Source: Hymenobacter sp. 15J16-1T3B
GTDB lineage: Bacteria; Bacteroidota; Bacteroidia; Cytophagales; Hymenobacteraceae
NCBI RefSeq assembly: GCF_020711235.1
Contig: NZ_JAJFAV010000003.1
Location: forward strand, 1-64,000
Length of the DNA: 64,000 nucleotides
Reading direction: 5' to 3'
Within the stretch, counting starts at the first letter, position 1. Each line of letters opens with the position of its first letter. Position numbers and translations under genes: made by a program. The notes below the pieces were generated by a model that saw nothing but the letters and a program-made list of their open reading frames with translations, did not search any database and was not told the DNA's origin. Positions 1 through 64,000 of the stretch are shown here, piece after piece.

Positions 1-219
1 GAAGCCGTAGTTGTCGGCCAAGCGCAGTACCTGCACCTGCTCGGGGTACTGCGCCCGCAGCCAGGCCACCGAGTCGTGGGTGCTGGCGTTGTCGGCCACC
101 ACGATGCGGGCCGCGTCGGAATGGGCCAGCACCGAGGGCAGAAACTGCTCCAGCCAGCGCCGCCCGTTCCAGTTCAGGATGACCACGGCCACGCCGGCGG
201 CGTAGCCGGTGGCCGGCAA
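1..219 (-). CDS. Family 2 glycosyltransferase, N-terminal part (cut by window edge)
   Basis: Only the first ~73 codons are inside the window; the gene runs off the left edge. The translation has the opening beta-strand of GT-A fold family 2 glycosyltransferases (AVVILNWNGRRWLEQFLPS) followed by a VVADNASTHDS-type nucleotide-binding strand. Such enzymes move a sugar from a nucleotide-sugar donor to a glycan or lipid acceptor at the cytoplasmic membrane. The start is uncertain: I see no ATG, so TTG at 219 or GTG at 192 is proposed. The frame begins just past the ybaB stop, which suggests co-transcription with it. Donor and acceptor cannot be told from this fragment. Confidence 0.75.
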   Translation of the reverse strand, partial: MPATGYAAGVAVVILNWNGRRWLEQFLPSVLAHSDAARIVVADNASTHDSVAWLRAQYPEQVQVLRLADNYGF

Positions 220-223
220 GCTG

Positions 224-565
224 TTAGAGGCCAAATCCGCTCAGGTCGAGGCCGGGAATGTTGGGCAGCAAGCCCTGCGTGCGCGACTTGAGGTGTTCCT
301 TGCCTTTGTCGCCGGCTTCGTCGAGCACCTTGTTGACGGCGGCCACCACCAGGTCGGCCAGCATGTCGCGGTCCTGCGGGGTGAGAAGCGTCTCGTCGAT
401 TTCGAGCTTGAGCAGCTGGCGCTTGCCGTTGGCCGTGGCGCGCACCAGGCCGCCGCCGGCCTCGGCCGTGGCAGTGATGTGCTGCAGCTCGTCCTGGGCT
501 TGCTTTACTTTTTCTTGCAGGTCTTTCAGGCGACCCATCATGCCCATCATATCCATGCCGAACAT
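224..565 (-). CDS. ybaB: YbaB/EbfC family nucleoid-associated protein
   Basis: 113 aa, the usual size for this family of small dimeric DNA-binding proteins found near replication and recombination genes. The N-terminus is methionine-rich (MFGMDMMGMMGRLKDLQ) and leads into an amphipathic helix; the middle has the LVRATANGKRQLLKLEID strand typical of the family. An in-frame ATG 13 codons upstream (604) would add an atypical hydrophobic extension (MFLLFSPAKPPSA), so the start at 565 is preferred. The gene sits five bases before the glycosyltransferase frame and follows a strong terminator at 600-646, so it probably heads its own transcript. Confidence 0.88.
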   Translation of the reverse strand: MFGMDMMGMMGRLKDLQEKVKQAQDELQHITATAEAGGGLVRATANGKRQLLKLEIDETLLTPQDRDMLADLVVAAVNKVLDEAGDKGKEHLKSRTQGLLPNIPGLDLSGFGL

Positions 566-599
566 AGCGGAGGGAGGTTTTGCGGGGGAGAAAAGAAGA

Positions 600-646
600 A
601 ACACCGGCGCCGGGCCACGGCCAAACCGCGGCCCGGCGCCGGTGTT
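600..646 (-). terminator. Strong hairpin after the gliding-type surface protein gene
   Basis: A perfect 17-bp stem (600-616 with 630-646) with a 13-nt loop lies just beyond the stop of the minus-strand gene at 697. It is GC-rich and flanked by an A/T stretch, consistent with factor-independent termination. Confidence 0.75.
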
Positions 647-696
647 GGAAGCTCAAAAGTACGCCACGTTGCCCGACTGCGCTACACCGCCCGCGG

Positions 697-2664
697 TTAG
701 CGCAGCAGCGTGACGGTGGCGCGCTGCACAATGCGCTGGCCCGCTTCGTCGGTGGCCTCGAACTGGTACGAGAAGACCTGCGGCGCGGCCAGCGTGCCGC
801 GGATGCGCCCGTCCCAGGTCTGGTTGCGGTCGGTGGCCCGGAACACTTCCACGCCGTTGCGGTCGTAGAGTTTGAGCGTGAAGGACTTCAGGAACCGGCC
901 CTTGATTTCGAGCACATCGTTGAGCCCGTCGCCGTTGGGACTGAATGCCGTCGGAATGAACACCACCAGCTTGCGCGTCACCACGGCCACGTTGCTGAAC
1001 ACCACCAGGCCGGCGGCCGAGGTGGCTTCGAGGCGGTAGCGCAGCACTTGCCGGTCGGCGGGCGGGGCGGGGGCCTGCACGGGCTGGGCGGTGGCGCTCA
1101 GGGCCGAACTGCTGAGTTCCTGGCCGGCTTCGTCGAGCAAGAGGAGGCGGTAGCGCCAGTCGCTGCCCTGGCCGGCCGGCTCCGTAAAGTTGAGACTGAT
1201 GCGGTTGCCCTCGCGGTCAGTAGCGGCGGCCCCCAGCACCGGCGGGCAAGCGGCCGGACCTTCGCCGGAAGCGTTGCCGCAGGGGTCGGTGAGGCGGCCG
1301 GCGTAGCAGGGCACCAGGGCGGGCGTTACCGGGCCGGGCTGGTCGACCACCGGGCGCCGCCGGGTAAAGGGCAGGTCGGTGGTGGTGGCGCCCAGGGTAC
1401 GGCGCAGCAGCAGGCGGCTGGCCGTGTCGGCGGCCGCGGCGGCCAGGTTGATGTCCACGCCGTTGTCGAGGCGGAACGAGGCGGTCAGGCGCGGGGCGGG
1501 CGGAGCCTGCGCGGCCACCGTCGTCACCGTGCGCTCGGCCGATTCAGACGACGCGGCACCGCTGCGTGCAACGACTTGGTAGCGGTACGACACCCCGCAG
1601 GTCACCGCCGGATCGGTGTACTGCCGGGCCGTCGGCGCCACCGAGGTTAGCAGCTGCCCGTCGCGCAGCACGTCGTAGGCCGTGACGGCGCTGCCGGCCG
1701 CTTGGCTCCAGCTGAGTGTGTTCTGGCGGTCGACCGAGCTGACTTGCAGGTCCACCGGGCAGAGCACGGCCGACCGAAGGTTGAGCAGGCCGCAGGCGTC
1801 GGTGAGGCGCAGGCGGTAGCAACTGCCGAGCGAGCCGCCGGGCAGCGTAAAGGTGGTGCTGGTGCTCGGTACCACCGTGCCGGCCCCGGCGTCGGGGTCC
1901 AGCAGATATTGGTAACTCGGGTCGTTTACCAGTCCGCTGAACGTGAAGGTTAGGCCCGCGGGCCCCACCGCCAGCCGCTGCAGCGTCGGGGCGGCAGCTG
2001 TGGGCGCCGAGAACGTGACCGAAGCGTTGCCCTCGCACAGCAGCACGTCGGTGTAGTTGGCGTACACAGTGAGTCCGGTGGCCCCGGCTGGAACCGCATA
2101 GGCGGCCCCGGCGGGCTGCGTCACCGGCTGGCGCGGCCCGTTGCCGAGCTGGATTTCGTAGCGAATGTTGGCCTGGGCATTGGTAATGGCCACGTACACC
2201 TGCGAAAACGGCACACCGCAGTAACGCACCTGCACGGCTGGCACCGGCGCCGCGCGCACCTCAAACGAGCGGGAATACTGCAGGCCCAGCCGGTTGGGGT
2301 AACCGTTGCCACCCGCCGGGAAAGGGTTCGGGCGCTGCTGCAAAATGATGAAGGGGCTGGTCGTGGGCACCGTCAGCGTGGTAACCGTGTCGGTGCCGAC
2401 GCCGCTGCAGCCAATGCCGTAGCGGATATTGTTGCGCGGAATGGTTTCGCCGCCGCAGTAGCGCACCCGGATGCGCGAGCCGGCGCAGAGCACGGTGGGG
2501 CCGCCGGGCCCGGCCACGTCGAGCAGTTGCCCGGTGGTGGAATACACCCGAAAGCAATTGCCGGGCACGCCCACATCGTCGAGCGTGCACACGGCCTGGG
2601 CGCGGGCGGCCCCGGTGGCCAGCCCCAGCAGGCAACTCAGCAAGGCGAAACGGCGAAGCATCAT
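697..2664 (-). CDS. Secreted protein with gliding motility-type (CHU_C) C-terminal domain
   Basis: 655 aa. A signal peptide (MMLRRFALLSCLLGLATGAARAQA) supports the start at 2664 rather than the upstream ATG at 2712. The middle is a string of beta-rich, Ig/fibronectin-like segments, one reading VTAYDVLRDGQLLTS followed by YRYQVVARSG, as in FN3 modules. The C-terminus (FIPTAFSPNGDGLNDVLEIKG, then LKLYDRNGVEVFRATD, NQTWDGR and FSYQFEATDEAGQ) is the type B T9SS sorting domain first known from gliding motility proteins. Family knowledge predicts export by Sec, crossing of the outer membrane by T9SS and display on the cell surface, perhaps as an adhesin. The ligand is unknown. Confidence 0.85.
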   Translation of the reverse strand: MMLRRFALLSCLLGLATGAARAQAVCTLDDVGVPGNCFRVYSTTGQLLDVAGPGGPTVLCAGSRIRVRYCGGETIPRNNIRYGIGCSGVGTDTVTTLTVPTTSPFIILQQRPNPFPAGGNGYPNRLGLQYSRSFEVRAAPVPAVQVRYCGVPFSQVYVAITNAQANIRYEIQLGNGPRQPVTQPAGAAYAVPAGATGLTVYANYTDVLLCEGNASVTFSAPTAAAPTLQRLAVGPAGLTFTFSGLVNDPSYQYLLDPDAGAGTVVPSTSTTFTLPGGSLGSCYRLRLTDACGLLNLRSAVLCPVDLQVSSVDRQNTLSWSQAAGSAVTAYDVLRDGQLLTSVAPTARQYTDPAVTCGVSYRYQVVARSGAASSESAERTVTTVAAQAPPAPRLTASFRLDNGVDINLAAAAADTASRLLLRRTLGATTTDLPFTRRRPVVDQPGPVTPALVPCYAGRLTDPCGNASGEGPAACPPVLGAAATDREGNRISLNFTEPAGQGSDWRYRLLLLDEAGQELSSSALSATAQPVQAPAPPADRQVLRYRLEATSAAGLVVFSNVAVVTRKLVVFIPTAFSPNGDGLNDVLEIKGRFLKSFTLKLYDRNGVEVFRATDRNQTWDGRIRGTLAAPQVFSYQFEATDEAGQRIVQRATVTLLR

Positions 2665-2745
2665 GGCGAAACCAACGCGGGCTGGCCGGTTTTCATATAT
2701 CATCAGCGGCAATCTATACGAAAAGAGGGCCGGCGCCGGGCGCGC

Positions 2746-4242
2746 CTAAGCCCAGGCATACGCGCGCACAAATTGTGCCGCGGCGTGCAGGTCGGGGTAG
2801 AGCACCCGGTCGCGGGCAATGAAGGGAGCTTGCTGCTGAAAGGCGGCCACCACCGCTTCCAGCGCGTCGGAGGAGCGGCCGGGGCGGCGGAAGGCCAAGG
2901 CCTGAACCGCGTTGAGCAGCTCGATGCCGAGCACCTGCTCGGTATTTTCGATGACGCGCAGGGCCTTGGTGGCCGCGTTGGCGCCCATGCTCACGTGGTC
3001 TTCCTGCCCGTTGCTGCTCACGATGCTGTCGACGGAGGCCGGCGTGCACAGCTGCTTGCTCTGGCTCACGATGCTGGCGGCGGCGTACTGCGGAATCATC
3101 AGGCCCGAGTTCAGGCCCGGTTCGGCTACCAGGAAGGGCGGCAGGCCGCGCTGCCCGCTGATGAGCTGGTAGGTGCGCCGCTCCGAAATCGAGCCCAGCT
3201 CGGCCACGGCAATGGCCAGAAAATCCAGCGCCAGGGCCAGCGGCTGGCCGTGGAAGTTGCCGCCGGACAAAATGGCGTCGGTTTCGGGGAAGATGTTGGG
3301 GTTGTCGGTGACGGCGTTGCACTCGGTTTCGACCACGCCCGTCACGTGCTGCACCGCGTCGCGGGAGGCACCGTGCACCTGGGGCATGCAGCGGAAGGAG
3401 TAGGGGTCTTGCACGGCCGTTTTCACCTGCTGCTGCAGCTCGCTGCCGGCCAGCAGCTCGCGCAGGTGGCGGGCGGTGGCCAGCTGCCCGGCGTGGGGCC
3501 GGATGCGGTGCAGCCGCTCGTCGAAAGGCTCGGGCCGGCCGTCGAAGGCTTCCAGCGACAGGGCCCCGATGACGTCGGCCGCGTCGAGCAGGCGGCGGGC
3601 CCGCAGGGTGGTGTGCACCGCGTAGGCCAGCATAAACTGGGTGCCGTTGAGCAGGGCCAGGCCTTCTTTGGCTCCCAGCTCGATGGGCTGCCAGCTAAAG
3701 AGGTGCATGGCGTCGGCGGCGGCGAGGCGGTAGCCCTCGAAGTGCACCTCGCCCAGGCCGATGAGCGGCAGGCAGAGGTGGGCTAGCGGGGCCAGGTCGC
3801 CGCTGGCGCCCAGGGAGCCTTGCTGGTACACCACGGGGTGAATGCCGCGGTTGTAGAAGTCGAGCAGGCGCTGCACGGTGGCCAACTGCACGCCGCTGTG
3901 GCCGTAGCTCAGGCTTTGGGCCTTGAGCAGCAGCATCAGGCGCACCAGCTCGGCGGGCACTTCCTGGCCGGTGCCGCAGGCGTGCGACATCATCAGGTTG
4001 GTTTGCAGCTGCCCGCGGTCCTGGGGCGAGATGCTGGTGTTGCACAGGGCCCCGAAGCCGGTGTTGATGCCGTAGATGGGCGCGTCGGACTGGGCGAGGC
4101 GCTCCTGCAGGTAGCGGTGGCAGTGCTCAATGCGCTGGCGGGCGTCGTCGCTGAGGGCCAGGGGGCGCTGCTCGCGCAGCACGTGCTCCAGGGTATCGAG
4201 GTCGAGGTAAGTGGCGGGGCTAAGGGTAAACGTGTCGGGCAT
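2746..4242 (-). CDS. hutH: Histidine ammonia-lyase
   Basis: 498 aa, normal length. The enzyme deaminates L-histidine to urocanate and ammonia, the first step of histidine breakdown. The Ala-Ser-Gly triad that cyclises into the MIO electrophile is at 146-148 (GSLGASGDLAPLAHL). The catalytic Tyr is in YGINTGFG near residue 57, and the NGTQFMLAY, CMPQVHG and SGGNFHGQPLALALD blocks of the family are all present. Tyrosine or phenylalanine ammonia-lyases are related, but the overall pattern favours histidine. No hutU, hutI or hutG lies beside it, so it is either a solitary gene here or part of a dispersed pathway. Confidence 0.92.
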   Translation of the reverse strand: MPDTFTLSPATYLDLDTLEHVLREQRPLALSDDARQRIEHCHRYLQERLAQSDAPIYGINTGFGALCNTSISPQDRGQLQTNLMMSHACGTGQEVPAELVRLMLLLKAQSLSYGHSGVQLATVQRLLDFYNRGIHPVVYQQGSLGASGDLAPLAHLCLPLIGLGEVHFEGYRLAAADAMHLFSWQPIELGAKEGLALLNGTQFMLAYAVHTTLRARRLLDAADVIGALSLEAFDGRPEPFDERLHRIRPHAGQLATARHLRELLAGSELQQQVKTAVQDPYSFRCMPQVHGASRDAVQHVTGVVETECNAVTDNPNIFPETDAILSGGNFHGQPLALALDFLAIAVAELGSISERRTYQLISGQRGLPPFLVAEPGLNSGLMIPQYAAASIVSQSKQLCTPASVDSIVSSNGQEDHVSMGANAATKALRVIENTEQVLGIELLNAVQALAFRRPGRSSDALEAVVAAFQQQAPFIARDRVLYPDLHAAAQFVRAYAWA

Positions 4243-4428
4243 GGGTGGGGGAAGCCGGGGCGCGGGGTGGGCGGCCGTTTGGGAGCCGGAAGCTACTCAG
4301 TTTGGGCGGAATTTGCGGCTCGAATGCTTCCCGGCCCGCAGCGGCCCCGGGTCCGAGCCGCCGCTGTTAGATCTGCCAGAGCTTCTTATATTCCGTCGAT
4401 TTTTTGTTCCAACTCAATCCATCTTTTC

Positions 4429-5172
4429 ATGAAGCAGGTATTACTCTCGCTGGGCTTTGTACTGCTGGGGCTGACCGCCCACGCCCAATCCATCTCCACG
4501 CTTTCGGGCAGCTTGGACCTGACGGACCCGGCCATTCCGGGTGACCGGCTGTTTCGCGACGCGACGCCGGGCCAATGCGCCACCACCAAAACCTACCCCG
4601 GAACCTCGTCCGGTACGGCTGGGGTGCACTACGACACCTACACTATCAGCAACAGCAGCGCGTCGGCTTCCACTTGCGTGACGATAACGCTGGCGGCCAA
4701 CTGCACCAACGCCACGGGCGCGGCGCTGTTTCTTACGGTGTACACGGGCAGTTTCTCGCCCACCAACCTCGCCACCAACTACAAATCCGATTTGGGGACC
4801 TCCCCGTCGGTTGGCACGTCCCAGGGCATGAGCGTGACGCTGGCGCCGAGCCAATCGGTGGTGCTGGTGGTCAACGGGCTCACGGCCACCGCCGTCTGCA
4901 ACGCCTACTCGCTGCAATTTTCCACGCCGGTGGTCCTGCCCGTCAGCGTGAGCAAGAACATCAAGCCCGTGCTGGCCGCCTACCCCAGCCCGGTGGTCGA
5001 CGTGCTGCACATCGAGGCGGCCAAAGCCGGGAGCTACACGCTTTTCAACGCAAACGGGGCCACGGTACGGCAGTTTACGGGTTCGGACGTGTCGTTGCGC
5101 GACCTGCCCGGGGGCGTGTACATGCTCCAGCAAAACGACACCAAAGCCACCACGCGCGTCGTCAAGCTCTAG
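4429..5172 (+). CDS. Secreted T9SS C-terminal domain protein, function unknown
   Basis: 247 aa. It starts with a clear signal peptide (MKQVLLSLGFVLLGLTAHAQ), which fixes the start at 4429 although the frame is open much further upstream. The body is Ser/Thr/Asn-rich beta sandwich-like sequence with four or more cysteines (GQCATTKTYPGTS, STCVTITLAANCTNATG) and resembles no enzyme I know. The last ~70 residues (VLAAYPSPVVDVLHIEAAKA, YTLFNANGATVRQF, LRDLPGGVYMLQQND) are a type A T9SS sorting domain. It is predicted to be secreted or anchored on the surface. It stands alone on the plus strand between hutH and hisS. Confidence 0.8.
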   Translation: MKQVLLSLGFVLLGLTAHAQSISTLSGSLDLTDPAIPGDRLFRDATPGQCATTKTYPGTSSGTAGVHYDTYTISNSSASASTCVTITLAANCTNATGAALFLTVYTGSFSPTNLATNYKSDLGTSPSVGTSQGMSVTLAPSQSVVLVVNGLTATAVCNAYSLQFSTPVVLPVSVSKNIKPVLAAYPSPVVDVLHIEAAKAGSYTLFNANGATVRQFTGSDVSLRDLPGGVYMLQQNDTKATTRVVKL

Positions 5173-5193
5173 CCCCGCCGGGCCCAATGCCAG

Positions 5194-5235
5194 ACCACCC
5201 GGCTCCCGCTGCGACAGCAGCCGGGGCCGGGTGGT
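5194..5235. terminator. Hairpin between convergent genes
   Basis: A 10-bp perfect outer stem (ACCACCCGGC/GCCGGGTGGT) with further pairing inside lies between the plus-strand T9SS protein and hisS, which converge. It could serve either gene; the U-tract is weak on both sides. Confidence 0.5.
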
Positions 5236-5308
5236 GGTGGTTTGGGGATAGTGCGGGGGCGGCAGCGGACGCCCCGCCCGGCAGCTCACCGGCCTAGGGT
5301 AGTGCCGG

Positions 5309-6709
5309 TTAGGCCAGGGCCTGCAGCGTAGCCACCACTTCGGTGGCGGGCACGGTTTGCTCCGAGCCCGCGCGCATGTCGCGCAGCTTCACCACGCCGC
5401 CCGCGCGTTCCTCCGAACCGGCCAGCAGCATAAAGCGGATGCCGCGCTTGTCGGCGTACTCGAACTGTTTTTTGAGCTTGCTGACCTCCGGGTACAGCTC
5501 GGCCGAGAGGCCCGCGGCGCGCAGCTGCCGCAGCAAGGGCAGCGCCGTGCCGCGGCCTTCGGCGTCGAAGTTGGCCACCAGGCAGAGCGGCGCGGCCACG
5601 GCGCCCTCCGGGAAGAGCTGGAGCTCCTCCAGCACGTCGTAAATGCGGTCGACGCCGAAGCTGAAGCCCACGCCCGAGAGGCCGGGCAGGCCGAAGGCGC
5701 CGGTGAGGTTGTCGTAACGTCCGCCGCCCGAGATGCTGCCCATCTGCACGTTGTTCACCTTCACCTCGAAGATGCAGCCGGTGTAGTAGCTCAGCCCCCG
5801 GGCCAGCGTCACGTCGAAATCCAGCCGCTCGAAGTGCTCGAAGCCGAAGTCCTGCAAGTACTGCTGCACCTCCGCCAGGTCCTGCAGGCCCTTGGCCGGG
5901 CCGGCCGCGGCGTCGGTCAGCACGCCGTCCTGCTTGAAGGCGGTGCGCAGCGCGGCCAGCTTCGCATCAAACGAGCCACCCACTTCCAGGTAGCCGAACA
6001 CCTGGTCGACGGCCTCCTGCGGGAAGCCGCGCTCCAGCAGTTCCTTCGTCACGCCCTCGCGCCCGATCTTGTCGAGCTTGTCGATGGCCACGAACAGGTC
6101 CGACTCGCGGCCCACGCCGCCCAGGGCCTGGTAGATGCCCGAGAGCACGCCGCGGTGGTTGATTTTGATGGTGAAGTCCGTCAGGCCCAGCGTCGACAGC
6201 ACTTCGTCGATCATCAGCACGATTTCGGCCTCGCAGAGCAGGGAAGTGGTGCCCACCACGTCGGCGTCGCACTGCACGAACTCGCGGTAACGGCCCCGCT
6301 GCGGCCGGTCGGCGCGCCACACGGGCTGAATCTGGTAGCGCTTGAAGGGCAGCGTGAGCTGGCCGCGGTTCATCACCACGTAGCGGGCGAAGGGCACCGT
6401 TAAGTCGTAGCGCAGGCCTTTTTCGGCCACTTTGGGCAGGATTTTCTTGGCGCCGGCCGTCAGGTCCTCGGCCGTCACGTCCTTGGCAAAGTCGCCGGAG
6501 TTGAGAATTTTAAAGAGCAGCTGGTCGCCCTCGTCGCCGTATTTGCCGGTCAGCACCGACAGGTTTTCCATGGTCGGCGTCTCCAGCGGGGCGAAGCCGA
6601 ACTTCTCAAACACGCGGCGAATCACGCCGAAAATATAGTTGCGCCGGGCCACCTGCACGGGACCAAAGTCGCGGGTGCCTTTCGGGATGCTGGGTTTCTG
6701 AACGCTCAT
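5309..6709 (-). CDS. hisS: Histidine--tRNA ligase
   Basis: 466 aa class II aminoacyl-tRNA synthetase that charges tRNA-His in the cytosol. It opens with KGTRDFGPVQVARRNYIF, the family start plus motif 1 region. Motif 2 is in VWRADRPQRGRYREFVQCD, the histidine-specific blocks GLSYYTGCIFEV and GGGRYDNL follow, and motif 3 is GFSFGVDRI. The C-terminal anticodon-binding domain starts near residue 370 (PLCLVANFDAEGRG). It is slightly longer than the ~420 aa of E. coli HisS, as is common in Bacteroidota. No operon partner is obvious. Confidence 0.97.
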   Translation of the reverse strand: MSVQKPSIPKGTRDFGPVQVARRNYIFGVIRRVFEKFGFAPLETPTMENLSVLTGKYGDEGDQLLFKILNSGDFAKDVTAEDLTAGAKKILPKVAEKGLRYDLTVPFARYVVMNRGQLTLPFKRYQIQPVWRADRPQRGRYREFVQCDADVVGTTSLLCEAEIVLMIDEVLSTLGLTDFTIKINHRGVLSGIYQALGGVGRESDLFVAIDKLDKIGREGVTKELLERGFPQEAVDQVFGYLEVGGSFDAKLAALRTAFKQDGVLTDAAAGPAKGLQDLAEVQQYLQDFGFEHFERLDFDVTLARGLSYYTGCIFEVKVNNVQMGSISGGGRYDNLTGAFGLPGLSGVGFSFGVDRIYDVLEELQLFPEGAVAAPLCLVANFDAEGRGTALPLLRQLRAAGLSAELYPEVSKLKKQFEYADKRGIRFMLLAGSEERAGGVVKLRDMRAGSEQTVPATEVVATLQALA

Positions 6710-6785
6710 TCGTCAGGGGAAACTCAAAATGTGGCCGCGAAGGTACAGCCCGCCGGGCACAGGGCCACCGGGTGGCCCGTAAACA

Positions 6786-6819
6786 ACGCAGGCCCGCCGG
6801 AACACCGGCGGGCCTGCGT
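6786..6819 (-). terminator. Terminator after the Ycf48-like secreted protein gene
   Basis: A perfect 15-bp GC-rich stem with a 4-nt loop lies 20 bases beyond the stop at 6838, just upstream of hisS. It separates the two minus-strand genes. Confidence 0.75.
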
Positions 6820-6837
6820 GGGTCGAGGCTATGTCTA

Positions 6838-8208
6838 TTACTGAATGACGAGCTTGTGCTGGGCTACGCCACTGGCCGAGCGCAGCTCCAGGGTGTAGAG
6901 GCCGGCTTTCTGCTGGTGCAGGTCGAGCAGGCCCAGGGTGGTGCGCGCGGCGGTGGCGTTCAGGGAAGTGCGGTACACTTCGCGGCCCAGCGCGTCGGTG
7001 ACGCGCACCTCGGCCGCCTCGGGCAGGCTCTTGGCCAAGCTGAGCGTGAACACGCCGTCGTGGCTGGGGTTGGGGTACACCGTCAGGGCCTGCTGCAGGC
7101 CCGCGTCGCGGCGGACGCTCTGCACGGTGCCGCTGAATTTGTTCACGCCGTTGCCCCCGAGGGTAGTGGGGTTGACGCTGCCCGACCACCCCAGCGCGTT
7201 GGAGACCATGTCGAGCGAGGTGTGGTTGAAGCTGGTTTCGATGCTGACCCAGGTGGCGCCGTTGTTGAGCGTGTACGCCGAACCCGCGTCGTTGACGCCC
7301 AGCAGGGCCAACGACGGCCCGGCCGTGATGTAGCCCCCGCTCACGCCGGGCAGGTTGTCGATGGCCACGGCGTGCAGCGGGCCCGTGTACGCCACGGCTG
7401 CCCAGGTGGCGCCGCCGTTGGTGGTGCGGCGCAGTTCGTAGTTAGAGCCCGTGGCGTTCGGGGCCACCAGCAGGCCGTTGTTGGCGTCGGTGAAGCTGAT
7501 GCCGGAGATGTCGCCGCTGGCGCCGCTGGCACTCACGGCCCAGGTGGCGCCGCGGTCGGTGGAACGGTACACCCGGCCGGCATCGGTCAAAAACCAGATG
7601 TTGTTGCCCACCACGGCCGGCCGGATGGTCGTGCCGATAAACGTGGTGGCGCCCAGTTCACCGGTCAGCTCCGCCGGCACGTTGCCGACGCGCGTCCAGG
7701 TCGTGCCGCCGTTGGCCGTGGTGTAAATCTCAAAGCCGGGCGTCGCGCCGTCCGGGTCGCCGGCGGCCACGCCCTCGTTGGCGTTGAAGAAGTGGACAAA
7801 GTTGGCGAAGCTGTCGGCGGAGGTAAAGGGGCTGCCGCCGGTTTGGGCCGTCCAGGTGCTGCCGCCGTTGGTGGTTTTCAGAATGCGGCTGCCCCCCGTG
7901 TTCGAATTATAGGTGGTAATCCAGGCCGTAGTGGCGTCCACTGCATCCAGGTAGGTCAGGTTTTCGTCGGGGCTCAAGCCCGTTACCGCCCCGGTGGTCC
8001 AGGTAGTGCCGTTAATCGTACGGGCCACGGCTACGTCGGTCCCGAGGGGCTCCATGGCCAGGGTCCACACCGTGTTGGCGTCGACGGCGTCGACGTGGGT
8101 AATTACCAGGCTGGGGTTGCTGAAGCCTATCGGCTGGTTGGTCCATTGGGCCTGGGCGGCCAGCGTAGTCAGGCTGAGGGCGGCCAGGGTCAGTAGTTGT
8201 TTTTTCAT
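6838..8208 (-). CDS. Secreted Ycf48/BNR-repeat-like protein with T9SS sorting domain
   Basis: 456 aa with signal peptide MKKQLLTLAALSLTTLAAQA. The body has recurring Asp-box-like motifs, among them TTNGGSTWTAQTGG, TANGGTTWTRVGN, STDRGATWAVSA and TTNGGATWAAV, spaced as in sialidase/BNR or Ycf48-type beta-propellers. The end (ALTVYPNPSHDGVFTLSLAK, VTDALGREVYRTSL, QKAGLYTLELRSASGVAQ) is a type A T9SS domain. It is a paralogue of the plus-strand protein at 19763, with the same layout and closely similar phrases. No catalytic residues are evident, so a surface-binding or structural propeller is likelier than a sialidase. Substrate unknown. Confidence 0.83.
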   Translation of the reverse strand: MKKQLLTLAALSLTTLAAQAQWTNQPIGFSNPSLVITHVDAVDANTVWTLAMEPLGTDVAVARTINGTTWTTGAVTGLSPDENLTYLDAVDATTAWITTYNSNTGGSRILKTTNGGSTWTAQTGGSPFTSADSFANFVHFFNANEGVAAGDPDGATPGFEIYTTANGGTTWTRVGNVPAELTGELGATTFIGTTIRPAVVGNNIWFLTDAGRVYRSTDRGATWAVSASGASGDISGISFTDANNGLLVAPNATGSNYELRRTTNGGATWAAVAYTGPLHAVAIDNLPGVSGGYITAGPSLALLGVNDAGSAYTLNNGATWVSIETSFNHTSLDMVSNALGWSGSVNPTTLGGNGVNKFSGTVQSVRRDAGLQQALTVYPNPSHDGVFTLSLAKSLPEAAEVRVTDALGREVYRTSLNATAARTTLGLLDLHQQKAGLYTLELRSASGVAQHKLVIQ

Positions 8209-8313
8209 AGCAGAAAAAAGATGGAAACGGGGCGCAAGGTAGTACCGGGGCGCCGAGGATGAGGCATCCGCTAGCTAAGAGCCGGCGGGGCGGGGTTTGG
8301 TTGGCTGGCCGGC

Positions 8314-9042
8314 TTATTTCTCGGCGCCGCGCCGCACCTGGTAGAGCACCGAGGCTGCCAGTGGGGCTTTGAGCGCGGCTCGGATGCCGGAGCGGCCCAG
8401 CGCCTGGTTGGTCCAGTCGTTGCAGGTGCGTAGGGCGTGGTAGCGGCCCCGGGCGCGGAAGAAAAAGTCTTCGGGCGAGTAGCCGGCCGCGGTGCGCAGC
8501 TGCCAGTGCCCCGCCGAATCGGGGGCGAAGGACTGCTCCACGTAGCGGCTCAGCTGCTGGTACTGGGCCAGCGAAATGCGCAGCGGCACCACCCGCGGCC
8601 CGGGCTGCGGGCCGTGGCGGTAAAAATCGACGTGCATGAGGGTGCGTCCGGGCAGCAGGGCCCGGAGCACAGTACCGGCTTTGGGCAGCTTGCCGCCGTA
8701 CGATTCCAGGTAAAACCGCTCGTTGCCCCAGCCGAAGGCCACGTAGTCGTACTGCCCAAACTGCGCCTGCCACTGCGGCTGGCCCAGGCGCTGCAGCCAG
8801 TCCTGCCCGCTGCGCGGCTCGCGCACGGGCAGCACCACGTCGGTATGAAAGCCATTCGACACCACGTAAATGGGCACGCCATCGGGCGTGGGGCGAAACC
8901 CGGGGTGGCGGGGTACCAGCGTGCCGCCCAGTAGCAGCAACACGAAAACGGCAAAAGCGGGCATCAGCAGACGAAAAGCGCGGCTCAGCAAACGCATACG
9001 CGGCGGAATAGAGTCCGGCCAGGGGCGGCGGGTCTCGTTCAT
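8314..9042 (-). CDS. DUF2459/TIGR02117 family membrane-anchored protein
   Basis: 242 aa. A single membrane segment (FRLLMPAFAVFVLLLLGG) is followed by a periplasmic domain with the family blocks IYVVSNGFHTDVVLPV, YVAFGWGNERFYLE and LRTCNDWTNQAL. These match DUF2459 (TIGR02117), a family sometimes annotated as urease-associated but with no established reaction. The conserved His (NGFHTD) and Cys (RTCNDW) look like a possible catalytic pair; that is my inference. Start at 9042 is chosen; ATG at 8997 (MRLLSRAF) is an alternative. Confidence 0.8.
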   Translation of the reverse strand: MNETRRPWPDSIPPRMRLLSRAFRLLMPAFAVFVLLLLGGTLVPRHPGFRPTPDGVPIYVVSNGFHTDVVLPVREPRSGQDWLQRLGQPQWQAQFGQYDYVAFGWGNERFYLESYGGKLPKAGTVLRALLPGRTLMHVDFYRHGPQPGPRVVPLRISLAQYQQLSRYVEQSFAPDSAGHWQLRTAAGYSPEDFFFRARGRYHALRTCNDWTNQALGRSGIRAALKAPLAASVLYQVRRGAEK

Positions 9043-9082
9043 TCGCCGGCGGCCGCATCGTAACCCGGTGTACGCAAAACGG

Positions 9083-9114
9083 CCGGGCCCCGCACGCGGT
9101 AGTGCGGGGCCCGG
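9083..9114 (-). terminator. GC-rich hairpin between two minus-strand genes
   Basis: A perfect 13-bp stem (CCGGGCCCCGCAC/GTGCGGGGCCCGG) lies between the stop at 9147 and the start at 9042. No strong U-tract follows on the minus strand. Confidence 0.6.
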
Positions 9115-9146
9115 ACCGGCGGGCAACCCCAGAAAAGACGGTGCGG

Positions 9147-9653
9147 CTACAGCTGCACCGGGCGCGAGGCCGTCAGGCGCTGGCGGTGGGCCGAGGTGAG
9201 CACGTAGCGGCCGGCATTGCCCACTTTGGCCGCCCGGCTCAGCGGCGCCGCCTCGGGCGTGCCCACCAGCACGCCGGCCAGCGTAGCGCCGTAGGGCATC
9301 ATTTCCACGGTGCCCAGGGCCAGGTGCGGCTGCTGGGCCGACACGGTCACCACCGGGCGCATGGGCTCGTAACCGAGTACGGTGGGCTGCAGGCGGTACT
9401 GGCCGAAGGGCACGTTGTGGAAGGCAAACGAGCCGTCGGCGCGGGTGGCGGCGGTGGCCACGTACGCGCCGTCGGCGGCGCGCAGCAGCACCACGTTGGC
9501 CTGCGGAATGGCTTCGTGGCTGCCGCCGTCGTGTAGGGTGCCGCTGAGCTCACCGCCGGCGGCGGGCTTGGGCGCGGCGGCCGGGGCGTACAGGGCCACC
9601 GAGGCCAGAGCCAGCACCGAGAGGAATAAGCGGAAAGGAGCGTAGGTTTTCAT
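9147..9653 (-). CDS. Small secreted CarboxypepD_reg-like protein
   Basis: 168 aa. Signal peptide (MKTYAPFRLFLSVLALASVALYAPA), then one carboxypeptidase regulatory-like beta-sandwich: GELSGTLHDGGSHEAIPQAN, VVLLRAADGAYVATAATRAD, GSFAFHNVPFGQYRLQPTVL. The same domain opens TonB-dependent receptors, including the one encoded at 10191, but here it is the only domain, followed by a ~45-residue tail. It resembles the 146-aa protein at 12927. Function unknown; a periplasmic or surface accessory to receptors is a guess. It has its own promoter (9806-9837). Confidence 0.75.
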   Translation of the reverse strand: MKTYAPFRLFLSVLALASVALYAPAAAPKPAAGGELSGTLHDGGSHEAIPQANVVLLRAADGAYVATAATRADGSFAFHNVPFGQYRLQPTVLGYEPMRPVVTVSAQQPHLALGTVEMMPYGATLAGVLVGTPEAAPLSRAAKVGNAGRYVLTSAHRQRLTASRPVQL

Positions 9654-9805
9654 AGCTGAGAAAGGCAGAAGTGCGGGAAAGGACGGGGCGGATCAGGGGG
9701 CCGAGCGGGCAGCCGCGGTACTGCCTCGACGGGGCCGGCTGGTCCGGCGGATGGCTTAGCAACCAAGTAGTTAGCGGCGGCCGGGTGGTTGGTCTTGCAA
9801 CGCTA

Positions 9806-9837
9806 CAAAGGTAGCCCAGGGCAGTAGCGCACATCAA
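9806..9837 (-). promoter_or_regulatory. Bacteroidota-type promoter for the 9147-9653 gene
   Basis: On the minus strand a perfect TACCTTTG (-7 box, 9806-9813) lies 21 nt downstream of a TTG (-33 box, 9835-9837), matching the Bacteroidota primary sigma consensus. The leader to the ATG at 9653 is about 145 nt. Confidence 0.6.
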
Positions 9838-10190
9838 TCGCACGATGATGTGGGCGGGGTCATAATCGGCGTTTCCAGCGCCGAAAGGCTGTTTTTACAA
9901 CCAAAAAAATTGCCGGCTTCGGCTATAACCACCAGCCGCGCCGCGGGCCCTAACATGCTTGGGTGATGCCGGCCCTTCCAAAACAGCTGCCGGACCAAGC
10001 ATCGTCGAGCGCCTCCACTGCCAAGCCTGGGTTTCACTCATTCACCAGCACCCGGAATCCTACGTGTAAGGCGCTGCGACTATGCCTAGTCCGGCAGCTC
10101 TGTTGTGGTGGTGGTCAGCGGCGGGTTGCCAGTCGGTAGGTCAGGCAACAACCCCGCAAGTAGACGTCCGCGCCGCCCCTGTTCACCCGA
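9838..10190. other. 353-bp intergenic stretch, no convincing gene
   Basis: It lies between the promoter of the 9147 gene and the 3' end of the receptor gene. A 67-codon minus-strand frame (9834-10037) has no recognisable content. A 27-residue minus-strand fragment (10034-10114) ends in LHVGFRVLVNE, which loosely resembles the C-terminus of FGE-sulfatase (SUMF1) domains. Nothing else stands out. Confidence 0.4.
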
Positions 10191-12653
10191 TTACCCGCCG
10201 AAGCCGCCCCCGCCGCCCTGCGGCTGGTTGTCGATTTTCTTCGACGGCTTGGTGTTGCCCAGGAACCAGGAGAAGCCCAGGTACCCGACCCGCGACTCCC
10301 ACTTGCTGTAAGAAGTGGCCGCGTACTGCGTTTCGGGCGTTTTGACGAAGGATTCGGAGCGGTTGCGCAGGGTGTTGAACAAGTCCGACACCCGCAGCGT
10401 AAGGGCGGCCCGGTCGTTGAAGAGGCGCTGGCGCAGGGCCAGGTCAATCGAACCTTGCGGGGCGAAGCGGCCCTGCGAGGTCAGCACGGCGGCGCGGTAG
10501 TTGCCGGTCAGCTGGATGTCCAGTTTGGGCGTGGGCGTGAAGGAATTCATCACCCGGGCCGTGCCCGACACCGTCCGGCGGCTCGATTCGTTGCCCGTGG
10601 CGGCCGTGATGCTGGTTTGGAACAAGGAGCCGTTGGCCGTCAGGCGCCACCACTTGGCCAGCGGCTGGTTGATGCTCAGCTCGGCGCCGTAGCTGTACGC
10701 CTTGCCAAAGTTGTCGGCGTACTGGGCCGTGATGAGGGCGCCGTTGCCGTAAAGGCGGCTGGCCACGCTGTCGATGGCCGTCAGGCGCTGGATGGCGTTG
10801 GTGGTCTGGCGCAGAAACAGCGTCGAGGTCACGTTGGCCTGGCCCCAGGTCAGCTGGTGGCCCAGCTCCAGGGCGTTGATGTACTCGGGGCGCAGCGTCG
10901 GGTCGCCGATGCGGTAGCTGCGCTGGTCCTGCCACAGCGGAAAGGCCAGCAGCTGCATGAAGTTGGGGCGGTTCAGGCGGCGCGAGTAGCTGAGCTGCAG
11001 GCGCTGGTCGTGGGCCTTGATGTTGCGTACCAGCGTGCCCGAGGGAAACACGTTCAGGTATTCCAGGCGGAACGGACCGCGGCCGTTTTCTACCTCGCCG
11101 CTGGTGTTGGTGTACTCGGCGCGCAAGCCGCCCTGCACGCTCCAGGGCCCGAATTCGCGCTGGTAGGTGGCGTAGCCGGCCTGGGTGTACTCGCTGAAGT
11201 CGTAGGCGTAGGAGCGGGGCGCCACGCGGTCGAAGCCGCCGTCGGGACGCTGCTGCAGGAAGTCGCCGGTGCCGCCGTTGGTCTGAAACTGGCCCTTCAG
11301 GCCGGCGTCGAAGCGGGTTTTCTCGCCCAGCGGGTGCACGTAGTCGACTTGCCCGGCCACCCCGTGCAGGTTCACCAAAAACTGCTGCTTCCACTGCAGC
11401 AAATCGGCGGTGGCGCTGCCTTCGGTGTTGCGCTGGCCCACTTCCACGTCGGCGTGCAGGTAGGTATAGGTGGCGCTGCCCGTCAGCTCCCGGCCCTTGT
11501 GGGCCTCCCAGGTGCGGCGGTAGTCGGCCGACACGTCGGTGTTGTCTACGTTTTCGCGGCTCGAGAATTCGCTGTTGATCTGCCGGGTGCCGTCCGCGTT
11601 GGTAATGGTGGCGGCCTGCGTGCCTTCGTTAAGGCCGCGGTTAATATTGGGCTGCACCGCCACGGTCAGGCTCTGGTTGGCCGGCAGCGTCAGGTCGAAG
11701 CCCAGGCGGCCGCCGTAGTTGCGGTTGTGGCGCACGTTGGTGCCCCGTTGGAAGGTCGTCACCCGCTCGCCGAGCAAGTAGGCGTCCTGGTCGGTGCTCA
11801 TGCGGCTGCGGAAAATCATGTCGCGCCCGTCGGCCGAGCCGAAGTAATTCACTTTGCCGGCCCGGCGGTTTAGGCTCACGCTGCCGTTGTACTTGTCCTG
11901 GGTGCCCACGGTCAGCGCCGCTTGCCCGTTCCAGCCGTCTTTCTTCTGCTTTTTCAGGATGATGTTGATGACCCCGCCGGCCCCGGCCGCGTCGTAGCGG
12001 GCCGAGGGGTTGGTCACCACTTCCACTTTCTCGATGCTGCTGGCCGGAATCTGCTCCAGGCGGTTGCCGCCGCCCCCGTTGGCCGCCCCCGAGGGCTTGC
12101 CGTCGATGAGGATGGTGATGTTGGAGGAGCCGCGCATGCTCACCGTGCCGTCGGCCGATACGGCCACCGAGGGCACGTTCTGCAGCACGTTCACGGCCGT
12201 GCCGCCCACGCTGCTCAGGTCCTTCTCTACATTAATGACCTTTTTATCCAGGTTGTCCTGCACCGCGGCCCGCTCCCCGGTCACCGTCACACCGCTGAGT
12301 TGCGTGGTGGTGGGCTGCAGCGCCACGTTGCCCAGGTCCAGGGTGCCGTTTGGGCCCACCGTCACCGGCCGGCGCAGGGCCTGGTAGCCGAGCACGGTGG
12401 CGCGCAGGGTGTACGTGCCGGCCGCTACTTTCTCCAGGCGAAAACGACCGGTTTCGCTGGTCTGGGCTCCCGTTACCAGCGTCGAATCCTGGCTGCGAAA
12501 TAGCACCACGTTGGCAAAGGGCAGCGGCTGCTGGTTGCTTCCGTCGAGCAAGGCGCCGGTGATGCCGCCGGTGGTCTGGGCTTGCAAGGACAGCGGAGCA
12601 GTCAGGGCCAAGGTGGCAGCGCAGCAGGTTTGGAAAAAGGAGAGAGAGTTCAT
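10191..12653 (-). CDS. TonB-dependent receptor-like outer-membrane beta-barrel protein
   Basis: 820 aa. Signal peptide (ends SLQAQ), a CarboxypepD_reg-like domain at ~27-110 (GGITGALLDGSNQQPLPFAN), then a plug domain (VINVEKDLSSVGGTAVNVLQ, MRGSSNITILIDGKPSG, IPASSIEKVEVVTNPSARYD, GVINIILKKQKK). A long barrel of the OMP_b-brl_3 type follows. This layout is that of Bacteroidota TonB-dependent receptors that import or sense ligands across the outer membrane. There is no SusD-like neighbour, so a glycan SusCD role is unlikely. The C-terminus ends in an odd glycine-rich tail (QPQGGGGGFGG) instead of an aromatic residue. A 24-bp dyad lies upstream at 12718. Confidence 0.88.
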   Translation of the reverse strand: MNSLSFFQTCCAATLALTAPLSLQAQTTGGITGALLDGSNQQPLPFANVVLFRSQDSTLVTGAQTSETGRFRLEKVAAGTYTLRATVLGYQALRRPVTVGPNGTLDLGNVALQPTTTQLSGVTVTGERAAVQDNLDKKVINVEKDLSSVGGTAVNVLQNVPSVAVSADGTVSMRGSSNITILIDGKPSGAANGGGGNRLEQIPASSIEKVEVVTNPSARYDAAGAGGVINIILKKQKKDGWNGQAALTVGTQDKYNGSVSLNRRAGKVNYFGSADGRDMIFRSRMSTDQDAYLLGERVTTFQRGTNVRHNRNYGGRLGFDLTLPANQSLTVAVQPNINRGLNEGTQAATITNADGTRQINSEFSSRENVDNTDVSADYRRTWEAHKGRELTGSATYTYLHADVEVGQRNTEGSATADLLQWKQQFLVNLHGVAGQVDYVHPLGEKTRFDAGLKGQFQTNGGTGDFLQQRPDGGFDRVAPRSYAYDFSEYTQAGYATYQREFGPWSVQGGLRAEYTNTSGEVENGRGPFRLEYLNVFPSGTLVRNIKAHDQRLQLSYSRRLNRPNFMQLLAFPLWQDQRSYRIGDPTLRPEYINALELGHQLTWGQANVTSTLFLRQTTNAIQRLTAIDSVASRLYGNGALITAQYADNFGKAYSYGAELSINQPLAKWWRLTANGSLFQTSITAATGNESSRRTVSGTARVMNSFTPTPKLDIQLTGNYRAAVLTSQGRFAPQGSIDLALRQRLFNDRAALTLRVSDLFNTLRNRSESFVKTPETQYAATSYSKWESRVGYLGFSWFLGNTKPSKKIDNQPQGGGGGFGG

Positions 12654-12717
12654 AGCGAGGAGCGGTGAGTGAAAGAGCTGACGTTACGTCGCACTAAAGG
12701 AACCTGTGAGTGGCTAG

Positions 12718-12741
12718 TACTGTGTAAAGCAAGGTACATGG
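12718..12741. promoter_or_regulatory. Dyad element, copy 1 (upstream of the receptor gene)
   Basis: On the minus strand it reads GTACCTTG-CTTTA-CACAGTAC, an imperfect inverted repeat 65 bp upstream of the receptor start. It matches a second copy at 13620-13643 at 22 of 24 positions. This looks like a shared regulator-binding site; the regulator is unknown. Confidence 0.55.
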
Positions 12742-12819
12742 CCGAAAAAAAGGCGGAATTATCCGCGGGCATTTATTAGGCATTATTCCAAGGCAAGATT
12801 GGAGCCGACCAGGGTCCGG

Positions 12820-12855
12820 GGAGTCAGGTTGTCGATGGGTGACAACCCGGACTCC
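12820..12855 (-). terminator. Hairpin after the 12927 gene
   Basis: GGAGTC and GGTTGTC pair with GACAACC and GACTCC around a 7-nt loop. It lies ~70 nt past the stop at 12927 and upstream of the receptor, so it would separate the two transcripts. No clear U-tract. Confidence 0.5.
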
Positions 12856-12926
12856 ACCGGAAAGGAGCAGTAGGAGGGAACTGCCGAGGGCCGGACGCAG
12901 GGGAGCAGCGCATGGGGCAGCGGGGC

Positions 12927-13367
12927 TTAGGGCCGCGTAGCCAGCGCAACCATCGTGGCCGTTTTAGTCGAGGCCGTGGCGCTCAGCGGAATCAGTGCGT
13001 ACGTGCCCAGGTCGATTACGTCGCGGCCCGCGGCCAGCGTGATGGTTTCGTGGAGCGGCTGATAGCCAGCTACTTCTACGTGCAGAGTGTAGTGGCCGAA
13101 GGTGGCGCGGTCGAGGCGGAATTCGCCGTTTTCAGCCGTCAGGGCCCCGGCAATCAGCTGGTCACCGTTTTGGCGCATCAGCGCAACGGTAGCTTGCTGC
13201 AGCGGCCGGCCGGTGTACTGGTCGAGCAGCACGCCGGTAAAGGAGCCGGTGAGTTGCAGGGCCGGGCGGGCGGGCGTTTCAGCCAGGTTGGCCGTGGCGG
13301 GTTGGGAAACGGAAGCGGTGAAAAGGCTGGCGCTCAGCAGCGTGCGGGTCAACAGGGAAGACAACAT
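12927..13367 (-). CDS. Small secreted CarboxypepD_reg-like protein
   Basis: 146 aa with signal peptide (MLSSLLTRTLLSASLFTASVSQPATA) and a single carboxypeptidase regulatory-like domain: LTGSFTGVLLDQYTGRPLQQ, ATVALMRQNGDQLIAGALTA, GEFRLDRATFGHYTLHVEVA. It is similar in size and layout to the protein at 9147 and to the N-terminal domain of the receptor at 10191. It shares the 24-bp upstream dyad with that receptor, which suggests co-regulation. No catalytic function is visible; a periplasmic or surface accessory role is inferred. Confidence 0.72.
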   Translation of the reverse strand: MLSSLLTRTLLSASLFTASVSQPATANLAETPARPALQLTGSFTGVLLDQYTGRPLQQATVALMRQNGDQLIAGALTAENGEFRLDRATFGHYTLHVEVAGYQPLHETITLAAGRDVIDLGTYALIPLSATASTKTATMVALATRP

Positions 13368-13603
13368 GGCTTTGGAAAAGGAAAGGGTACACGAACGGGG
13401 TAAGGCCGTCGGGCAGCCGTGGCCGCGGATCCACGTAGTGCTGTCAGGTAGGCCGACTGCGGAAGAAAAACAGACGAGTCGCTGGAAGTCAGAAGGCTGG
13501 CAGGGCTCATCGCCGTGACCGGGCGGGGCTGCGGCGGGCCCCGGGGGGCGGCACCGTGGGGTTTAGAACCGGGCCTCGCACTGGTTAGATGCTTTCAACG
13601 GTT

Positions 13604-13634
13604 CAAAGGTAATTACAGGTACTTTGTAAAGCAA
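13604..13634 (-). promoter_or_regulatory. Bacteroidota-type promoter for the 12927-13367 gene
   Basis: On the minus strand a perfect TACCTTTG (13604-13611) sits 20 nt downstream of TTG (13632-13634). The -33 TTG is inside the 24-bp dyad at 13620-13643, so a protein bound there would be expected to block or modulate polymerase. The leader to the ATG at 13367 is ~235 nt. Confidence 0.65.
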
Positions 13635-13643
13635 GGTACTTGG
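13620..13643. promoter_or_regulatory. Dyad element, copy 2 (overlaps a -33 box)
   Basis: On the minus strand it reads GTACCTTG-CTTTA-CAAAGTAC, an inverted repeat with one mismatch between 8-nt arms. It is a 22/24 match to the copy at 12718-12741. Its overlap with the promoter core supports an operator role. Confidence 0.6.
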
Positions 13644-14038
13644 TAAATTTTTTTATTGGGAAGTTTCAAAGCTCAGAAAGGCAGGGGAAGCGGGGCGTTA
13701 TGCAGCGGTAGATGTAAGCGCAACGACAAGGGTTGCCCGGCATGAAAAAAGTACCGGAAGTCGCGCGGCATTCAACTAAGGCCGCCGGCAGGAGCAAATA
13801 GGAGAGAGTCGGCCGGCGGCCGCGGTTCCGCCGGCCTTTCACTCACTCATTCACTCAGGCTACTGACTACGAAACGATTCGTAGGTTGCATGAAGTATTG
13901 AACGAGCTGAATATTTTTTTTCGACTCGTTCCGGCGGCCCCGGCAGGGCGGCCCAAAAGCGGCGTCAGCGGGGGCTAAGCGGCTTTCGGGGGTATAGATG
14001 GCAAGCGCGTGGCAGGCGTTGCCTGAGCATAAAAAAAT
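13644..14038. other. Intergenic stretch without a convincing gene
   Basis: It holds an AT-rich run at 13644-13665 (TAAATTTTTTTATTGGG) and a GC hairpin near 13780-13822 (GGCCGCCGGC with GCCGGCGGCC). A 74-codon minus-strand frame (13847-14071) has no family resemblance. I see no RNA gene. Confidence 0.4.
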
Positions 14039-14068
14039 AACGCTCGGCCTCCGCAGAGGTCGAGCGTT
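14039..14068 (-). terminator. Intrinsic terminator of the MORN-repeat gene
   Basis: On the minus strand a 13-bp stem (AACGCTCGACCTC/GAGGCCGAGCGTT, one G-U) is followed directly by ATTTTTTTATG. It lies 25 bases beyond the stop at 14093, a textbook factor-independent terminator. Confidence 0.85.
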
Positions 14069-14092
14069 CAAGTGGTTAGCAGCCCAAAAAAA

Positions 14093-15505
14093 TTATTTGC
14101 TGCCCGCGGGTAGCTCCTGGCCGTTGCGGAAAGTTTTCTTCTGCTGCACCGTTTTGCCGTCGGCCGCGAAGTAGCTCCACACGCCCGTTTCGCGGTTGCT
14201 GCGGAACTGGCCCTGCACTTCCAAGGTGCCGTCTTCGCGCAGCTGGCGGTAGGCGCCCACCTTGTTGCCCGATTTCCACGTGGTTTCGCTGCGCAGCTTG
14301 CCCGAGGGGTAATATTCCTGCTCCAGCCCGCTGGCGCGGCCGCCCTCGTAGGTCAGCTTGCGCTGCACCTGTCCGGTGGGGTGGTAGGTCAGTTGCTCGC
14401 CCACCAAGCGGCCGCCCGCGTAGGTTTCCTTACGTTGCACCTGCTTGCCCCCGGGATAAAACGTGCGCCAGGAACCGCTGCGCTGGCCGTTCTTGTATTC
14501 CTGCTCCTCCTTCGTGCCGCCTTCTTCAAAGTAGACGGTGACCTTGCGGTCCTTGCCGGCGTTGGCGTAGCTCACGTCCTGTTCCGGCTTGCCGGACGGG
14601 TAGAAGTAGTGCGCGGCGCCCGTAAGCACGCCGCCCTTGTAGTTCTGGGTGCTCTTGACGGCGCCGCTTTCGTAGTAGGTTTTCACCAAGCCTTCGAGGT
14701 TGGCCGTGCCCGGGGCCAGTTGCTGGGCGCGCTTGGTCAGGTCGTCGCCCAGCTGGTTGGTGACGGCGCGGGTGGCGGCAGCAGCCGGCACGTAGTTGCC
14801 CTCGCTGCGCAGCTTGCCCGACGGGTAATACGTTTTGATGGTGCCGCGGCCGGTTTTGTCCATGCTCACGTCGGTTTCCAGCTGGCCGTTGTCGTACCAG
14901 GTTTTGTAGCCGCCCGCCAGCAAGCCGTTGCGGTAAGTGCCCTCGCTCTGCACCTGCCCGTTCGGAAAATAGGTGCGTACGAGGCCGTTGGGCTGGCCAC
15001 CGGCGTAGGTCATTTCCACCTGCGGCTTACCCGAGGCGTACACCTGCCGCACCACGCCGCTGGGCTGACCTTTGTCCAGGGTGGTTTCCAGTTTCAGCTC
15101 CCCCGAGGGGTGGTACATCTTAATGGTGCCGCTGGGCTGGTCGTCGAGGTAAGAGCCTTCCTGCGCGAGCTTACCGGTGGGGTAGAAAGTGCGGAATGGC
15201 CCCTGGCGCTGCCCGTCGCGGAAGCTGACTTCCAGCCGGCGCTGCCCGCTTTCGAAAAATTCCACGTAGGCGCTGTCGGGCTTGCCGGCGCGGTAGCCGG
15301 TTTGCACTTCCAGCTTGCCCGAGCGGTAAAAGCGCTTGTAGCCGCCCTCCAGCACGGTGTCGCGGCCCACCAAGGCGTGGTAGACCTCGCGCTTTTTGGT
15401 GCGGGTGGTGTCGTAATACGTCGTCAGAATGCGCGGCCGCTGGGCCAGCGCCTCGTGGGCGCCGAGCGTGAGCAGCGTCAGCAAAAGCAGCAGAATTCGA
15501 TTCAT
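14093..15505 (-). CDS. Secreted MORN_2 (YwqK-like) repeat protein
   Basis: 470 aa with signal peptide MNRILLLLLTLLTLGAHEALA. After it come about 16 copies of a ~23-residue repeat with the core Y-x-S-G-K-L (YRSGKLEVQTGYRAG, YPTGKLAQEGSYLDD, FPNGQVQSEGTYRNG, YPSGKLRSETTWKSG). These are MORN_2 repeats, often auto-annotated as YwqK-family antitoxin, a label not supported here because there is no toxin partner and the protein is exported. The repeats should fold as a beta-meander. Neighbours give no clue. It is a periplasmic or outer-membrane-associated repeat protein of unknown role. Confidence 0.82.
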   Translation of the reverse strand: MNRILLLLLTLLTLGAHEALAQRPRILTTYYDTTRTKKREVYHALVGRDTVLEGGYKRFYRSGKLEVQTGYRAGKPDSAYVEFFESGQRRLEVSFRDGQRQGPFRTFYPTGKLAQEGSYLDDQPSGTIKMYHPSGELKLETTLDKGQPSGVVRQVYASGKPQVEMTYAGGQPNGLVRTYFPNGQVQSEGTYRNGLLAGGYKTWYDNGQLETDVSMDKTGRGTIKTYYPSGKLRSEGNYVPAAAATRAVTNQLGDDLTKRAQQLAPGTANLEGLVKTYYESGAVKSTQNYKGGVLTGAAHYFYPSGKPEQDVSYANAGKDRKVTVYFEEGGTKEEQEYKNGQRSGSWRTFYPGGKQVQRKETYAGGRLVGEQLTYHPTGQVQRKLTYEGGRASGLEQEYYPSGKLRSETTWKSGNKVGAYRQLREDGTLEVQGQFRSNRETGVWSYFAADGKTVQQKKTFRNGQELPAGSK

Positions 15506-15586
15506 GCCCGCAAAAACGCAGAAATTCTGCCAAACGTGCGAAAGACGGTTAACACGGTGGCCCGCGCCAGCAACCGGCCCACCCCG

Positions 15587-15762
15587 CCGTCATTGCGAGG
15601 GAAGTGCGGCAATCCTTCCTCTAGCAGCTGTAACGCTACAATACTGACCACCCACAAAAACCAACCGCCCGAAACTGCAGAAGCCAGTTTCGGGCGGTTG
15701 GTTTATTCATGGTCGGCACTTCAGCCACGACCCATTGCTTCGATTACGCCTCGTAACGACGG
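15587..15762. repeat. Palindromic dispersed element (REP/MITE-like), degenerate copy
   Basis: The left arm CCGTCATTGCGAGGGAAGTG-CGGCAATCCTTCCTCTAGCAG matches the left arm of the element at 26504 at most positions. The right arm (15732-15762, ATTGCTTCG...CGTAACGACGG) is a decayed inverted copy. A large terminator hairpin (15659-15703) sits in the middle, as in the other copy. It lies between the MORN gene and the thiolase gene. Confidence 0.65.
15659..15703 (-). terminator. Terminator after the thiolase gene
   Basis: A perfect 19-bp stem (AACCAACCGCCCGAAACTG and its complement) with a 7-nt loop lies ~100 nt beyond the thiolase stop at 15800, nested in the palindromic element. A-rich sequence on its left gives a U-tract (GGTTTTTG) on the minus strand. 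Confidence 0.75.
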
Positions 15763-15799
15763 CCAGGGGGCCGGTTGCTGGCGCGGGCTGAGCCAGCAA

Positions 15800-16984
15800 T
15801 TACAGCTTTTCGAACACCAGCGAGCTGGCGCCGCCGCCGCCGTTGCAAATGCCCGTCACGCCGATTTTACCGCCTTCGTTTTTCATCACGTTCAGCAGCG
15901 TGGTCACGATGCGCGCGCCCGACGCCCCCAGCGGGTGGCCCAAGGACACGGCGCCGCCGTACACGTTCACCTTGGTGCCTTCGAGGTTCAGCAGCTTGTT
16001 GTTGGCCAAAGACACCACCGAGAAAGCCTCGTTGATTTCGTAGAAATCCACCTGCTCGGCCGATACGCCGGCGTGTTTCAAGGCCTTCGGAATGGCCAGC
16101 GAGGGCGAAGTGGTAAACCACTCTGGCGCCTGCTCGGCGTCGGCGAAGCCCAGCACCTTGGCCAGCGGGGTGAGGCCCAGTTCCTCGGCTTTTTCCTTGC
16201 TCATCAGCAGCACGGCGGCAGCGCCGTCGTTCAGCGTCGAAGCGTTGGCGGCCGTTACCGTGCCGCCTTCCTTGATAAAGGCGGGCTTCAGGCCCGGAAC
16301 TTTGGCGAAGTCAACCTTGGTGTATTCCTCATCGTCCTCGATAACCACGGTTTTGCCGCGCTGCTCGATGGTCACCGGAATAATTTCGTCCTTCTTTTTA
16401 CCGGCTTTGGCCGCGTTGGCGCTGCGCGTGTAGCTCTCGATGGCAAAGGCATCCTGCTCCTCGCGGGTGATGCCCATTTCCTTGGCCGTATTCTCGGCCG
16501 CGTTGCCCATGGCGTAGTTGTGATACGGGTCCCACAGGCCGTCCTTCATCAGGCCGTCAATCATTTGCCCGTGGCCATACTTAGCCCCAAAACGGGCTTT
16601 GTCGAGGTAGTAGGGCACGTTCGACATGCTTTCCATGCCGCCGGCCAGCACCACGTCGGCGTGGCCGAGCATGATGGCCTGAGCTGCCAGCATAATGGCC
16701 TTCGAGCCGGAAGCACACACTTTATTAACGGTGGTGCACTCCACCTCGTAGCCCAGTCCAGCCTTGAGGGCGGCTTGACGGGCGGGAGCCTGGCCCAGGT
16801 TGGCCGAAATCACGTTGCCCATGATGACCTGCTGCACCTCTTTGGCTTCTACGCCGGCTTTTTCCAGCGCCCCCTTCAGCGCGATGCTGCCTAGCTCGAT
16901 GGCCGACAGCGAAGCAAGGCTGCCCCCGAAGGAGCCGATGGGCGTGCGCACGGCCGAAATGACGTAGACTTCTTTGGTCTGCAT
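15800..16984 (-). CDS. atoB: Acetyl-CoA C-acetyltransferase (thiolase)
   Basis: 394 aa, standard length. It catalyses reversible condensation of two acetyl-CoA to acetoacetyl-CoA (or beta-ketoacyl-CoA cleavage) in the cytosol. The acyl-enzyme cysteine is C90 (NKVCASGSKAI), the family blocks AGGMESMSNVPYYL and NEAFSVV are present, the catalytic His is in GHPLGASGAR, and the second cysteine is C380 (GICNGGGGASSLVFEKL). Biosynthetic and degradative thiolases cannot be told apart by sequence alone. No hydroxyacyl-CoA dehydrogenase or transferase is adjacent. A TACTTTTG -7 box lies at 17058-17065 on the same strand. Confidence 0.94.
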   Translation of the reverse strand: MQTKEVYVISAVRTPIGSFGGSLASLSAIELGSIALKGALEKAGVEAKEVQQVIMGNVISANLGQAPARQAALKAGLGYEVECTTVNKVCASGSKAIMLAAQAIMLGHADVVLAGGMESMSNVPYYLDKARFGAKYGHGQMIDGLMKDGLWDPYHNYAMGNAAENTAKEMGITREEQDAFAIESYTRSANAAKAGKKKDEIIPVTIEQRGKTVVIEDDEEYTKVDFAKVPGLKPAFIKEGGTVTAANASTLNDGAAAVLLMSKEKAEELGLTPLAKVLGFADAEQAPEWFTTSPSLAIPKALKHAGVSAEQVDFYEINEAFSVVSLANNKLLNLEGTKVNVYGGAVSLGHPLGASGARIVTTLLNVMKNEGGKIGVTGICNGGGGASSLVFEKL

Positions 16985-17057
16985 GATGGTAAGTAGGGTA
17001 GGGTTGGGAATGAGTTCGAGGCGGGAAAGGGGGCGGCCCGGCGGGCGGACAGCGTGC

Positions 17058-17065
17058 CAAAAGTA
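17058..17065 (-). promoter_or_regulatory. -7 box upstream of the thiolase gene
   Basis: A perfect TACTTTTG on the minus strand about 75 nt upstream of the thiolase ATG. No good -33 TTG at the usual spacing, so this is only a partial match. Confidence 0.4.
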
Positions 17066-17125
17066 GCAGGATTTTCCGGCCAGTCGGCCAGACTGCCTAA
17101 CGTTTGTTTGCCTATAACCGCAAAC

Positions 17126-17998
17126 CTACCACGCGGGTTTCCGTGGATCGGCCCGCCGGGTAGCGCGGTGCGGAAGTTGCTGCAGGTATTGCTGCTCGGC
17201 GGCCTGCAGCGCCTCGAGTACCTGCCGGGCCTGGGCCTCGTTTAGGTTGCCGGGCAAGTCGCGCTGCCGGGTGCCCAGGCGGTTGTCTTCGGCCGTAGCT
17301 ACCTCCGCGCTCGGCGCCTTGCCGGCCGACGAGCCGGAACTGCCGGCGTCGAGGCCGCGGGCCGCCCCGCCGGCTGCGCCCTGCGCCATTTCCTGGGGCG
17401 TACCCTGGCCGGGGGCCTGCTTGCCCCCGGCCGGCGCCTGGGCAGTGCCGCTGGCGTCGGGTGCCGTTTCGGCTTTTTGCTGGGGCTGAGTGCCGGGCTT
17501 CGGGCGGTTTTGCGGGCCCTGGCCGGGCGGCGGGGGAGGCGGCGGCAGTTGCGGGGGCTGGCGCCGCCCGAGCAGCGGGCTTAGCACCTCGTAGTTGTAG
17601 CGCGCCGCGGCGTTGGCCGGATTGTCGGCCAGGGCCTGGCGCAGCAGCGCCACGGCTTGCGGGTAATTGCCCTCCGAAGCCGCCAGCACGCCGAGCTGCT
17701 GCCGGGCCACGCTGCGCAGCGCGGCCGATGGGCTAGCTAGCACTTGGCCATACGCTTCCCGGGCGGCGGTCCGCTGCCCCGATTGGGCGTAGGCATGGCC
17801 TAAATCGAGCTGCAACTGCGCTGAACGACTACCTAACTCCCGCGCCCGGGCAAAAGCTGTTGCGGCCGCTTGAAAATCACGTCGGGCAAAGGCCGCGGCC
17901 CCGCGCCGCTGGGCGGCGTTGGCTTCCTCTATATGGCGGAATGCTTCCCACCAGCCGCTCACCACCAAGAGCAGCAACAACAATCCCGTCCGCATCAT
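17126..17998 (-). CDS. batC: TPR protein of the Bat (aerotolerance) family, BatC-like
   Basis: 290 aa. A short N-terminal hydrophobic segment (TGLLLLLLVVSGWW) is followed by about three TPR units at ~25-145 (AAFARRDFQAAATAFARARE, LDLGHAYAQSGQRTAAREAY, ALLRQALADNPANAAARYNY). A long Pro/Gln/Gly-rich low-complexity stretch and a charged C-terminus follow. This is the layout of BatC/BatE-type TPR proteins of the Bacteroidota Bat operon. It overlaps the upstream VWA gene by ATGA (17995-17998), so translation is coupled. Bat proteins are membrane-associated and linked to stress tolerance; the mechanism is not established. Confidence 0.78.
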   Translation of the reverse strand: MMRTGLLLLLLVVSGWWEAFRHIEEANAAQRRGAAAFARRDFQAAATAFARARELGSRSAQLQLDLGHAYAQSGQRTAAREAYGQVLASPSAALRSVARQQLGVLAASEGNYPQAVALLRQALADNPANAAARYNYEVLSPLLGRRQPPQLPPPPPPPGQGPQNRPKPGTQPQQKAETAPDASGTAQAPAGGKQAPGQGTPQEMAQGAAGGAARGLDAGSSGSSAGKAPSAEVATAEDNRLGTRQRDLPGNLNEAQARQVLEALQAAEQQYLQQLPHRATRRADPRKPAW

Positions 17999-18972
17999 GG
18001 CTTAATTACCGTTACGGTCAGAACCACATCGAAGGCCAGCAGCAGCAGCGCCGCCGCCAGCGGATAAGCGTAACGGTTGTCTGCCACCGTCACGGTGCGC
18101 ACTTGCTGCGCCTGCCCCTCGAGCCGACTCAGGGCACGAAGCAGCAGGGGCATCTCGTCGCGCCGGTCGGTCAATTCCACGTAAATACCGCCGGTGGCTT
18201 CGGCCAGGCGGCGCAACGGCGCAGCTTGCAAGCGGCTGACGACCGGCTTGCCCTGGGCATTGCGCAAGAAGCCGCCGGGCCTAGGAATGCGTCCGCCAGC
18301 GGGCGTGCCCACGCCCACCGTAAACAGGCGCTGCCCACTGCGGGCCAGCTCGCGCAGAATGGCTTCTTGGTTATCACCGAAGTCTTCCCCGTCGCTGACG
18401 AGCACCATCGCGGTAGCCCGGGGGGCGGCCCCGGCCGAATCGGAACTGCTGGCCGCGGCGCGGGTTAGGGCGAGGGAGAGGGGCTGCGTAAGGTCGGTGC
18501 TGCCCGGGGGCACGAGGCGGGTGTCGAGCGTATTTAGTAGTAGTAGCAGCGCGTCTTGGTCGTACGTGAGCGGGCAATGCACGTAAGCCTCGGAGCTGAA
18601 CACGATCAGGCCTATGCGGTCGGCAGGAAAACGACGCACCAATTCCTCCAGTTCCGCCCGGGCTTTCTGCAGCCGGGAAGGGGCCACGTCGTCGGCATCC
18701 ATGGAGCGGGAGAGGTCGACCAGCAACCACAAATCCTTGCCGGCGGTGCGCACGGCGCGCTGGGTGAGCCCGTAAGCGGGGCCTAGCAAGGCCACGAGCA
18801 ACAGGGCAAACGCCACCAAACGCGGCAGCAGTTTCCAGCCGGCCCGCCAACCCGCCTGCCCCAGGGGCCGGGCTAGGCGCACGGTGCGCAGCACGTAGCC
18901 CAGGTACAGCAACCCTGCCGCCGCGGCCAGTGCGGCGTCCCATTGCGACCAGGAATACAGCCAATTAAGCAT
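17995..18972 (-). CDS. batB: VWA-domain membrane protein, BatB-like
   Basis: 325 aa. Two N-terminal membrane segments (~14-30 and ~50-66), then a von Willebrand A domain with an intact MIDAS (D86-x-S88-x-S90 in LLVDLSRSMDADD, the Thr in PPGSTDLTQPL and the Asp in LVSDGEDFGDN). A C-terminal membrane helix (YPLAAALLLLAFDVVLTV) closes it. This is the BatA/BatB pattern, with the metal-binding domain in the periplasm. The start at 18972 fits the first hydrophobic segment; the open frame runs back to 19128 but adds unrelated sequence. It heads a two-gene unit with batC. Confidence 0.85.
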   Translation of the reverse strand: MLNWLYSWSQWDAALAAAAGLLYLGYVLRTVRLARPLGQAGWRAGWKLLPRLVAFALLLVALLGPAYGLTQRAVRTAGKDLWLLVDLSRSMDADDVAPSRLQKARAELEELVRRFPADRIGLIVFSSEAYVHCPLTYDQDALLLLLNTLDTRLVPPGSTDLTQPLSLALTRAAASSSDSAGAAPRATAMVLVSDGEDFGDNQEAILRELARSGQRLFTVGVGTPAGGRIPRPGGFLRNAQGKPVVSRLQAAPLRRLAEATGGIYVELTDRRDEMPLLLRALSRLEGQAQQVRTVTVADNRYAYPLAAALLLLAFDVVLTVTVIKP

Positions 18973-19132
18973 AGCGGACCGCCAAGGGTTGGGGTGGCAG
19001 GAAGTCAAAGATAAGGCCCTGGCGAGGCCGTAGGGCATAATTTTTTTTGGTGGCGGGGTTGGTTTGGAAAAAGTCGCTTGTATATTTGCTGCCCCGAAGG
19101 GCAAGCGGCCCACGGGAACAAGCCTCAAACAC

Positions 19133-19223
<91 letters not shown>

Positions 19224-19289
19224 CGGGCTTTCCGGTTGCTCCGGGAAGCCCGCTTTTGTATCTGCCAGCGCTAAAATTGCGTTGGTGCT

Positions 19290-19363
19290 CGGGGTGTAGC
19301 GTAGCCCGGTATCGCGCCTGCTTTGGGAGCAGGAGGCCGCAGGTTCGAATCCTGCCACCCCGA
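19290..19363 (+). tRNA. tRNA-Pro (UGG anticodon)
   Basis: CGGGGTG pairs with CACCCCG. The anticodon loop CTTTGGGA carries TGG, the D arm is TAGCGTAGCCCGG and the T arm GGTTCGAATCC. The discriminator is A and CCA is not encoded. Confidence 0.95.
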
Positions 19364-19419
19364 CTCGTTGTGGAAGCCGTCTGCCCGCCCCGCCGCGGTG
19401 GGCGGCTTCTGCTGTTTTT

Positions 19420-19493
19420 GCCCCGTTAGCTCAGTTGGATAGAGCATCCGCCTTCTAAGCGGACGGTCAGGAGTTCGAATCTCTTACGGGGTA
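19420..19493 (+). tRNA. tRNA-Arg (UCU anticodon)
   Basis: GCCCCGT pairs with ACGGGGT (one G-U). The anticodon loop CTTCTAA carries TCT, the D arm is GCTCAGTTGGATAGAGC and the T arm GAGTTCGAATCTC. CCA is not encoded. Confidence 0.94.
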
Positions 19494-19497
19494 CTGC

Positions 19498-19523
19498 AAG
19501 GCTGCTCTTCGGGGCAGCCTTTT
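19498..19523 (+). terminator. Terminator after the tRNA trio
   Basis: AAGGCTGC pairs with GCAGCCTT around TCTTCGGG and runs into TTTTG, four bases past tRNA-Arg. Confidence 0.75.
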
Positions 19524-19671
19524 GCATGTATAGTGGGTTTCTGTCGCCAGTTTGGGCTGCCCTGGACGTGCCCGGCTGCCCGGGGCATGCAACCAAATGG
19601 GGATTCAGCCAGTCTACTACTTGGCCAGCGGCACGCTGAGCAACGGGAGCTAATTTGCAGCTGCGGCTTAG

Positions 19672-19704
19672 TTTGCCGTTTTTACAGCAAAGTCATTACC
19701 TTGC
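19672..19704 (+). promoter_or_regulatory. Promoter of the 19763 gene
   Basis: TTTG (19672-19675), 21 nt, then TACCTTGC (19697-19704), one mismatch from TAxxTTTG. It lies ~60 nt upstream of the ATG, good spacing for a Bacteroidota promoter. Confidence 0.55.
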
Positions 19705-19762
19705 GGTGCCTCACACCCAGGCGCTACTAAACCCCGGATTCCTTCCACTCAACACCTTCAAA

Positions 19763-21214
19763 ATGAAGAAAACCTTACTATCCCTGGCTTGCGCCGTGCT
19801 TTTCGGAGCCGCCGCACACGCGCAGACCCAACAGCCGTGGTCCATCGTGTCGGTTGGCTCGGCTGTGCCGACCAACTACATCACGGAGAAAATCGTCACT
19901 GTTAACGCAGCTACGGTATGGGCCCTGTACCGCGAAATTCCGGCGGCCGGCGCTACCACGGCTCCCCCCGCGCGTACGTTTGCCCGTACCATTGACGGCG
20001 GCACAACCTGGACGGGCGGCGCCATCAACATTCCGCTGGGCCTGAACGTGGCCAATATCAGCCCCATTGACGGCAACACCGCTTGGTTGGCGGCTTTCGC
20101 CACCGGCCCCTCGACTATTTCCCAGCAAGGCATCTACAAGACCACGGACGGCGGTCAGACCTGGACGCGTCAGGCCACGGCTACGTTCTCCACGTCGGAC
20201 TCTTTCCCGAACGGCGTACACTTCTTCGACGCCAACAACGGCGTGTGCTTCGGCGACCCCACGCCCCACGGCGCGAATGCGCGCCTGGAAGTCTACACCA
20301 CCACCAACGGCGGCACGACCTGGACGCGTAACAGCACCAATGCCCCGCAGGTGCAGAACCTGCAGGAATACGGCTTGGCTGGTTCCTATTTCGCGCTGGG
20401 TAACACTATTTGGCACGGTGGCGTGAGCGACGACGGCACTGGCCCGACCTCGGGCATTGGTGCCCGGTTGTACAAGTCGACCGACCGCGGCCTGACCTGG
20501 ACGGCCGCTAATACCGACCTGCCGTACGCCGTGAACTACATTGCCTTCACGAATGCCAACCAGGGTCTGTTGTCCAGCGGCTACGAGCTGCTTTCGACCA
20601 ACAACGGTGGCACGACCAACAGCACGCTGCTGTACTCGGGTAACTTCCGCAGCGCCGGCATGGACGCTGTGCCCGGCCTGGCCAACACCTACATCTCGGT
20701 AGGCGTACCCGAAGGCGGCACCTCGGCCAACAACGGCAGCTCCATTTCGTACGACGGCGGGGCAACCTGGACCAACATGCTGACCGGCACGGCCAGCATC
20801 AACCAGTACGAAATCGACATGTTCAGCAACGCCGTGGGTTACACCGGTGCGGTGGCCCAGGGCACGCAGGCGGCTCCGACCGTGAACGTAGCCGGTATCA
20901 CCAAGCTGAACACGGTGCTGCAACTGCCGACGGCCAGCAAGAACTCCGAGGCCCTGCGCGGAGCTCTGCAGGTGTTCCCGAACCCGAGCAACGACGGTCG
21001 CTTCTCGCTGAACGTGAACCTGCCCGGCGCCACCAAGCGCGACCTGACGGTAACCGACGCGCTGGGTCGCGTGGTAAAGCAGATCAAGCTAAACGCCACT
21101 GGTGCTGCCGTGCAGAACCAGTCGCTGGACCTGAGCCAGTGCAAAGCCGGCGTGTACACCTTGCGCCTCGTAACGGAGCAGGGCACGACCGTCGAGAAAC
21201 TGGTTATCAAGTAA
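19763..21214 (+). CDS. Secreted Ycf48/BNR-repeat-like protein with T9SS sorting domain
   Basis: 483 aa. Signal peptide MKKTLLSLACAVLFGAAAHA sets the start at 19763. Repeats of the T-x-G-G-x-T-W type recur through the body (TIDGGTTWTGG, TTDGGQTWTRQA, TTNGGTTWTRNS, STDRGLTWTAAN, SYDGGATWTNML), the signature of BNR/Ycf48-like propellers. The C-terminal ~75 residues (GALQVFPNPSNDGRFSLNVN, VTDALGRVVKQI, CKAGVYTLRLVTEQG) are a T9SS type A domain. It is a paralogue of the minus-strand protein at 6838. A clear promoter and terminator frame it as a single-gene unit. The ligand is unknown and no sialidase catalytic residues were recognised. Confidence 0.85.
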   Translation: MKKTLLSLACAVLFGAAAHAQTQQPWSIVSVGSAVPTNYITEKIVTVNAATVWALYREIPAAGATTAPPARTFARTIDGGTTWTGGAINIPLGLNVANISPIDGNTAWLAAFATGPSTISQQGIYKTTDGGQTWTRQATATFSTSDSFPNGVHFFDANNGVCFGDPTPHGANARLEVYTTTNGGTTWTRNSTNAPQVQNLQEYGLAGSYFALGNTIWHGGVSDDGTGPTSGIGARLYKSTDRGLTWTAANTDLPYAVNYIAFTNANQGLLSSGYELLSTNNGGTTNSTLLYSGNFRSAGMDAVPGLANTYISVGVPEGGTSANNGSSISYDGGATWTNMLTGTASINQYEIDMFSNAVGYTGAVAQGTQAAPTVNVAGITKLNTVLQLPTASKNSEALRGALQVFPNPSNDGRFSLNVNLPGATKRDLTVTDALGRVVKQIKLNATGAAVQNQSLDLSQCKAGVYTLRLVTEQGTTVEKLVIK

Positions 21215-21233
21215 GCTAGCCTCGCTTCTTTTT

Positions 21234-21270
21234 AGCCCCCGTTCGGCCTGGCCGGACGGGGGCTTTTTTG
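21234..21270 (+). terminator. Terminator after the 19763 gene
   Basis: AGCCCCCGTTCGGCC pairs with GGCCGGACGGGGGCT (one G-U) and is followed by TTTTTTG, 20 nt after the stop. Confidence 0.85.
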
Positions 21271-21424
21271 TTGTGGGCGGGTGCTGAGAAGCGTGGTTTT
21301 AGGGGGCTAATGCGCTGCTGGGCACGCAGAAGGCGCCTATGCGTATGCCTGCTGCCGGGCTTCGAACACACCGGACTAAACGGAGTACTATCAACCGCAA
21401 TAAATCCCCCTAAAAACCCCGTAA

Positions 21425-23479
<2,055 letters not shown>

Positions 23480-23492
23480 GCGTCGAGCGAGT

Positions 23493-23521
23493 AAAAAAGC
23501 CCGCCTTGCGCGGGCTTTTTT
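23493..23521 (+). terminator. Terminator after gyrB
   Basis: AAAAAAGCCCGC pairs with GCGGGCTTTTTT around a short loop, 14 nt past the stop. Confidence 0.85.
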
Positions 23522-23712
23522 ATTGGCAAATTGGGCAGTACCCCGCCCTCAGGTCGAGCTAGTCCAGCCACTGTGCCGGCTTCGCAGTACAACCACATAA
23601 GAACGCCCCGAGGCGCCAACGAAGCCGCTTTCGCGCTGGCGGCTAGTAACGTCAGCCGGCGGAGTGACTCGGCGGCGCAAGGCACAACGTTCTAGAAGCA
23701 TCAACTTACCCT

Positions 23713-24093
23713 ATGAACAGACAACGCATAACTTCCGGCTCGCCCTGGGAAGGCCCGGTGGGCTACTCCCGCGCCATTCGGGTGGGCAACGTGGTGGAAG
23801 TGGCCGGCACGACGGCCCAAGACGGCGACGCGACGCCCAGCGGCGACGCGTACTCGCAGACCAAGCGCATTCTGGAGAAAATAGCCGATGCCCTGGCCGA
23901 GGCCGGCGCCACCATGGCCGACGTGGTGCGCACGCGCATTTACGTGACGGACATCCGACACTGGGAAGCGGTGGGCAAGGCCCACGGCGAAGTGTTTCAC
24001 GCCATTCGGCCGGCCAGCACCATGATTGAGGTCAGCGCCTTGATCGACCCGCGCCTGCAGGTGGAAATTGAAGCCACGGCCATTATTTCGTAA
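23713..24093 (+). CDS. RidA family protein
   Basis: 126 aa, normal length for the RidA/YjgF/UK114 family, trimeric enzymes that hydrolyse reactive enamine/imine intermediates of amino-acid metabolism. Visible family features are GPVGYSRAIRVGNVVEVAGT near the N-terminus, VVRTRIYVTDI, and a C-terminal EVSALIDPRLQVEIEATAI. The catalytic Arg position is taken by an Arg in the ALIDPRLQVEIE block. Some members of this subgroup lack deaminase activity, so the exact substrate is open. It lies 54 bp upstream of ppk on the same strand and may be co-transcribed with it. Confidence 0.9.
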   Translation: MNRQRITSGSPWEGPVGYSRAIRVGNVVEVAGTTAQDGDATPSGDAYSQTKRILEKIADALAEAGATMADVVRTRIYVTDIRHWEAVGKAHGEVFHAIRPASTMIEVSALIDPRLQVEIEATAIIS

Positions 24094-24147
24094 CTCTGCG
24101 CAACCTCGCGCGGGCTGGCCCGAATACGCGGGTAGTTTTTTCCCTTT

Positions 24148-26475
24148 ATGAAGCTGTTTAAGTCGTCGGACCTCATCCGCAAAAGCAAATACATCAGCCG
24201 CGACCTGAGCTGGTTGCGCTTTAACTACCGTGTGCTCGACCAGGCCCGCGACGGCAGCCGCTCCGTGCTCGACCGCCTGCGCTTCCTGGGCATCACCGCT
24301 TCCAACCTCGACGAGTTCTTCATGATTCGCGTCGGGTCGCTCTACAATTACCTCGACTACGGCAAGCTGCGCGTGGATTATTCCGGCTTGCGCGAGTTGC
24401 CGTTCCGGCGCAAGCTGCTTGATTTTGCGCACCGCTTCGTGCACGACCAGACGCAGACCTTTACCCAGGAGCTGCGGCCGCTGTTTGCCAAAAACGGGTT
24501 CGACATCCTGAGCGTGCCGGAGCTGACGGAGGTGGAGCAGAAGAAGGCCGACGGCTACTTCAAAAACACCGTCTTCCCGCTGCTCACCCCGATGGTGTAC
24601 GACTCCTACCACGGCTTCCCGCTGATGATGAATCAGCTGCTGGTGTTCGGGGTGGTGACGCGCATGAACCCGGAAGGCCCGGAGGAAGGGCAGGAGCGGC
24701 TCACTTTCGTGCAGATTCCCGCCAACCTGGCGCGCTTCTTCGAGCTGCAGCGCAAGGACCGCGTCATCTTCGTGCCCATCGAGGAAATCGTGCGGGCCAA
24801 CCTCGACAAGCTGTTCCGCAACGTCGACATCCTGTCGGCTACGCTGCTGCGCATCACGCGCAACGGCGACTTTACGCTGGAAGAGTCGGACGACATCGAC
24901 GTGGACTTCATCCAGGAAATCCAGCTGGGGCTCAAGACGCGCAAGCGCGGCCGCGTGGTGCGCCTGGAAGTGGAGCCCGACGCGTCGAATCTGCTGATGA
25001 ATGTGCTGAAGGAGCGGTGGAAGATTGACAACGGCAACGTGTTCGTCATCAACGGGCTCATCGACCTGCGCGGGCTCAACCAGATTGTGCGGCACCCCAG
25101 CTTCCGCGACAAGCTGCCGCGGCCCCTGGCGCCGGTGCAGCCGCTGAGCTTGCCAACCGGTGCCGACGAAAACCTCTTCGAGTACCTCAAGCACCACGAC
25201 GTGCTGCTGCACCACCCCTACAACTCGATTGACCCGGTGGTGAAGCTGCTCGAACAGGCCGCCGAGGACCCGCACGTGCTCGGCATCAAGCAAACCATCT
25301 ACCGCCTGGCCGACGATTCGCGCGTGACGGCGGCGCTGCTCAAAGCGGCCGAGAACGGCAAGCACGTGTCGGTGCTCTTCGAAGTGAAAGCCCGCTTCGA
25401 CGAGGAGCGCAACATCCGGGAGGGCACCAAGCTGGAAAAAGCGGGCTGCTTTGTCATCTACGGCGTGTCGAAATACAAGACGCACACCAAGATGGCCATG
25501 ATCATCCGCAAGGAGGGCGAAAAGGTGACGCGCTACGTGCACATCGGCTCGGGCAACTACAACGAAGCCACCTCGCGCTTCTACACCGACGTGAGCTTGC
25601 TCACCACCAACGACGTGTACGGCCACGACGTGTCGGAATTCTTCAACGTGATTACCGGCCACTCGCAGCCCGACGACTACGAGTACCTCATCACGGCGCC
25701 CAAAGACATGCGCCAGCAGCTCATTCAGCTCATCCGCGACGAGGCCCGCAACGCTAAAAAAGGCCTGCCCGCCGGCATCGTGATGAAAATGAACTCGCTG
25801 GAGGACCGCGACGTCATCGACGAGCTCTACAAAGCGTCCAAAGCCGGCGTGCCCATCCGTCTGATCGTGCGCGGCATCTGCTGCCTTCGCCCGGGCCGGC
25901 CGGGCCTGAGCGAGAACATCGAGGTGCGCAGCATCGTGGGCGAGTACCTGGAGCACACGCGCCTGTTTTACTTCCACCACACCGGGCACCCCAAGCTGTA
26001 TTCGGGCTCGGCCGACGTGATGGTGCGCTCCTTCGACCGCCGCATCGAGGCGCTGTTTCTCATCGTGAACCCGCAGCTGCAGCGCGAGGCCATCAACATC
26101 CTCTACTTCAACCTCAAGGACAACTACAACACCTACCTCATGCGCGAGGACGGCGCCTACATCAAGCGCCAGCCGGAGGAGGGCGAGCCGGTGTTCAACG
26201 TGCACAAGGAGTTCTACTACAAGAACTACGGCCTGATGAGCGACACGGCGTTGTACGAGGATTACCTGATGAAACCGCAGGCGACCGAGCCGGTGGGCGA
26301 AACCGTGTCGCCGCCCGAAGACAGCCTGATTGCCGGCGAGGAAATTGTGCTGCCCGACGAGGACGTGGAAATCAACGGCATGCTGGACCTGCCCACCCTG
26401 GTGGAAACGCCGGCCGAACCGCTGGCGCCCGGCCCGATACCTCCCGTAATTGCCGAGGACACGGAAAACGTGTAG
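24148..26475 (+). CDS. ppk: Polyphosphate kinase 1
   Basis: 775 aa. It polymerises the terminal phosphate of ATP into polyphosphate at the membrane. The N-terminal domain shows SKYISRDLSWLRFNYRVLDQ and GITASNLDEFFMIRVGSLYN. The phospho-histidine is in KYKTHTKMAMIIRKE, with VHIGSGNYNEATSRFYTD beside it, and the Arg/Lys-rich ATP site includes FEVKARFDEERN. The C-terminus is extended by ~70 acidic, Pro-rich residues (ATEPVGETVSPPEDSL and on) beyond the usual family end. It converges on the exopolyphosphatase gene, the opposing activity, across a palindromic element. Confidence 0.95.
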   Translation: MKLFKSSDLIRKSKYISRDLSWLRFNYRVLDQARDGSRSVLDRLRFLGITASNLDEFFMIRVGSLYNYLDYGKLRVDYSGLRELPFRRKLLDFAHRFVHDQTQTFTQELRPLFAKNGFDILSVPELTEVEQKKADGYFKNTVFPLLTPMVYDSYHGFPLMMNQLLVFGVVTRMNPEGPEEGQERLTFVQIPANLARFFELQRKDRVIFVPIEEIVRANLDKLFRNVDILSATLLRITRNGDFTLEESDDIDVDFIQEIQLGLKTRKRGRVVRLEVEPDASNLLMNVLKERWKIDNGNVFVINGLIDLRGLNQIVRHPSFRDKLPRPLAPVQPLSLPTGADENLFEYLKHHDVLLHHPYNSIDPVVKLLEQAAEDPHVLGIKQTIYRLADDSRVTAALLKAAENGKHVSVLFEVKARFDEERNIREGTKLEKAGCFVIYGVSKYKTHTKMAMIIRKEGEKVTRYVHIGSGNYNEATSRFYTDVSLLTTNDVYGHDVSEFFNVITGHSQPDDYEYLITAPKDMRQQLIQLIRDEARNAKKGLPAGIVMKMNSLEDRDVIDELYKASKAGVPIRLIVRGICCLRPGRPGLSENIEVRSIVGEYLEHTRLFYFHHTGHPKLYSGSADVMVRSFDRRIEALFLIVNPQLQREAINILYFNLKDNYNTYLMREDGAYIKRQPEEGEPVFNVHKEFYYKNYGLMSDTALYEDYLMKPQATEPVGETVSPPEDSLIAGEEIVLPDEDVEINGMLDLPTLVETPAEPLAPGPIPPVIAEDTENV

Positions 26476-26503
26476 GCGCGGGCAGAAGAGCAAAGCCGAT
26501 TCA

Positions 26504-26702
26504 CCCGGCCGTCATGGCGAGCGAAGCGCGGCAATCCGTCCTCTAGTAGCACCGCCGACGCAATACCTACTACCCCAAAAAGCCACCGCCCGAAAACCAT
26601 AGTTACTTGGTTTCGGGCGGTGGCTTTTTGGGGCTAGTGCCAGCTTTAGCGTCGTGCCGCGAGAGGACGGATTGCCGCGCTTCGCTCGCCATGACGGCCG
26701 GG
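26504..26702. repeat. 199-bp palindromic element with perfect 41-bp inverted repeats
   Basis: Left arm 26504-26544 and right arm 26662-26702 are exact reverse complements over 41 bp. Inside is a second, large terminator hairpin (26573-26633). It fills most of the 264-bp gap between convergent ppk and ppx. The 15587-15762 element is a second, decayed copy with the same order: arm, ~28-bp spacer, hairpin, arm. Size, perfect arms and dispersal suggest a REP- or MITE-like element. Confidence 0.8.
26573..26633. terminator. Bidirectional terminator between ppk and ppx
   Basis: CCCCAAAAAGCCACCGCCCG pairs with its complement, and the stem extends through GAAA(A)CCA, leaving a ~10-nt loop. It has A-runs on one side and T-runs on the other, so it can act for both convergent genes. 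Confidence 0.8.
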
Positions 26703-26739
26703 GTTACCGTTTCGTTTGTTAAGCGAGGAGCAGGGCAGC

Positions 26740-27714
26740 TTAGGATTCCGAGTCGTTCTGAATGGTCAGGTACGGGACGCGTTGCGTGTGGTCCGATTTG
26801 GGGCGAATTTCCTCGAAGTGGTCCTCGAACAAGGCCTGCAGCATACCGTCCTTCAGGCCGATGTCGGGCACGAGCATGTCCTTGGCACCTGACCATTCCA
26901 TGGCCGAAAGGTAAATCTGCCCGGCGGGCACGATGACGTCGGCGCGGTCGGGGTTGAGCATCAAGAGGTTCACCCGCTCGTCCATGCTCAGGTTGCGCAG
27001 GCGGGAGAGGATGTCGCTGATGCGCTTGCGGGGCAAGGGCTGGTCGGCGGGCAGCTGGGCCAGGGAGTAGATTTTGTTGATGTTGCCGCCCGTGCCGATG
27101 GCGCGCGTCACGTGGAAGCGGCGGGAGTTGTCCTTCACCCACTGTTCCATGCGCTGCCAGGTGTCCTGCAGGGCCTCGCCGGGCTGCCCGTTTTGCTGCA
27201 GGCGGCGAATGGAGCCAACCTCAAAGGACTGCGAGGCAATTTTCTTGCGGTCTGAGTAGAGGTTGAACTCGGTGCTGCCGCCGCCCACGTCGATGTGCAG
27301 GTAGTGGCGCTTGTCCTCCAGCAGCTGCATGATGACGCGGTTCACGTACGCGGCCTCGGCCTGCCCATCGATGATCTGCACCTTGATGCCCAGCTCGCGC
27401 TGCATGCGGTCGGCAATGGCTTGGCCGTTGTCGGCGGAGCGCATGGCAGAGGTGGAGCAAATCAGGTAGTGGGCCACGTCGTGCACGTCCATCAAGAGTT
27501 TGAGCGCGTGCATGAACTTGACGAACTTCTCCTCTTTGGCCGGCGAAATGTGGCCGGTGGCAAACACGTCTTCGCCCAGGCGCATGGGGTAGCGCACGTA
27601 TTCCACGCGCTTGAGCCGGTAGGTGCCCTCGTACTCCAGCACGGCGGAAATCTGACAACGGACGGCGTTGGAGCCGATATCAATGGCGGCCAGTTTCAGC
27701 AGCGGGTATTCCAT
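26740..27714 (-). CDS. ppx: Exopolyphosphatase / Ppx-GppA family phosphatase
   Basis: 324 aa, the short single-domain-pair form. It belongs to the ASKHA sugar kinase/actin-fold group: phosphate-1 loop AAIDIGSNAVRCQI, phosphate-2 loop HIDVGGGSTEFNLYSD, and adenosine-like motif AIGTGGNINKIYSL. Family members remove phosphate from the ends of polyphosphate or hydrolyse pppGpp. Its position converging on ppk favours a polyphosphate role; that is inferred from context. A TATCTTTG -7 box sits ~30 nt upstream. Confidence 0.92.
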   Translation of the reverse strand: MEYPLLKLAAIDIGSNAVRCQISAVLEYEGTYRLKRVEYVRYPMRLGEDVFATGHISPAKEEKFVKFMHALKLLMDVHDVAHYLICSTSAMRSADNGQAIADRMQRELGIKVQIIDGQAEAAYVNRVIMQLLEDKRHYLHIDVGGGSTEFNLYSDRKKIASQSFEVGSIRRLQQNGQPGEALQDTWQRMEQWVKDNSRRFHVTRAIGTGGNINKIYSLAQLPADQPLPRKRISDILSRLRNLSMDERVNLLMLNPDRADVIVPAGQIYLSAMEWSGAKDMLVPDIGLKDGMLQALFEDHFEEIRPKSDHTQRVPYLTIQNDSES

Positions 27715-27744
27715 GCGCGGAGGTGGAGTGACGGGAGAAGTAGG

Positions 27745-27752
27745 ACAAAGAT
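27745..27752 (-). promoter_or_regulatory. -7 box of ppx
   Basis: A perfect TATCTTTG on the minus strand 30 nt before the ATG. The region upstream is the terminator of the preceding gene and no TTG lies at the usual -33 spacing, so the promoter is only half matched. Confidence 0.45.
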
Positions 27753-27780
27753 AAAAGGCCGGGGATTAGCCCGGCCTTTT
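27753..27780 (-). terminator. Terminator after the MPE/Omp85 gene
   Basis: AAAAGGCCGGG pairs with CCCGGCCTTTT around GATTAG. It lies ~40 nt past the stop at 27822 and directly abuts the ppx -7 box. Confidence 0.8.
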
Positions 27781-27821
27781 CTGTTGTTCGGCATGCCGAA
27801 TGATTTGGGTGCGCGGCCGGC

Positions 27822-30800
27822 TTACTGGTCGATGCGGAAGCCGAGGCCGAACTGAATCAGCGCGGCTTCTTCCACCGAGTGCTGCACCGACACGGACAAG
27901 GCAAAGGTTTCGTACACCGGCGCGATGTAAAAGCCCCCGCCGTAGCCGCGGTGCCAGCCGCCGTCGGCGTTGCCCTTGTAGTACACCTGGCCTTGGTCGT
28001 AGAAGCCAAACAGGCCGTAGTAGAAGGGCAGGATGGAGGTATTGGCGTAGCCCAGGGCTAGGCGCAGCTCCGAGTTCAGGTACAGCGAAGCGTCGCCGGT
28101 GAAGCGGTTGCGCACGTAGCCGCGCAGGTTCTGGCGCTGGCCCAGCTGGGTAAACTTGTAGAACGGAATGTCGTCGCTGGGGCCGTAGTTTTTGCCGCCG
28201 CCGCCCTTCACGGCCAAGGTCACCGGGATGCCCAGGCGGGCCGTGGCCAGGTACTCGGCAAAGGCTTCGGTAAGGCCGAAGGTGTTCTTGCCCTGGTTGA
28301 GCTGCCGCCAGGTGGTGTGCTCCCCGTAGAGGCGCACGCCCTTGCGGGCGAACAGCTTCCGGTCCCGGAAATCCAAGTCGACCACGGCGCGGCCGCCCAC
28401 CAGGCGCTGGAAGTCGGTGTTCGGAATGGGAATTTCCGGAGTGCTGCCGCCGGTTTTCAGCTGCCCGATGTAGCTGTTGGCCGAGTAGTCGCTCTGGTAC
28501 TGCTCGTACACTGGCCCGAGGCGCACCAGGCTCTTGCCGCGGAAGGCCCGCTCGAAGAAGGCTTCGGTCTGGTAGCCGCGGTAGCGCGCCCGGTAGAAAT
28601 GGTCGTTGTAGCGGTTGTCGTCCTTACTGGTGTTGTTGCCCAGGCCGAAGAAGTTGTAGAAGGGGAAGAAGTTGCCGTAAGTGGCGCGGGCGCCGAAGTC
28701 CCACTTGCCGATGAGGTAGCGCCAGCGCACGTTGCCGGTAAGCTGCCGGTTGCCGCCGGTGGTGTACTGCGCGTCGATGCCGTAGCGCACGCGGTAGTCG
28801 GGCTTGCGGAAGCCCTGCTTCACCCAGTCGAAGCCGGCAGCAATGCCGAAGCCGTCGTTCTGGTTGTAGATAATGGAGCCGCGCGGGGCGTAGCCGTCGT
28901 ACTCAAAGGCGTCGCGGTCGTAGTGGTTGACGCCCAGGCGGGTGGAGCGGCGGTCGGCGGTGCCGGAGCCGGCCTTCAGCTCGGTGCCCGGCACGTCGTA
29001 CACTTCGGTGCGGCCGCCGTTGGAGTTGTCGGCTACTACGTCGCCGCCCTCGCCGCCGATGATGCGCACGCGGATGCTGTTTTTACCGTCCCCGGTCACG
29101 TTGAACACGTCCTTGCCGTCGAGGCCGTAGAGGCGGATGTCGCGGGTTTCGTCCTTCACGAAGGTGCGGTCGAAAAAGGGTTGGCCCTTGGCCGCGCCGT
29201 CGTCGTCCTTCTTGCTGACCTGCACGCGCACGTTGCCGTCGGGCAGGCGCTGCACGTTGAACACTTCCGCCTTGTTCGAGCCGACCACGTCCACGTCGCG
29301 GGCCAGCATCAGGTAGTACTCGTCGATGGCCTTGGGCAGCTCCTGAATGCGGCTTTTCAGCTTGCGGTTGATATCCTTACCCGACAGGCCCTGGATTTCC
29401 TGGGGCAGGTTGGCCGTGGCCGAATCGATGGCGGCGGGCGTGATGCGCCGCTGCAGGTACTCGCCGATCTGCTTCCAATCGTCGCGGGTGAGGCTCTGCA
29501 GCAGGGCGCGGTCGAGGTGGCGGGCCGGCCAGTTCAGGCTTTCCAGGTCATTGAACTTGAGCTGGAAGTCTTCGATGCTGGGCACGGCCCACTCGCGGTT
29601 GGCCACCCAGGTCAGGGCCCCGTTCCAAAGCGTGAAGGCCTGGTCCCGGTCGCGCGGAATGGGCTGGTACACCGAGCCTTTGCCCTCCTTGTACTCGGCC
29701 CACTTCCAGTTGTCCTCGTGCTTACCGAAGTCAGCCACCAGCATGTCGAAGGCGCGGGCCTTGCCGAGCTGCCGCGCGTCGACGCGGTTGTCATTGTCTT
29801 TGTAGAGCTGGCGGAACATGCTGAACGAGCGGCGCACGTTGTCCGAGCCGCCGAAACCGGCAATGTTTTCCTTCTTGTCCCACGGGTCGTCTTCCAGCGT
29901 GCCGAGCAGGCCGGCGTACTGCTCGCGGTAGGGGCCGAGCTGCTGGTTGTCGGGCAGCACGAACAGGCGCGGCCGGGCGTGCAGGATGTCGGTGCGGTCG
30001 AGCAGGGGCGAAATGACCAGGGCCGAATACGGGTTGGCCGTGGCGGTGATGTCATGCAGGATATCGGAGGCCACCGAGCCGCGCAGCTCCGGCGGCAGAA
30101 TCTTGGTCACGTCCTTGTCGACGGAGCGGAAGGTGTACTCCGACGAATCGGCCGCAATCATCTTGAGCGAGGTCGTCTGGCGTCCGCCGCCGCGGCCGGT
30201 GGGGCGCAAGCCGCCTTTCTCCGCGTTCAAATCGAGCACCGGCACGGCTACCGGCTGCGTCCACGACGAGCGGTAGAGTGGGCCGATGAGCGGCTTTTGC
30301 AGGCCGTGGGCGCGGTACTGCGGGCCCGGCGTCACCGTCACCGTGGGGCCGTTGGCGGCGTCGGGCTTGGGCGCGGCCACGCCTTTCGGGGCCGTGGGGC
30401 AGTCGGGGAAGAAAGCGTTGGTGGGCGTTTCCTTGCTGGCGGGCAGGCAGGCCGATTGGAACAGCGTAGCCGAAAACGCCTCTTTCACTGCGTCGTCGCC
30501 CTCGAAGCGCAGGAAGGTGGTTTTCACCGTGCCGTCGGGAAAATAGTCGAGGCGGGTGTAGCCGGCATCTTTCTCGTTGTAGAGCGACTTGGCGTTGCTG
30601 GCCACCGGCTCGGAGTGGGCAAACGAGCCGCTGACGAGGTGGTAGTTGCGCTCAAATGGGGTGAGCTGCAGGCTGAAGTCGTGGGCGGCGGCGTAGATGA
30701 CGCCGGGGTGGTCCTTGAGCGTGCTCAGCAGCGTTTTGCGAAACTCCTGGTAGCCCGGCGAAGCCATGTCGCGCGGGGTGCCTACGTTTTGGCGGTAAGC

Positions 30801-31526
30801 CGCGTTGATGGTGCCGAACACCGGCGGCGAAAGGTGACGCTTCAGCGGCTGGTAGCCGCCGTAGGTGCCGTTGCTCAGGGCCGGCTGGTGGCCCACCAGC
30901 AGCACGTTGCGGTCCTTGGTGTCGTCGATAACGTCCTGAATCTGCTCCCGAAACTCCTCCGTCGACATGGTCTTGCAGTCCGTGTCGGGCGCCTCGGGGC
31001 GGTCGAAGGGGTGCGAAAACCAGGGCGTGTTCAGGGCCACCAGCCGCACAAGCGGGGCCACGTCCACAATTTCGGGGCCGGGGCAGCCGTTGCTCGGAAT
31101 AAAGGCATTCTGCCCACCCAGCTGCTTCTCAATGTACTTTTCGAGTCGCCGCACGCTTTTCTGTCCCTCGCGGCCGGAGTTGTTCCAGTCTTTGTCGCCG
31201 GGCACGAAGTAGATGCGGCCGTTGGGCAGGTCTTTGACCAGGGCCAGCAGCGCATTGGCCCGGCTTTCGAGGCCGGCGCGGGTGGTGTCCTGCTTGTCGG
31301 AAAGGCCGGCGTTGCCCACGATGTCGCCCAGGTGCACCACGGTAAAGGGCGTGGTTTCCTGCTCCAGGGTGCGGCGCAGGGCCTTGAGGCGCGCTTCGGG
31401 CACCGGACCGGCGGTGTTACCGAGCAAGTAGACGTGGTGGGCGGGCGGGGTCGATTGGGCGCTAACGGGCAGCGTGGCCGTCAGCAGCAAACCCGCGGCG
31501 AGCAGCGGGCGGTAGAAATAGCTCAT
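27822..31526 (-). CDS. Metallophosphoesterase-like / Omp85 (BamA/TamA-type) barrel fusion
   Basis: 1234 aa with signal peptide ending PVSAQ. Residues ~30-350 resemble a calcineurin-like phosphoesterase (VVHLGDIVGN at D68, YFVPGDKDW at 107-114, VGHQPALSNGTYGGY, YAAAHDFSLQ). A long middle region has no domain I recognise. The last ~350 residues are a beta-barrel of the surface antigen/BamA type, ending FGLGFRIDQ. In the family as I recall it, the first metal motif is LGD and the third GNHDW; here they read LLGN and GDKDW, so metal ligands appear substituted. It is predicted to sit in the outer membrane with the phosphoesterase part in the periplasm. Substrate or client unknown. Confidence 0.8.
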   Translation of the reverse strand: MSYFYRPLLAAGLLLTATLPVSAQSTPPAHHVYLLGNTAGPVPEARLKALRRTLEQETTPFTVVHLGDIVGNAGLSDKQDTTRAGLESRANALLALVKDLPNGRIYFVPGDKDWNNSGREGQKSVRRLEKYIEKQLGGQNAFIPSNGCPGPEIVDVAPLVRLVALNTPWFSHPFDRPEAPDTDCKTMSTEEFREQIQDVIDDTKDRNVLLVGHQPALSNGTYGGYQPLKRHLSPPVFGTINAAYRQNVGTPRDMASPGYQEFRKTLLSTLKDHPGVIYAAAHDFSLQLTPFERNYHLVSGSFAHSEPVASNAKSLYNEKDAGYTRLDYFPDGTVKTTFLRFEGDDAVKEAFSATLFQSACLPASKETPTNAFFPDCPTAPKGVAAPKPDAANGPTVTVTPGPQYRAHGLQKPLIGPLYRSSWTQPVAVPVLDLNAEKGGLRPTGRGGGRQTTSLKMIAADSSEYTFRSVDKDVTKILPPELRGSVASDILHDITATANPYSALVISPLLDRTDILHARPRLFVLPDNQQLGPYREQYAGLLGTLEDDPWDKKENIAGFGGSDNVRRSFSMFRQLYKDNDNRVDARQLGKARAFDMLVADFGKHEDNWKWAEYKEGKGSVYQPIPRDRDQAFTLWNGALTWVANREWAVPSIEDFQLKFNDLESLNWPARHLDRALLQSLTRDDWKQIGEYLQRRITPAAIDSATANLPQEIQGLSGKDINRKLKSRIQELPKAIDEYYLMLARDVDVVGSNKAEVFNVQRLPDGNVRVQVSKKDDDGAAKGQPFFDRTFVKDETRDIRLYGLDGKDVFNVTGDGKNSIRVRIIGGEGGDVVADNSNGGRTEVYDVPGTELKAGSGTADRRSTRLGVNHYDRDAFEYDGYAPRGSIIYNQNDGFGIAAGFDWVKQGFRKPDYRVRYGIDAQYTTGGNRQLTGNVRWRYLIGKWDFGARATYGNFFPFYNFFGLGNNTSKDDNRYNDHFYRARYRGYQTEAFFERAFRGKSLVRLGPVYEQYQSDYSANSYIGQLKTGGSTPEIPIPNTDFQRLVGGRAVVDLDFRDRKLFARKGVRLYGEHTTWRQLNQGKNTFGLTEAFAEYLATARLGIPVTLAVKGGGGKNYGPSDDIPFYKFTQLGQRQNLRGYVRNRFTGDASLYLNSELRLALGYANTSILPFYYGLFGFYDQGQVYYKGNADGGWHRGYGGGFYIAPVYETFALSVSVQHSVEEAALIQFGLGFRIDQ

Positions 31527-31724
31527 TGGCGAGGAAGGTAGAACGGGAACCCGCCGGCTGCGGCACCGGCCGGGCTTATTGGCTACCTACGCGAAAACCT
31601 GTTCTTGGGATAACCCAATCGTAAACATCGGCCGGCTCCGCGGCTCTGGCGCCTGCGGCCGCTTGGTCGGGCCTTTGATTTCTGCCGGCAAATGAGCTGC
31701 TTACGCCGTTGAAATCGTCGGCCC

Positions 31725-33251
31725 ATGCCAACTGCTACCCCCGTACTCGTGGCGGGCGCGGGCCCCACGGGCCTGCTGCTGGCCCTGGAGCTGTGCCGCC
31801 ACGGCCTGCGGCCCCGCGTGGTGGACGCCGCGCCCGGTCCTTCGCCCCTGAGCCGGGCGCTGGTGGTGCACGCCCGCACCCTGGAGCTGCTCGACCGGCA
31901 CGGCCTGGCCGGGGCGTTCGTGGCGCGGGGTGAAGTGCTGCGGGCGGCGGGCCTGCGCATGCACGGGCGGCTGCGGGCGGTGGCGCCGGTAGGCAGCATC
32001 GGCACCGGGCTCAGTCCGTTCCCGTTTCTGCTGACCTTGTCGCAGGACCAGACCGAGCTGCTTTTGCGCGAGGCCCTGGCCGGCTACGGGGTAAGTGTGG
32101 AGTGGGGCACCCGCCTGCTCGGCCTGAGCGCCGCGGCCGATGGCGTGACGGTGCAGCTGCAGCAGGAGGGAGGCGCCGTGGAAACAGCCGCGGCTGGCTA
32201 CGTCGCCGGGTGCGACGGGGCGCATTCGGCCGTGCGCCACGCGCTGGGCGTAGGCTTTCCCGGCGGCACCTACGAGCAGGTGTTTTTCGTGGCCGACACC
32301 GTGACCGAGGGCCTGGACGCGCCGGAAGGGGCGCGGCTGCTGCAGATTTCCCTCGACGAGCGGCAGTTTTCGGCTTTCTTTCCCATGCCGCAGGGCCGTA
32401 CGCGCATTATTGGCCTGCTGCCACCGGGCGTGGCCCCGGCCGAGGCTTCTTTCGAGCGACTGCGCCCCGGTCTGGAGCAATTGGAGCGGATTCGGGTGTG
32501 CGAGGTCACTTGGTTTTCCACCTACAAGGTCCACCACCGCGTGGCCGACGCCTTCCGCCACGGGCGGGTGCTATTGCTTGGCGACGCGGCCCATGTGCAC
32601 AGTCCAGCCGGGGGGCAGGGCATGAACACCGGCCTGGGCGACGCCGTGAACCTGGGCTGGAAACTCGCTGCCGCGGCGCGCGGCCAAGCACCCGACCGGC
32701 TGCTGGACACCTACGCCGCCGAGCGCATGCCCTTTGCCCGACAGCTCGTGGCCACCACCGACCGCGCCTTCACCGGGGCCACCAGTGGCTCGGTCTGGGC
32801 CGGCTGGGTGCGCACCACGCTGGTGCCGCGGGTGCTGCCCTGGCTGCTGCGCGTGCCCGCGCTGCGCCGGCTGCTGTTTCGCACCCTCTCCCAAACCGGA
32901 ATCCAGTACCTCGATTCGCCGCTGAGCCAGGGCCGGGCCGGCCGGGTCCGCGGCGGGGAGCGGCTGCCCTGGGCGGCAGAGTCGCGTTACGAGCCGCTGC
33001 GGCAGCCAGGCTGGCAGCTGCTGGGCCTGGGCGAGCCACCGGCGGCGCTGCGGGCGTGGGCCGCCCGCCAACGGCTGCCGCTGACGGTAGTGGCTGCCAG
33101 CCGCGAGGAGGCCGCCGGAGCCCTCTACCTCGTGCGCCCCGACGGCTACCTCGGCTTAGTGGCACCACAGTTTGATGAAGCCCAATTCTCAGCCTACGCG
33201 GCCGAATGGGGCGTGCAAGGAGCAGCGGCTGCGGGCGGTTCTCAGCCCTGA
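31725..33251 (+). CDS. FAD-dependent aromatic-type monooxygenase
   Basis: 508 aa. A class A flavin monooxygenase of the PheA/TfdB/UbiH type. The Rossmann start is VLVAGAGPTGLLLALELCRH, the second conserved block is VAGCDGAHSAVRHALG, and the FAD ribityl-binding block GDAAHVHSPAGGQGMNTGLG is intact. A thioredoxin-like C-terminal extension is plausible (AWAARQRLPLTVVAASREEA). Such enzymes hydroxylate phenols, polyketides or antibiotics using NAD(P)H and O2. No biosynthetic cluster surrounds it, so the substrate is open. It converges on the sirtuin gene with a 10-bp overlap. Confidence 0.88.
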   Translation: MPTATPVLVAGAGPTGLLLALELCRHGLRPRVVDAAPGPSPLSRALVVHARTLELLDRHGLAGAFVARGEVLRAAGLRMHGRLRAVAPVGSIGTGLSPFPFLLTLSQDQTELLLREALAGYGVSVEWGTRLLGLSAAADGVTVQLQQEGGAVETAAAGYVAGCDGAHSAVRHALGVGFPGGTYEQVFFVADTVTEGLDAPEGARLLQISLDERQFSAFFPMPQGRTRIIGLLPPGVAPAEASFERLRPGLEQLERIRVCEVTWFSTYKVHHRVADAFRHGRVLLLGDAAHVHSPAGGQGMNTGLGDAVNLGWKLAAAARGQAPDRLLDTYAAERMPFARQLVATTDRAFTGATSGSVWAGWVRTTLVPRVLPWLLRVPALRRLLFRTLSQTGIQYLDSPLSQGRAGRVRGGERLPWAAESRYEPLRQPGWQLLGLGEPPAALRAWAARQRLPLTVVAASREEAAGALYLVRPDGYLGLVAPQFDEAQFSAYAAEWGVQGAAAAGGSQP

Positions 33252-33940
33252 TTTTCCTGCTGCAGCAGCTCCCGCACCACCCGGGGCACGCCCTTGGTGG
33301 CCGGCTCGGGGATGAACTGCACGCCGCGGCGCGCAGTGCTGGGCTGGCTCGGGTCGATGACGTAGAGGGGGCGGCCGCTGGGCAGGTAGTGCAGCAGCCC
33401 GGCCGCCGGGTACACCTGCAGCGAGGTGCCCACCACCAGCATCACATCGGCCGTGGCGCACTCTTCGGCGGCGCGCTCAATCAGCGGCACGGCCTCGCCG
33501 AACCACACAATGTTAGGGCGCAGCTGATGGCCCCGCTCGCACACCTCGCCCATTTCGATGCGGTCTTTGTCGCCGAGCGGGTACACCAACTCCTCGTACC
33601 GGGAGCTGCGGGCCTCGTTGAGCTTGCCGTGCAGGTGGATAACGTGCCGGGAGCCCGCCCGTTCGTGCAAATCGTCCACGTTTTGGGTGATAATGACCAC
33701 TTCGTAGGCCTGTTCCAGCTCCACCAAGGCCCGGTGGCCAGCGTTGGGCTGGGCCTGCCGGGCGGCGGCCCGGCGCTGGTTGTAGAACTCCTGCACCAGC
33801 GCGGGGTTGCGGGCCCAGCCTTCGGGCGAGGCCACATCCTCCACGCGGTGATTTTCCCAGAGCCCGTCGGAGGCGCGGAAGGTGGCAATGCCGCTTTCGG
33901 CCGAGATGCCCGCGCCGGTGAGAACCACGACTTTTTTCAT
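33242..33940 (-). CDS. cobB: Sirtuin NAD-dependent deacylase
   Basis: 232 aa. It removes acyl groups from protein lysines using NAD+. NAD-binding is shown by VVLTGAGISAESGIATFR, QNVDDLHERAG, the catalytic His in VIHLHG, and VVGTSLQVYPAAGL. The Tyr-Arg pair in QEFYNQRRA is that of class III sirtuins (SIRT5-like), which prefer succinyl/malonyl lysine. Only one cysteine (GEVCERGHQ) remains where sirtuins normally have four zinc ligands, so the zinc site looks lost. Its stop overlaps the 3' end of the convergent monooxygenase gene. Confidence 0.93.
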   Translation of the reverse strand: MKKVVVLTGAGISAESGIATFRASDGLWENHRVEDVASPEGWARNPALVQEFYNQRRAAARQAQPNAGHRALVELEQAYEVVIITQNVDDLHERAGSRHVIHLHGKLNEARSSRYEELVYPLGDKDRIEMGEVCERGHQLRPNIVWFGEAVPLIERAAEECATADVMLVVGTSLQVYPAAGLLHYLPSGRPLYVIDPSQPSTARRGVQFIPEPATKGVPRVVRELLQQENQG

Positions 33941-33997
33941 AACCGCAAAGTAGTCCGCAATAAGGTTTGCCTACGACTGCCTACAGCGCCGGTTAGC

Positions 33998-34879
33998 TTA
34001 TTGCCAGCGTTTCAATTGGTCGGCTTCGAAGTCCCATTCCGGGGTGGCAAACATGCCATCTACCGCCGCCAGTCGAAACCACGCGCCCAGCTGCGGCTCC
34101 TCCACGTTGCGCAGCACGTGCATGTCCTGGGCGGGCATGTAGCTCTGGGCGAGCAGGGCGTAGCGGACGTGCGTGCCGGGGTGCTCCGCCACGTCGAGCA
34201 CCGTCACGGCGTGGCCGGGCGAGCCGCCGAGCACCAGCACGTCGCCGGGCTGCGCCTGGGCCAGCGGCACCGGCCGCATTTCCCGGCTCACCGACTTGGT
34301 GCCGGCGTAGGTGAATACCACGTCGAGGTAGCGGCGCAGGGCCGCGTGGGTAGGCGCTTCGGCGGGGCGGGGCGCGGCTACCACGTCTTCGCCCTGCACC
34401 TGAAAGCCTTTGCCGTCCACCCAGTCGCCAAACCAGATGTCATGCCCGCTGGTCAGGTGAAAGTGGATGCTGCGGAAGTTGCGGGTAAACTGGTACTCGG
34501 CCCGCAGGCGGATGGCCGCGTCGGCGCACTGCTGCAGGTCGCGCAGGCCGGTGTCGATGTCGATGACGGCGGCGTGCACGGTTTGCGGGTCTTTCAGCCG
34601 GCCGTCGTGGAGCCGCACAGCCGTGCCGCGGGGGCGCAGGGGCAGGCCGCGCAGCCACTCCCCATAGGAGCCCGGTGTAACGGCCACGCGCTGACACCCG
34701 GCCGGTGGCGCAAACCGCGCTGCCAAGGCCGCTTGCGGATTGTAGGGCTTGGTGAGCCACTCGTAGCGCGGCGAAGTTGAGGCCGGCTGCAGGGTCTGGG
34801 CGGCGGCCGGACGGTTATAGGTAACCAAGGCAGGCAGGCTTAGGAATGCCAGCCCCACTAAGAATATTGATCTACGCAT
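33998..34879 (-). CDS. DUF4846 family secreted protein
   Basis: 293 aa. Signal peptide-like start (MRRSIFLVGLAFLSLPALVTY) places the ATG at 34879; the upstream open frame is unrelated. The body matches my memory of DUF4846: GSYGEWLRGLPLRPRGTAVR, AAVIDIDTGLRDLQQCADAA, SIHFHLTSGHDIWFGDWVDG, QPGDVLVLGGSPGHAVTVLD. The last block resembles NlpC/P60-like or amidase-type pockets, but no catalytic dyad is secure. A periplasmic or surface location is predicted. Function unknown. It is on the same strand as, and 89 bp downstream of, the YgjP-type gene. Confidence 0.75.
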   Translation of the reverse strand: MRRSIFLVGLAFLSLPALVTYNRPAAAQTLQPASTSPRYEWLTKPYNPQAALAARFAPPAGCQRVAVTPGSYGEWLRGLPLRPRGTAVRLHDGRLKDPQTVHAAVIDIDTGLRDLQQCADAAIRLRAEYQFTRNFRSIHFHLTSGHDIWFGDWVDGKGFQVQGEDVVAAPRPAEAPTHAALRRYLDVVFTYAGTKSVSREMRPVPLAQAQPGDVLVLGGSPGHAVTVLDVAEHPGTHVRYALLAQSYMPAQDMHVLRNVEEPQLGAWFRLAAVDGMFATPEWDFEADQLKRWQ

Positions 34880-34968
34880 ATACAGCGGGCAACGAATCCG
34901 GCCGGTTTTTCTTGTTGACGGGCCAGGAAAATGGGCAATAGGTTGGGTGCAGCAGCCCAAGGACGCCG

Positions 34969-35700
34969 TCAGTCCGCATCGGCGCCCGTGGGCTGCTGCA
35001 CCCCGGGCGCGGCTTGGTTGAGCCGGGCCTTGTACTGCCGCCACTCGGGCATGAACTGGTCCATCAGCCCCCAGAAGCGGGCGTTGTGCAGCCGCTCGTG
35101 CAGGTGGGTCAGCTCGTGCACCAGCACGTATTCCAGGCACTCCTGCGGCTTTTTGATGAGCTCCAGGCTCAGCCAGATGCGCTGAGCGCGGGTGTTGCAG
35201 GTGCCCCAGCGGGTGCGCATCTGCTTGATGCCCCAAGCCGCGGCCCGGGCGCCCACCACCGGTTCCCAGCGGGCCAGCAACGCCGGTATCTGCTCTTTCA
35301 GTCGGGCCCGGTACCACGCCGTCAGCACCTGCTGCCGTTCGGCGGCAGTGCTGCTGGCCGGCGCATACAGGTCGAGGATGCCGTCTTCCTGCAGCAGCAC
35401 CCGCGCCCGGCTCTCGGCGGCGTGCACCCGCAGCTGGTAGGGGTGGCCCCGGTAGTAGTGCGTTTCGCCGCTGCTGTAGGTCAGTTCCGCCGCGGGCGTT
35501 TGCGTGGCAAAGCGGGCCCGATGCTTTTCAATCCACGCCCGGCGGGCGGCCACAAACTCGTGAATATTGGCCTCGGGCAGGCGCAGGGGCGCCGCCACCC
35601 GCACCCGGCCGTGGGGCGGATACACCGTCACGCGCAGCGTGCGGATGGCCTTGCGCACCAGCTCCACTTCCAGCCCCGCAATCTGTACTGTCTTGCTCAT
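34969..35700 (-). CDS. YgjP-like (DUF45) zinc metallopeptidase-fold protein
   Basis: 243 aa, cytosolic. The zinc motif is HELTH at 195-199 followed by H205 (VLVHELTHLHERLHNARFW), with the upstream RTRWGTCNTRAQRIWLSLEL block that marks the YgjP/DUF45 family. The N-terminal half (VRKAIRTLRVTVYPPHGRVR) is also typical. These proteins have a gluzincin-like fold; physiological substrates are not established. The start at 35700 (MSKTVQIAG) is preferred over an upstream in-frame ATG at 35799. Confidence 0.88.
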   Translation of the reverse strand: MSKTVQIAGLEVELVRKAIRTLRVTVYPPHGRVRVAAPLRLPEANIHEFVAARRAWIEKHRARFATQTPAAELTYSSGETHYYRGHPYQLRVHAAESRARVLLQEDGILDLYAPASSTAAERQQVLTAWYRARLKEQIPALLARWEPVVGARAAAWGIKQMRTRWGTCNTRAQRIWLSLELIKKPQECLEYVLVHELTHLHERLHNARFWGLMDQFMPEWRQYKARLNQAAPGVQQPTGADAD

Positions 35701-35801
35701 TACGAGTTCCCTGGCCGCGGCCGTGCCCGGGCCATCCAACCTAAAATACCTTGCTTCACCGCCCCGGCGTCGGGGCCGCAGCCGGCAAAGGTAGGGCACG
35801 C

Positions 35802-35839
35802 AAAAGCCCCGCCGACGAGTGTGCGTCAGCGGGGCTTTT
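35802..35839 (-). terminator. Terminator after topA
   Basis: AAAAGCCCCGCC...CG pairs with CG...GCGGGGCTTTT with a small bulge. It lies 20 nt beyond the topA stop; U-tract on the minus strand. Confidence 0.75.
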
Positions 35840-35856
35840 CGAAGAGGGTGGAACGG

Positions 35857-38334
35857 CTACTTAGCGGCCTTCTTGCCGGCCGTACCGGTGGCTTTCTTCG
35901 CCGCCGGCTTTTTGGCCGCCGTGGTCGTTTTCTTGGCTGCGGCGGTTTTGGTCGTCTTCGCGGCCTTAGCCGGGGCGTCGGCCGCCGGGGCCGCGGCTTT
36001 CTTGGCCCCGAAGCGGCCTTTGGCGGGCTTGTCCGGCGTGGCGTCGGCCAACTCGATGCAGCGCGCCAGCGTCAGCTCCCGCGGCTCTTCGCCCTTGGGA
36101 ATCTTCACGTTTTTGCCCGCCGCCACGATGTAGGGGCCGTATTTGCCGTTGACTACTTGCACGTCGGCGCGGCCTTCGCTTTCGAAGCTTTTGATGACCT
36201 TTTCGGCCTCCTGCTTGCGCTTGGCGTTAATGAGCTCTACGGCTTCCTCGGCCGTGACGGTGTGCGGGTCTTGGCCCTTGGCCAGAGAGTAGAACTTGCC
36301 GTCGTGGCGGATGTAGGGGCCGAAGCGGCCTACGGCGGCGGTCATGTCGGCGCCTTCGTACTCGCCCACCACGCGCGGCAGCTTGAACAGCTCCAGCGCG
36401 TCTTCCAGGGTCAGGCTTTCGATGAATTGCCCTTTGCGCAGGTTGGCGTAGGCCGGCTTGGTTTGCCCGTCCGTCTCGCCCAGCTGCACGTAAGGCCCGA
36501 AACGACCGAGCTTGGCGTAGATTTTCTCACCGGTTTCGGGGTGCAGGCCGATTTCGCGGGTGGTGCCCACGTCGGCGCGCTCCACTTCCTTGCCCCGCTC
36601 CACGGTTTCGTGGAAGGTGCCGTAGAAGCCCGAAATCATTTCCTCCCAGCTTTCCAGCCCGTCGGCAATACGGTCAAACTCGTCCTCGACTTTGGCCGTG
36701 AACTGAAAGTCCACAATCACCGGGAAGTGCTCCACCAGGAAGTCGTTCACCACCATGGCCGTGTCCGTCGGGAACAGCTTGGCCTTGTCGGCGCCGTAGG
36801 TTTCGGTTTTGACCTCGGTGTTTACGTTCGCGCCGTCCAGCGTGAGCACGTGAAACTTGCGTTCCTTGCCCTCACGGGAGTCTTTCTCCACGTAGCCGCG
36901 CTTCTGAATCGTGCTGATGGTCGGGGCGTAGGTCGACGGGCGGCCGATGCCCATTTCTTCCATCTTCTTCACCAGCGAGGCTTCGGTGTAGCGGGCCGGC
37001 GGCGTGGCGTAGCGCTCCGTGGCCGTGAAGCGCATCAGCGGCAGCGGCTGGCCCACCGACAAGGGCGGTAGCCCCCGCGAAAACGACGATTCGCCGTCCG
37101 ACGCATCGTCCTCGTCCTTCGACTCGGTGTAGGCCTTCAAAAAACCCTCGAACGTGATGACCTCGCCCGTGGCGCTGAGCACAGTGCCCGGCTGGGTGCT
37201 GATGGCAATGGTGGCGGTGGTGCGTTCGATCTGCGCGTCGGCCATCTGCGAGGCCAGGGCGCGCTTGCGGATGAGGTCGTAGAGGCGCTGCTCGGCCGAG
37301 TCCTCGCCGGCTTTCACCAGGGAGAAGTCCGTGGGGCGGATGGCTTCGTGGGCTTCCTGGGCCGAGGCGGCTTTGGTTTTGTACTGGCGGGTGTGGGCGT
37401 ACTCCGGGCCGTAGCTGCGCTCAATCTCGTGCTTGGCGCCGCTCAGGGCTTCCTGCGAGAGGTTCACCGAGTCGGTACGCATGTAGCTGATCTTGCCCGC
37501 TTCGTAGAGGCGCTGGGCCACGCTCATGGTCTGCGCCACCGAGAAGCTCAGCTTACGCGAAGCCTCCTGCTGCAGGGTCGAGGTGGTGAAGGGCGGGGCG
37601 GGGGAGCGTTTGCCCGGCTTCTTTTCTAAGGTGTCGATGGTGTAAGCCGCGCCGGCGCAACGAGCCAGGAAGTTCTCGGCTTCCTCGCGGGTGGTGAGGC
37701 GGCGCGGCAGTTCGGCTTCGAGCACGGCGCCGTTGCCCGCGTCGAAGCGGGCCACTACGCGGTAGGCCGAGCTGACCTTGAACTGGCTGATTTCCCGTTC
37801 CCGCTCCACCACTAGGCGCACGGCCACCGATTGCACGCGGCCGGCCGAGAGGCCCGTCTTCACCTTTTTCCAGAGCACGGGGCTCAACTCGAAACCCACG
37901 AGACGGTCGAGCACGCGGCGGGCCTGCTGGGCATTCACCAGGTTCAGGTCGATTTCGCGGGGCGAATCGATGGCGGTCAGGATGGCATTCTTCGTGATTT
38001 CGCGGAACACAATGCGCCGGGTCTTGGCGTTCGTGAGGTCCAGCGTTTCGGCCAGGTGCCAGCTGATGGCTTCGCCTTCGCGGTCATCGTCACTGGCTAG
38101 CCACACCGTTTCGGCTTCCTTGGCCAGCTTCTTGAGCTGGGCAATGACCTCGCGCTTGTCGGGCGACACCACGTAGGTCGGTTTGAAGCCGTTTTGAATA
38201 TCAATGGCGTTGTTGTCCTTGGGCAGGTCGCGGACGTGGCCGAAACTGGACTTGACGATGAAGTCTTTGCCCAGGTAGCCTTCGATGGTCTTCGCCTTGG
38301 CGGGCGACTCCACGATGACAAGATTCTTGACCAT
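35857..38334 (-). CDS. topA: DNA topoisomerase I with histone H1-like tail
   Basis: 825 aa type IA topoisomerase that relaxes negative supercoils. TOPRIM domain KNLVIVESPAKAKTIEGYLG and LASDDDREGEAISWHLAETL; active-site Tyr in GKISYMRTDSVNLSQEA. The C-terminal part has three Toprim_Crpt-type repeats (GRFGPYVQLG, GRFGPYIRHDG, GKYGPYIVAAG) in place of zinc fingers. The last ~45 residues are almost pure Lys/Ala/Thr (from PAKAAKTTKTAAAKKTTT), like a histone H1 tail, which should bind DNA non-specifically. It is divergent from the chemosensory operon. Confidence 0.96.
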   Translation of the reverse strand: MVKNLVIVESPAKAKTIEGYLGKDFIVKSSFGHVRDLPKDNNAIDIQNGFKPTYVVSPDKREVIAQLKKLAKEAETVWLASDDDREGEAISWHLAETLDLTNAKTRRIVFREITKNAILTAIDSPREIDLNLVNAQQARRVLDRLVGFELSPVLWKKVKTGLSAGRVQSVAVRLVVEREREISQFKVSSAYRVVARFDAGNGAVLEAELPRRLTTREEAENFLARCAGAAYTIDTLEKKPGKRSPAPPFTTSTLQQEASRKLSFSVAQTMSVAQRLYEAGKISYMRTDSVNLSQEALSGAKHEIERSYGPEYAHTRQYKTKAASAQEAHEAIRPTDFSLVKAGEDSAEQRLYDLIRKRALASQMADAQIERTTATIAISTQPGTVLSATGEVITFEGFLKAYTESKDEDDASDGESSFSRGLPPLSVGQPLPLMRFTATERYATPPARYTEASLVKKMEEMGIGRPSTYAPTISTIQKRGYVEKDSREGKERKFHVLTLDGANVNTEVKTETYGADKAKLFPTDTAMVVNDFLVEHFPVIVDFQFTAKVEDEFDRIADGLESWEEMISGFYGTFHETVERGKEVERADVGTTREIGLHPETGEKIYAKLGRFGPYVQLGETDGQTKPAYANLRKGQFIESLTLEDALELFKLPRVVGEYEGADMTAAVGRFGPYIRHDGKFYSLAKGQDPHTVTAEEAVELINAKRKQEAEKVIKSFESEGRADVQVVNGKYGPYIVAAGKNVKIPKGEEPRELTLARCIELADATPDKPAKGRFGAKKAAAPAADAPAKAAKTTKTAAAKKTTTAAKKPAAKKATGTAGKKAAK

Positions 38335-38687
38335 ACAATTAGGGGAAAGTATCGGTAGGCGCTAAGTGGCGGTTTGGGGAAAAGGGAAACCTAAAAGCGC
38401 GGCACGGCGTTGAAGTTGGCCGCAAAGATGAACGAATAATCCATTGTGCAGCCCTGTGCTTACAGTAGGCTCCTAGCAACGCGCCATGTTCGCGCCGAGT
38501 TTCGCCCCGGTGAAAGTATTGCCCATCAGCACCCTTGCGGAGTCATATTTGACCCGCCCTCAACACAAAAGAATATATAGTAGCGCGCAACCGATGTCGT
38601 TTGCTACTTTTGTCGATACCGCCTGCCATGCCCGGCCGGCTTCCCCATGCCCTCATTGCGCTTCGGCGCGTCCCGCATCCCGCACAT
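38335..38687. other. Divergent intergenic region between topA and the chemosensory operon
   Basis: 353 bp with no gene. It carries a perfect TACTTTTG (38605-38612) for the plus-strand operon and a near-match CATCTTTG on the minus strand near 38425 that could serve topA. An AT-rich patch (CAAAAGAATATATAGTAG) lies at 38567-38584. Confidence 0.5.
38605..38612 (+). promoter_or_regulatory. -7 box of the chemosensory operon
   Basis: A perfect TACTTTTG. The -33 TTG is not seen at the normal spacing (an AT-rich patch is there instead), so the promoter may need an activator. The leader to the preferred ATG is ~70 nt. Confidence 0.45.
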
Positions 38688-41600
38688 ATGGCCACCGGTA
38701 AGAACAGCAAACCTGCTACGACGCCTACGCCCTCCGACGCTAATCTGCCCGAATCCAACGACGCCCCCGCTACGCCCGCCCGCAGCAGCGTAGGCTTGGG
38801 CGGCATGTTGGCGCGTACCACTTCGGACCTCACGCGCAAGCGCGGCGTGGCCCGCGGCGGCGCCAACGACTCGGCCGATCCGGATTACGTCAACGAGCAA
38901 CTCAACCGCGTGCTCTACGCGCTCGACGCCTTTAAAAAAGGCGACATCTCGGTGCGCCTGACCAAGCAGAACGACGACATCTTCGCCGAAATAGCCGAAG
39001 CCTACAACTCCATGGTGGAGATGATCGGCGGCGTGGGCGGCGAGGTGTCGCGCATCTCCAAAGTGGCCGGGGTAGAGGGTAACCTAAAAGCGCGCGCCTC
39101 CGGGGAAAACGCCACGGGCTTCTGGCGGGACATGATCAACAACATCAATGGCTTGGTGGACTCCATCGCCGTGCCGGTGTTGGAAGTGGGCAAGGTACTG
39201 AAGAACATCAGCCGGGGTAACCTGGACGAGTCGTTCCAGATTCCGGTGTCGGGCGACTTCAAGCTGATGGCCGAAACCATCAACAAAACCATCGACAACC
39301 TGAACGTCTTCGCCAGCGAAGTAACCCGCGTGGCGCAGGAAGTAGGTACCGAGGGTAAGCTGGGCGGCCAGGCCTCCGTACCGAACGTGGGCGGCGTGTG
39401 GAAGGACCTGACGGACAACGTGAACACGATGGCCTCGAACTTGACGAGCCAGGTGCGTGACATTGCCAACGTAGCCACGGCCGTAGCCCGCGGCGACTTG
39501 AGTCAGAAGATTACGGTAAACGTAAAGGGCGAGCTGCTCCAGTTGAAGGAAAACCTCAACCAGATGGTGGACTCGCTCAACCTCTTCGCCGGCGAGGTAA
39601 CCCGCGTGGCGCAGGAAGTGGGTACCGAAGGAAAACTAGGCGGCCAGGCAGTGGTGCCGGGTGTTGGTGGCGTGTGGAAAGACCTCACCGACAACGTAAA
39701 CAACATGGCCGCCAACCTGACGAGTCAGGTGCGCGACATTGCTAACGTGGCTACCGCTGTAGCAAAAGGTGACCTGAGCCAGAAGATTACGGTTGACGTG
39801 AAGGGCGAGCTATTGCAGCTCAAGATGAACCTCAACCAGATGGTGGACTCGCTCAACCTCTTCGCCGGCGAGGTAACCCGCGTGGCGCAGGAAGTAGGCA
39901 CCGAAGGCCGCCTCGGCGGTCAGGCCAACGTGCCCAGCGTGGCCGGTGTGTGGAAGGAACTGACGGACAACGTGAACACGATGGCCTCGAACCTGACCTC
40001 GCAGGTACGAGACATTGCCAACGTAGCAACGGCCGTAGCAAAAGGCGACCTGACCCAGAAAATCACGGTAGATGTAAAAGGCGAGCTGCTTCAGCTGAAG
40101 CAGAACCTTAACCAGATGGTGGACTCGCTCAACCTGTTTGCCGGCGAGGTAACTCGCGTGGCACTCGAAGTAGGCACAGAGGGTAAGCTCGGCGGCCAGG
40201 CCATTGTGCCGGGCGTCGGCGGGGTGTGGAAAGAGCTGACGGACAACGTAAACAACATGGCCTCGAACCTGACTTCTCAGGTGCGAGACATTGCCAACGT
40301 AGCTACCGCCGTAGCCCGCGGCGACTTGTCGCAGAAGATGACGGTAAACGTAAAGGGCGAAATCCTGGAGCTCAAGAACATCTTGAACCAGATGGTGGAC
40401 TCCCTCAACATCTTCGGTGACGAGGTAACCCGCGTGGCCCGCGAAGTAGGTACCGAAGGCAAGCTGGGCGGTCAGGCCGTCGTGCCCCGCGTCGGTGGTA
40501 CCTGGAAAGAGCTAACGGACAACGTAAACACCATGGCCTCGAACTTGACGAGCCAGGTGCGAGACATTGCCAACGTAGCAACGGCCGTAGCAAAAGGCGA
40601 CCTGACCCAGAAAATCACGGTTGATGTAAAAGGCGAGCTGCTGGATCTGAAGAACATTCTGAACCAGATGGTGGACTCCCTGAACATTTTCGCTGGCGAA
40701 GTAACCCGCGTGGCGCGTGAGGTAGGTACCGAAGGTATACTCGGTGGCCAGGCCAACGTGCCCAACGTAGGCGGGGTATGGAAGGATCTAACCGACAACG
40801 TAAACACGATGGCCTCGAACCTGACCTCTCAGGTACGAGACATTGCCAACGTAGCTACCGCCGTAGCCCGCGGCGACTTGAGCCAGAAAATCACTGTAAA
40901 TGTGAAAGGTGAGCTTCTTCAGCTCAAGGAGAACTTGAACCAGATGGTGGACTCGCTGAATACCTTCGGTGACGAGGTAACCCGCGTGGCTCGTGAGGTA
41001 GGTACCGAAGGCAAGCTGGGCGGTCAGGCCAACGTACCGAACGTTCGGGGTACCTGGAAGGAGCTGACCGACAACGTAAACACCATGGCCGCGTCGTTGA
41101 CCTCGCAGGTGCGAGACATTGCCAACGTAGCAACGGCGGTAGCAAAAGGCGACCTGACCCAGAAGGTATCGGTGGATGTGCGCGGCGAGATGCTCGAGCT
41201 GAAGAACATCCTCAACCAGATGGTGGACTCGCTCAACGTATTCGCCGGCGAAGTAACCCGCGTGGCGCAGGAAGTGGGTACCGAAGGCCGCCTCGGCGGC
41301 CAGGCCAACGTGCCGAATGTGTCGGGCGTGTGGAAGGACCTGACCGACAACGTAAACCGCATGGCTGCCAACCTTACCACGCAGGTGCGGGGTATTGTGA
41401 AGGTAGTAACCGGCGTATCGCAGGGTGACCTTACCCAGAAACTGACCCTGGAAGCCCGCGGTGAGGTGGCCGACCTGGCCGACACCATCAACCGCATGGT
41501 GGACGACCTGAACCGCTTGGCGCAGGAAGTGTCGCGTGTGGCCCGCGTAGCCGGGGTAGAAGGCAAGCTGACCGAGCGAGCCATGGTAACCGGGGTATCC

Positions 41601-43160
41601 GGCTCGTGGAAAGACATCGTGGATACGCTCAACGACCTGATCGAGTCCATTGCCTCGCCGGTACTGGAAGTGTCGCGCGTGGTGCGGGCCCTCTCGGAAG
41701 GCGACCTGACCCAGCGCGTAGAAGTACCCACCGCCGGCGACATCTACGCCATGGCCATGGCCCTGAACACCGCCGTGGACTCGCTCAACGAGCTGCTCGC
41801 GGAAATCAACGAGTCGTCGCTGGTAGTAGGGGCCTCGTCGGAAGAAATGGCCCAGAAAGGTCTGGAAATGAGCCGCGTCACGGTTGACGTGTCGCTGGCC
41901 ATGCAGCAGATGGCAGAGGGTGCCCAGAATCAGGCAATGAAGACTGACCAGGCCTTCAAACTGATCGAGGAAATCATGACGGCCACCAAGGAAACGGCCA
42001 ACAAAGCCGATGTGGTGAACAAAGCCGCCATCCTCGGGGAGCAAACCTCGCAGCTCGGTCTGAAAACCGTGGCCGAGGTGGTGAAGAACATGGAAGAAAT
42101 TTCCAGCGCTTCGGCCGGTACCGCCCGCACCATCGATGTACTGTCGGTTCGCTCGCAGGACATTTCCAAGTCGCTGGGCGTAATCACCGACATTGCCGCC
42201 CAAACCAACCTGCTGGCTCTAAACGCCGCCATCGAAGCTGCCCGCGCCGGGGAAGCCGGCCGTGGTTTCGCGGTAGTAGCCGAAGAAATCCGCAAGCTGG
42301 CCGAAGGCTCGCGCAAATCCGCCAACGAAATCAACACGCTGGTGGAGGATGTGAAAAAGGATACGGCTTCGGCCGCTGCGGCAATTTCGACCATGGAAGG
42401 CCGAGTGTTGAAAGGGAAGAACGCTACGTTCGAAGCGTCGTCGGCCTTTAAGAACATTGCCACTTCCTCGGGCGAGATTCTGCGCACTTCCCGCGACATT
42501 CTCACGGCTACCGAGGTGCAGAAAACCTCCATCGGCGACGTGGTGAAATACGTGGAAGAAGTGGTAGCCATTGCCGAGCAAACGGCGTCGGGTACACAGC
42601 AGGTGGCTTCCACGGCCAAGCAACTCAGCTCGTCGATGTCGGAACTGACGGCTTCGAGCCAGAAGCTGACCGACATTGCCGACGACCTACAGGTGGGCCT
42701 TTCGGCCTTCCAGTTGATGGACTACATGGCCGAGGACGTGTACTACGAGCCCGAGCCCGTACGTCCTGCTCGTCCGGTGCGCCGGCAGCCTATGATGCAG
42801 CAGACCGAAGCACCTGCGCCCCGCCCCGTGGGCCGCATGGCCGCCCGGCCTGCCGCACCGGCCGCGCCGCCCGTGACGCCCACGACCCCGCCTCGCCGCC
42901 CGGCCCGTCCGCTGCCGGCGCAGCAGCGCCAAGCTGCTGGCAATCAGAACGGCGCTTCGACCAACGCCGCGCCGACGCGTCCGATGCCGGCCCGTAAGGC
43001 AGCTCCGGCTTCGGCCGAACCGTCCGAGCCCACCATCCCGACCCCGCGGAAAGCTCCGGGACAACGCGCGGCCGCCGAGGCCAAAGCGAGCAAACCGGCT
43101 GACAACGCCGGGTCGAACAATGGTGCGAAGGCGCCGGCTCCCAAACAACGCAAAAAGTAA
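38688..43160 (+). CDS. Soluble poly-HAMP methyl-accepting chemotaxis protein
   Basis: 1490 aa from the ATG at 38688 (38628 is an alternative). No signal peptide, membrane helix or sensor domain is visible. Residues 1-70 are low complexity; ~72-1034 are about 21 alternating canonical ([20 protein letters not shown]) and divergent ([18 protein letters not shown]) HAMP units, including eight EVGTEG copies at a 92-residue period. Residues ~1035-1345 form a receptor signalling hairpin with the conserved tip [20 protein letters not shown] near 1173-1192, which binds CheA and CheW. A ~145-residue Pro/Ala/Arg tail ends the protein; no CheR-docking pentapeptide is seen. It heads the cheW-cheY-cheB-cheA-cheC operon. 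Confidence 0.92.
39318..41525 (+). repeat. 276-bp tandem repeat array coding for HAMP pairs
   Basis: Equivalent codons recur at exact 276-bp steps (39456, 39732, 40008, 40284, 40560, 40836, 41112, with a diverged unit at 41388). Units are highly alike at the DNA level, including long identical runs such as GACATTGCCAACGTAGC. The array is fully in frame and encodes the 92-residue repeat. Confidence 0.9.
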
Positions 43161-43237
43161 CTCGGTCTTGACGCCGTCCGGCCGGTGCCTGATCCGCACC
43201 GGCCGGGCCGACCGTTTCGCCACAATCCACCCCGTGC

Positions 43238-43777
43238 ATGCCTGAAAGTCAAGCGGCCGCCGATAAAAAAACCTCCAAGCCGGACGTGCCCGTGCAACTG
43301 ATCGTGTTCCGCCTAGCCGGCGAAGAATACGGGATTCGCATCGAGCAGGTCAAAGAGGTTACGCTCACGCCGGAAATTGCGCGCATGCCCAAAACGCCGC
43401 GTTTCGTGAAGGGCATTGCCAACCTGCGCGGCGACATCATTGCCATCATCGACTTGGAGGAGCGCTTCCGCTTGCGCACCGCCAACAACGAGCCGGTGAC
43501 GGGCGTCACGTACACCATGGCCATCGAAGCCAAGGATTATACCATCGGCATCATCGTGCGCGAAGTGCCGCAGCCCTTGTCTCTGTCGGCCGCCAGCATT
43601 GAAAAGGCCCCTGAATTTATCCAGGACCTGAACATCAACGACAAATACATCGAGGGCATCGCCCGGGTGGAAAACCGCATCATCATCGTGCTGGACATGC
43701 TCAAGCTGCTCACGCCCGAGGAAATCATGCAGCTCCGCCCCAAAGCCACATCTTCCGCCGCTGCCGAGCGTAGATAG
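43238..43777 (+). CDS. cheW: CheW-like chemotaxis adaptor
   Basis: 179 aa. Single CheW domain (VQLIVFRLAGEEYGIRIEQV, MPKTPRFVKGIANLRGDIIA, IIDLEERFRLR) that couples the receptor tip to CheA. A ~18-residue charged N-terminal extension and a ~15-residue C-terminal tail are extra. It lies 77 bp after the receptor and 47 bp before cheY, so one operon. The conserved NLRGDIIAIIDL strand is intact, so it should be a functional adaptor. Confidence 0.95.
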   Translation: MPESQAAADKKTSKPDVPVQLIVFRLAGEEYGIRIEQVKEVTLTPEIARMPKTPRFVKGIANLRGDIIAIIDLEERFRLRTANNEPVTGVTYTMAIEAKDYTIGIIVREVPQPLSLSAASIEKAPEFIQDLNINDKYIEGIARVENRIIIVLDMLKLLTPEEIMQLRPKATSSAAAERR

Positions 43778-43824
43778 GCCCGGTAACTCTGCCATTCCCA
43801 CGCTCACTTTCAGACCGCATCCTT

Positions 43825-44205
43825 ATGAAAAACCGCATCCTCATCGTAGACGACTCGTTCTACATGCGCACGATGCTGAAGAATATGCTCACCGACGCCG
43901 GTTACGACGTGGTGGGTGAGGCCGCCAACGGCCAGCAGGCCCGTGACCTGGCGACCGAAACCAAGCCCGACCTGATTACCCTCGACGTGATTCTGCCCGA
44001 TAACACCGGGCTGGAGGTGCTGAAGGATATTCGCCAGGAGCTGCCCGACGTGAAAATCGTGATGTGCTCGGCCGTGGGCCAGGAGGTAATCGTCAACGAG
44101 GCGCTGGAAAGCGGGGCTTCAGCCTACATCGTGAAGCCGTTTTCCGAGGACAAGGTGCTCGAAATCGTGGGCGGCGCGCTGCAGGACGGCGGCGCTTCGG
44201 CTTAA
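43825..44205 (+). CDS. cheY: CheY-type single-domain response regulator
   Basis: 126 aa, one receiver domain. The acidic pair is D9-D10, the phospho-acceptor D54 (DLITLDVILP) and the conserved lysine K104 (YIVKPF). The switch Thr is replaced by Ser (MCSAVGQ), a common variant. It should be phosphorylated by the CheA encoded three genes downstream. No flagellar switch genes are present, so its output target is not FliM; a gliding, pilus or other effector is possible but unproven. Confidence 0.95.
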   Translation: MKNRILIVDDSFYMRTMLKNMLTDAGYDVVGEAANGQQARDLATETKPDLITLDVILPDNTGLEVLKDIRQELPDVKIVMCSAVGQEVIVNEALESGASAYIVKPFSEDKVLEIVGGALQDGGASA

Positions 44206-44279
44206 CCACGCATCTGGCATTGCCGCCGCGGTTCGCTTAGCGGCGCCCGGCCCGTGTTCTGTTTCTGTTTCGTTGCGCC

Positions 44280-45392
44280 TTGTTTAATACCCCCGTACTG
44301 CCTGCTCCCCTGACCATCCTGCTCGGCGATATGCCGGGCTTGATGCGCTTGGCGCTGTCCAAGCTGCTGCGGACCGACGCGAGCGTGCAGATTGTGGGCA
44401 GCACGGCTGGTCCCGACGACCTGATTGCTCAAGCCCGCCGTTTGCGGCCCGATCTGGTCATTACCGGTGAGCAGCCCGTTGCCAGCATGCAGCGGCTGGC
44501 GCAGTTTCACCGCGGCCCGGTGCTCCTGTATTCGGGCTACAGCCTGCCCGCGGCCGCTTTGCGCGAAGCCGCCCAGTGGGGCGTGTACGACCATTTCGGC
44601 CCGCTGCCGGCCCCGGCCGACCCCAATTACGGCTTCGTGCGCCGCGACTTGCTGCGCAAAGTGCACCAGTCGCGCGCGGTGGCTACGGCCGCCGTGCAGC
44701 GGCTGAGCGTCGCGAGCGGCTCGGTAGCCTTGGGCTTGGCGGGCCACGTGCTGAGCACTACGCCCCGGGGCATCGTCGTCATCGGCGGCTCGACGGGCGG
44801 GGCGGCGGCGGTGGAAACGGTAGTGCGCGGCCTGCAGCCGGGGCTGCGCTGGGCGGTTATCGTGGCCGTGCACCTGCCGGCGGCTTTCACTGCCTCGCTG
44901 GTGGAGCGGGTGCGCCGCGCGGCCTCGTTGCCGGTGGTGGAAGGCCGCGTTGGGCTGCGCCTGCAGGCCGGGCAGATTGTGGTCGTGCCGGGCGGCACCA
45001 ACTGGGCCGTGCGCGGCGAAATCGGCCAGTCGCTCTGGCTGCAGGAAGCCACCGAGCCCGCCGCCGGCCTCGACGAGCCCAGCATCGATCTGCTGATGAT
45101 TTCGGCGGCCCGGGCGGCGGCCACGCGCACGCTGGGCGTCGTGCTCACCGGGTTGGGCTGCGACGGCACAGCCGGCGCCGCCATGATTCGGCACCTGGGC
45201 GGCACGGTGCTGGCGCAAAACGAGCAGACCGCCGCCGTGTTTGCCATGCCCAAATCCGTTATTCAGGGCGGGCATGCTTCGGCCGTGCTGGCCTTGGAGG
45301 ACATGGCCCGCTTTATCAACGGCCACGTGCAACCGCTGCGGCCCGCCGCGCCGGTGCGCGTGTCACCCGCTATTCGTTCGTACTCCCGATGA
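44280..45392 (+). CDS. cheB: CheB-like methylesterase with degenerate receiver domain
   Basis: 370 aa if it starts at TTG 44280, the only start giving a full receiver-like fold (no early ATG; M18 is inside strand 1). The C-terminal esterase has the full triad: S171 (VVIGGSTGGAAAV), H198 (IVAVHLPAAFTASL) and D295 (LTGLGCDGTAG). The N-terminal receiver lacks the phospho-acceptor: where DLVLLDxxMP is expected it reads DLVITGEQP. So esterase activity is expected but not classical phospho-control. It overlaps cheA by ATGA, implying coupled translation. No cheR is present in the window. Confidence 0.88.
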   Translation: MFNTPVLPAPLTILLGDMPGLMRLALSKLLRTDASVQIVGSTAGPDDLIAQARRLRPDLVITGEQPVASMQRLAQFHRGPVLLYSGYSLPAAALREAAQWGVYDHFGPLPAPADPNYGFVRRDLLRKVHQSRAVATAAVQRLSVASGSVALGLAGHVLSTTPRGIVVIGGSTGGAAAVETVVRGLQPGLRWAVIVAVHLPAAFTASLVERVRRAASLPVVEGRVGLRLQAGQIVVVPGGTNWAVRGEIGQSLWLQEATEPAAGLDEPSIDLLMISAARAAATRTLGVVLTGLGCDGTAGAAMIRHLGGTVLAQNEQTAAVFAMPKSVIQGGHASAVLALEDMARFINGHVQPLRPAAPVRVSPAIRSYSR

Positions 45393-47023
45393 AGTCACGC
45401 GAACAGGAATACCGGGAGTTGTTTATGGCCGAAGCCCTGGAGGCTTACGACGCCATGAGCCAGCACATGTCGGTGCTGGAAAAGCGGCCCGAGGACGAGG
45501 CGGCGCTGAACGAAGTGTTCCGCTTGCTGCATAACCTCAAAGCCAACGCCCGCGCCATGGGCCACGACGCCATCGGCGAAGTGGCGCACCGCATGGAGAC
45601 CATCTTTGGGCAGATCCGCAGCAAGGAGCGCCCCTTCGCCGGCTCCATGGTGCCCGTGCTCTTCAGCGGCATCGACGTGCTCGGGGGCATGATCCGGGCG
45701 GTGGGAGCCAACCAGGAACTCACCGAAAACGTCCCGCTCATCGAAAACCTCGACCGGGTTATCGAGGGCGAAGAGCCGGTGCTGGTGGACGACGAATCGG
45801 GCACCGAGGAAGACGCCACCCGCAAGCTGGAGCTGTCGGACCTGGTCTACATCCCGATCAAGAAGCTCGACCACCTGCTCAACCTCGTCGGGGAGTTGAT
45901 CATCGACCGGGACCGGGTGCTGACCCTGGCCCAAGAAATCGGCGACACGACGCTGCAGAGCGTGACGGCCCACCTCAGCCGCCTCGCCGACGATTTGCAG
46001 TACTCCGTGATGGACGCCCGCCTGGTGGGCGTGGGCACCTTGTTCAACAAGTTTCCGCGGGTGGTGCGCGACGTGGCCACCGCTGAGCAGAAGCAAGTGG
46101 AGCTGACCATCAGCGGGCAGGACATCCAGATTGACCGCAACATCTTGCAGATCATCACCGATTCGCTGCTGCACTTGGTGCGCAACGCCATCGGTCACGG
46201 CATCGAAACGCCCGGGGAGCGGGTAAAAGCGGGCAAGCCGGAAATCGGCCAACTGACCCTGTCGGCCCAAACCGACCGCGACAACGTGCTCATCCGCATC
46301 AGCGACGACGGCCGCGGCGTGGACGTGGAGCGCGTGCGCCGCAAGGCCGTGGAGCGTGGGTTGCTCTCACGCGACGCGGCCAGCCGCCTCAACGAAACCG
46401 AAGTCCACAACTTACTCTTCGAAGCCGGCTTCTCTACGGCCGAGCAGGTCACCGAAATTTCGGGCCGCGGCGTGGGCCTCGATGTGGTGAAGCTCGCCAT
46501 CGACTCGCTTGGCGGCCAGCTGCGCGTGGATTCCCGCTTGGGGCAGGGCACCACCTTCACGCTGGTGCTGCCCACGTCCATTGCCGTAAAGGGCGCCCTG
46601 CTCTTCGAACTCGACGGGCACCCGTACGCCCTGCCGCTGATGCACACCGACTCGGTGGTGTCGTTGCAGCCGGAGAAGCTGCACGTGGTGGGCGGCACGC
46701 TGCTGGCCAAGGTGCTGACCGAAAACATTCCCGTCGTACGCCTGGCCGATTTGCTGGCCGACAACGACGACGCCCTGCCGCTGGCCAACCGCGCCGCGCT
46801 GGTGGGCGCGCAAGACATCATCATCACGAACTACAACGGCCGTAAATTAGGCCTGATTGTCGACCGATTCCTGCGCCAGCAGGACATCGTCATCAAACCC
46901 GTCAGCCAGCCGCTCGATATGATCGATCTGTTTGGCGGCGTTACCTTGCTCGGCAGCGGGCAGGTGTGCTTGGTACTCGACGTGCCGGCAATTACCCGCC
47001 TGTTTTTATCCCGCCGCCCATGA
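45389..47023 (+). CDS. cheA: CheA chemotaxis histidine kinase, short form
   Basis: 544 aa. P1/HPt domain at ~5-115 with phospho-acceptor H48 (VFRLLHNLKANARAMG). A short acidic linker replaces the P2 CheY-binding domain. P3 dimerisation follows (IPIKKLDHLLNLVGELIIDR). The P4 ATPase has an N box (LLHLVRNAIGHGIETPGER), G1 (ISDDGRGVD), GRGVGLDVVK and G2 (GQGTTFTLVLP). P5 is CheW-like (GALLFELDGHPYALPLMHTD). The N box reads NAIGHGIE where CheA usually has NAxDHGIE, an Asp-to-Gly change. It should phosphorylate the adjacent CheY under control of the poly-HAMP receptor. Confidence 0.94.
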   Translation: MKSREQEYRELFMAEALEAYDAMSQHMSVLEKRPEDEAALNEVFRLLHNLKANARAMGHDAIGEVAHRMETIFGQIRSKERPFAGSMVPVLFSGIDVLGGMIRAVGANQELTENVPLIENLDRVIEGEEPVLVDDESGTEEDATRKLELSDLVYIPIKKLDHLLNLVGELIIDRDRVLTLAQEIGDTTLQSVTAHLSRLADDLQYSVMDARLVGVGTLFNKFPRVVRDVATAEQKQVELTISGQDIQIDRNILQIITDSLLHLVRNAIGHGIETPGERVKAGKPEIGQLTLSAQTDRDNVLIRISDDGRGVDVERVRRKAVERGLLSRDAASRLNETEVHNLLFEAGFSTAEQVTEISGRGVGLDVVKLAIDSLGGQLRVDSRLGQGTTFTLVLPTSIAVKGALLFELDGHPYALPLMHTDSVVSLQPEKLHVVGGTLLAKVLTENIPVVRLADLLADNDDALPLANRAALVGAQDIIITNYNGRKLGLIVDRFLRQQDIVIKPVSQPLDMIDLFGGVTLLGSGQVCLVLDVPAITRLFLSRRP

Positions 47024-47088
47024 AATTCGTACTGCCAACCCCCCAGGGTCGCTGCCGCGTTGCCGCCGCCGGCCTGCTTTTAACCTAA
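47020..47088 (+). CDS. Possible 22-codon leader/micro-ORF between cheA and cheC
   Basis: ATG overlaps the cheA stop (ATGA) and the frame runs 22 codons (MKFVLPTPQGRCRVAAAGLL, then two more residues) to a TAA, nine bases before cheC. Its position would permit translational coupling from cheA to cheC. No homology is recognised, and chance is quite possible at this length. Confidence 0.2.
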   Translation: MKFVLPTPQGRCRVAAAGLLLT

Positions 47089-47097
47089 GCCACCCGT

Positions 47098-47733
47098 ATG
47101 GACCTGCTCATGAATGATCTGGAACGGGATATTATCCGCGAAATCCTGAATATCGGATTGGCGCGGGCCGCCGACTCGTTTGCAGCCATTGCCCAGGAAC
47201 GGGTGTTGCTGGAAGTGCCTAGCCTGGAGCTGGTGCGCGCCGGCGACATTCTCAAGCTTATCAGCAGCTACCAGAGCAGCCACGTCGCGATTCAATCCGA
47301 CATCAAAGGCGACTTCAACGGCACCACGCTGATGTTCTTTTCCGGTCAGCACGTGCAGCGCCTCTCCAAGGTGTGCCTGCGCATGGACGTGAGCGAGGAC
47401 CTGCAGATTAACGAGATGCAGGAGTCTTTGCTGCTCGAAATCAGCAACATCATCACCGGGGCCCTGGTCACCCAGCTGGCCAACATTCTCAAGGCCAAAA
47501 TCTACGGGGCCCCGCCGCGCACTGCCCACGGCAGCCTAGCCCACTCGCTCGACAGCCTGCTGGAAACGCATCCAAAGATGCAACCGCTGATTTTCTCGGT
47601 CATTACGCAGTTTTCCGACCAGAACAGCAACGTGGAGCTGCCGCTGATGCTGTTCTTCGACCGCGAAACCTTCGACAAGATCCTGACCATCATCCGGACC
47701 TACGACCTGCCCGGCAACGGCCTGCCCGCCTAG
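47098..47733 (+). CDS. cheC: CheC-family CheY-P phosphatase
   Basis: 211 aa. Two copies of the CheC phosphatase motif E-x2-N-x22-P can be read: E-I-L-N-IGLARAADSF..P in the first helix and E-I-S-N-IITGALVTQL..P in the middle, so both active sites look intact. CheC removes phosphate from CheY, the adaptation/termination step in systems lacking CheZ. It ends the chemosensory operon, 74 bp after cheA. The C-terminal ~40 residues (NSNVELPLMLFFDRETFDKI) fit the family's last strand and helix. Confidence 0.88.
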   Translation: MDLLMNDLERDIIREILNIGLARAADSFAAIAQERVLLEVPSLELVRAGDILKLISSYQSSHVAIQSDIKGDFNGTTLMFFSGQHVQRLSKVCLRMDVSEDLQINEMQESLLLEISNIITGALVTQLANILKAKIYGAPPRTAHGSLAHSLDSLLETHPKMQPLIFSVITQFSDQNSNVELPLMLFFDRETFDKILTIIRTYDLPGNGLPA

Positions 47734-47755
47734 CCCGTCCGGTTGCGACGAAACC

Positions 47756-47886
47756 GTGAAATGTCGTCTGTCATCCTGAGTACAGCGAAGGACCTTATCA
47801 CGTCTGAACAAGCATCGCCACAACGATATGTTCACGCTTGGTGAGGTCCTTCCTTCGTCAGGGTAACAGACGACTTCTAATTTCAC
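47756..47886. repeat. 131-bp imperfect palindromic element
   Basis: The left end GTGAAATGTCGTCTGTCATC-CTGAG...GAAGGACCTTATCACG is mirrored at the right end (CGTGAACATA...GTGAGGTCCTTCCTTCG-TCAGGGTAACAGACGAC...ATTTCAC). Arms are ~50 bp with scattered mismatches around a short AT-richer centre. It lies between cheC and the ureohydrolase gene. It differs in sequence from the 15587/26504 family. Confidence 0.65.
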
Positions 47887-47944
47887 CCGACCTTTCGAAC
47901 GGCTTATTCAGTTCGTTTCTTTCCGCCTTCACCCTCCCTTTGTC

Positions 47945-49042
47945 ATGCACGACCCGATTGCACTTGCGCTGCAGCAGAAAATAGCCAATTTCGACCCCAA
48001 CGCCGTGGGTGATACCTCCGGGGGCCTGTTCGGCCTGCCCTTCACCCCCGAGGAAGCTCAGGTGGTGGTGGTGCCCGTGCCGTGGGAAGTGACCGTGTCG
48101 TACCGCGCCGGCACGGCTCAGGGCCCGGCCGCCATTGCCGATGCCTCGGCTCAGGTCGACCTCTACGACCCGGACCTGCCCGACGCCTGGAAGCTGGGCC
48201 TGGCCATGGAAGAGGTTGATGAGAAGTGGGAGGCCGAAAGCCGCGAGCTGCGCGAACTGGCCGAGGGCTACATCGGCTGGCTCGAAGACGGCCAACCTGC
48301 CGCCTCGGCCAAGAAGTACGCCAACGTCACGAACAAAGTGACCGAGCGCGGCGAGGCGCTGCTGCAGTGGCTCAAGGCCAAAACCGGCGCCTACCTCGAC
48401 GCCGGCAAGGGCGTGGTGGTGCTCGGCGGCGACCACAGCACCCCGCTGGGCTACCTGCACGCCTTGGCCGAGCGCCACGAGGAATTCGGCATCCTGCAGA
48501 TCGACGCGCACTGCGACTTGCGCGTGGCTTACGAGGGCTTTCAGTACTCGCACGCCAGCATCATGTACAACGCCCTGCAGCTGCCGCAGGTGAAGAAACT
48601 CGTGCAAGTGGGCATCCGCGACCTGTGCCAGCAGGAGGCCGACGTCATTGCCCAGTCGGGCGGGCGCGTGGTGATGTTCCACCACCGCTTCCTGCGCGAG
48701 GGCATGTACGAGAAGAAGTCCTGGAAAAAGCAGTGCGGCAAAATCATTGCGCAACTGCCCCAAAAGGTGTATTTGAGCTTCGACATTGACGGGCTGGACC
48801 CCAAGCTGTGCCCCGGCACCGGCACCCCGGTGCCCGGCGGATTGGAGTTTGAGGAGGCGCTGTACCTGATCCGCGCCGTGGTGCGCTCGGGCCGGCAAAT
48901 TATCGGCTGCGACCTGAACGAAGTGGCCCCCGGCGACACCGACTGGAACGGCAACGTGGGCGCCCGCTTGCTCTACCAGATGGCCAACTGGATGGCCGTG
49001 TCGCAGGGCCGGCTGACGGCCAACGGCATTACGGAAGCGTAA
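47945..49042 (+). CDS. Agmatinase/arginase family ureohydrolase
   Basis: 365 aa. The binuclear Mn site residues are visible: GGDHSTPLG, DAHCDLRVAYEG and SFDIDGLDP. The family includes agmatinase, arginase, formimidoylglutamase and guanidine hydrolases. The protein is ~50 residues longer than typical agmatinase because of an inserted helical segment (~85-145, EEVDEKWEAESRELRELAEG). Substrate cannot be fixed from sequence alone; a formimidoylglutamase role in histidine breakdown would fit the hutH at 2746, but the two are 45 kb apart. It sits alone after the chemosensory operon. Confidence 0.85.
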   Translation: MHDPIALALQQKIANFDPNAVGDTSGGLFGLPFTPEEAQVVVVPVPWEVTVSYRAGTAQGPAAIADASAQVDLYDPDLPDAWKLGLAMEEVDEKWEAESRELRELAEGYIGWLEDGQPAASAKKYANVTNKVTERGEALLQWLKAKTGAYLDAGKGVVVLGGDHSTPLGYLHALAERHEEFGILQIDAHCDLRVAYEGFQYSHASIMYNALQLPQVKKLVQVGIRDLCQQEADVIAQSGGRVVMFHHRFLREGMYEKKSWKKQCGKIIAQLPQKVYLSFDIDGLDPKLCPGTGTPVPGGLEFEEALYLIRAVVRSGRQIIGCDLNEVAPGDTDWNGNVGARLLYQMANWMAVSQGRLTANGITEA

Positions 49043-49138
49043 GCGCAGCCAAGCATAGACTTTTGCGTATAGTTGCCCGTCGGCTCATCCGTGAGTCGGC
49101 GGGCTTCTTGTTTCTCCTCCTTCCAAACCGTTTCCCGT

Positions 49139-49474
49139 ATGGGCTTCATTCTAAAATTCATCCTCAGCGCCATCATCGCCTACGTGCTGACGAAGGTGCT
49201 GCCGGGCGCCCACCTGGGCGGCTTCACTGACGCGCTGCTACTCGTATTGGTGCTCGGCATCCTGAACGCGGTGGTCAAGCCCATCCTGAAAATCCTGGGC
49301 TTTCCCATTACTGTGCTGACCCTGGGCCTGTTTCTGCTGGTCATCAACGCCGTCATCGTGCTGCTGGCCGACTGGCTGCTGCCCGGCTTCAAGGTCGACG
49401 GTTTTCTTTACGCCCTCATTTTCAGCATTGTGCTGACGCTGGTGACGTCGGTGGTCGATATGATTATCGACTAA
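49139..49474 (+). CDS. Phage holin family 4-type small membrane protein
   Basis: 111 aa, almost entirely hydrophobic with about four membrane helices (ILKFILSAIIAYVLTKVLPG, LLLVLVLGILNAVVKPILKI, LTLGLFLLVINAVIVLLADW, LYALIFSIVLTLVTSVVDMI). The pattern NAVVKPILKILGFPITVLTLG is that of Pfam Phage_holin_4_2/YvlD-like proteins, widespread in bacterial chromosomes and not evidence of a prophage. Start at 49139 chosen because the upstream extension is not hydrophobic. Function unknown. Confidence 0.88.
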   Translation: MGFILKFILSAIIAYVLTKVLPGAHLGGFTDALLLVLVLGILNAVVKPILKILGFPITVLTLGLFLLVINAVIVLLADWLLPGFKVDGFLYALIFSIVLTLVTSVVDMIID

Positions 49475-49497
49475 GCCGCAGATGGCCATATGCGCAT

Positions 49498-49533
49498 AAA
49501 AAAGCCCGGTACCGCAAGGTGCCGGGCTTTTTT
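49498..49533. terminator. Bidirectional terminator
   Basis: AAAAAAGCCCGGTACC pairs with GGTGCCGGGCTTTTTT (one mismatch) around GCAA. It lies between the convergent genes ending at 49474 and 49548 and has A- and T-tracts on both sides. Confidence 0.85.
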
Positions 49534-49547
49534 GTGGGGCCGGGGCA

Positions 49548-50423
49548 TTACTGCTGCAGTGCCAGCCGACGCAGGCGCCAGCGGCGAACCAGCCAGATCA
49601 CCACGCCGCCGACCAGCAGCAGCGGCCAGAGCGACACCAAGCCGATGCACAGCCCCGTGACCAGCTGCCAGCCGTTGTAAAAAGCCTCGACTACGCGGCT
49701 GCCGAAGGAAATAACCGGGGCATCGGGGGCGGGCAGGGCCAGCGGCTGGTAAAGCTTCAGCGTGATGGTTGAATAAGCCACCTGGTCGTTCATGGCCTTG
49801 AATCGGCTTTCCGCCGACTCGATTTCCTCGCGCACCTGCCCGATTTTGGCCTCGATTTCCAGCACTTCGCTCACCTTCTTGGCTTGGCTCAGAAGCCCGA
49901 TGTAGCGCTGCTCCAACGCGCGCTTGGTGCGCAAGCGGGCGGCCACGTCGGCGTGCTCGGCCGTCACGTCCTCCGAGGTCAGGGCCTTGCGCTCCACGGT
50001 GCCGAGCGAGGTAAGGCCCGCCAGCAGGCTGGTGAACCGATCAGGCCGCACGCGGATGGTCATTTCCTGCCGCCACGCGTCGTCGGAGCGGGTTTGGGCG
50101 GCGGCACCCACCCAGCTGCCGCTGCGCCGCACGATGCTGTCGACGCGAGCGGCTGCGCGGGGCAGGTCGCGGACTTTAATATCGACGTCGGCTTTGTAAA
50201 TCAGCTGCCGGGCCGTGGGGCTCACGGGCACGGCCGCCGGGCCGCTGCCGCCGTCGGCCAAAGCATTTGATTGCGCTTCGGCGGCCCCGGCAACCGGCGC
50301 GTACTCCACGGCCGGGGCCTCTAGCATTACGGCCTGATCAGCCACGGCCGCTTCCTTACTGTCGTGGCTGCAAGCGCCCAGCAGTAACCCCAACCCCACC
50401 AGAATTACAGTTAGTTTATGCAT
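49548..50423 (-). CDS. DUF4349 lipoprotein
   Basis: 291 aa. Lipoprotein signal with C18 (LTVILVGLGLLLGACSHDSK), an Ala-rich linker, then the DUF4349 core: LIYKADVDIKVRDLPRAAAR, GSWVGAAAQTR, MTIRVRPDRFTSLLAGL, TSEDVTAEHADVAARLRTKR. A coiled coil follows (VLEIEAKIGQVREEIESAES), and a C-terminal membrane helix (LCIGLVSLWPLLLVGGVVIW) with a basic tail. It should be anchored at both ends, in the inner-membrane/periplasm space. Function unknown. Start at 50423 is set by the lipobox spacing. Confidence 0.85.
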   Translation of the reverse strand: MHKLTVILVGLGLLLGACSHDSKEAAVADQAVMLEAPAVEYAPVAGAAEAQSNALADGGSGPAAVPVSPTARQLIYKADVDIKVRDLPRAAARVDSIVRRSGSWVGAAAQTRSDDAWRQEMTIRVRPDRFTSLLAGLTSLGTVERKALTSEDVTAEHADVAARLRTKRALEQRYIGLLSQAKKVSEVLEIEAKIGQVREEIESAESRFKAMNDQVAYSTITLKLYQPLALPAPDAPVISFGSRVVEAFYNGWQLVTGLCIGLVSLWPLLLVGGVVIWLVRRWRLRRLALQQ

Positions 50424-50505
50424 GGCAATACAAGGGCTTAGATGAATGTGAACGGATAACGACGGGCGGGTAATTTCCTTTTGTCGTAACTCATCGGGCA
50501 AACAA

Positions 50506-50533
50506 AAAGCCCCGCCGGTAGGGGCGGGGCTTT
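50506..50533 (-). terminator. Terminator after murA
   Basis: AAAGCCCCGCC pairs with GGCGGGGCTTT around a 6-nt loop, with a TTTTTGTTTG tail on the minus strand, 22 nt past the murA stop. Confidence 0.8.
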
Positions 50534-50555
50534 GGGGATGTAGGACCAGGCCGAA

Positions 50556-51866
50556 CTAGCCGACGCGCTTGATCTGCGCGCCGAGGGCCTGCAGGCGGCC
50601 TTCGATGTTCTGGTAGCCGCGGTCAATCTGCTCGATGTTGAGAATCGTGCTCTTGCCTTCGGCCGAGAGGGCTGCAATCAGCAGGGCCACGCCGGCGCGG
50701 ATATCGGGCGAGGTCATGGTGATGCCGCGCAGGGCGTGGTGCTTGTCGAGGCCGATGACGATGGCGCGGTGCGGGTCGCAGAGGGTAATCTGCGCGCCCA
50801 TGTCGATGAGCTTGTCGACGAAGAACAGGCGCGACTCGAACATCTTCTGGTGCACGAGCACGGTGCCCTTGGCCTGTGTGGCCACTACCAGCACGATGCT
50901 CAGCAAATCGGGCGTGAAGCCGGGCCAGGTGTGGTCCGACACCGTCAGGATGGAGCCGTCGAGGTAGGTGGCAATTTCGTAGCGGTCCTGGGCCGGCACG
51001 TAGATGTCGTCGCCGCGGAATTCCAGCTGGATGCCCAGCTTGCGAAAGGTGTCCGGAATCAGGCCCAGCTCCGGAATAGCGCAGTCCTTGATGGTAATTT
51101 CGGAGCCAGTCATGGCCGCCAAGCCAATGAAGGAGCCGATTTCAATCATGTCGGGCAGCATGCGGTGCTCGGTGCCGCCGAGGGTTTTCACGCCCTCGAT
51201 GACCAGCAGGTTGGAGCCGATGCCCTGGATGTTGGCGCCCATGCGCACCATCATCTTGCAGAGCTGCTGCAGGTACGGCTCGCAGGCCGCGTTGTAGATG
51301 GTAGTAGTGCCTTCGGCCAGCACCGCGCCCATCACGATGTTGGCCGTGCCCGTGACCGAGGCTTCGTCCAGCAGCATGTAGGCCCCGCGCAGCCCGTTGG
51401 GGGCCGACATGCGGTAGAACTCCGGGCCTTCCACTTTCAGGTCGGCGCCGAGCTTCTGCAAGCCCCAGAAGTGCGTATCCAGCGGGCGGCGGCCGATTTT
51501 GTCGCCGCCGGGTTTGGGCAGCTGGCATTTGCCGAAGCGGGCCAGCATCGGGCCCAGAATCATGACGGAGCCGCGCAGTTCGCGGGCCTGCTTCACAAAC
51601 TCCGGCGTGTCGAGGTAGTCGAGGTTGACCGCGTCGGCCTGGAACCGGTAGGTATCCGCCGAAAGCCGCTCCACCTTCACGCCCATGCTGCCGAGCAGCT
51701 CGATGAGCTTGTTGACGTCGCGGATGTCCGGGATGTTGCTGATGGTGACGGGCTCCGCGGTCAGGAGCACGGCACAGAGGATTTGCAGGGCCTCGTTTTT
51801 GGCCCCCTGCGGCACGATGTCGCCGCGCAGCGGTTTCCCGCCGATTACTTCAAAAGCTGCTGCCAT
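50556..51866 (-). CDS. murA: UDP-N-acetylglucosamine 1-carboxyvinyltransferase
   Basis: 436 aa. First committed step of peptidoglycan synthesis: transfers enolpyruvate from PEP to UDP-GlcNAc. The EPSP-synthase fold start (GGKPLRGDIVPQGAKNEALQ) and LRGSVMILGPMLARFG are clear. In the catalytic loop the usual fosfomycin-target cysteine is replaced by Asp: PGGDKIGRRPLD, D122. Cys-to-Asp enzymes stay active but resist fosfomycin (known for Mycobacterium and Chlamydia MurA). The DUF4290 gene lies 23 bp upstream on the same strand, a pairing I recognise from other Bacteroidota. Confidence 0.96.
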   Translation of the reverse strand: MAAAFEVIGGKPLRGDIVPQGAKNEALQILCAVLLTAEPVTISNIPDIRDVNKLIELLGSMGVKVERLSADTYRFQADAVNLDYLDTPEFVKQARELRGSVMILGPMLARFGKCQLPKPGGDKIGRRPLDTHFWGLQKLGADLKVEGPEFYRMSAPNGLRGAYMLLDEASVTGTANIVMGAVLAEGTTTIYNAACEPYLQQLCKMMVRMGANIQGIGSNLLVIEGVKTLGGTEHRMLPDMIEIGSFIGLAAMTGSEITIKDCAIPELGLIPDTFRKLGIQLEFRGDDIYVPAQDRYEIATYLDGSILTVSDHTWPGFTPDLLSIVLVVATQAKGTVLVHQKMFESRLFFVDKLIDMGAQITLCDPHRAIVIGLDKHHALRGITMTSPDIRAGVALLIAALSAEGKSTILNIEQIDRGYQNIEGRLQALGAQIKRVG

Positions 51867-51889
51867 TCTGATGGTGCGTGCCGCGAGGG

Positions 51890-52618
51890 TTACTGCGGCG
51901 GTTGTTGCTGTTCACGGCCTCCTTTTTTGCCCCGGCGCTTGTCGCGGCGCTCCTGCTTGCCGCCGCCGCCGCCGCGGCGCTGCTCCCGCTCCTGGCGGGG
52001 CTGCGGCACCACGAAAGCACCTTGGCTGCGGCCACCGCCGCTGCCCTGACTGGCCGAGCCGGTCATGGTGTCGAAGCCACCGGCGGCGTCCACCTGGGCC
52101 TGATCGAGCTGCAGCTTGCCGGCCGACAAATCCTTGAGGTGCCGGATGATGGTCACGTCCTTCGGAATGTCCTTGCTGTGCATGCGGTGCAGGAACTTCA
52201 TCACCCGGCCGATGCTGATGGCGGCCTGCTCGCGCTGGGTGGCGTCTTCCATGGCCACAGCCTTGGCTACCAGCTCCTCCACGTTTTTGCCGTAGGGGCG
52301 CAGCTTGGGGCCTTTGGTGGGGTAGACGAGGCGTTCCGGCTTGTTGTTGAACTGGTCGAGGCCGGTCAGCGGGAAGGGGGCGTCCACGTCCAGCTGGTTG
52401 ACGGTCATGGCGTAAAGGTGGTTCCAGAGCTTGTGCTGGTAGTCCTGCTGCTCCCGCACGCCGGGATTCAGGCGGAACATGAGCTGCACAATCTGGTGGG
52501 CGCGCTTGGTGCGCTCGGTGCGGTCTTCCAGCGTGAGCAGCGTCTGGGCCAGCTGGTAGGTATTCTGGCCGTATTCGCGCACCAACAGCTGGAGCTGCGG
52601 GGGAAGATTGTCAATCAT
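51890..52618 (-). CDS. DUF4290 family protein
   Basis: 242 aa, cytosolic. An all-helical N-terminal domain (LVREYGQNTYQLAQTLLTLE, HKLWNHLYAMTVNQLDVDAP, YPTKGPKLRPYGKNVEELVA, MKFLHRMHSKDIPKDVTIIR) is that of DUF4290, restricted in my knowledge to Bacteroidota. The last ~60 residues are Gly/Arg/Lys/Gln-rich low complexity (REQRRGGGGGKQERRDKRRG), a possible nucleic-acid-binding tail. It is the first gene of a two-gene unit with murA, so a link to cell-wall synthesis is plausible but unproven. Confidence 0.85.
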   Translation of the reverse strand: MIDNLPPQLQLLVREYGQNTYQLAQTLLTLEDRTERTKRAHQIVQLMFRLNPGVREQQDYQHKLWNHLYAMTVNQLDVDAPFPLTGLDQFNNKPERLVYPTKGPKLRPYGKNVEELVAKAVAMEDATQREQAAISIGRVMKFLHRMHSKDIPKDVTIIRHLKDLSAGKLQLDQAQVDAAGGFDTMTGSASQGSGGGRSQGAFVVPQPRQEREQRRGGGGGKQERRDKRRGKKGGREQQQPPQ

Positions 52619-52760
52619 TGGTTTGTCAGGAAAGGATTCGGCGGCGCGGATTCTAGCACCCGGATAGGAGGGAAGGCCAGCCGAGGAAGCCGGGCGGCGA
52701 AAAGCCCGGCTATTTGAAGCGCTAAATATACGGCAGTTGGCGCGGTTCGGTGGTGAAAGA

Positions 52761-52847
52761 AGTAGCGCGAACTTTCAGTTCGCGTACCGTTGCGGACGGC
52801 CGGACGACCATCGTTTTACGATACACGAACTGGAAGTTCGCGCTACT
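52761..52847. repeat. 87-bp palindrome with hairpin arms
   Basis: The left arm (52761-52786) starts AGTAGCGCGAACTTTCAGTT and the right arm (52822-52847) is its inverse with two mismatches. Each arm is itself a small hairpin (CGCGAACT-TTC-AGTTCGCG). It sits in the gap between DUF4290 and uvrD. This looks like a dispersed REP-type element. Confidence 0.65.
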
Positions 52848-52858
52848 GTGGCGAGGCC

Positions 52859-55105
52859 TTACACAATCCGCAGCTTGGCGAAGCTCAGCAGCAGGGTCTT
52901 CTCGCCCACGCCGCCCTCAAACTGAATGGTGGCCTTTACCGAGCCGTCCTGCTTTTCCAGCTTGCTCACCGAGCCGAAACCAAATTTCGGGTGCTCCACC
53001 TTGTTGCCGACAGCTAGGTTGGTCGTGTCCGAGGGCTTGAAATCGGGGGAGGGCACGTAAGGCTTTACCGGGGCCGCGGCGGGCTTGATTTTCTGCGCGC
53101 CGACCAGGTTCGAGCGGCGCTCCAGCACCGGGGCGAAGGGGCTTTCCTCCTGCCCGTACTTAAACTCCACGAACGTCGGGTCGATTTCGTCGATGAAGCG
53201 GCTTTTCTCGCAGCTGCGCAGGTTGCCCCACTGGTAGCGCGAGGTAGCGTAGCTCAGCGTGAGCTTTTTCTCGGCGCGGGTAATAGCCACGTAGAACAGG
53301 CGGCGCTCCTCCTCCAGGTCGGTGCGCGAGGTAATCATCATCTGCGAGGGGAAGAGGTTTTCCTCCATGCCCACGATGTACACGTTGCGGAACTCCAGGC
53401 CCTTGGCCGAGTGAATGGTCATCAGCGTGACCGATTCACCCTCGTCCTTGGCGTCCTTGAGGTCGGTGTCGGTGACCAGGGCAATGTCCTGCAGGAAGGA
53501 GGCCAACGACTTGTCCTCGCGCTCCGGGTCGTCGACGTACTCCTTGATGCCGTTCAGCAGCTCCTGAATGTTCTCGTAACGCGAGAGGCCCTCGATGCTC
53601 TTGTCGGCGTAGAGGTCCTCGATCATGCCCGAGTTTTTGGCAATGAACTTGGCCGCTTCGAAGGCGTCGTCCTTGCCGGCCACCACCGCGTAGCTCTTGA
53701 TTTTTTCGCCGAAGTCCACCACCGGATTCGAGACGCGGGCGGGCAGAAACTGGTCGGCGTTGGTCACCACTTCCCAGAGCGTGTGGTTCGACTCCTCTGC
53801 CGCGTTGATCAGCTTGCTGATGGTGGTGTCGCCGATGCCGCGCTTGGGGTAGTTGATGATGCGGCGCAGGGCCTGCTCGTCGTTGGGGTTCACCGTCAGG
53901 CGCAGGTACGCCACCAGGTCCTTGATTTCCTTGCGCTGGTAAAAGCTCAGGCCGCCAACGATTTTGTACTTGATGTTGAGCTTGCGCAGGGATTCTTCCA
54001 TGGCGCGGCTCTGGGCATTGGTGCGGTAGAGGATAGCGAAATGATCATACGAGAGGTGATGGTTCATCTTCTCCTCGTAGATGCTGTTGGCCACCAGCTT
54101 GCCTTCCTCGTTGTCGGAAGCCGCCCGAATCACCTCGATGCGCGGGCCCTCCTCGTTGTCGGAGAAAACGCTCTTGCGCAGCTGGGCTTGGTTGTTCTTG
54201 ATAACCGAGTTGGCCGCCTTCACGATGTTCTTGGTGGAGCGGTAGTTCTGCTCCAGCTTGAAAATGGCCAGCTCCGGGTAGTCCTTCTCGAAGTTGAGAA
54301 TGTTCTGGATGTCGGCGCCGCGGAAGGCGTAGATGCTCTGCGCGTCGTCGCCCACCACGCAGATATTGCGGTTTTTGGCCGCCAGCTTCCGGCTGATCAG
54401 GTACTGCGAGTAGTTCGTATCCTGATACTCGTCCACCATCACGTAGTGGAAGATGTTCTGGTACTTGTTCAGCGCGTCCGGGTGGTCCTTGAACAAGACG
54501 TTGGTCTGATACAGCAGGTCGTCGAAGTCCATGGCGCCGGCCTTGAAGCAGCGCTGCTGGTACTGCTGGTAAATCACGCCAATCTTGGGGCGCAGCGCGG
54601 CCTCGTCGTCCTGCTTGATGACGGGGTCGTTCATATACTGCTGCACCGAAATCAGCTTGTTCTTGGCGGCCGAAATCCGGCCCAGCACCGTGCTCGGCTT
54701 GTAGAGCTTGTCGTCCAGGTCCAGCTCCTTCACGATTTGGGTGATGAGCGTCTTGGTGTCCTGGGTGTCGTAGATGGTGAAGTGCCGCGGGTAGCCGAGC
54801 TTGTCGGCCTCCGAGCGCAGAATGCGGGCGAAGATGCTGTGGAAGGTGCCCATCCAGAGGTTTTTGGCCTCGGGGCCGACCACCTTCTCGATACGGGCGC
54901 GCATTTCGCGGGCCGCCTTGTTGGTAAAGGTCAGGGCCAGGATATTGAACGGGTCCACGCCCTTTTCCAGCAGGTGGGCAATGCGGTAGGTCAGTACCCG
55001 CGTCTTGCCCGAGCCCGCGCCCGCAATAATCATCGCCGGGCCTTCGGTGTGCAACACCGCGCCGCGCTGCGACTCGTTCAGGAGGTTGATATAATCCAGT
55101 GCCAT
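52859..55105 (-). CDS. pcrA: UvrD/PcrA-type DNA helicase
   Basis: 748 aa superfamily 1A 3'-5' helicase. Motifs: Q-motif LNESQRGAVLHTEGP, Walker A AGAGSGKTRVLTYR, motif II DEYQDTN, motif III GDDAQSIYAFRGAD, motif IV QNYRSTKNIV, motif V LMTIHSAKGLEF and motif VI VAITRAEKKLTL. The C-terminus is a Tudor-like fold (VEHPKFGFGSVSKLEKQDGS) that in PcrA/UvrD binds RNA polymerase. It acts in nucleotide-excision and mismatch repair and in removing obstacles at forks. A TACCTTTG -7 box at 55140-55147 lies ~35 nt upstream. Confidence 0.96.
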   Translation of the reverse strand: MALDYINLLNESQRGAVLHTEGPAMIIAGAGSGKTRVLTYRIAHLLEKGVDPFNILALTFTNKAAREMRARIEKVVGPEAKNLWMGTFHSIFARILRSEADKLGYPRHFTIYDTQDTKTLITQIVKELDLDDKLYKPSTVLGRISAAKNKLISVQQYMNDPVIKQDDEAALRPKIGVIYQQYQQRCFKAGAMDFDDLLYQTNVLFKDHPDALNKYQNIFHYVMVDEYQDTNYSQYLISRKLAAKNRNICVVGDDAQSIYAFRGADIQNILNFEKDYPELAIFKLEQNYRSTKNIVKAANSVIKNNQAQLRKSVFSDNEEGPRIEVIRAASDNEEGKLVANSIYEEKMNHHLSYDHFAILYRTNAQSRAMEESLRKLNIKYKIVGGLSFYQRKEIKDLVAYLRLTVNPNDEQALRRIINYPKRGIGDTTISKLINAAEESNHTLWEVVTNADQFLPARVSNPVVDFGEKIKSYAVVAGKDDAFEAAKFIAKNSGMIEDLYADKSIEGLSRYENIQELLNGIKEYVDDPEREDKSLASFLQDIALVTDTDLKDAKDEGESVTLMTIHSAKGLEFRNVYIVGMEENLFPSQMMITSRTDLEEERRLFYVAITRAEKKLTLSYATSRYQWGNLRSCEKSRFIDEIDPTFVEFKYGQEESPFAPVLERRSNLVGAQKIKPAAAPVKPYVPSPDFKPSDTTNLAVGNKVEHPKFGFGSVSKLEKQDGSVKATIQFEGGVGEKTLLLSFAKLRIV

Positions 55106-55139
55106 GCGTCTTTCTGTAGCCGAATCAACAGCTAAACCA

Positions 55140-55147
55140 CAAAGGTA
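55140..55147 (-). promoter_or_regulatory. -7 box of the helicase gene
   Basis: A perfect TACCTTTG on the minus strand 35 nt before the ATG; no TTG at the ideal -33 distance. Confidence 0.45.
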
Positions 55148-55222
55148 GGGCGAAAGGTGCGGCGGGGGAAGCGCCAGGGCGGCTAATGTGGTTAGCGTTG
55201 CAGAATGGACCAGCCTAGTTGA

Positions 55223-55660
55223 CTAAGAGCCGTCAGTAGTCCGCTGTTGCTGGTGCTTGATAAAATCTTGGGCATACTCGCGTATCACCTCCTTAATACT
55301 AGTATCTGATGCAACTCGGTGCAGGAGTTCAAGCAAACTGGTGTCGTCAACAACCGGCTTATCCGCATTAAGCATTCTGTTGACCATTATCAACCCCATA
55401 CTTGACGGCTGCCGCTGAATGGACTCAAGCAATGCGGACTCGTAGTCGTCAAGATCCTCCAGGCCGTGCATGACACCCCAAAAGACCTCATTGTCTTCAT
55501 CCGGAAAACGCTCAAACAGATCGAACAATACATCGAGATATTGCTTGGCTTGACCAGATTCAAACAGCGCAGCAGAATCTGCTTCAAGCCGCAATAGGTC
55601 ATCGGAATGGCAGTCAAAAGCAGCAATGCGAGTACATGCTTCTGCGGCTTTGTTGGTCAT
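55223..55660 (-). CDS. Small acidic protein, possible Imm30-like immunity protein
   Basis: 145 aa from the ATG at 55660. It is acidic and helical, with motifs LDVLFDLFERFPDEDNEVFW, GVMHGLEDLDDYESALLESI and GLIMVNRMLNADKPVVDDTS. These loosely match my memory of Imm30-type polymorphic-toxin immunity proteins (a W-G/hG-LE block and an R-hLN block); I am not certain. Base composition is visibly AT-richer than the flanking genes, suggesting recent transfer. No toxin gene is adjacent. It is cytosolic; if an immunity protein, it would neutralise an incoming or neighbouring-cell toxin. Confidence 0.6.
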   Translation of the reverse strand: MTNKAAEACTRIAAFDCHSDDLLRLEADSAALFESGQAKQYLDVLFDLFERFPDEDNEVFWGVMHGLEDLDDYESALLESIQRQPSSMGLIMVNRMLNADKPVVDDTSLLELLHRVASDTSIKEVIREYAQDFIKHQQQRTTDGS

Positions 55661-55683
55661 AGTAGCCGTAACAATAAGAAAGC

Positions 55684-56877
55684 CTACTTCATCAGCCCGC
55701 GGTTCAGGTGCAGCACCAGCTGCACGGAATCCCGGCGCCAGCGGCCCCGCAGCTGCAACGAGTCCGATGCCGTGCGCTGATACTGCCAGCGGCGCGGGGC
55801 GGCGTAGTCGTTGTTTTCGTTGCGGGCAATGAGCTGAATCAGTTCTTTCGGGCGGGCCGAATCGGGCTCGGTCACGAACCGGTCGCGGCGCACGGAGTTG
55901 CGCAGCACGGCCTGGGCGGCTTGGAAGTAGGCGCGGGCGGGGTAGGCCGAGTCGGCGGGGGTGAGCGGCTGCCAGCGGCCGGCTTGCCAGCGGGCGGCCC
56001 GGGCGGTTTCCCACACGCCGGTCAGCGGTAGCACGGCGGCCTGCTCGGCGGCGTACTCGCGGGTGCCTTGCACGTCCAGAGCCGTCAGGCCGATAACGGC
56101 CAGGGTGAAGAGCACGCCCAGGCCGCGGTAGACCAAGCGCCCGCGCCGGCCGAAGCGGGAGGCCGTGGCGGGCAGGGTGCGCAGCGCCGCGGGTCGGTGG
56201 CCGATGAAAAACTGCCAGAGCCGGTCCACGTCCTGCAACAGCAGCAGCAAGGCGAAGAACAGGTAGCTGCCCGAACCGATTTTGACGCAAACGTCGAAAA
56301 ACACGTTGACCACAAACACGTTCAGCATCACCACCGTGGCAATGAAGGCGCCCAGCGTGCGGGTGCGGCGAACGAGCAGCAGGGCCGCCGGCACCACTTC
56401 GCCCCAGCCCAGAAACTGCTGGTATCCGCGCGAGTAGCCGAAAAATTGCCAGGCTACGCGCATCGGAGTCAATTCGGCCGGCGGGGTGTCGAGGTTGGCC
56501 CACAGGCGCGGAAACTGGGTGGCCAGCACCTTCACAAAGCCGTAGCGAAACAGCGTCAGGCTCAGGTACAGTGCCACCAGGTCAAGCAGCACTTCCGCAA
56601 TGGCCCAGCGGCGGCGCTGCAGCAGCTGCGCCGCGGCCAGCGCCGTGCCCGCCACCGCGCCCCAGATCAGGCCGATGCGCAGGGTGAGCCACTGCGTGGG
56701 GGTGTCACCGCAGCTGGACGACGCTTCCTGCAGGGGCGTGAGCAGCCCGGTGGCAACGGATAGTTCGTAGAGCAAGGGGCTCAGCATCACGCCCAAGGCG
56801 GCGCTGGCGGCTACGGTGTTGAGCAGGTGCCAGCCCGTGGGAGCTGAGCGAATGGCAGGGGTGACGGACGAATTCAT
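55684..56877 (-). CDS. Multi-pass membrane protein (DoxX/HTTM-like), function unknown
   Basis: 397 aa. At least five membrane helices in the first ~290 residues (TVAASAALGVMLSPLLYELS, LIWGAVAGTALAAAQLLQ, LLDLVALYLSLTLFRYGFVK, FIATVVMLNVFVVNVFFDVC, YRGLGVLFTLAVIGLTALDV). A soluble C-terminal domain of ~110 residues follows (AVLPLTGVWETARAARWQAG to the end). The pattern LFRYGFVKV and WGEVVPAALLLVRRTRTLGA recalls DoxX-like or HTTM membrane proteins. No catalytic motif is evident. The C-terminal domain may face the periplasm. Confidence 0.6.
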   Translation of the reverse strand: MNSSVTPAIRSAPTGWHLLNTVAASAALGVMLSPLLYELSVATGLLTPLQEASSSCGDTPTQWLTLRIGLIWGAVAGTALAAAQLLQRRRWAIAEVLLDLVALYLSLTLFRYGFVKVLATQFPRLWANLDTPPAELTPMRVAWQFFGYSRGYQQFLGWGEVVPAALLLVRRTRTLGAFIATVVMLNVFVVNVFFDVCVKIGSGSYLFFALLLLLQDVDRLWQFFIGHRPAALRTLPATASRFGRRGRLVYRGLGVLFTLAVIGLTALDVQGTREYAAEQAAVLPLTGVWETARAARWQAGRWQPLTPADSAYPARAYFQAAQAVLRNSVRRDRFVTEPDSARPKELIQLIARNENNDYAAPRRWQYQRTASDSLQLRGRWRRDSVQLVLHLNRGLMK

Positions 56878-57067
56878 GCGGCTGGGAGAGATGCCAAGCT
56901 AACGCAACCGCTGCATAAGTCAAATGCTATATTGCTGTTACAGGTCAAGCAACCGTTGCGCGGGCCAGGGGTACAGTCGTGGGCTGCCGCGAACTTCGCC
57001 GCGCCGGGCGTTGTTCGGCAGCGAATCTGCCGCCGTATCTTTGCGGTTCGCTTTGCCAGCTTTTCCG

Positions 57068-57646
57068 ATGATTGTCATCCAGAATACCATTGTCTCCGAC
57101 GACGTCCGTGACCAGTTTTTCGTCTGCAACCTGGAGCGCTGCAAGGGCGCCTGCTGCGTGGAGGGCGACCTGGGCGCCCCGCTCGAAGAAGCCGAACTAC
57201 GGATTCTGGAGCAGGAATACGACAAGATCAAACCTTTCCTGACCCACGCTGGCCGCCACGCCATCGAAGAGCAGGGGCTGTACGTCAAGGATTGGGAGGG
57301 CGACTACAGCACGACCACCATCGACAACCGCGAGTGCGCCTACGCCCTCTACGACGAGCGGGGCATCCTCAAGTGCGGCATCGAGCAAGCTTACCTGGCC
57401 GGCGCGACGACCTTTAAAAAGCCCATCAGCTGCCACCTGTACCCCATCCGCATCAGCAAGTACGACGAGTTTGACGCGCTGAACTACGACCGGTGGGAAA
57501 TCTGCAACCCGGCTTGTGCCTTTGGGGCCCAGCTGGGCGTGCCGGTGTACAAGTTTCTAAAGGAGCCGCTGATCCGCAAGTATGGGGAAGCCTGGTACCA
57601 GGAGCTGACCCAGGAAATCGAGCAGCCCAAGCCGGCCGTCAGCTAG
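57068..57646 (+). CDS. DUF3109 family protein
   Basis: 192 aa, cytosolic. Conserved N-terminal cysteines (C20, C25, C29, C30 in [18 protein letters not shown]) plus [24 protein letters not shown] and ICNPACAFG give a Cys-rich metal-binding look, similar to YkgJ-type proteins. Function unknown. Its TAG stop shares a CTAG with the stop of the convergent outer-membrane protein gene, so the two genes overlap by four bases. Confidence 0.88.
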
Positions 57647-58362
57647 CGCGCCTGGCGCAGCGGGTAGTGCAGCGTTACTTCGGCGTAGCTTTCCCCCAGG
57701 CCCAGGGTTTGGTCGCGCGCCAGGCCCTGCGCGTAGCTGGCCATGATAACCCACGGGTGTCGGGCCGAGGCGGCGCGGTAGCCCAGGCCAGCGTGCAGCA
57801 GTAGATTGGCCACGCCCAGGCCCACGCTGGTGTCGTTGAAACTGCTGTCGGGGTGGGCTAGGTAGCTTTTGCGGATGCGGCTGTGGTCTTGCATGTTCAC
57901 CGACACCATCGGGCCCGCTTCGAGCACGAGGTGCTCATCCAGCCAGTAGCGCAGGCCCAGCAGCAAGCGGACGTTGACGGTGCGAAAGCGCTGCTGCAAT
58001 TGGTATTCCGGCTCGCGGGGGTAGCCCCGGGGCGCCCCCGGGTTAACGGTTACGTTGGCTTGCCGGCGCAGGTACGCCGCTCCGGCGCGCAGTAGCACGA
58101 AGGTGCGCTGCCCCGTTGGGGGCACGGGCAGGGCCAGCGTGATACCCGCGGCGGCGCCTACCTGGGGCGTGGCGTTGCCGAGGCGGTAGGTCGTGAGTGA
58201 GCCCAGCCCCCCGCTTTGTGCCGTGGCGCTGGCGTAGCTCGGGATGGTAAGCACGGGGCCAGCATACACGCTGACTTCGCCGTGGGGAGACCCTTGTTGC
58301 GAGAAGGCCGGGCAACAGGCTCCGATGCTGCCCAGCACAGCTAATAGCAATGGTTTCTGCAT
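57643..58362 (-). CDS. Outer-membrane beta-barrel protein, function unknown (paralogue 1)
   Basis: 239 aa. Signal peptide ([21 protein letters not shown]), then alternating amphipathic strands: [78 protein letters not shown] porin-like or OmpA-type 8-10-strand barrel is likely. It is a tandem paralogue of the protein at 58534: both share [17 protein letters not shown], RTVxxxxxLGxRxxL and a closing ExSYAEVTxxY-like strand. Confidence 0.68.
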
Positions 58363-58533
58363 CGGTGGTTACGAATTGCCGGCCGCAGGGGCATAACAAC
58401 AGGGCGGCCGACACTGGCCCGCTCAAGTGATAAATCGAAAGAAGCGCCGGGTGACGCAACGACGGCCGCAATATGCGGCGGAAAAGCGGCTCGTCAAGTG
58501 CTCTAGGTGCGGGAGCCAAGGCTAGCGGCCGGG

Positions 58534-59259
58534 CTACTGCGGCTTGAGGGCGTACTGCACCGTCAGCTCGGCAAAGTCTTCGCCGGTGGCCACCTGCGTG
58601 CGGCGCAGCACCAGCCCGCGGGCGTAGCCGGCCGACAGCTGCCAGCGGCTGGCCGGCCCGGCCGGGCGCAGCCCGAAGGCGCCGCGCAGGAGCACATTGG
58701 TGCCCGGGGCCGGCAAATAACCTTTGGTGCTGGCTTCGCTGTCGAGGCGGCTGTAGTCTTGGCAGGTGAGGGCCAGCATGGGGCCGATTTCCCAGAACAC
58801 CCGGCGGCGCGGCGCCAGGTAATGGCGCACGCCCAGCCCCACCTGCGCATCCACGGTGCGGTAGCGGAAACGCGCGTCGTAGGCGGGGGGCGGCGGCACG
58901 GTGGGCGCATACGGGTCGGCATGCACGGTCAGCTGCCGGCGGTTGTAGGCCGCGCGCAAACTCAGCACAAAGCAGGTGCTGCGGCTGGCCGGGGGCACGG
59001 GCAGGGCCAGGGTAGCGCCAACAGCGGCGCCCACCTGGGGCGGGTGCTGGCCCAACGTGTAGTCGGTGCCGTTTTCGGCCGAGCCGTTGCGCTGCCGGGC
59101 CGCCGGGTAGCGCAGACGCCCGACCAGCAAACTGCTGCTCAGGCTCCAGCGCCCCGCCTTGGCCGCGGTGGCCTGCTGAGCCGCCGCGGGCAGAGCGGGC
59201 AGCAGCAAGGAGCTCAGCAGCAGGCAACGGATAAGGCGTGATACGGAGTAGTGCGGCAT
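58534..59259 (-). CDS. Outer-membrane beta-barrel protein, function unknown (paralogue 2)
   Basis: 241 aa. The start at 59259 (MPHYSVSRL) gives a clean signal peptide (LIRCLLLSSLLLPALPAAAQ); longer frames add unrelated sequence. Strands follow the same order as the 57643 protein: GQHPPQVGAAVGATLALPVP, FVLSLRAAYNRRQLTVH, RTVDAQVGLGVRHYLAPRRR, FWEIGPMLALTCQDYSRLDS, GEDFAELTVQYALKPQ. The two genes are tandem and separated by 171 bp, consistent with an old duplication. Predicted outer-membrane location. Confidence 0.68.
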   Translation of the reverse strand: MPHYSVSRLIRCLLLSSLLLPALPAAAQQATAAKAGRWSLSSSLLVGRLRYPAARQRNGSAENGTDYTLGQHPPQVGAAVGATLALPVPPASRSTCFVLSLRAAYNRRQLTVHADPYAPTVPPPPAYDARFRYRTVDAQVGLGVRHYLAPRRRVFWEIGPMLALTCQDYSRLDSEASTKGYLPAPGTNVLLRGAFGLRPAGPASRWQLSAGYARGLVLRRTQVATGEDFAELTVQYALKPQ

Positions 59260-59400
59260 AAAGCGAAGCGGATTTGCTGCTAAACGCGCGGCGCCGGTAT
59301 TCCGTGTAAGCGCCCGGAGCAGACCGGAAACGCCGGGGCCGGTTTCAAAAGGAAATAAGCCCGTGTACCCGCGGCCGGTGGGACGAGGCCATTCCGCACA

Positions 59401-59431
59401 AAAAAGGCCCGCTGAAGCAGCGGGCCTTTTT
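59401..59431 (-). terminator. Terminator after the alpha-amylase gene
   Basis: AAAAAGGCCCGCTG pairs perfectly with CAGCGGGCCTTTTT around AAG, 30 nt beyond the stop at 59462. Confidence 0.88.
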
Positions 59432-59461
59432 CCGGTCATTCACTCACAAAGCTTGGGTGGC

Positions 59462-61267
59462 TTAGTGCCAAGTGTCGGTGCGCGTCATCGAGGTGCCGGT
59501 GGGCGTGAAGCTGTTGTTGGGGTCGGCTTCCCAGAGCACGTTGCCGGCCGCGTCCTTGCGGATGTGCTTGTACTGCACGGCCGTGCCCGAGGTCAGGTTG
59601 ATGGTCACCGTCCAGTTCGGCCAGGCCGCGCCACTCATTTTGATGGCGTTGGCCGTGTTCCAGGCGCCCAGCTCGGCCGTGTTGCCCACGATGTAGAGGT
59701 CCTGCCCGCTCACCGTGTTGCTGTAGTTGATGTTGAAGGTCACGGCCGTTTTGGTGGTGCTCGGCGGGGTGGTGGAACCGCTGCCCGGTACCCACACCGC
59801 GTAGTTGCGGGCGCCGACCGGGAAGGTGCCGGTGCCGTTGGCGTCGGTCGTGACGGTATTGGTGTTGTTGCCGGTTTTGTCGGTCAAAGTCGCGCTCTTA
59901 AAAGGCGTGGTAATGGTCTTGGTGCGGGCGGTGCCGCCGTCGTTGAGCAGCACGAGCAGGCCGGGGTGGGAGGAGTCGCCGGCCCGGGAGTAGGCGTACA
60001 CGTCCGCGTCGTTGACGCCGGTGTACTCCGTGGCCGCGCCGTAGGCATTGGCTTTGCGGATGCCGATGAGCTTCTTGATCTGGGCGCCCAAGCCGTATTC
60101 GTAATAGTCGCGGTAGAACACGCAGGGGTAGCCCTTCTCGCGAGTCAGGATGTAGGCGTAGGCCAGCATCTTCAGGTTGGTCACCGGCGAGTACAGCGCC
60201 CCGCCCTGCTGGTCGGTGTCGTGGTTATCCACGAACGACACCGACAGCGGGCCGTTGGCCTCGGTGAAGCCGGCAAACTGCAGCCCGCGCATGTCCCAGC
60301 CGCCGTTGCCGTTGCTCATGTCCTGGAAAGTGTAGTGCAGCGGCACGTCGAACAGGCTGGTGCGCCCGCCGGTGGCGGCGGCGTAGTTGTTCATGTCGGT
60401 CAGGTTGCGAAACCACGCTTCCGACACGGCAAACCGGCCGCTTGTGCCCTTCACCGCGTCGAGCCATTGGTTCACGAAGGGCGTGTAGATGTGCTTGGTC
60501 GCGTCGAGGCGGTAGCCGTCGAGGCTGAGCTTGGTGGTAATCCAGTTGCCCCAGTTGATGGTTTCGGTGGCGTTGCTGGCGTTGCCGTTGTACTGAATTT
60601 CCGAGCCGAGCAGGTTGTCGTAGGCGTCGCCGTTGGCATAGGGCTGGAAGTCCCAGCTTTTCCACTGGTACCAGCCGTTGTTGGGTGCCTGCTGGGTGCC
60701 GGTGAAGTTGGCCGAACTCCATTTGTAGGCGCTGTAAGTAGTGCCGCGGCCGGGGAAGTTGAACTTCGTGTACACGGTGTTGCCGTTCACCGTTTCCTGC
60801 GCGTCGGCCCAGGTCAGGTGGTTCATCACCATGTCCTCGTACACCTGAATGCCCTTGCCGTGCAGGGCTGTAATGGCCGCCTGCAGCTGGCTGACAGTGC
60901 CGTAGCGGGTGGCCACCGTGCCTTTCTGGTTGAATTCGCCCAGGTCGTAGCGGTCGTACACGCCGTAGCCTACGTCTTGGGCGCTGCCGCCCTTGTAGGC
61001 CGGCGGCAGCCAGATGGCGGTGATGCCCGCGTCGCTCAGTTCCTGGGCCTTGCTGCCCAGATTTTGCCACCACGTACCCGCCGTGGTGCTCACAGGCGTG
61101 TTCCAGTAGAAGCCCTGCATCATCACGCCGTTGGCCACTACGGCGTTGGGGGTAGTGGCCAGCGGGGCCACCGCGGGGGCCGTCGTCACGGCCGCTTCCT
61201 TGCTGCACGAAGCCAATAAGGCTCCGGCCGCGAGCAGCCAAGCGGCTGCCGCAGAATGTTTGAACAT
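59462..61267 (-). CDS. Lipoprotein alpha-amylase (GH13) with C-terminal starch-binding domain
   Basis: 601 aa. Lipobox at LLAS-C21 means a lipid anchor, and the start at 61267 fits it. The GH13 barrel is intact: nucleophile D255 (SLDGYRLDATKHI), acid/base E283 (FAVSEAWF) and stabiliser D350 (VSFVDNHD). The organisation recalls maltooligosaccharide-forming or liquefying amylases (MMQGFYWNTP, DMVMNHL). A Thr/Pro linker (SGSTTPPSTTKTAV) leads to a CBM20-type starch-binding domain at ~505-601 (YIVGNTAELGAWNTANAIKM, QYKHIRKDAAGNVLWEADPN). It hydrolyses alpha-1,4-glucan at the cell surface. No SusC/SusD pair is adjacent. Confidence 0.93.
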   Translation of the reverse strand: MFKHSAAAAWLLAAGALLASCSKEAAVTTAPAVAPLATTPNAVVANGVMMQGFYWNTPVSTTAGTWWQNLGSKAQELSDAGITAIWLPPAYKGGSAQDVGYGVYDRYDLGEFNQKGTVATRYGTVSQLQAAITALHGKGIQVYEDMVMNHLTWADAQETVNGNTVYTKFNFPGRGTTYSAYKWSSANFTGTQQAPNNGWYQWKSWDFQPYANGDAYDNLLGSEIQYNGNASNATETINWGNWITTKLSLDGYRLDATKHIYTPFVNQWLDAVKGTSGRFAVSEAWFRNLTDMNNYAAATGGRTSLFDVPLHYTFQDMSNGNGGWDMRGLQFAGFTEANGPLSVSFVDNHDTDQQGGALYSPVTNLKMLAYAYILTREKGYPCVFYRDYYEYGLGAQIKKLIGIRKANAYGAATEYTGVNDADVYAYSRAGDSSHPGLLVLLNDGGTARTKTITTPFKSATLTDKTGNNTNTVTTDANGTGTFPVGARNYAVWVPGSGSTTPPSTTKTAVTFNINYSNTVSGQDLYIVGNTAELGAWNTANAIKMSGAAWPNWTVTINLTSGTAVQYKHIRKDAAGNVLWEADPNNSFTPTGTSMTRTDTWH

Positions 61268-61725
61268 AAAGAGTGGGAATGGTTGTGGAGCCCGCAAATA
61301 GGCAAAACTCCCGGAGAAATCATAAATAAATTCCGCAAGTAAAATGAAAAAAGTGAGCGGTTACTTTTCGCCATGAAAGCCGGTAACATGCCCAACAGAG
61401 CACGCACACTGCTGAAAAAGCTTCGATGGCAGAGGGCACAGCCAGCCGAAGAGCCGGCAGCAGGCTTACGGCGACGGTGGCCTGCCCTGCTGCTAGAGGC
61501 GGCAAACGGCGCGGCCCGCTGAAGCGAAACGAGGCCCTGCAACCGGCAGCGGAGGGGACTGACGCTACTGTGGGCAAGCCGCTGAAGGAGCCGGTATGTC
61601 GGCCAGCACATTGACCTACGCCAAACCCGCATTGGCCCAGCAGGCGCTTCGGTTTAGCGGCAATGTGCCCAATGAATAAACTTGTTAGATTATTTTTAGA
61701 GTCTGCTACCCGCTTGCCCCAACAC
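61268..61725. other. 458-bp intergenic stretch upstream of the amylase and GT-C genes
   Basis: Divergent region. It has an AT-rich block by the amylase start (61310-61350) that may hold its promoter and another at 61680-61695 (TTAGATTATTTTTAG) before the membrane-protein gene. Minus-strand frames at 61186-61632 and 61320-61811 show no family resemblance. Confidence 0.4.
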
Positions 61726-63363
61726 ATGCCCGTCGTTTCTCCGTTGCCTGCTACTGCTTTCACCGCTCCGCCCGCGGTTCGTGCTTTCTGGGCCGTCCGC
61801 GGCTTTTTCATTGGGCTACTGCTGCTCGGCGCCGTGCTGCTGCGCCACTACGGCGTATCGTGGGACGAGCCCACCGACCGGCAAACCGGGATGATCAGCG
61901 CCCGGTACGTGGCGGAATTAGTGGCCCCGGACTGGGCCGCCCGGCAATCGGCCTTTGCCGGCCTGCCGGACTTTGCCACCTACGCCGATAACGACCACGG
62001 CGTGCTCTTCGAAACGCCCTTGTGCCTGCTGGAAGTGGGGCTGGGCATCACCGACTCGCGCACCACTTACCTGCTACGCCACGCCGCCATCTTCCTCACG
62101 TTCGTGGGCGGCGTCTGGGCCTTGTACCGGTTGGCGCGGCTACGCTTCGGTAGCTGGCAGCTGGGCTTAGCGGCCAGCACCTTGTTGCTGCTCTCACCCC
62201 GCTTTTTTGCCGAGAGCTTCTACAACAACAAGGACCTCGTGTTCCTGGCCGTCTTCACCCTGGGCGTGTACACCCTGGCCCGGCTGCTGCAGCACCCCAG
62301 CCTGGGCCGCGCCGCGCTCCACGGCCTGGTCACCGCCGCCGCCACCGACGTGCGCCTGCTCGGCTGCCTGCTGCTACCCATGACGCTGGGCATGGTGACG
62401 CTGGAGCTGCTCTACGGCCCGGCCGAGCTGCGGCGCCGCTGGCTGCCGGCAGTGCCCCTGTACCTGCTTACGGCCGTGGCGGCCACCGTAGCCGGCTGGC
62501 CCTACCTCTGGGCGGCCCCGCTCACCAACTTCCAGCACGCGTTCAGCAGCTTGAGCAACTTCGCCTTCGACGCCGACTTGCTGTACTTCGGCGAGCGGGT
62601 GTCCATCAATGCTTTGCCTTGGCACTACATCCCGGTCTGGGTGCTCATCACCACGCCCGTGGCCTACTCCGCGGCGGCCCTACTGGGCGCTCTGGCGTTG
62701 GGGGCCGACTTGGTCCGCAGCCGACTGGCGCTGCTGCGCCGGCCCGAGTACCGGCTAGATGTGCTGTTTCTGGGCTGGCTGCTGACGCCCGTGCTCATGG
62801 TCATCGTGCTCCACTCGGTGGTGTACGACGGCTGGCGCCACCTCTACTTCATCTACCCGGCGCTGCTGCTGCTGGCCCTGCGCGGGGCCTTGCTGCTGTG
62901 GCGGGCCCGCCAGGAGTCGGCCCGGCTGCACCGCTTGGCGGTGGGGCTGGCGGCACTGGCCGCGCTCGAAGCCGTGGGCACGCTGGGCCGCATGGTGCTG
63001 ATGCACCCGTTCGAGCAAACGTTCTTCGCCTTTCTACCCGCGCGCGTCGTCGAGCAGCAGTTCGAGCGGGATTATTGGGGCCTTTCGTACCGGGCCGGCC
63101 TGCAGTGGATTCTGGCGCACGATGCGGCCCCGCGCATCGACATTCGGGGGGCGCAGCACCAGCCGCTGATGAACAACGTGGCCGTGCTGCCCGCCGCCCA
63201 ACGCCAGCGCCTGCAGCTCAATCCCGCCGCCCCGCGCGCGTATTACCTGACCACCTACCGCACCCACCCGGAGCCGTATCCCGATTCGCTGGGCGCCGAG
63301 GTCTACCAGCTGCGGGCCAACGGCGTGAAGATACTGTCGGTATTCCAGCGGCAGGCGTGGTAG
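61726..63363 (+). CDS. GT-C fold membrane glycosyltransferase-like protein
   Basis: 545 aa from ATG 61726 (61672 is a possible earlier start). About 10 membrane helices, e.g. GFFIGLLLLGAVLLRHYGVS, FLTFVGGVWALYRLAR, VYTLARLLQ, YLLTAVAATVAGWPYLWAAP, LFLGWLLTPVLMVIVLHSVV and LYFIYPALLLLALRGALLLW. The first external loop has the acidic D-E pair (YGVSWDEPTDRQTG) of GT39/ArnT-like enzymes that use polyprenyl-phosphate sugars. YDGWRHLYFIYPAL near residue 385 also recurs in this group. It probably transfers sugar to a lipid or protein at the periplasmic face; acceptor unknown. Confidence 0.75.
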   Translation: MPVVSPLPATAFTAPPAVRAFWAVRGFFIGLLLLGAVLLRHYGVSWDEPTDRQTGMISARYVAELVAPDWAARQSAFAGLPDFATYADNDHGVLFETPLCLLEVGLGITDSRTTYLLRHAAIFLTFVGGVWALYRLARLRFGSWQLGLAASTLLLLSPRFFAESFYNNKDLVFLAVFTLGVYTLARLLQHPSLGRAALHGLVTAAATDVRLLGCLLLPMTLGMVTLELLYGPAELRRRWLPAVPLYLLTAVAATVAGWPYLWAAPLTNFQHAFSSLSNFAFDADLLYFGERVSINALPWHYIPVWVLITTPVAYSAAALLGALALGADLVRSRLALLRRPEYRLDVLFLGWLLTPVLMVIVLHSVVYDGWRHLYFIYPALLLLALRGALLLWRARQESARLHRLAVGLAALAALEAVGTLGRMVLMHPFEQTFFAFLPARVVEQQFERDYWGLSYRAGLQWILAHDAAPRIDIRGAQHQPLMNNVAVLPAAQRQRLQLNPAAPRAYYLTTYRTHPEPYPDSLGAEVYQLRANGVKILSVFQRQAW

Positions 63364-63373
63364 CACGAGCGGG

Positions 63374-64000
63374 CTACCGGGCGTGCTGCGCAAACCGTGC
63401 TATAACCGTTTGCAGCCTGACGTAGTCCGGCAGGCGTTGCAGCCGCTGCCACAGCGCCGTGGGCAACGCGGCCGTGCCCAGGCGCGCCCCAGCCACTTGC
63501 CCGGCCAGGGAGCAGGTGGTATCGGTGTCGCCGCCGGCCGCGCACACTTCAGCCAGCACTGCCGCCAAACCGAGCCTCGGAACCTGCGCCGCGGCCCACA
63601 ACGCCAGGGCCACCGATTCGACGACGTACCCGCCGCTGCCAAACCGCGCCGCTACGTCGGCTATTGACAACCCAGCTGGCTGCGCCTGCAGCTCCAGCAG
63701 CCGGTCCCGCACGCGTGTGTCGGGCAGCCCGGCACTGATGCATGGCAGCAGGGAAGCGCGGTCGGTCCAGTCATCAGCCAGCCCCGCCCGGATGCCCAGC
63801 ACCACGGCCAGGGCGCCCGCGTAGGCCTCCGGGTGGCGGTGCGTGATGCGGCACACCGCCTCGACGAGCTGCCGGTCCGGTTCCGGGCCAAGGAAAGCCA
63901 AGGGCGCAATGCGCATGGCGGCGCCGTTGCCGGCCGCGTAGTCCCCACCGCGCCCTACTTGGCTCCAATGGCCGCCCGCGACCAGCCCTTGCAGGGCATG
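63374..64000 (-). CDS. ADP-ribosylglycohydrolase family protein, N-terminus cut by window edge
   Basis: The last ~208 codons are inside the window; the gene enters from the right edge. Seen: GRGGDYAAGNGAAMRIAPLA, AYAGALAVVLGIRAGLADDW, GGYVVESVALALWAAAQ and EVCAAGGDTDTTCSLAGQVA. The GxxxGNGAAMR block and the GGDTDT metal-binding motif mark the DraG/ADP-ribosylglycohydrolase family, which removes ADP-ribose from proteins or nucleic acids. The first metal-binding Asp/Thr motif would be outside the window. Substrate unknown. Confidence 0.85.
   Translation of the reverse strand, partial: HALQGLVAGGHWSQVGRGGDYAAGNGAAMRIAPLAFLGPEPDRQLVEAVCRITHRHPEAYAGALAVVLGIRAGLADDWTDRASLLPCISAGLPDTRVRDRLLELQAQPAGLSIADVAARFGSGGYVVESVALALWAAAQVPRLGLAAVLAEVCAAGGDTDTTCSLAGQVAGARLGTAALPTALWQRLQRLPDYVRLQTVIARFAQHAR

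Follow-up and report, generated by a model that had tools for sequence, protein, structure and literature searches.

A Nik1-type HAMP array in the single chemoreceptor of Hymenobacter sp. 15J16-1T3B and its exchange with PAS domains among Cytophagales

Results

The chemoreceptor gene and its operon

The window analysed here is a stretch of 64,000 nucleotides from Hymenobacter sp. 15J16-1T3B (Hymenobacteraceae, Cytophagales), and it carries on its + strand a chemosensory operon that includes a gene (38688..43160) for a soluble cytoplasmic chemoreceptor (MCP) with a HAMP array. The start codon is a presumed one: the open frame begins with TTG at 38601, and the earliest fitting ATG lies at 38688. 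From its N-terminus, the protein comprises about 65 low-complexity residues ahead of the array, three divergent HAMPs (frame residues 95-239; 38883..39317) alignable to the N-cap found in poly-HAMP kinases of bacteria, eight canonical di-HAMP units of 92 residues each, with 16 HAMPs in all (39318..41525), a C-terminal cap di-HAMP (41526..41807) common to PAS-type MCPs of other Cytophagales, the MCP kinase-control hairpin (41808..42680) and a low-complexity basic C-terminal tail of 142 residues with a net charge of +15 (42732..43157). The hairpin was delimited by Pfam and by aligned length, the aligned stretch spanning 289 residues, as does that of the Thermotoga MCP 2ch7 (289). An MCPsignal match at E 6e-40, together with CheW and CheA in the operon, marks the protein as a methyl-accepting chemotaxis protein; MCPsignal alone stands behind the array, where a group III hybrid histidine kinase has HisKA, HATPase and receiver domains. 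No transmembrane segment was seen in the MCP by a simple hydropathy scan (the top 19-residue mean being 1.35), and no ligand-binding domain was detected in it by Pfam. Side matches to ATG17_like, SpoIIID, HTH_6 and PhoR are read as coiled-coil or overlap noise. A methylation-type site persists in the hairpin.

Behind the MCP gene, and likewise on the + strand, lie genes for CheW (43238..43777; Pfam CheW, 7e-28), a stand-alone CheY-type response regulator (43825..44205; Pfam Response_reg, 4e-30), the methylesterase CheB (44280..45392; Pfam), whose N-terminal part gave no Response_reg match in Pfam at E up to 1, CheA with its Hpt, dimerisation, ATPase and CheW-like domains (45362..47023; Pfam, start approximate) and a CheC/CheX-type phosphatase (47098..47733; Pfam). 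A divergent gene, presumably topA-type, lies upstream of the MCP gene, and one further conserved gene, which we take to be agmatinase-type, follows the CheC/CheX-type gene. The order topA (- strand), MCP, CheW, CheY, (CheB), CheA, CheC and agmatinase-type gene recurs at the named loci of the family, so that synteny also supports the assignment of CheW, and this conservation excludes an oddity of one strain.

Throughout the genome (6.33 Mb in 42 contigs), the only MCPsignal match is that in the array-MCP gene, and a single CheR match, within a frame of 1079 codons, falls on a different contig. Both SprA and GldL occur in the genome; a search of the genome for T2SSE ATPases gave no match, the control search being positive in 14/14 genomes. 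There are 18 HAMP matches in the genome, nine inside the MCP gene and nine at nine other places, and since the latter are all separate, no second array was seen.

The repeat array

Tandem Repeats Finder reported a single tandem array between 36000 and 46000, at 39303-41389, with a period of 276 and 7.6 copies. In the translated frame 38601-43157, self-identity is 80.5% at a lag of 92 residues and 81% at 184, and does not exceed 15% at any other lag from 20 to 299 that is not a multiple of 92. Eight units, beginning at 39318, 39594, 39870, 40146, 40422, 40698, 40974 and 41250, fill 39318-41525 exactly; repeat finder, Pfam, self-identity and a profile of the units all support them.

An earlier note on this DNA had described a 92-residue HAMP repeat at 39318-41525 inside a chemoreceptor. 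The repeats are indeed there, the three motifs it quoted occur in the translated frame, and the frame ends in an MCP hairpin. The repeat length was also correct, but a repeat comprises two HAMPs rather than one, because Pfam at E up to 1 gives 11 HAMP and 10 HAMP_2 stretches, along with one MCPsignal, in the MCP frame. An AlphaFold model of three units, of very low confidence (mean pLDDT 40.8), agrees, each unit having two helices along with two connectors; in a model of unit 8, cap and hairpin (pLDDT 63.7) the hairpin came out as one straight helix. The extent given in the note is that of the eight canonical units, whereas the whole array runs past it at both ends, from about 38883 to 41807, and amounts to 21 HAMPs: three N-terminal ones, 16 in the eight units and the C-terminal pair. 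The D-E-x-G motif is absent from residues 95-1069 of the MCP frame, and in this the array agrees with the divergent kind of poly-HAMP, described as being without DExG (PMC3570549).

Orthologues in Hymenobacteraceae

A genome scan for orthologues gave at least 78 loci among the best 80 matches. The loci listed come from Hymenobacter, Pontibacter, Adhaeribacter, Rufibacter and relatives, and include in addition one Planctomycetota MAG, one Okeania MAG and two Actinomadura kinases. Exactly one MCPsignal was found in each of 60/60 family genomes, a count that refers to MCPsignal, the array itself having been checked in the fetched loci; the open frame of the MCP has at least 1238 codons in 56 of the 60 and is shorter in four. 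With one MCP copy in every genome, a relic gene is unlikely. Canonical units were counted in the 59 loci that have N-cap and hairpin in one frame, 15 of 74 being left out for want of either, and number 4 (1 locus), 5 (1), 6 (9), 8 (24), 9 (16), 10 (1), 12 (6) or 13 (1). The spacing of units is 92 in 473/473 steps at the 74 loci listed, and this exact phase across orthologous loci rules out a chance or low-complexity repeat. Mean column identity of the units is 86% (15 sequences, three labelled phyla). Strong gene conversion between units was also ruled out, internal units being 83% alike within a protein, 85% alike between species at the same index and 81% at other indices; they are thus not strongly homogenised.

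At least 71 loci have CheW, CheY, CheA and CheC all found. Among the 71 listed, CheB lies between CheY and CheA in 40 and is missing in 31, where the gap between CheY and CheA measures 4-238 bases. Where CheB is retained, as at 44280-45392 in the window, it diverges faster than CheA (about 30-49% against 56-76% identity to the window proteins, two closest relatives excluded). At least one CheB domain, hybrids included, occurs in 60/60 family genomes, and no CheR match was obtained in 9/60. A CheR frame of 276-285 codons, which is the size of a stand-alone CheR, occurs in 15/60, none of them in the genus of Hymenobacter sp. 15J16-1T3B.

In many species of the family, the classical adaptation system of CheR and CheB is not complete. 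One genome (G166), whose MCP shows 90% identity over the part running from unit 8 through the hairpin, has no CheR, and its sole CheB lies about 2 kb behind the MCP; the classical methylation cycle, as usually drawn, is therefore impossible there. Together with eight further family genomes, it has CheB without CheR, and CheB may there act as a deamidase or have another role. Loss of adaptation may nonetheless not be general, because the methylation-type site remains in the hairpin of Hymenobacter sp. 15J16-1T3B. With this site, with CheB in every family genome and with CheR of stand-alone size in a quarter of them, adaptation may still operate in some members of the family.

Exchange of PAS block and array across Cytophagales

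When the cap and hairpin were used as a query against 241 genomes of the same order, 92 matched, and 20 matches were fetched. The PAS-type set (n = 20) consists of 19 fetched matches, mostly better-scoring ones from other families, plus the MCP of Persicobacter (L122); the one remaining fetched match (L181) is array-type, with 79% identity in the hairpin. All 20 of these homologues from other Cytophagales families contain PAS domains by Pfam, with 2-13 PAS_3 stretches each, and a Nik1-type unit was found in 0/20. Their hairpins are 41-53% identical to that of the array-type MCP, a HAMP_2 match adjoins the hairpin in 18/20, and in the alignment of the two types homology starts in the cap di-HAMP. 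Behind the PAS-type MCP, CheW was found in 15/20 loci, CheA in 13/20 and both in 12/20, the order in those 12 being CheW, CheY, CheA. At one locus (L171) CheA is the only Che match, and at three (L178, L179 and L180) the MCP is followed by at least 7.5 kb free of Che matches; some of the stretches behind PAS-type MCPs end at a contig edge. Three Cytophagales MCPs (L176, L177 and L180), with no predicted membrane segment, have 10-13 tandem PAS domains by PAS_3 count.

In the hairpin tree the array type forms one clade (99/99), nested in a larger group that also takes in PAS types (91/91); support for uniting the PAS types by themselves is only 63/73. Since PAS is spread more widely, the PAS state presumably came first. 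Because PAS sensors occupy the place of the array in homologues, the array is, as far as domain order can tell, most likely an input module, and the signal-transmission rod of the earlier note becomes doubtful as a full account of it. The exchange places the array in the input position, but sensing by the array is not thereby proven. One genome of another family of the order (G464) has an array-type MCP at 78-79% identity (L181/L193), with its array units in two frames, for which transfer, a split gene and a sequencing error are alternatives.

It could also be that the array is a structural ruler, a rigid spacer fixing how high, or how far apart, the receptors of a cytoplasmic lattice stand, with sensing left to a partner or to the N-terminal tail. 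Receptors of unequal length can join one lattice. The variation from 4 to 13 units at constant phase is what a modular spacer would show, and the lack of a Pfam ligand-binding domain fits as well. The place of the array is however held by PAS sensors in homologues, the column identity of its units is higher than a spacer would seem to need, and in Nik1 of Candida (CaNik1) removal of HAMP pairs alters the fungicide response and removal of all HAMPs activates Hog1, as described in PMC3848655. We thus consider a pure ruler rather unlikely, and prefer to see the array as an input module.

The basic C-terminal tail

The tail has a net charge of +5 or more in 73 of the 74 array-type family loci listed, the remaining one (L065) having +4, and a basic tail occurs in 0/20 PAS-type relatives. 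The array-type rows are one lineage, and the contrast therefore counts as about one event; outside the 74, the array-type protein L181 of the other family has a tail of net +1 only. The window tail might allow docking to the nucleoid or to a polyanion. A receptor anchored in the manner of FrzCD, in which the basic tail would be a tether to DNA or another polyanion and the array would control clustering as the FrzCD di-HAMP does, would be consistent with the association of tail and array. FrzCD binds the nucleoid via a positively charged tail (PMC5716589), and its di-HAMP limits oligomerisation (PMC12077210). Apart from the single lineage behind the contrast and the weakly charged tail of L181, the position of the tail, C-terminal and not N-terminal in the window, speaks against the analogy, and we regard such anchoring as unlikely; it is compatible with the array being an input module rather than exclusive of it.

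Other array-MCPs and the kinase arrays

Array-MCPs were also found on two contigs outside Bacteroidota by their labels. The locus of a Planctomycetota MAG (L085, 4305-9725) has 13 Nik1-type units followed by an MCP hairpin, with matches to CheW, CheY, CheB, CheA and CheC behind it. That of an Okeania MAG (L086, 5069-10175) has four units and a hairpin, and its gene may be split, because the preceding frame (5069-7225) also holds a unit-like motif. As the contigs (19.9 kb for L085, 72.5 kb for Okeania) come from MAGs, the taxon labels may be binning errors. Both hairpins are far from the Hymenobacteraceae clade in the hairpin tree, where the branch of L085 is very long (3.6), and one clade for L085 and the family was not rejected by the AU test (p 0.11). 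In a tree of N-caps, whose root is arbitrary, L085 stands beside the MCPs. Separate fusions cannot be firmly claimed because of the long branches of L085 and L086.

Bacterial kinase arrays can be aligned with the MCP array along the full 736 residues of its eight units, with identities reaching 73.7%, and 177 plasmid records match the eight-unit stretch. The profile of the window units scored 149-157 bits against 17 kinases, with the highest-scoring unit taken for each, and 151 bits against the array-MCPs L085 and L086, compared with 26-35 bits for three other poly-HAMP MCPs, 25 for an ordinary membrane MCP (L095), 34 and 59 for two PAS-type MCPs, and 16.1, 5.0, -1.2 and -2.1 for four ordinary HAMP proteins of the genome. 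The closest PDB chains were 9trk and 9trj, both named 'histidine kinase, Gcn4p' (E 2e-83 and 2e-39), with Aer2 far behind at 0.0001.

The earlier note had called the repeat Nik1-type and had named, as what would refute this, a profile match no closer to Nik1 HAMPs than to generic ones. The comparison, made with bacterial arrays only, does not refute it as far as these go: kinase arrays stand far above the four ordinary HAMP proteins of the genome and the three other poly-HAMP MCPs, which sets the window unit in a specific subfamily of HAMP pairs, with bacterial kinases as the members compared; the length of 92 aa per pair also agrees with CaNik1 as published (PMC3848655). The module is not fungal only, since bacterial kinases of the same build, the poly-HAMP kinases AskA, AskB and Amb07 of myxobacteria, have been published (PMC7643160), and the closest named sequences found for the repeat are bacterial. 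That the array is portable, as the note also proposed, is well borne out: the same units feed histidine kinases as well as MCPs of Hymenobacteraceae and of Planctomycetota-binned and Okeania-binned contigs.

The resemblance to Nik1 raises the question of whether the array reads the osmotic state of the cytoplasm, glycerol or a related stress, and so is an osmosensor, or a sensor responding to fungicides, akin to Nik1. The shared length of the HAMP pair with CaNik1 (PMC3848655) would be in keeping with this, as would the link of AskA and AskB to ambruticin and glycerol responses (PMC7643160). In M. xanthus, however, ambruticin is reported to have bound AskC and not the poly-HAMP kinases AskA or AskB (PMC7643160). 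The osmotic response of Aspergillus TcsC, as described in PMC11253588, needs a 208-aa N-terminus outside the HAMPs, in the place of which the window protein has only its short low-complexity stretch, and no osmotic gene was found among the conserved neighbours compared. The osmotic role put forward in the earlier note is hence not supported, and we hold a sensor of this kind to be quite improbable.

Discussion

A Nik1-type array of 21 HAMPs stands ahead of the hairpin of the single MCP in Hymenobacter sp. 15J16-1T3B, in the position that PAS domains hold in homologues of other Cytophagales families. The reading we favour, and to which we would give about an even chance of being right, is that the array has replaced an older PAS block, that it acts as the input, and that CheA and CheY signal from it to surface behaviour, likely by way of the type IX secretion system (T9SS). 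The capped run of eight di-HAMP units would have taken the place of the tandem PAS block in an older Cytophagales chemoreceptor. A cytoplasmic cue or a partner protein could then change the proportions of the HAMP conformers in what would be a stiff, dimeric rod, the signal being relayed through alternation of these conformers, as has been suggested for Aer2, and the cap di-HAMP would hand this change to the hairpin. CheA, coupled through CheW, would determine how far the stand-alone CheY is phosphorylated, and CheC would act as the phosphatase. Roughly estimated from helix lengths in the three-unit model, the 21 HAMP layers, at about 2.4 nm each, would make a rod of 50 nm, which with some 22 nm for the hairpin would give a cytoplasmic lattice of unusual height. 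Alternatively, sensing could be the task of the short N-terminal tail or of a partner encoded elsewhere.

The output would be a surface behaviour, most plausibly one of the type IX secretion/gliding motor. Two points favour the T9SS-type motor over other candidates: type IV pilus ATPases gave no match in the genome, and in Flavobacterium a CheY-like domain binds GldL, that of PorX being described in PMC10951265 (the T9SS motor and PorX are also treated in PMC12239597). By analogy with PorX, the motor is our best guess. SprA and GldL are general parts of the T9SS, and their presence does not show gliding. A bolder proposal would be that HAMP arrays sense by themselves, that the Nik1-type array reads the state of the whole cytoplasm and steers T9SS behaviour, in some species without methylation adaptation, and that its fusion to MCPs arose more than once; taken as a whole, this seems to us doubtful.

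Poly-HAMP MCPs and Nik1-type arrays are each already known. As far as was searched, what is new is the combination of array and MCP, its sole use throughout a family and the swap between PAS block and array. No paper on an array-MCP fusion or on chemoreceptors of Hymenobacter was among the matches listed by title and start of abstract, a search whose scope mostly left aside subscription journals, and the repeat strings were not found in the literature searched. For the HAMP arrays of group III kinases, whether they sense or relay is described as unclear (PMC3848655), although the action of phenylpyrroles depends on these kinases, by a direct or an indirect route; the drug is said not to act on the kinase directly (PMC6433957). 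The interchange of array and PAS block ahead of the same hairpin type is a natural experiment on whether the array senses or only relays, and it offers a clean comparison, with the same type of hairpin, the same CheA and CheY and two kinds of input. It matters as well that a bacterial family has the array form as its sole MCP, and that this form serves a chemosensory pathway in which type IV pilus ATPases are absent and CheR or the operon CheB is missing in many species.

Comparison with known systems

Like the fungal group III hybrid kinases (Nik1/Os-1/Bos1/TcsC), the window protein has N-terminal tandem HAMP pairs and no membrane domain (PMC3848655, PMC3418262). CaNik1 is described as having nine HAMPs, with four pairs of 92 aa, against 21 HAMPs in the window MCP; the pair is of the same size as the window unit, a comparison by published length (PMC3848655). 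The output differs, being a histidine kinase with receiver in group III kinases and an MCP hairpin in the window protein. The bacterial poly-HAMP hybrid kinases, such as those of Sphingobium (L124), Sinorhizobium (L126) and Streptomyces (L125), have the same 92-aa units; typical units of such kinases are 72-79% identical to the MCP unit consensus. Their N-cap can be aligned with that of the family MCPs, although in the aligned kinases it has a GRPLKGEFLR-like stretch that the family MCPs are without, and their output is a kinase.

Among chemoreceptors, the membrane-bound poly-HAMP MCPs L134, L135 and L136, from distant members of the phylum, have tandem HAMP pairs ahead of an MCP hairpin as in the window, but they have transmembrane segments by hydropathy and belong to another HAMP subfamily, to which their low scores with the unit profile point. 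Aer2 of Pseudomonas aeruginosa is, like the window MCP, a soluble MCP with concatenated HAMPs (PMC3570549); it differs in having few HAMPs, of another subfamily (24 bits, as against 281 for chain 9trk), and a PAS sensor in addition. FrzCD of Myxococcus xanthus is likewise a soluble MCP; it has a charged tail as well as a di-HAMP, and controls surface motility (PMC12077210, PMC5716589), but the di-HAMP is its only one and it is served by a methyltransferase, FrzF (PMC2535941). In the PAS-type soluble MCPs of other Cytophagales, such as that of Persicobacter, cap and hairpin are homologous to those of the array type, but these proteins have PAS domains where the window MCP has its array and end without a basic tail.
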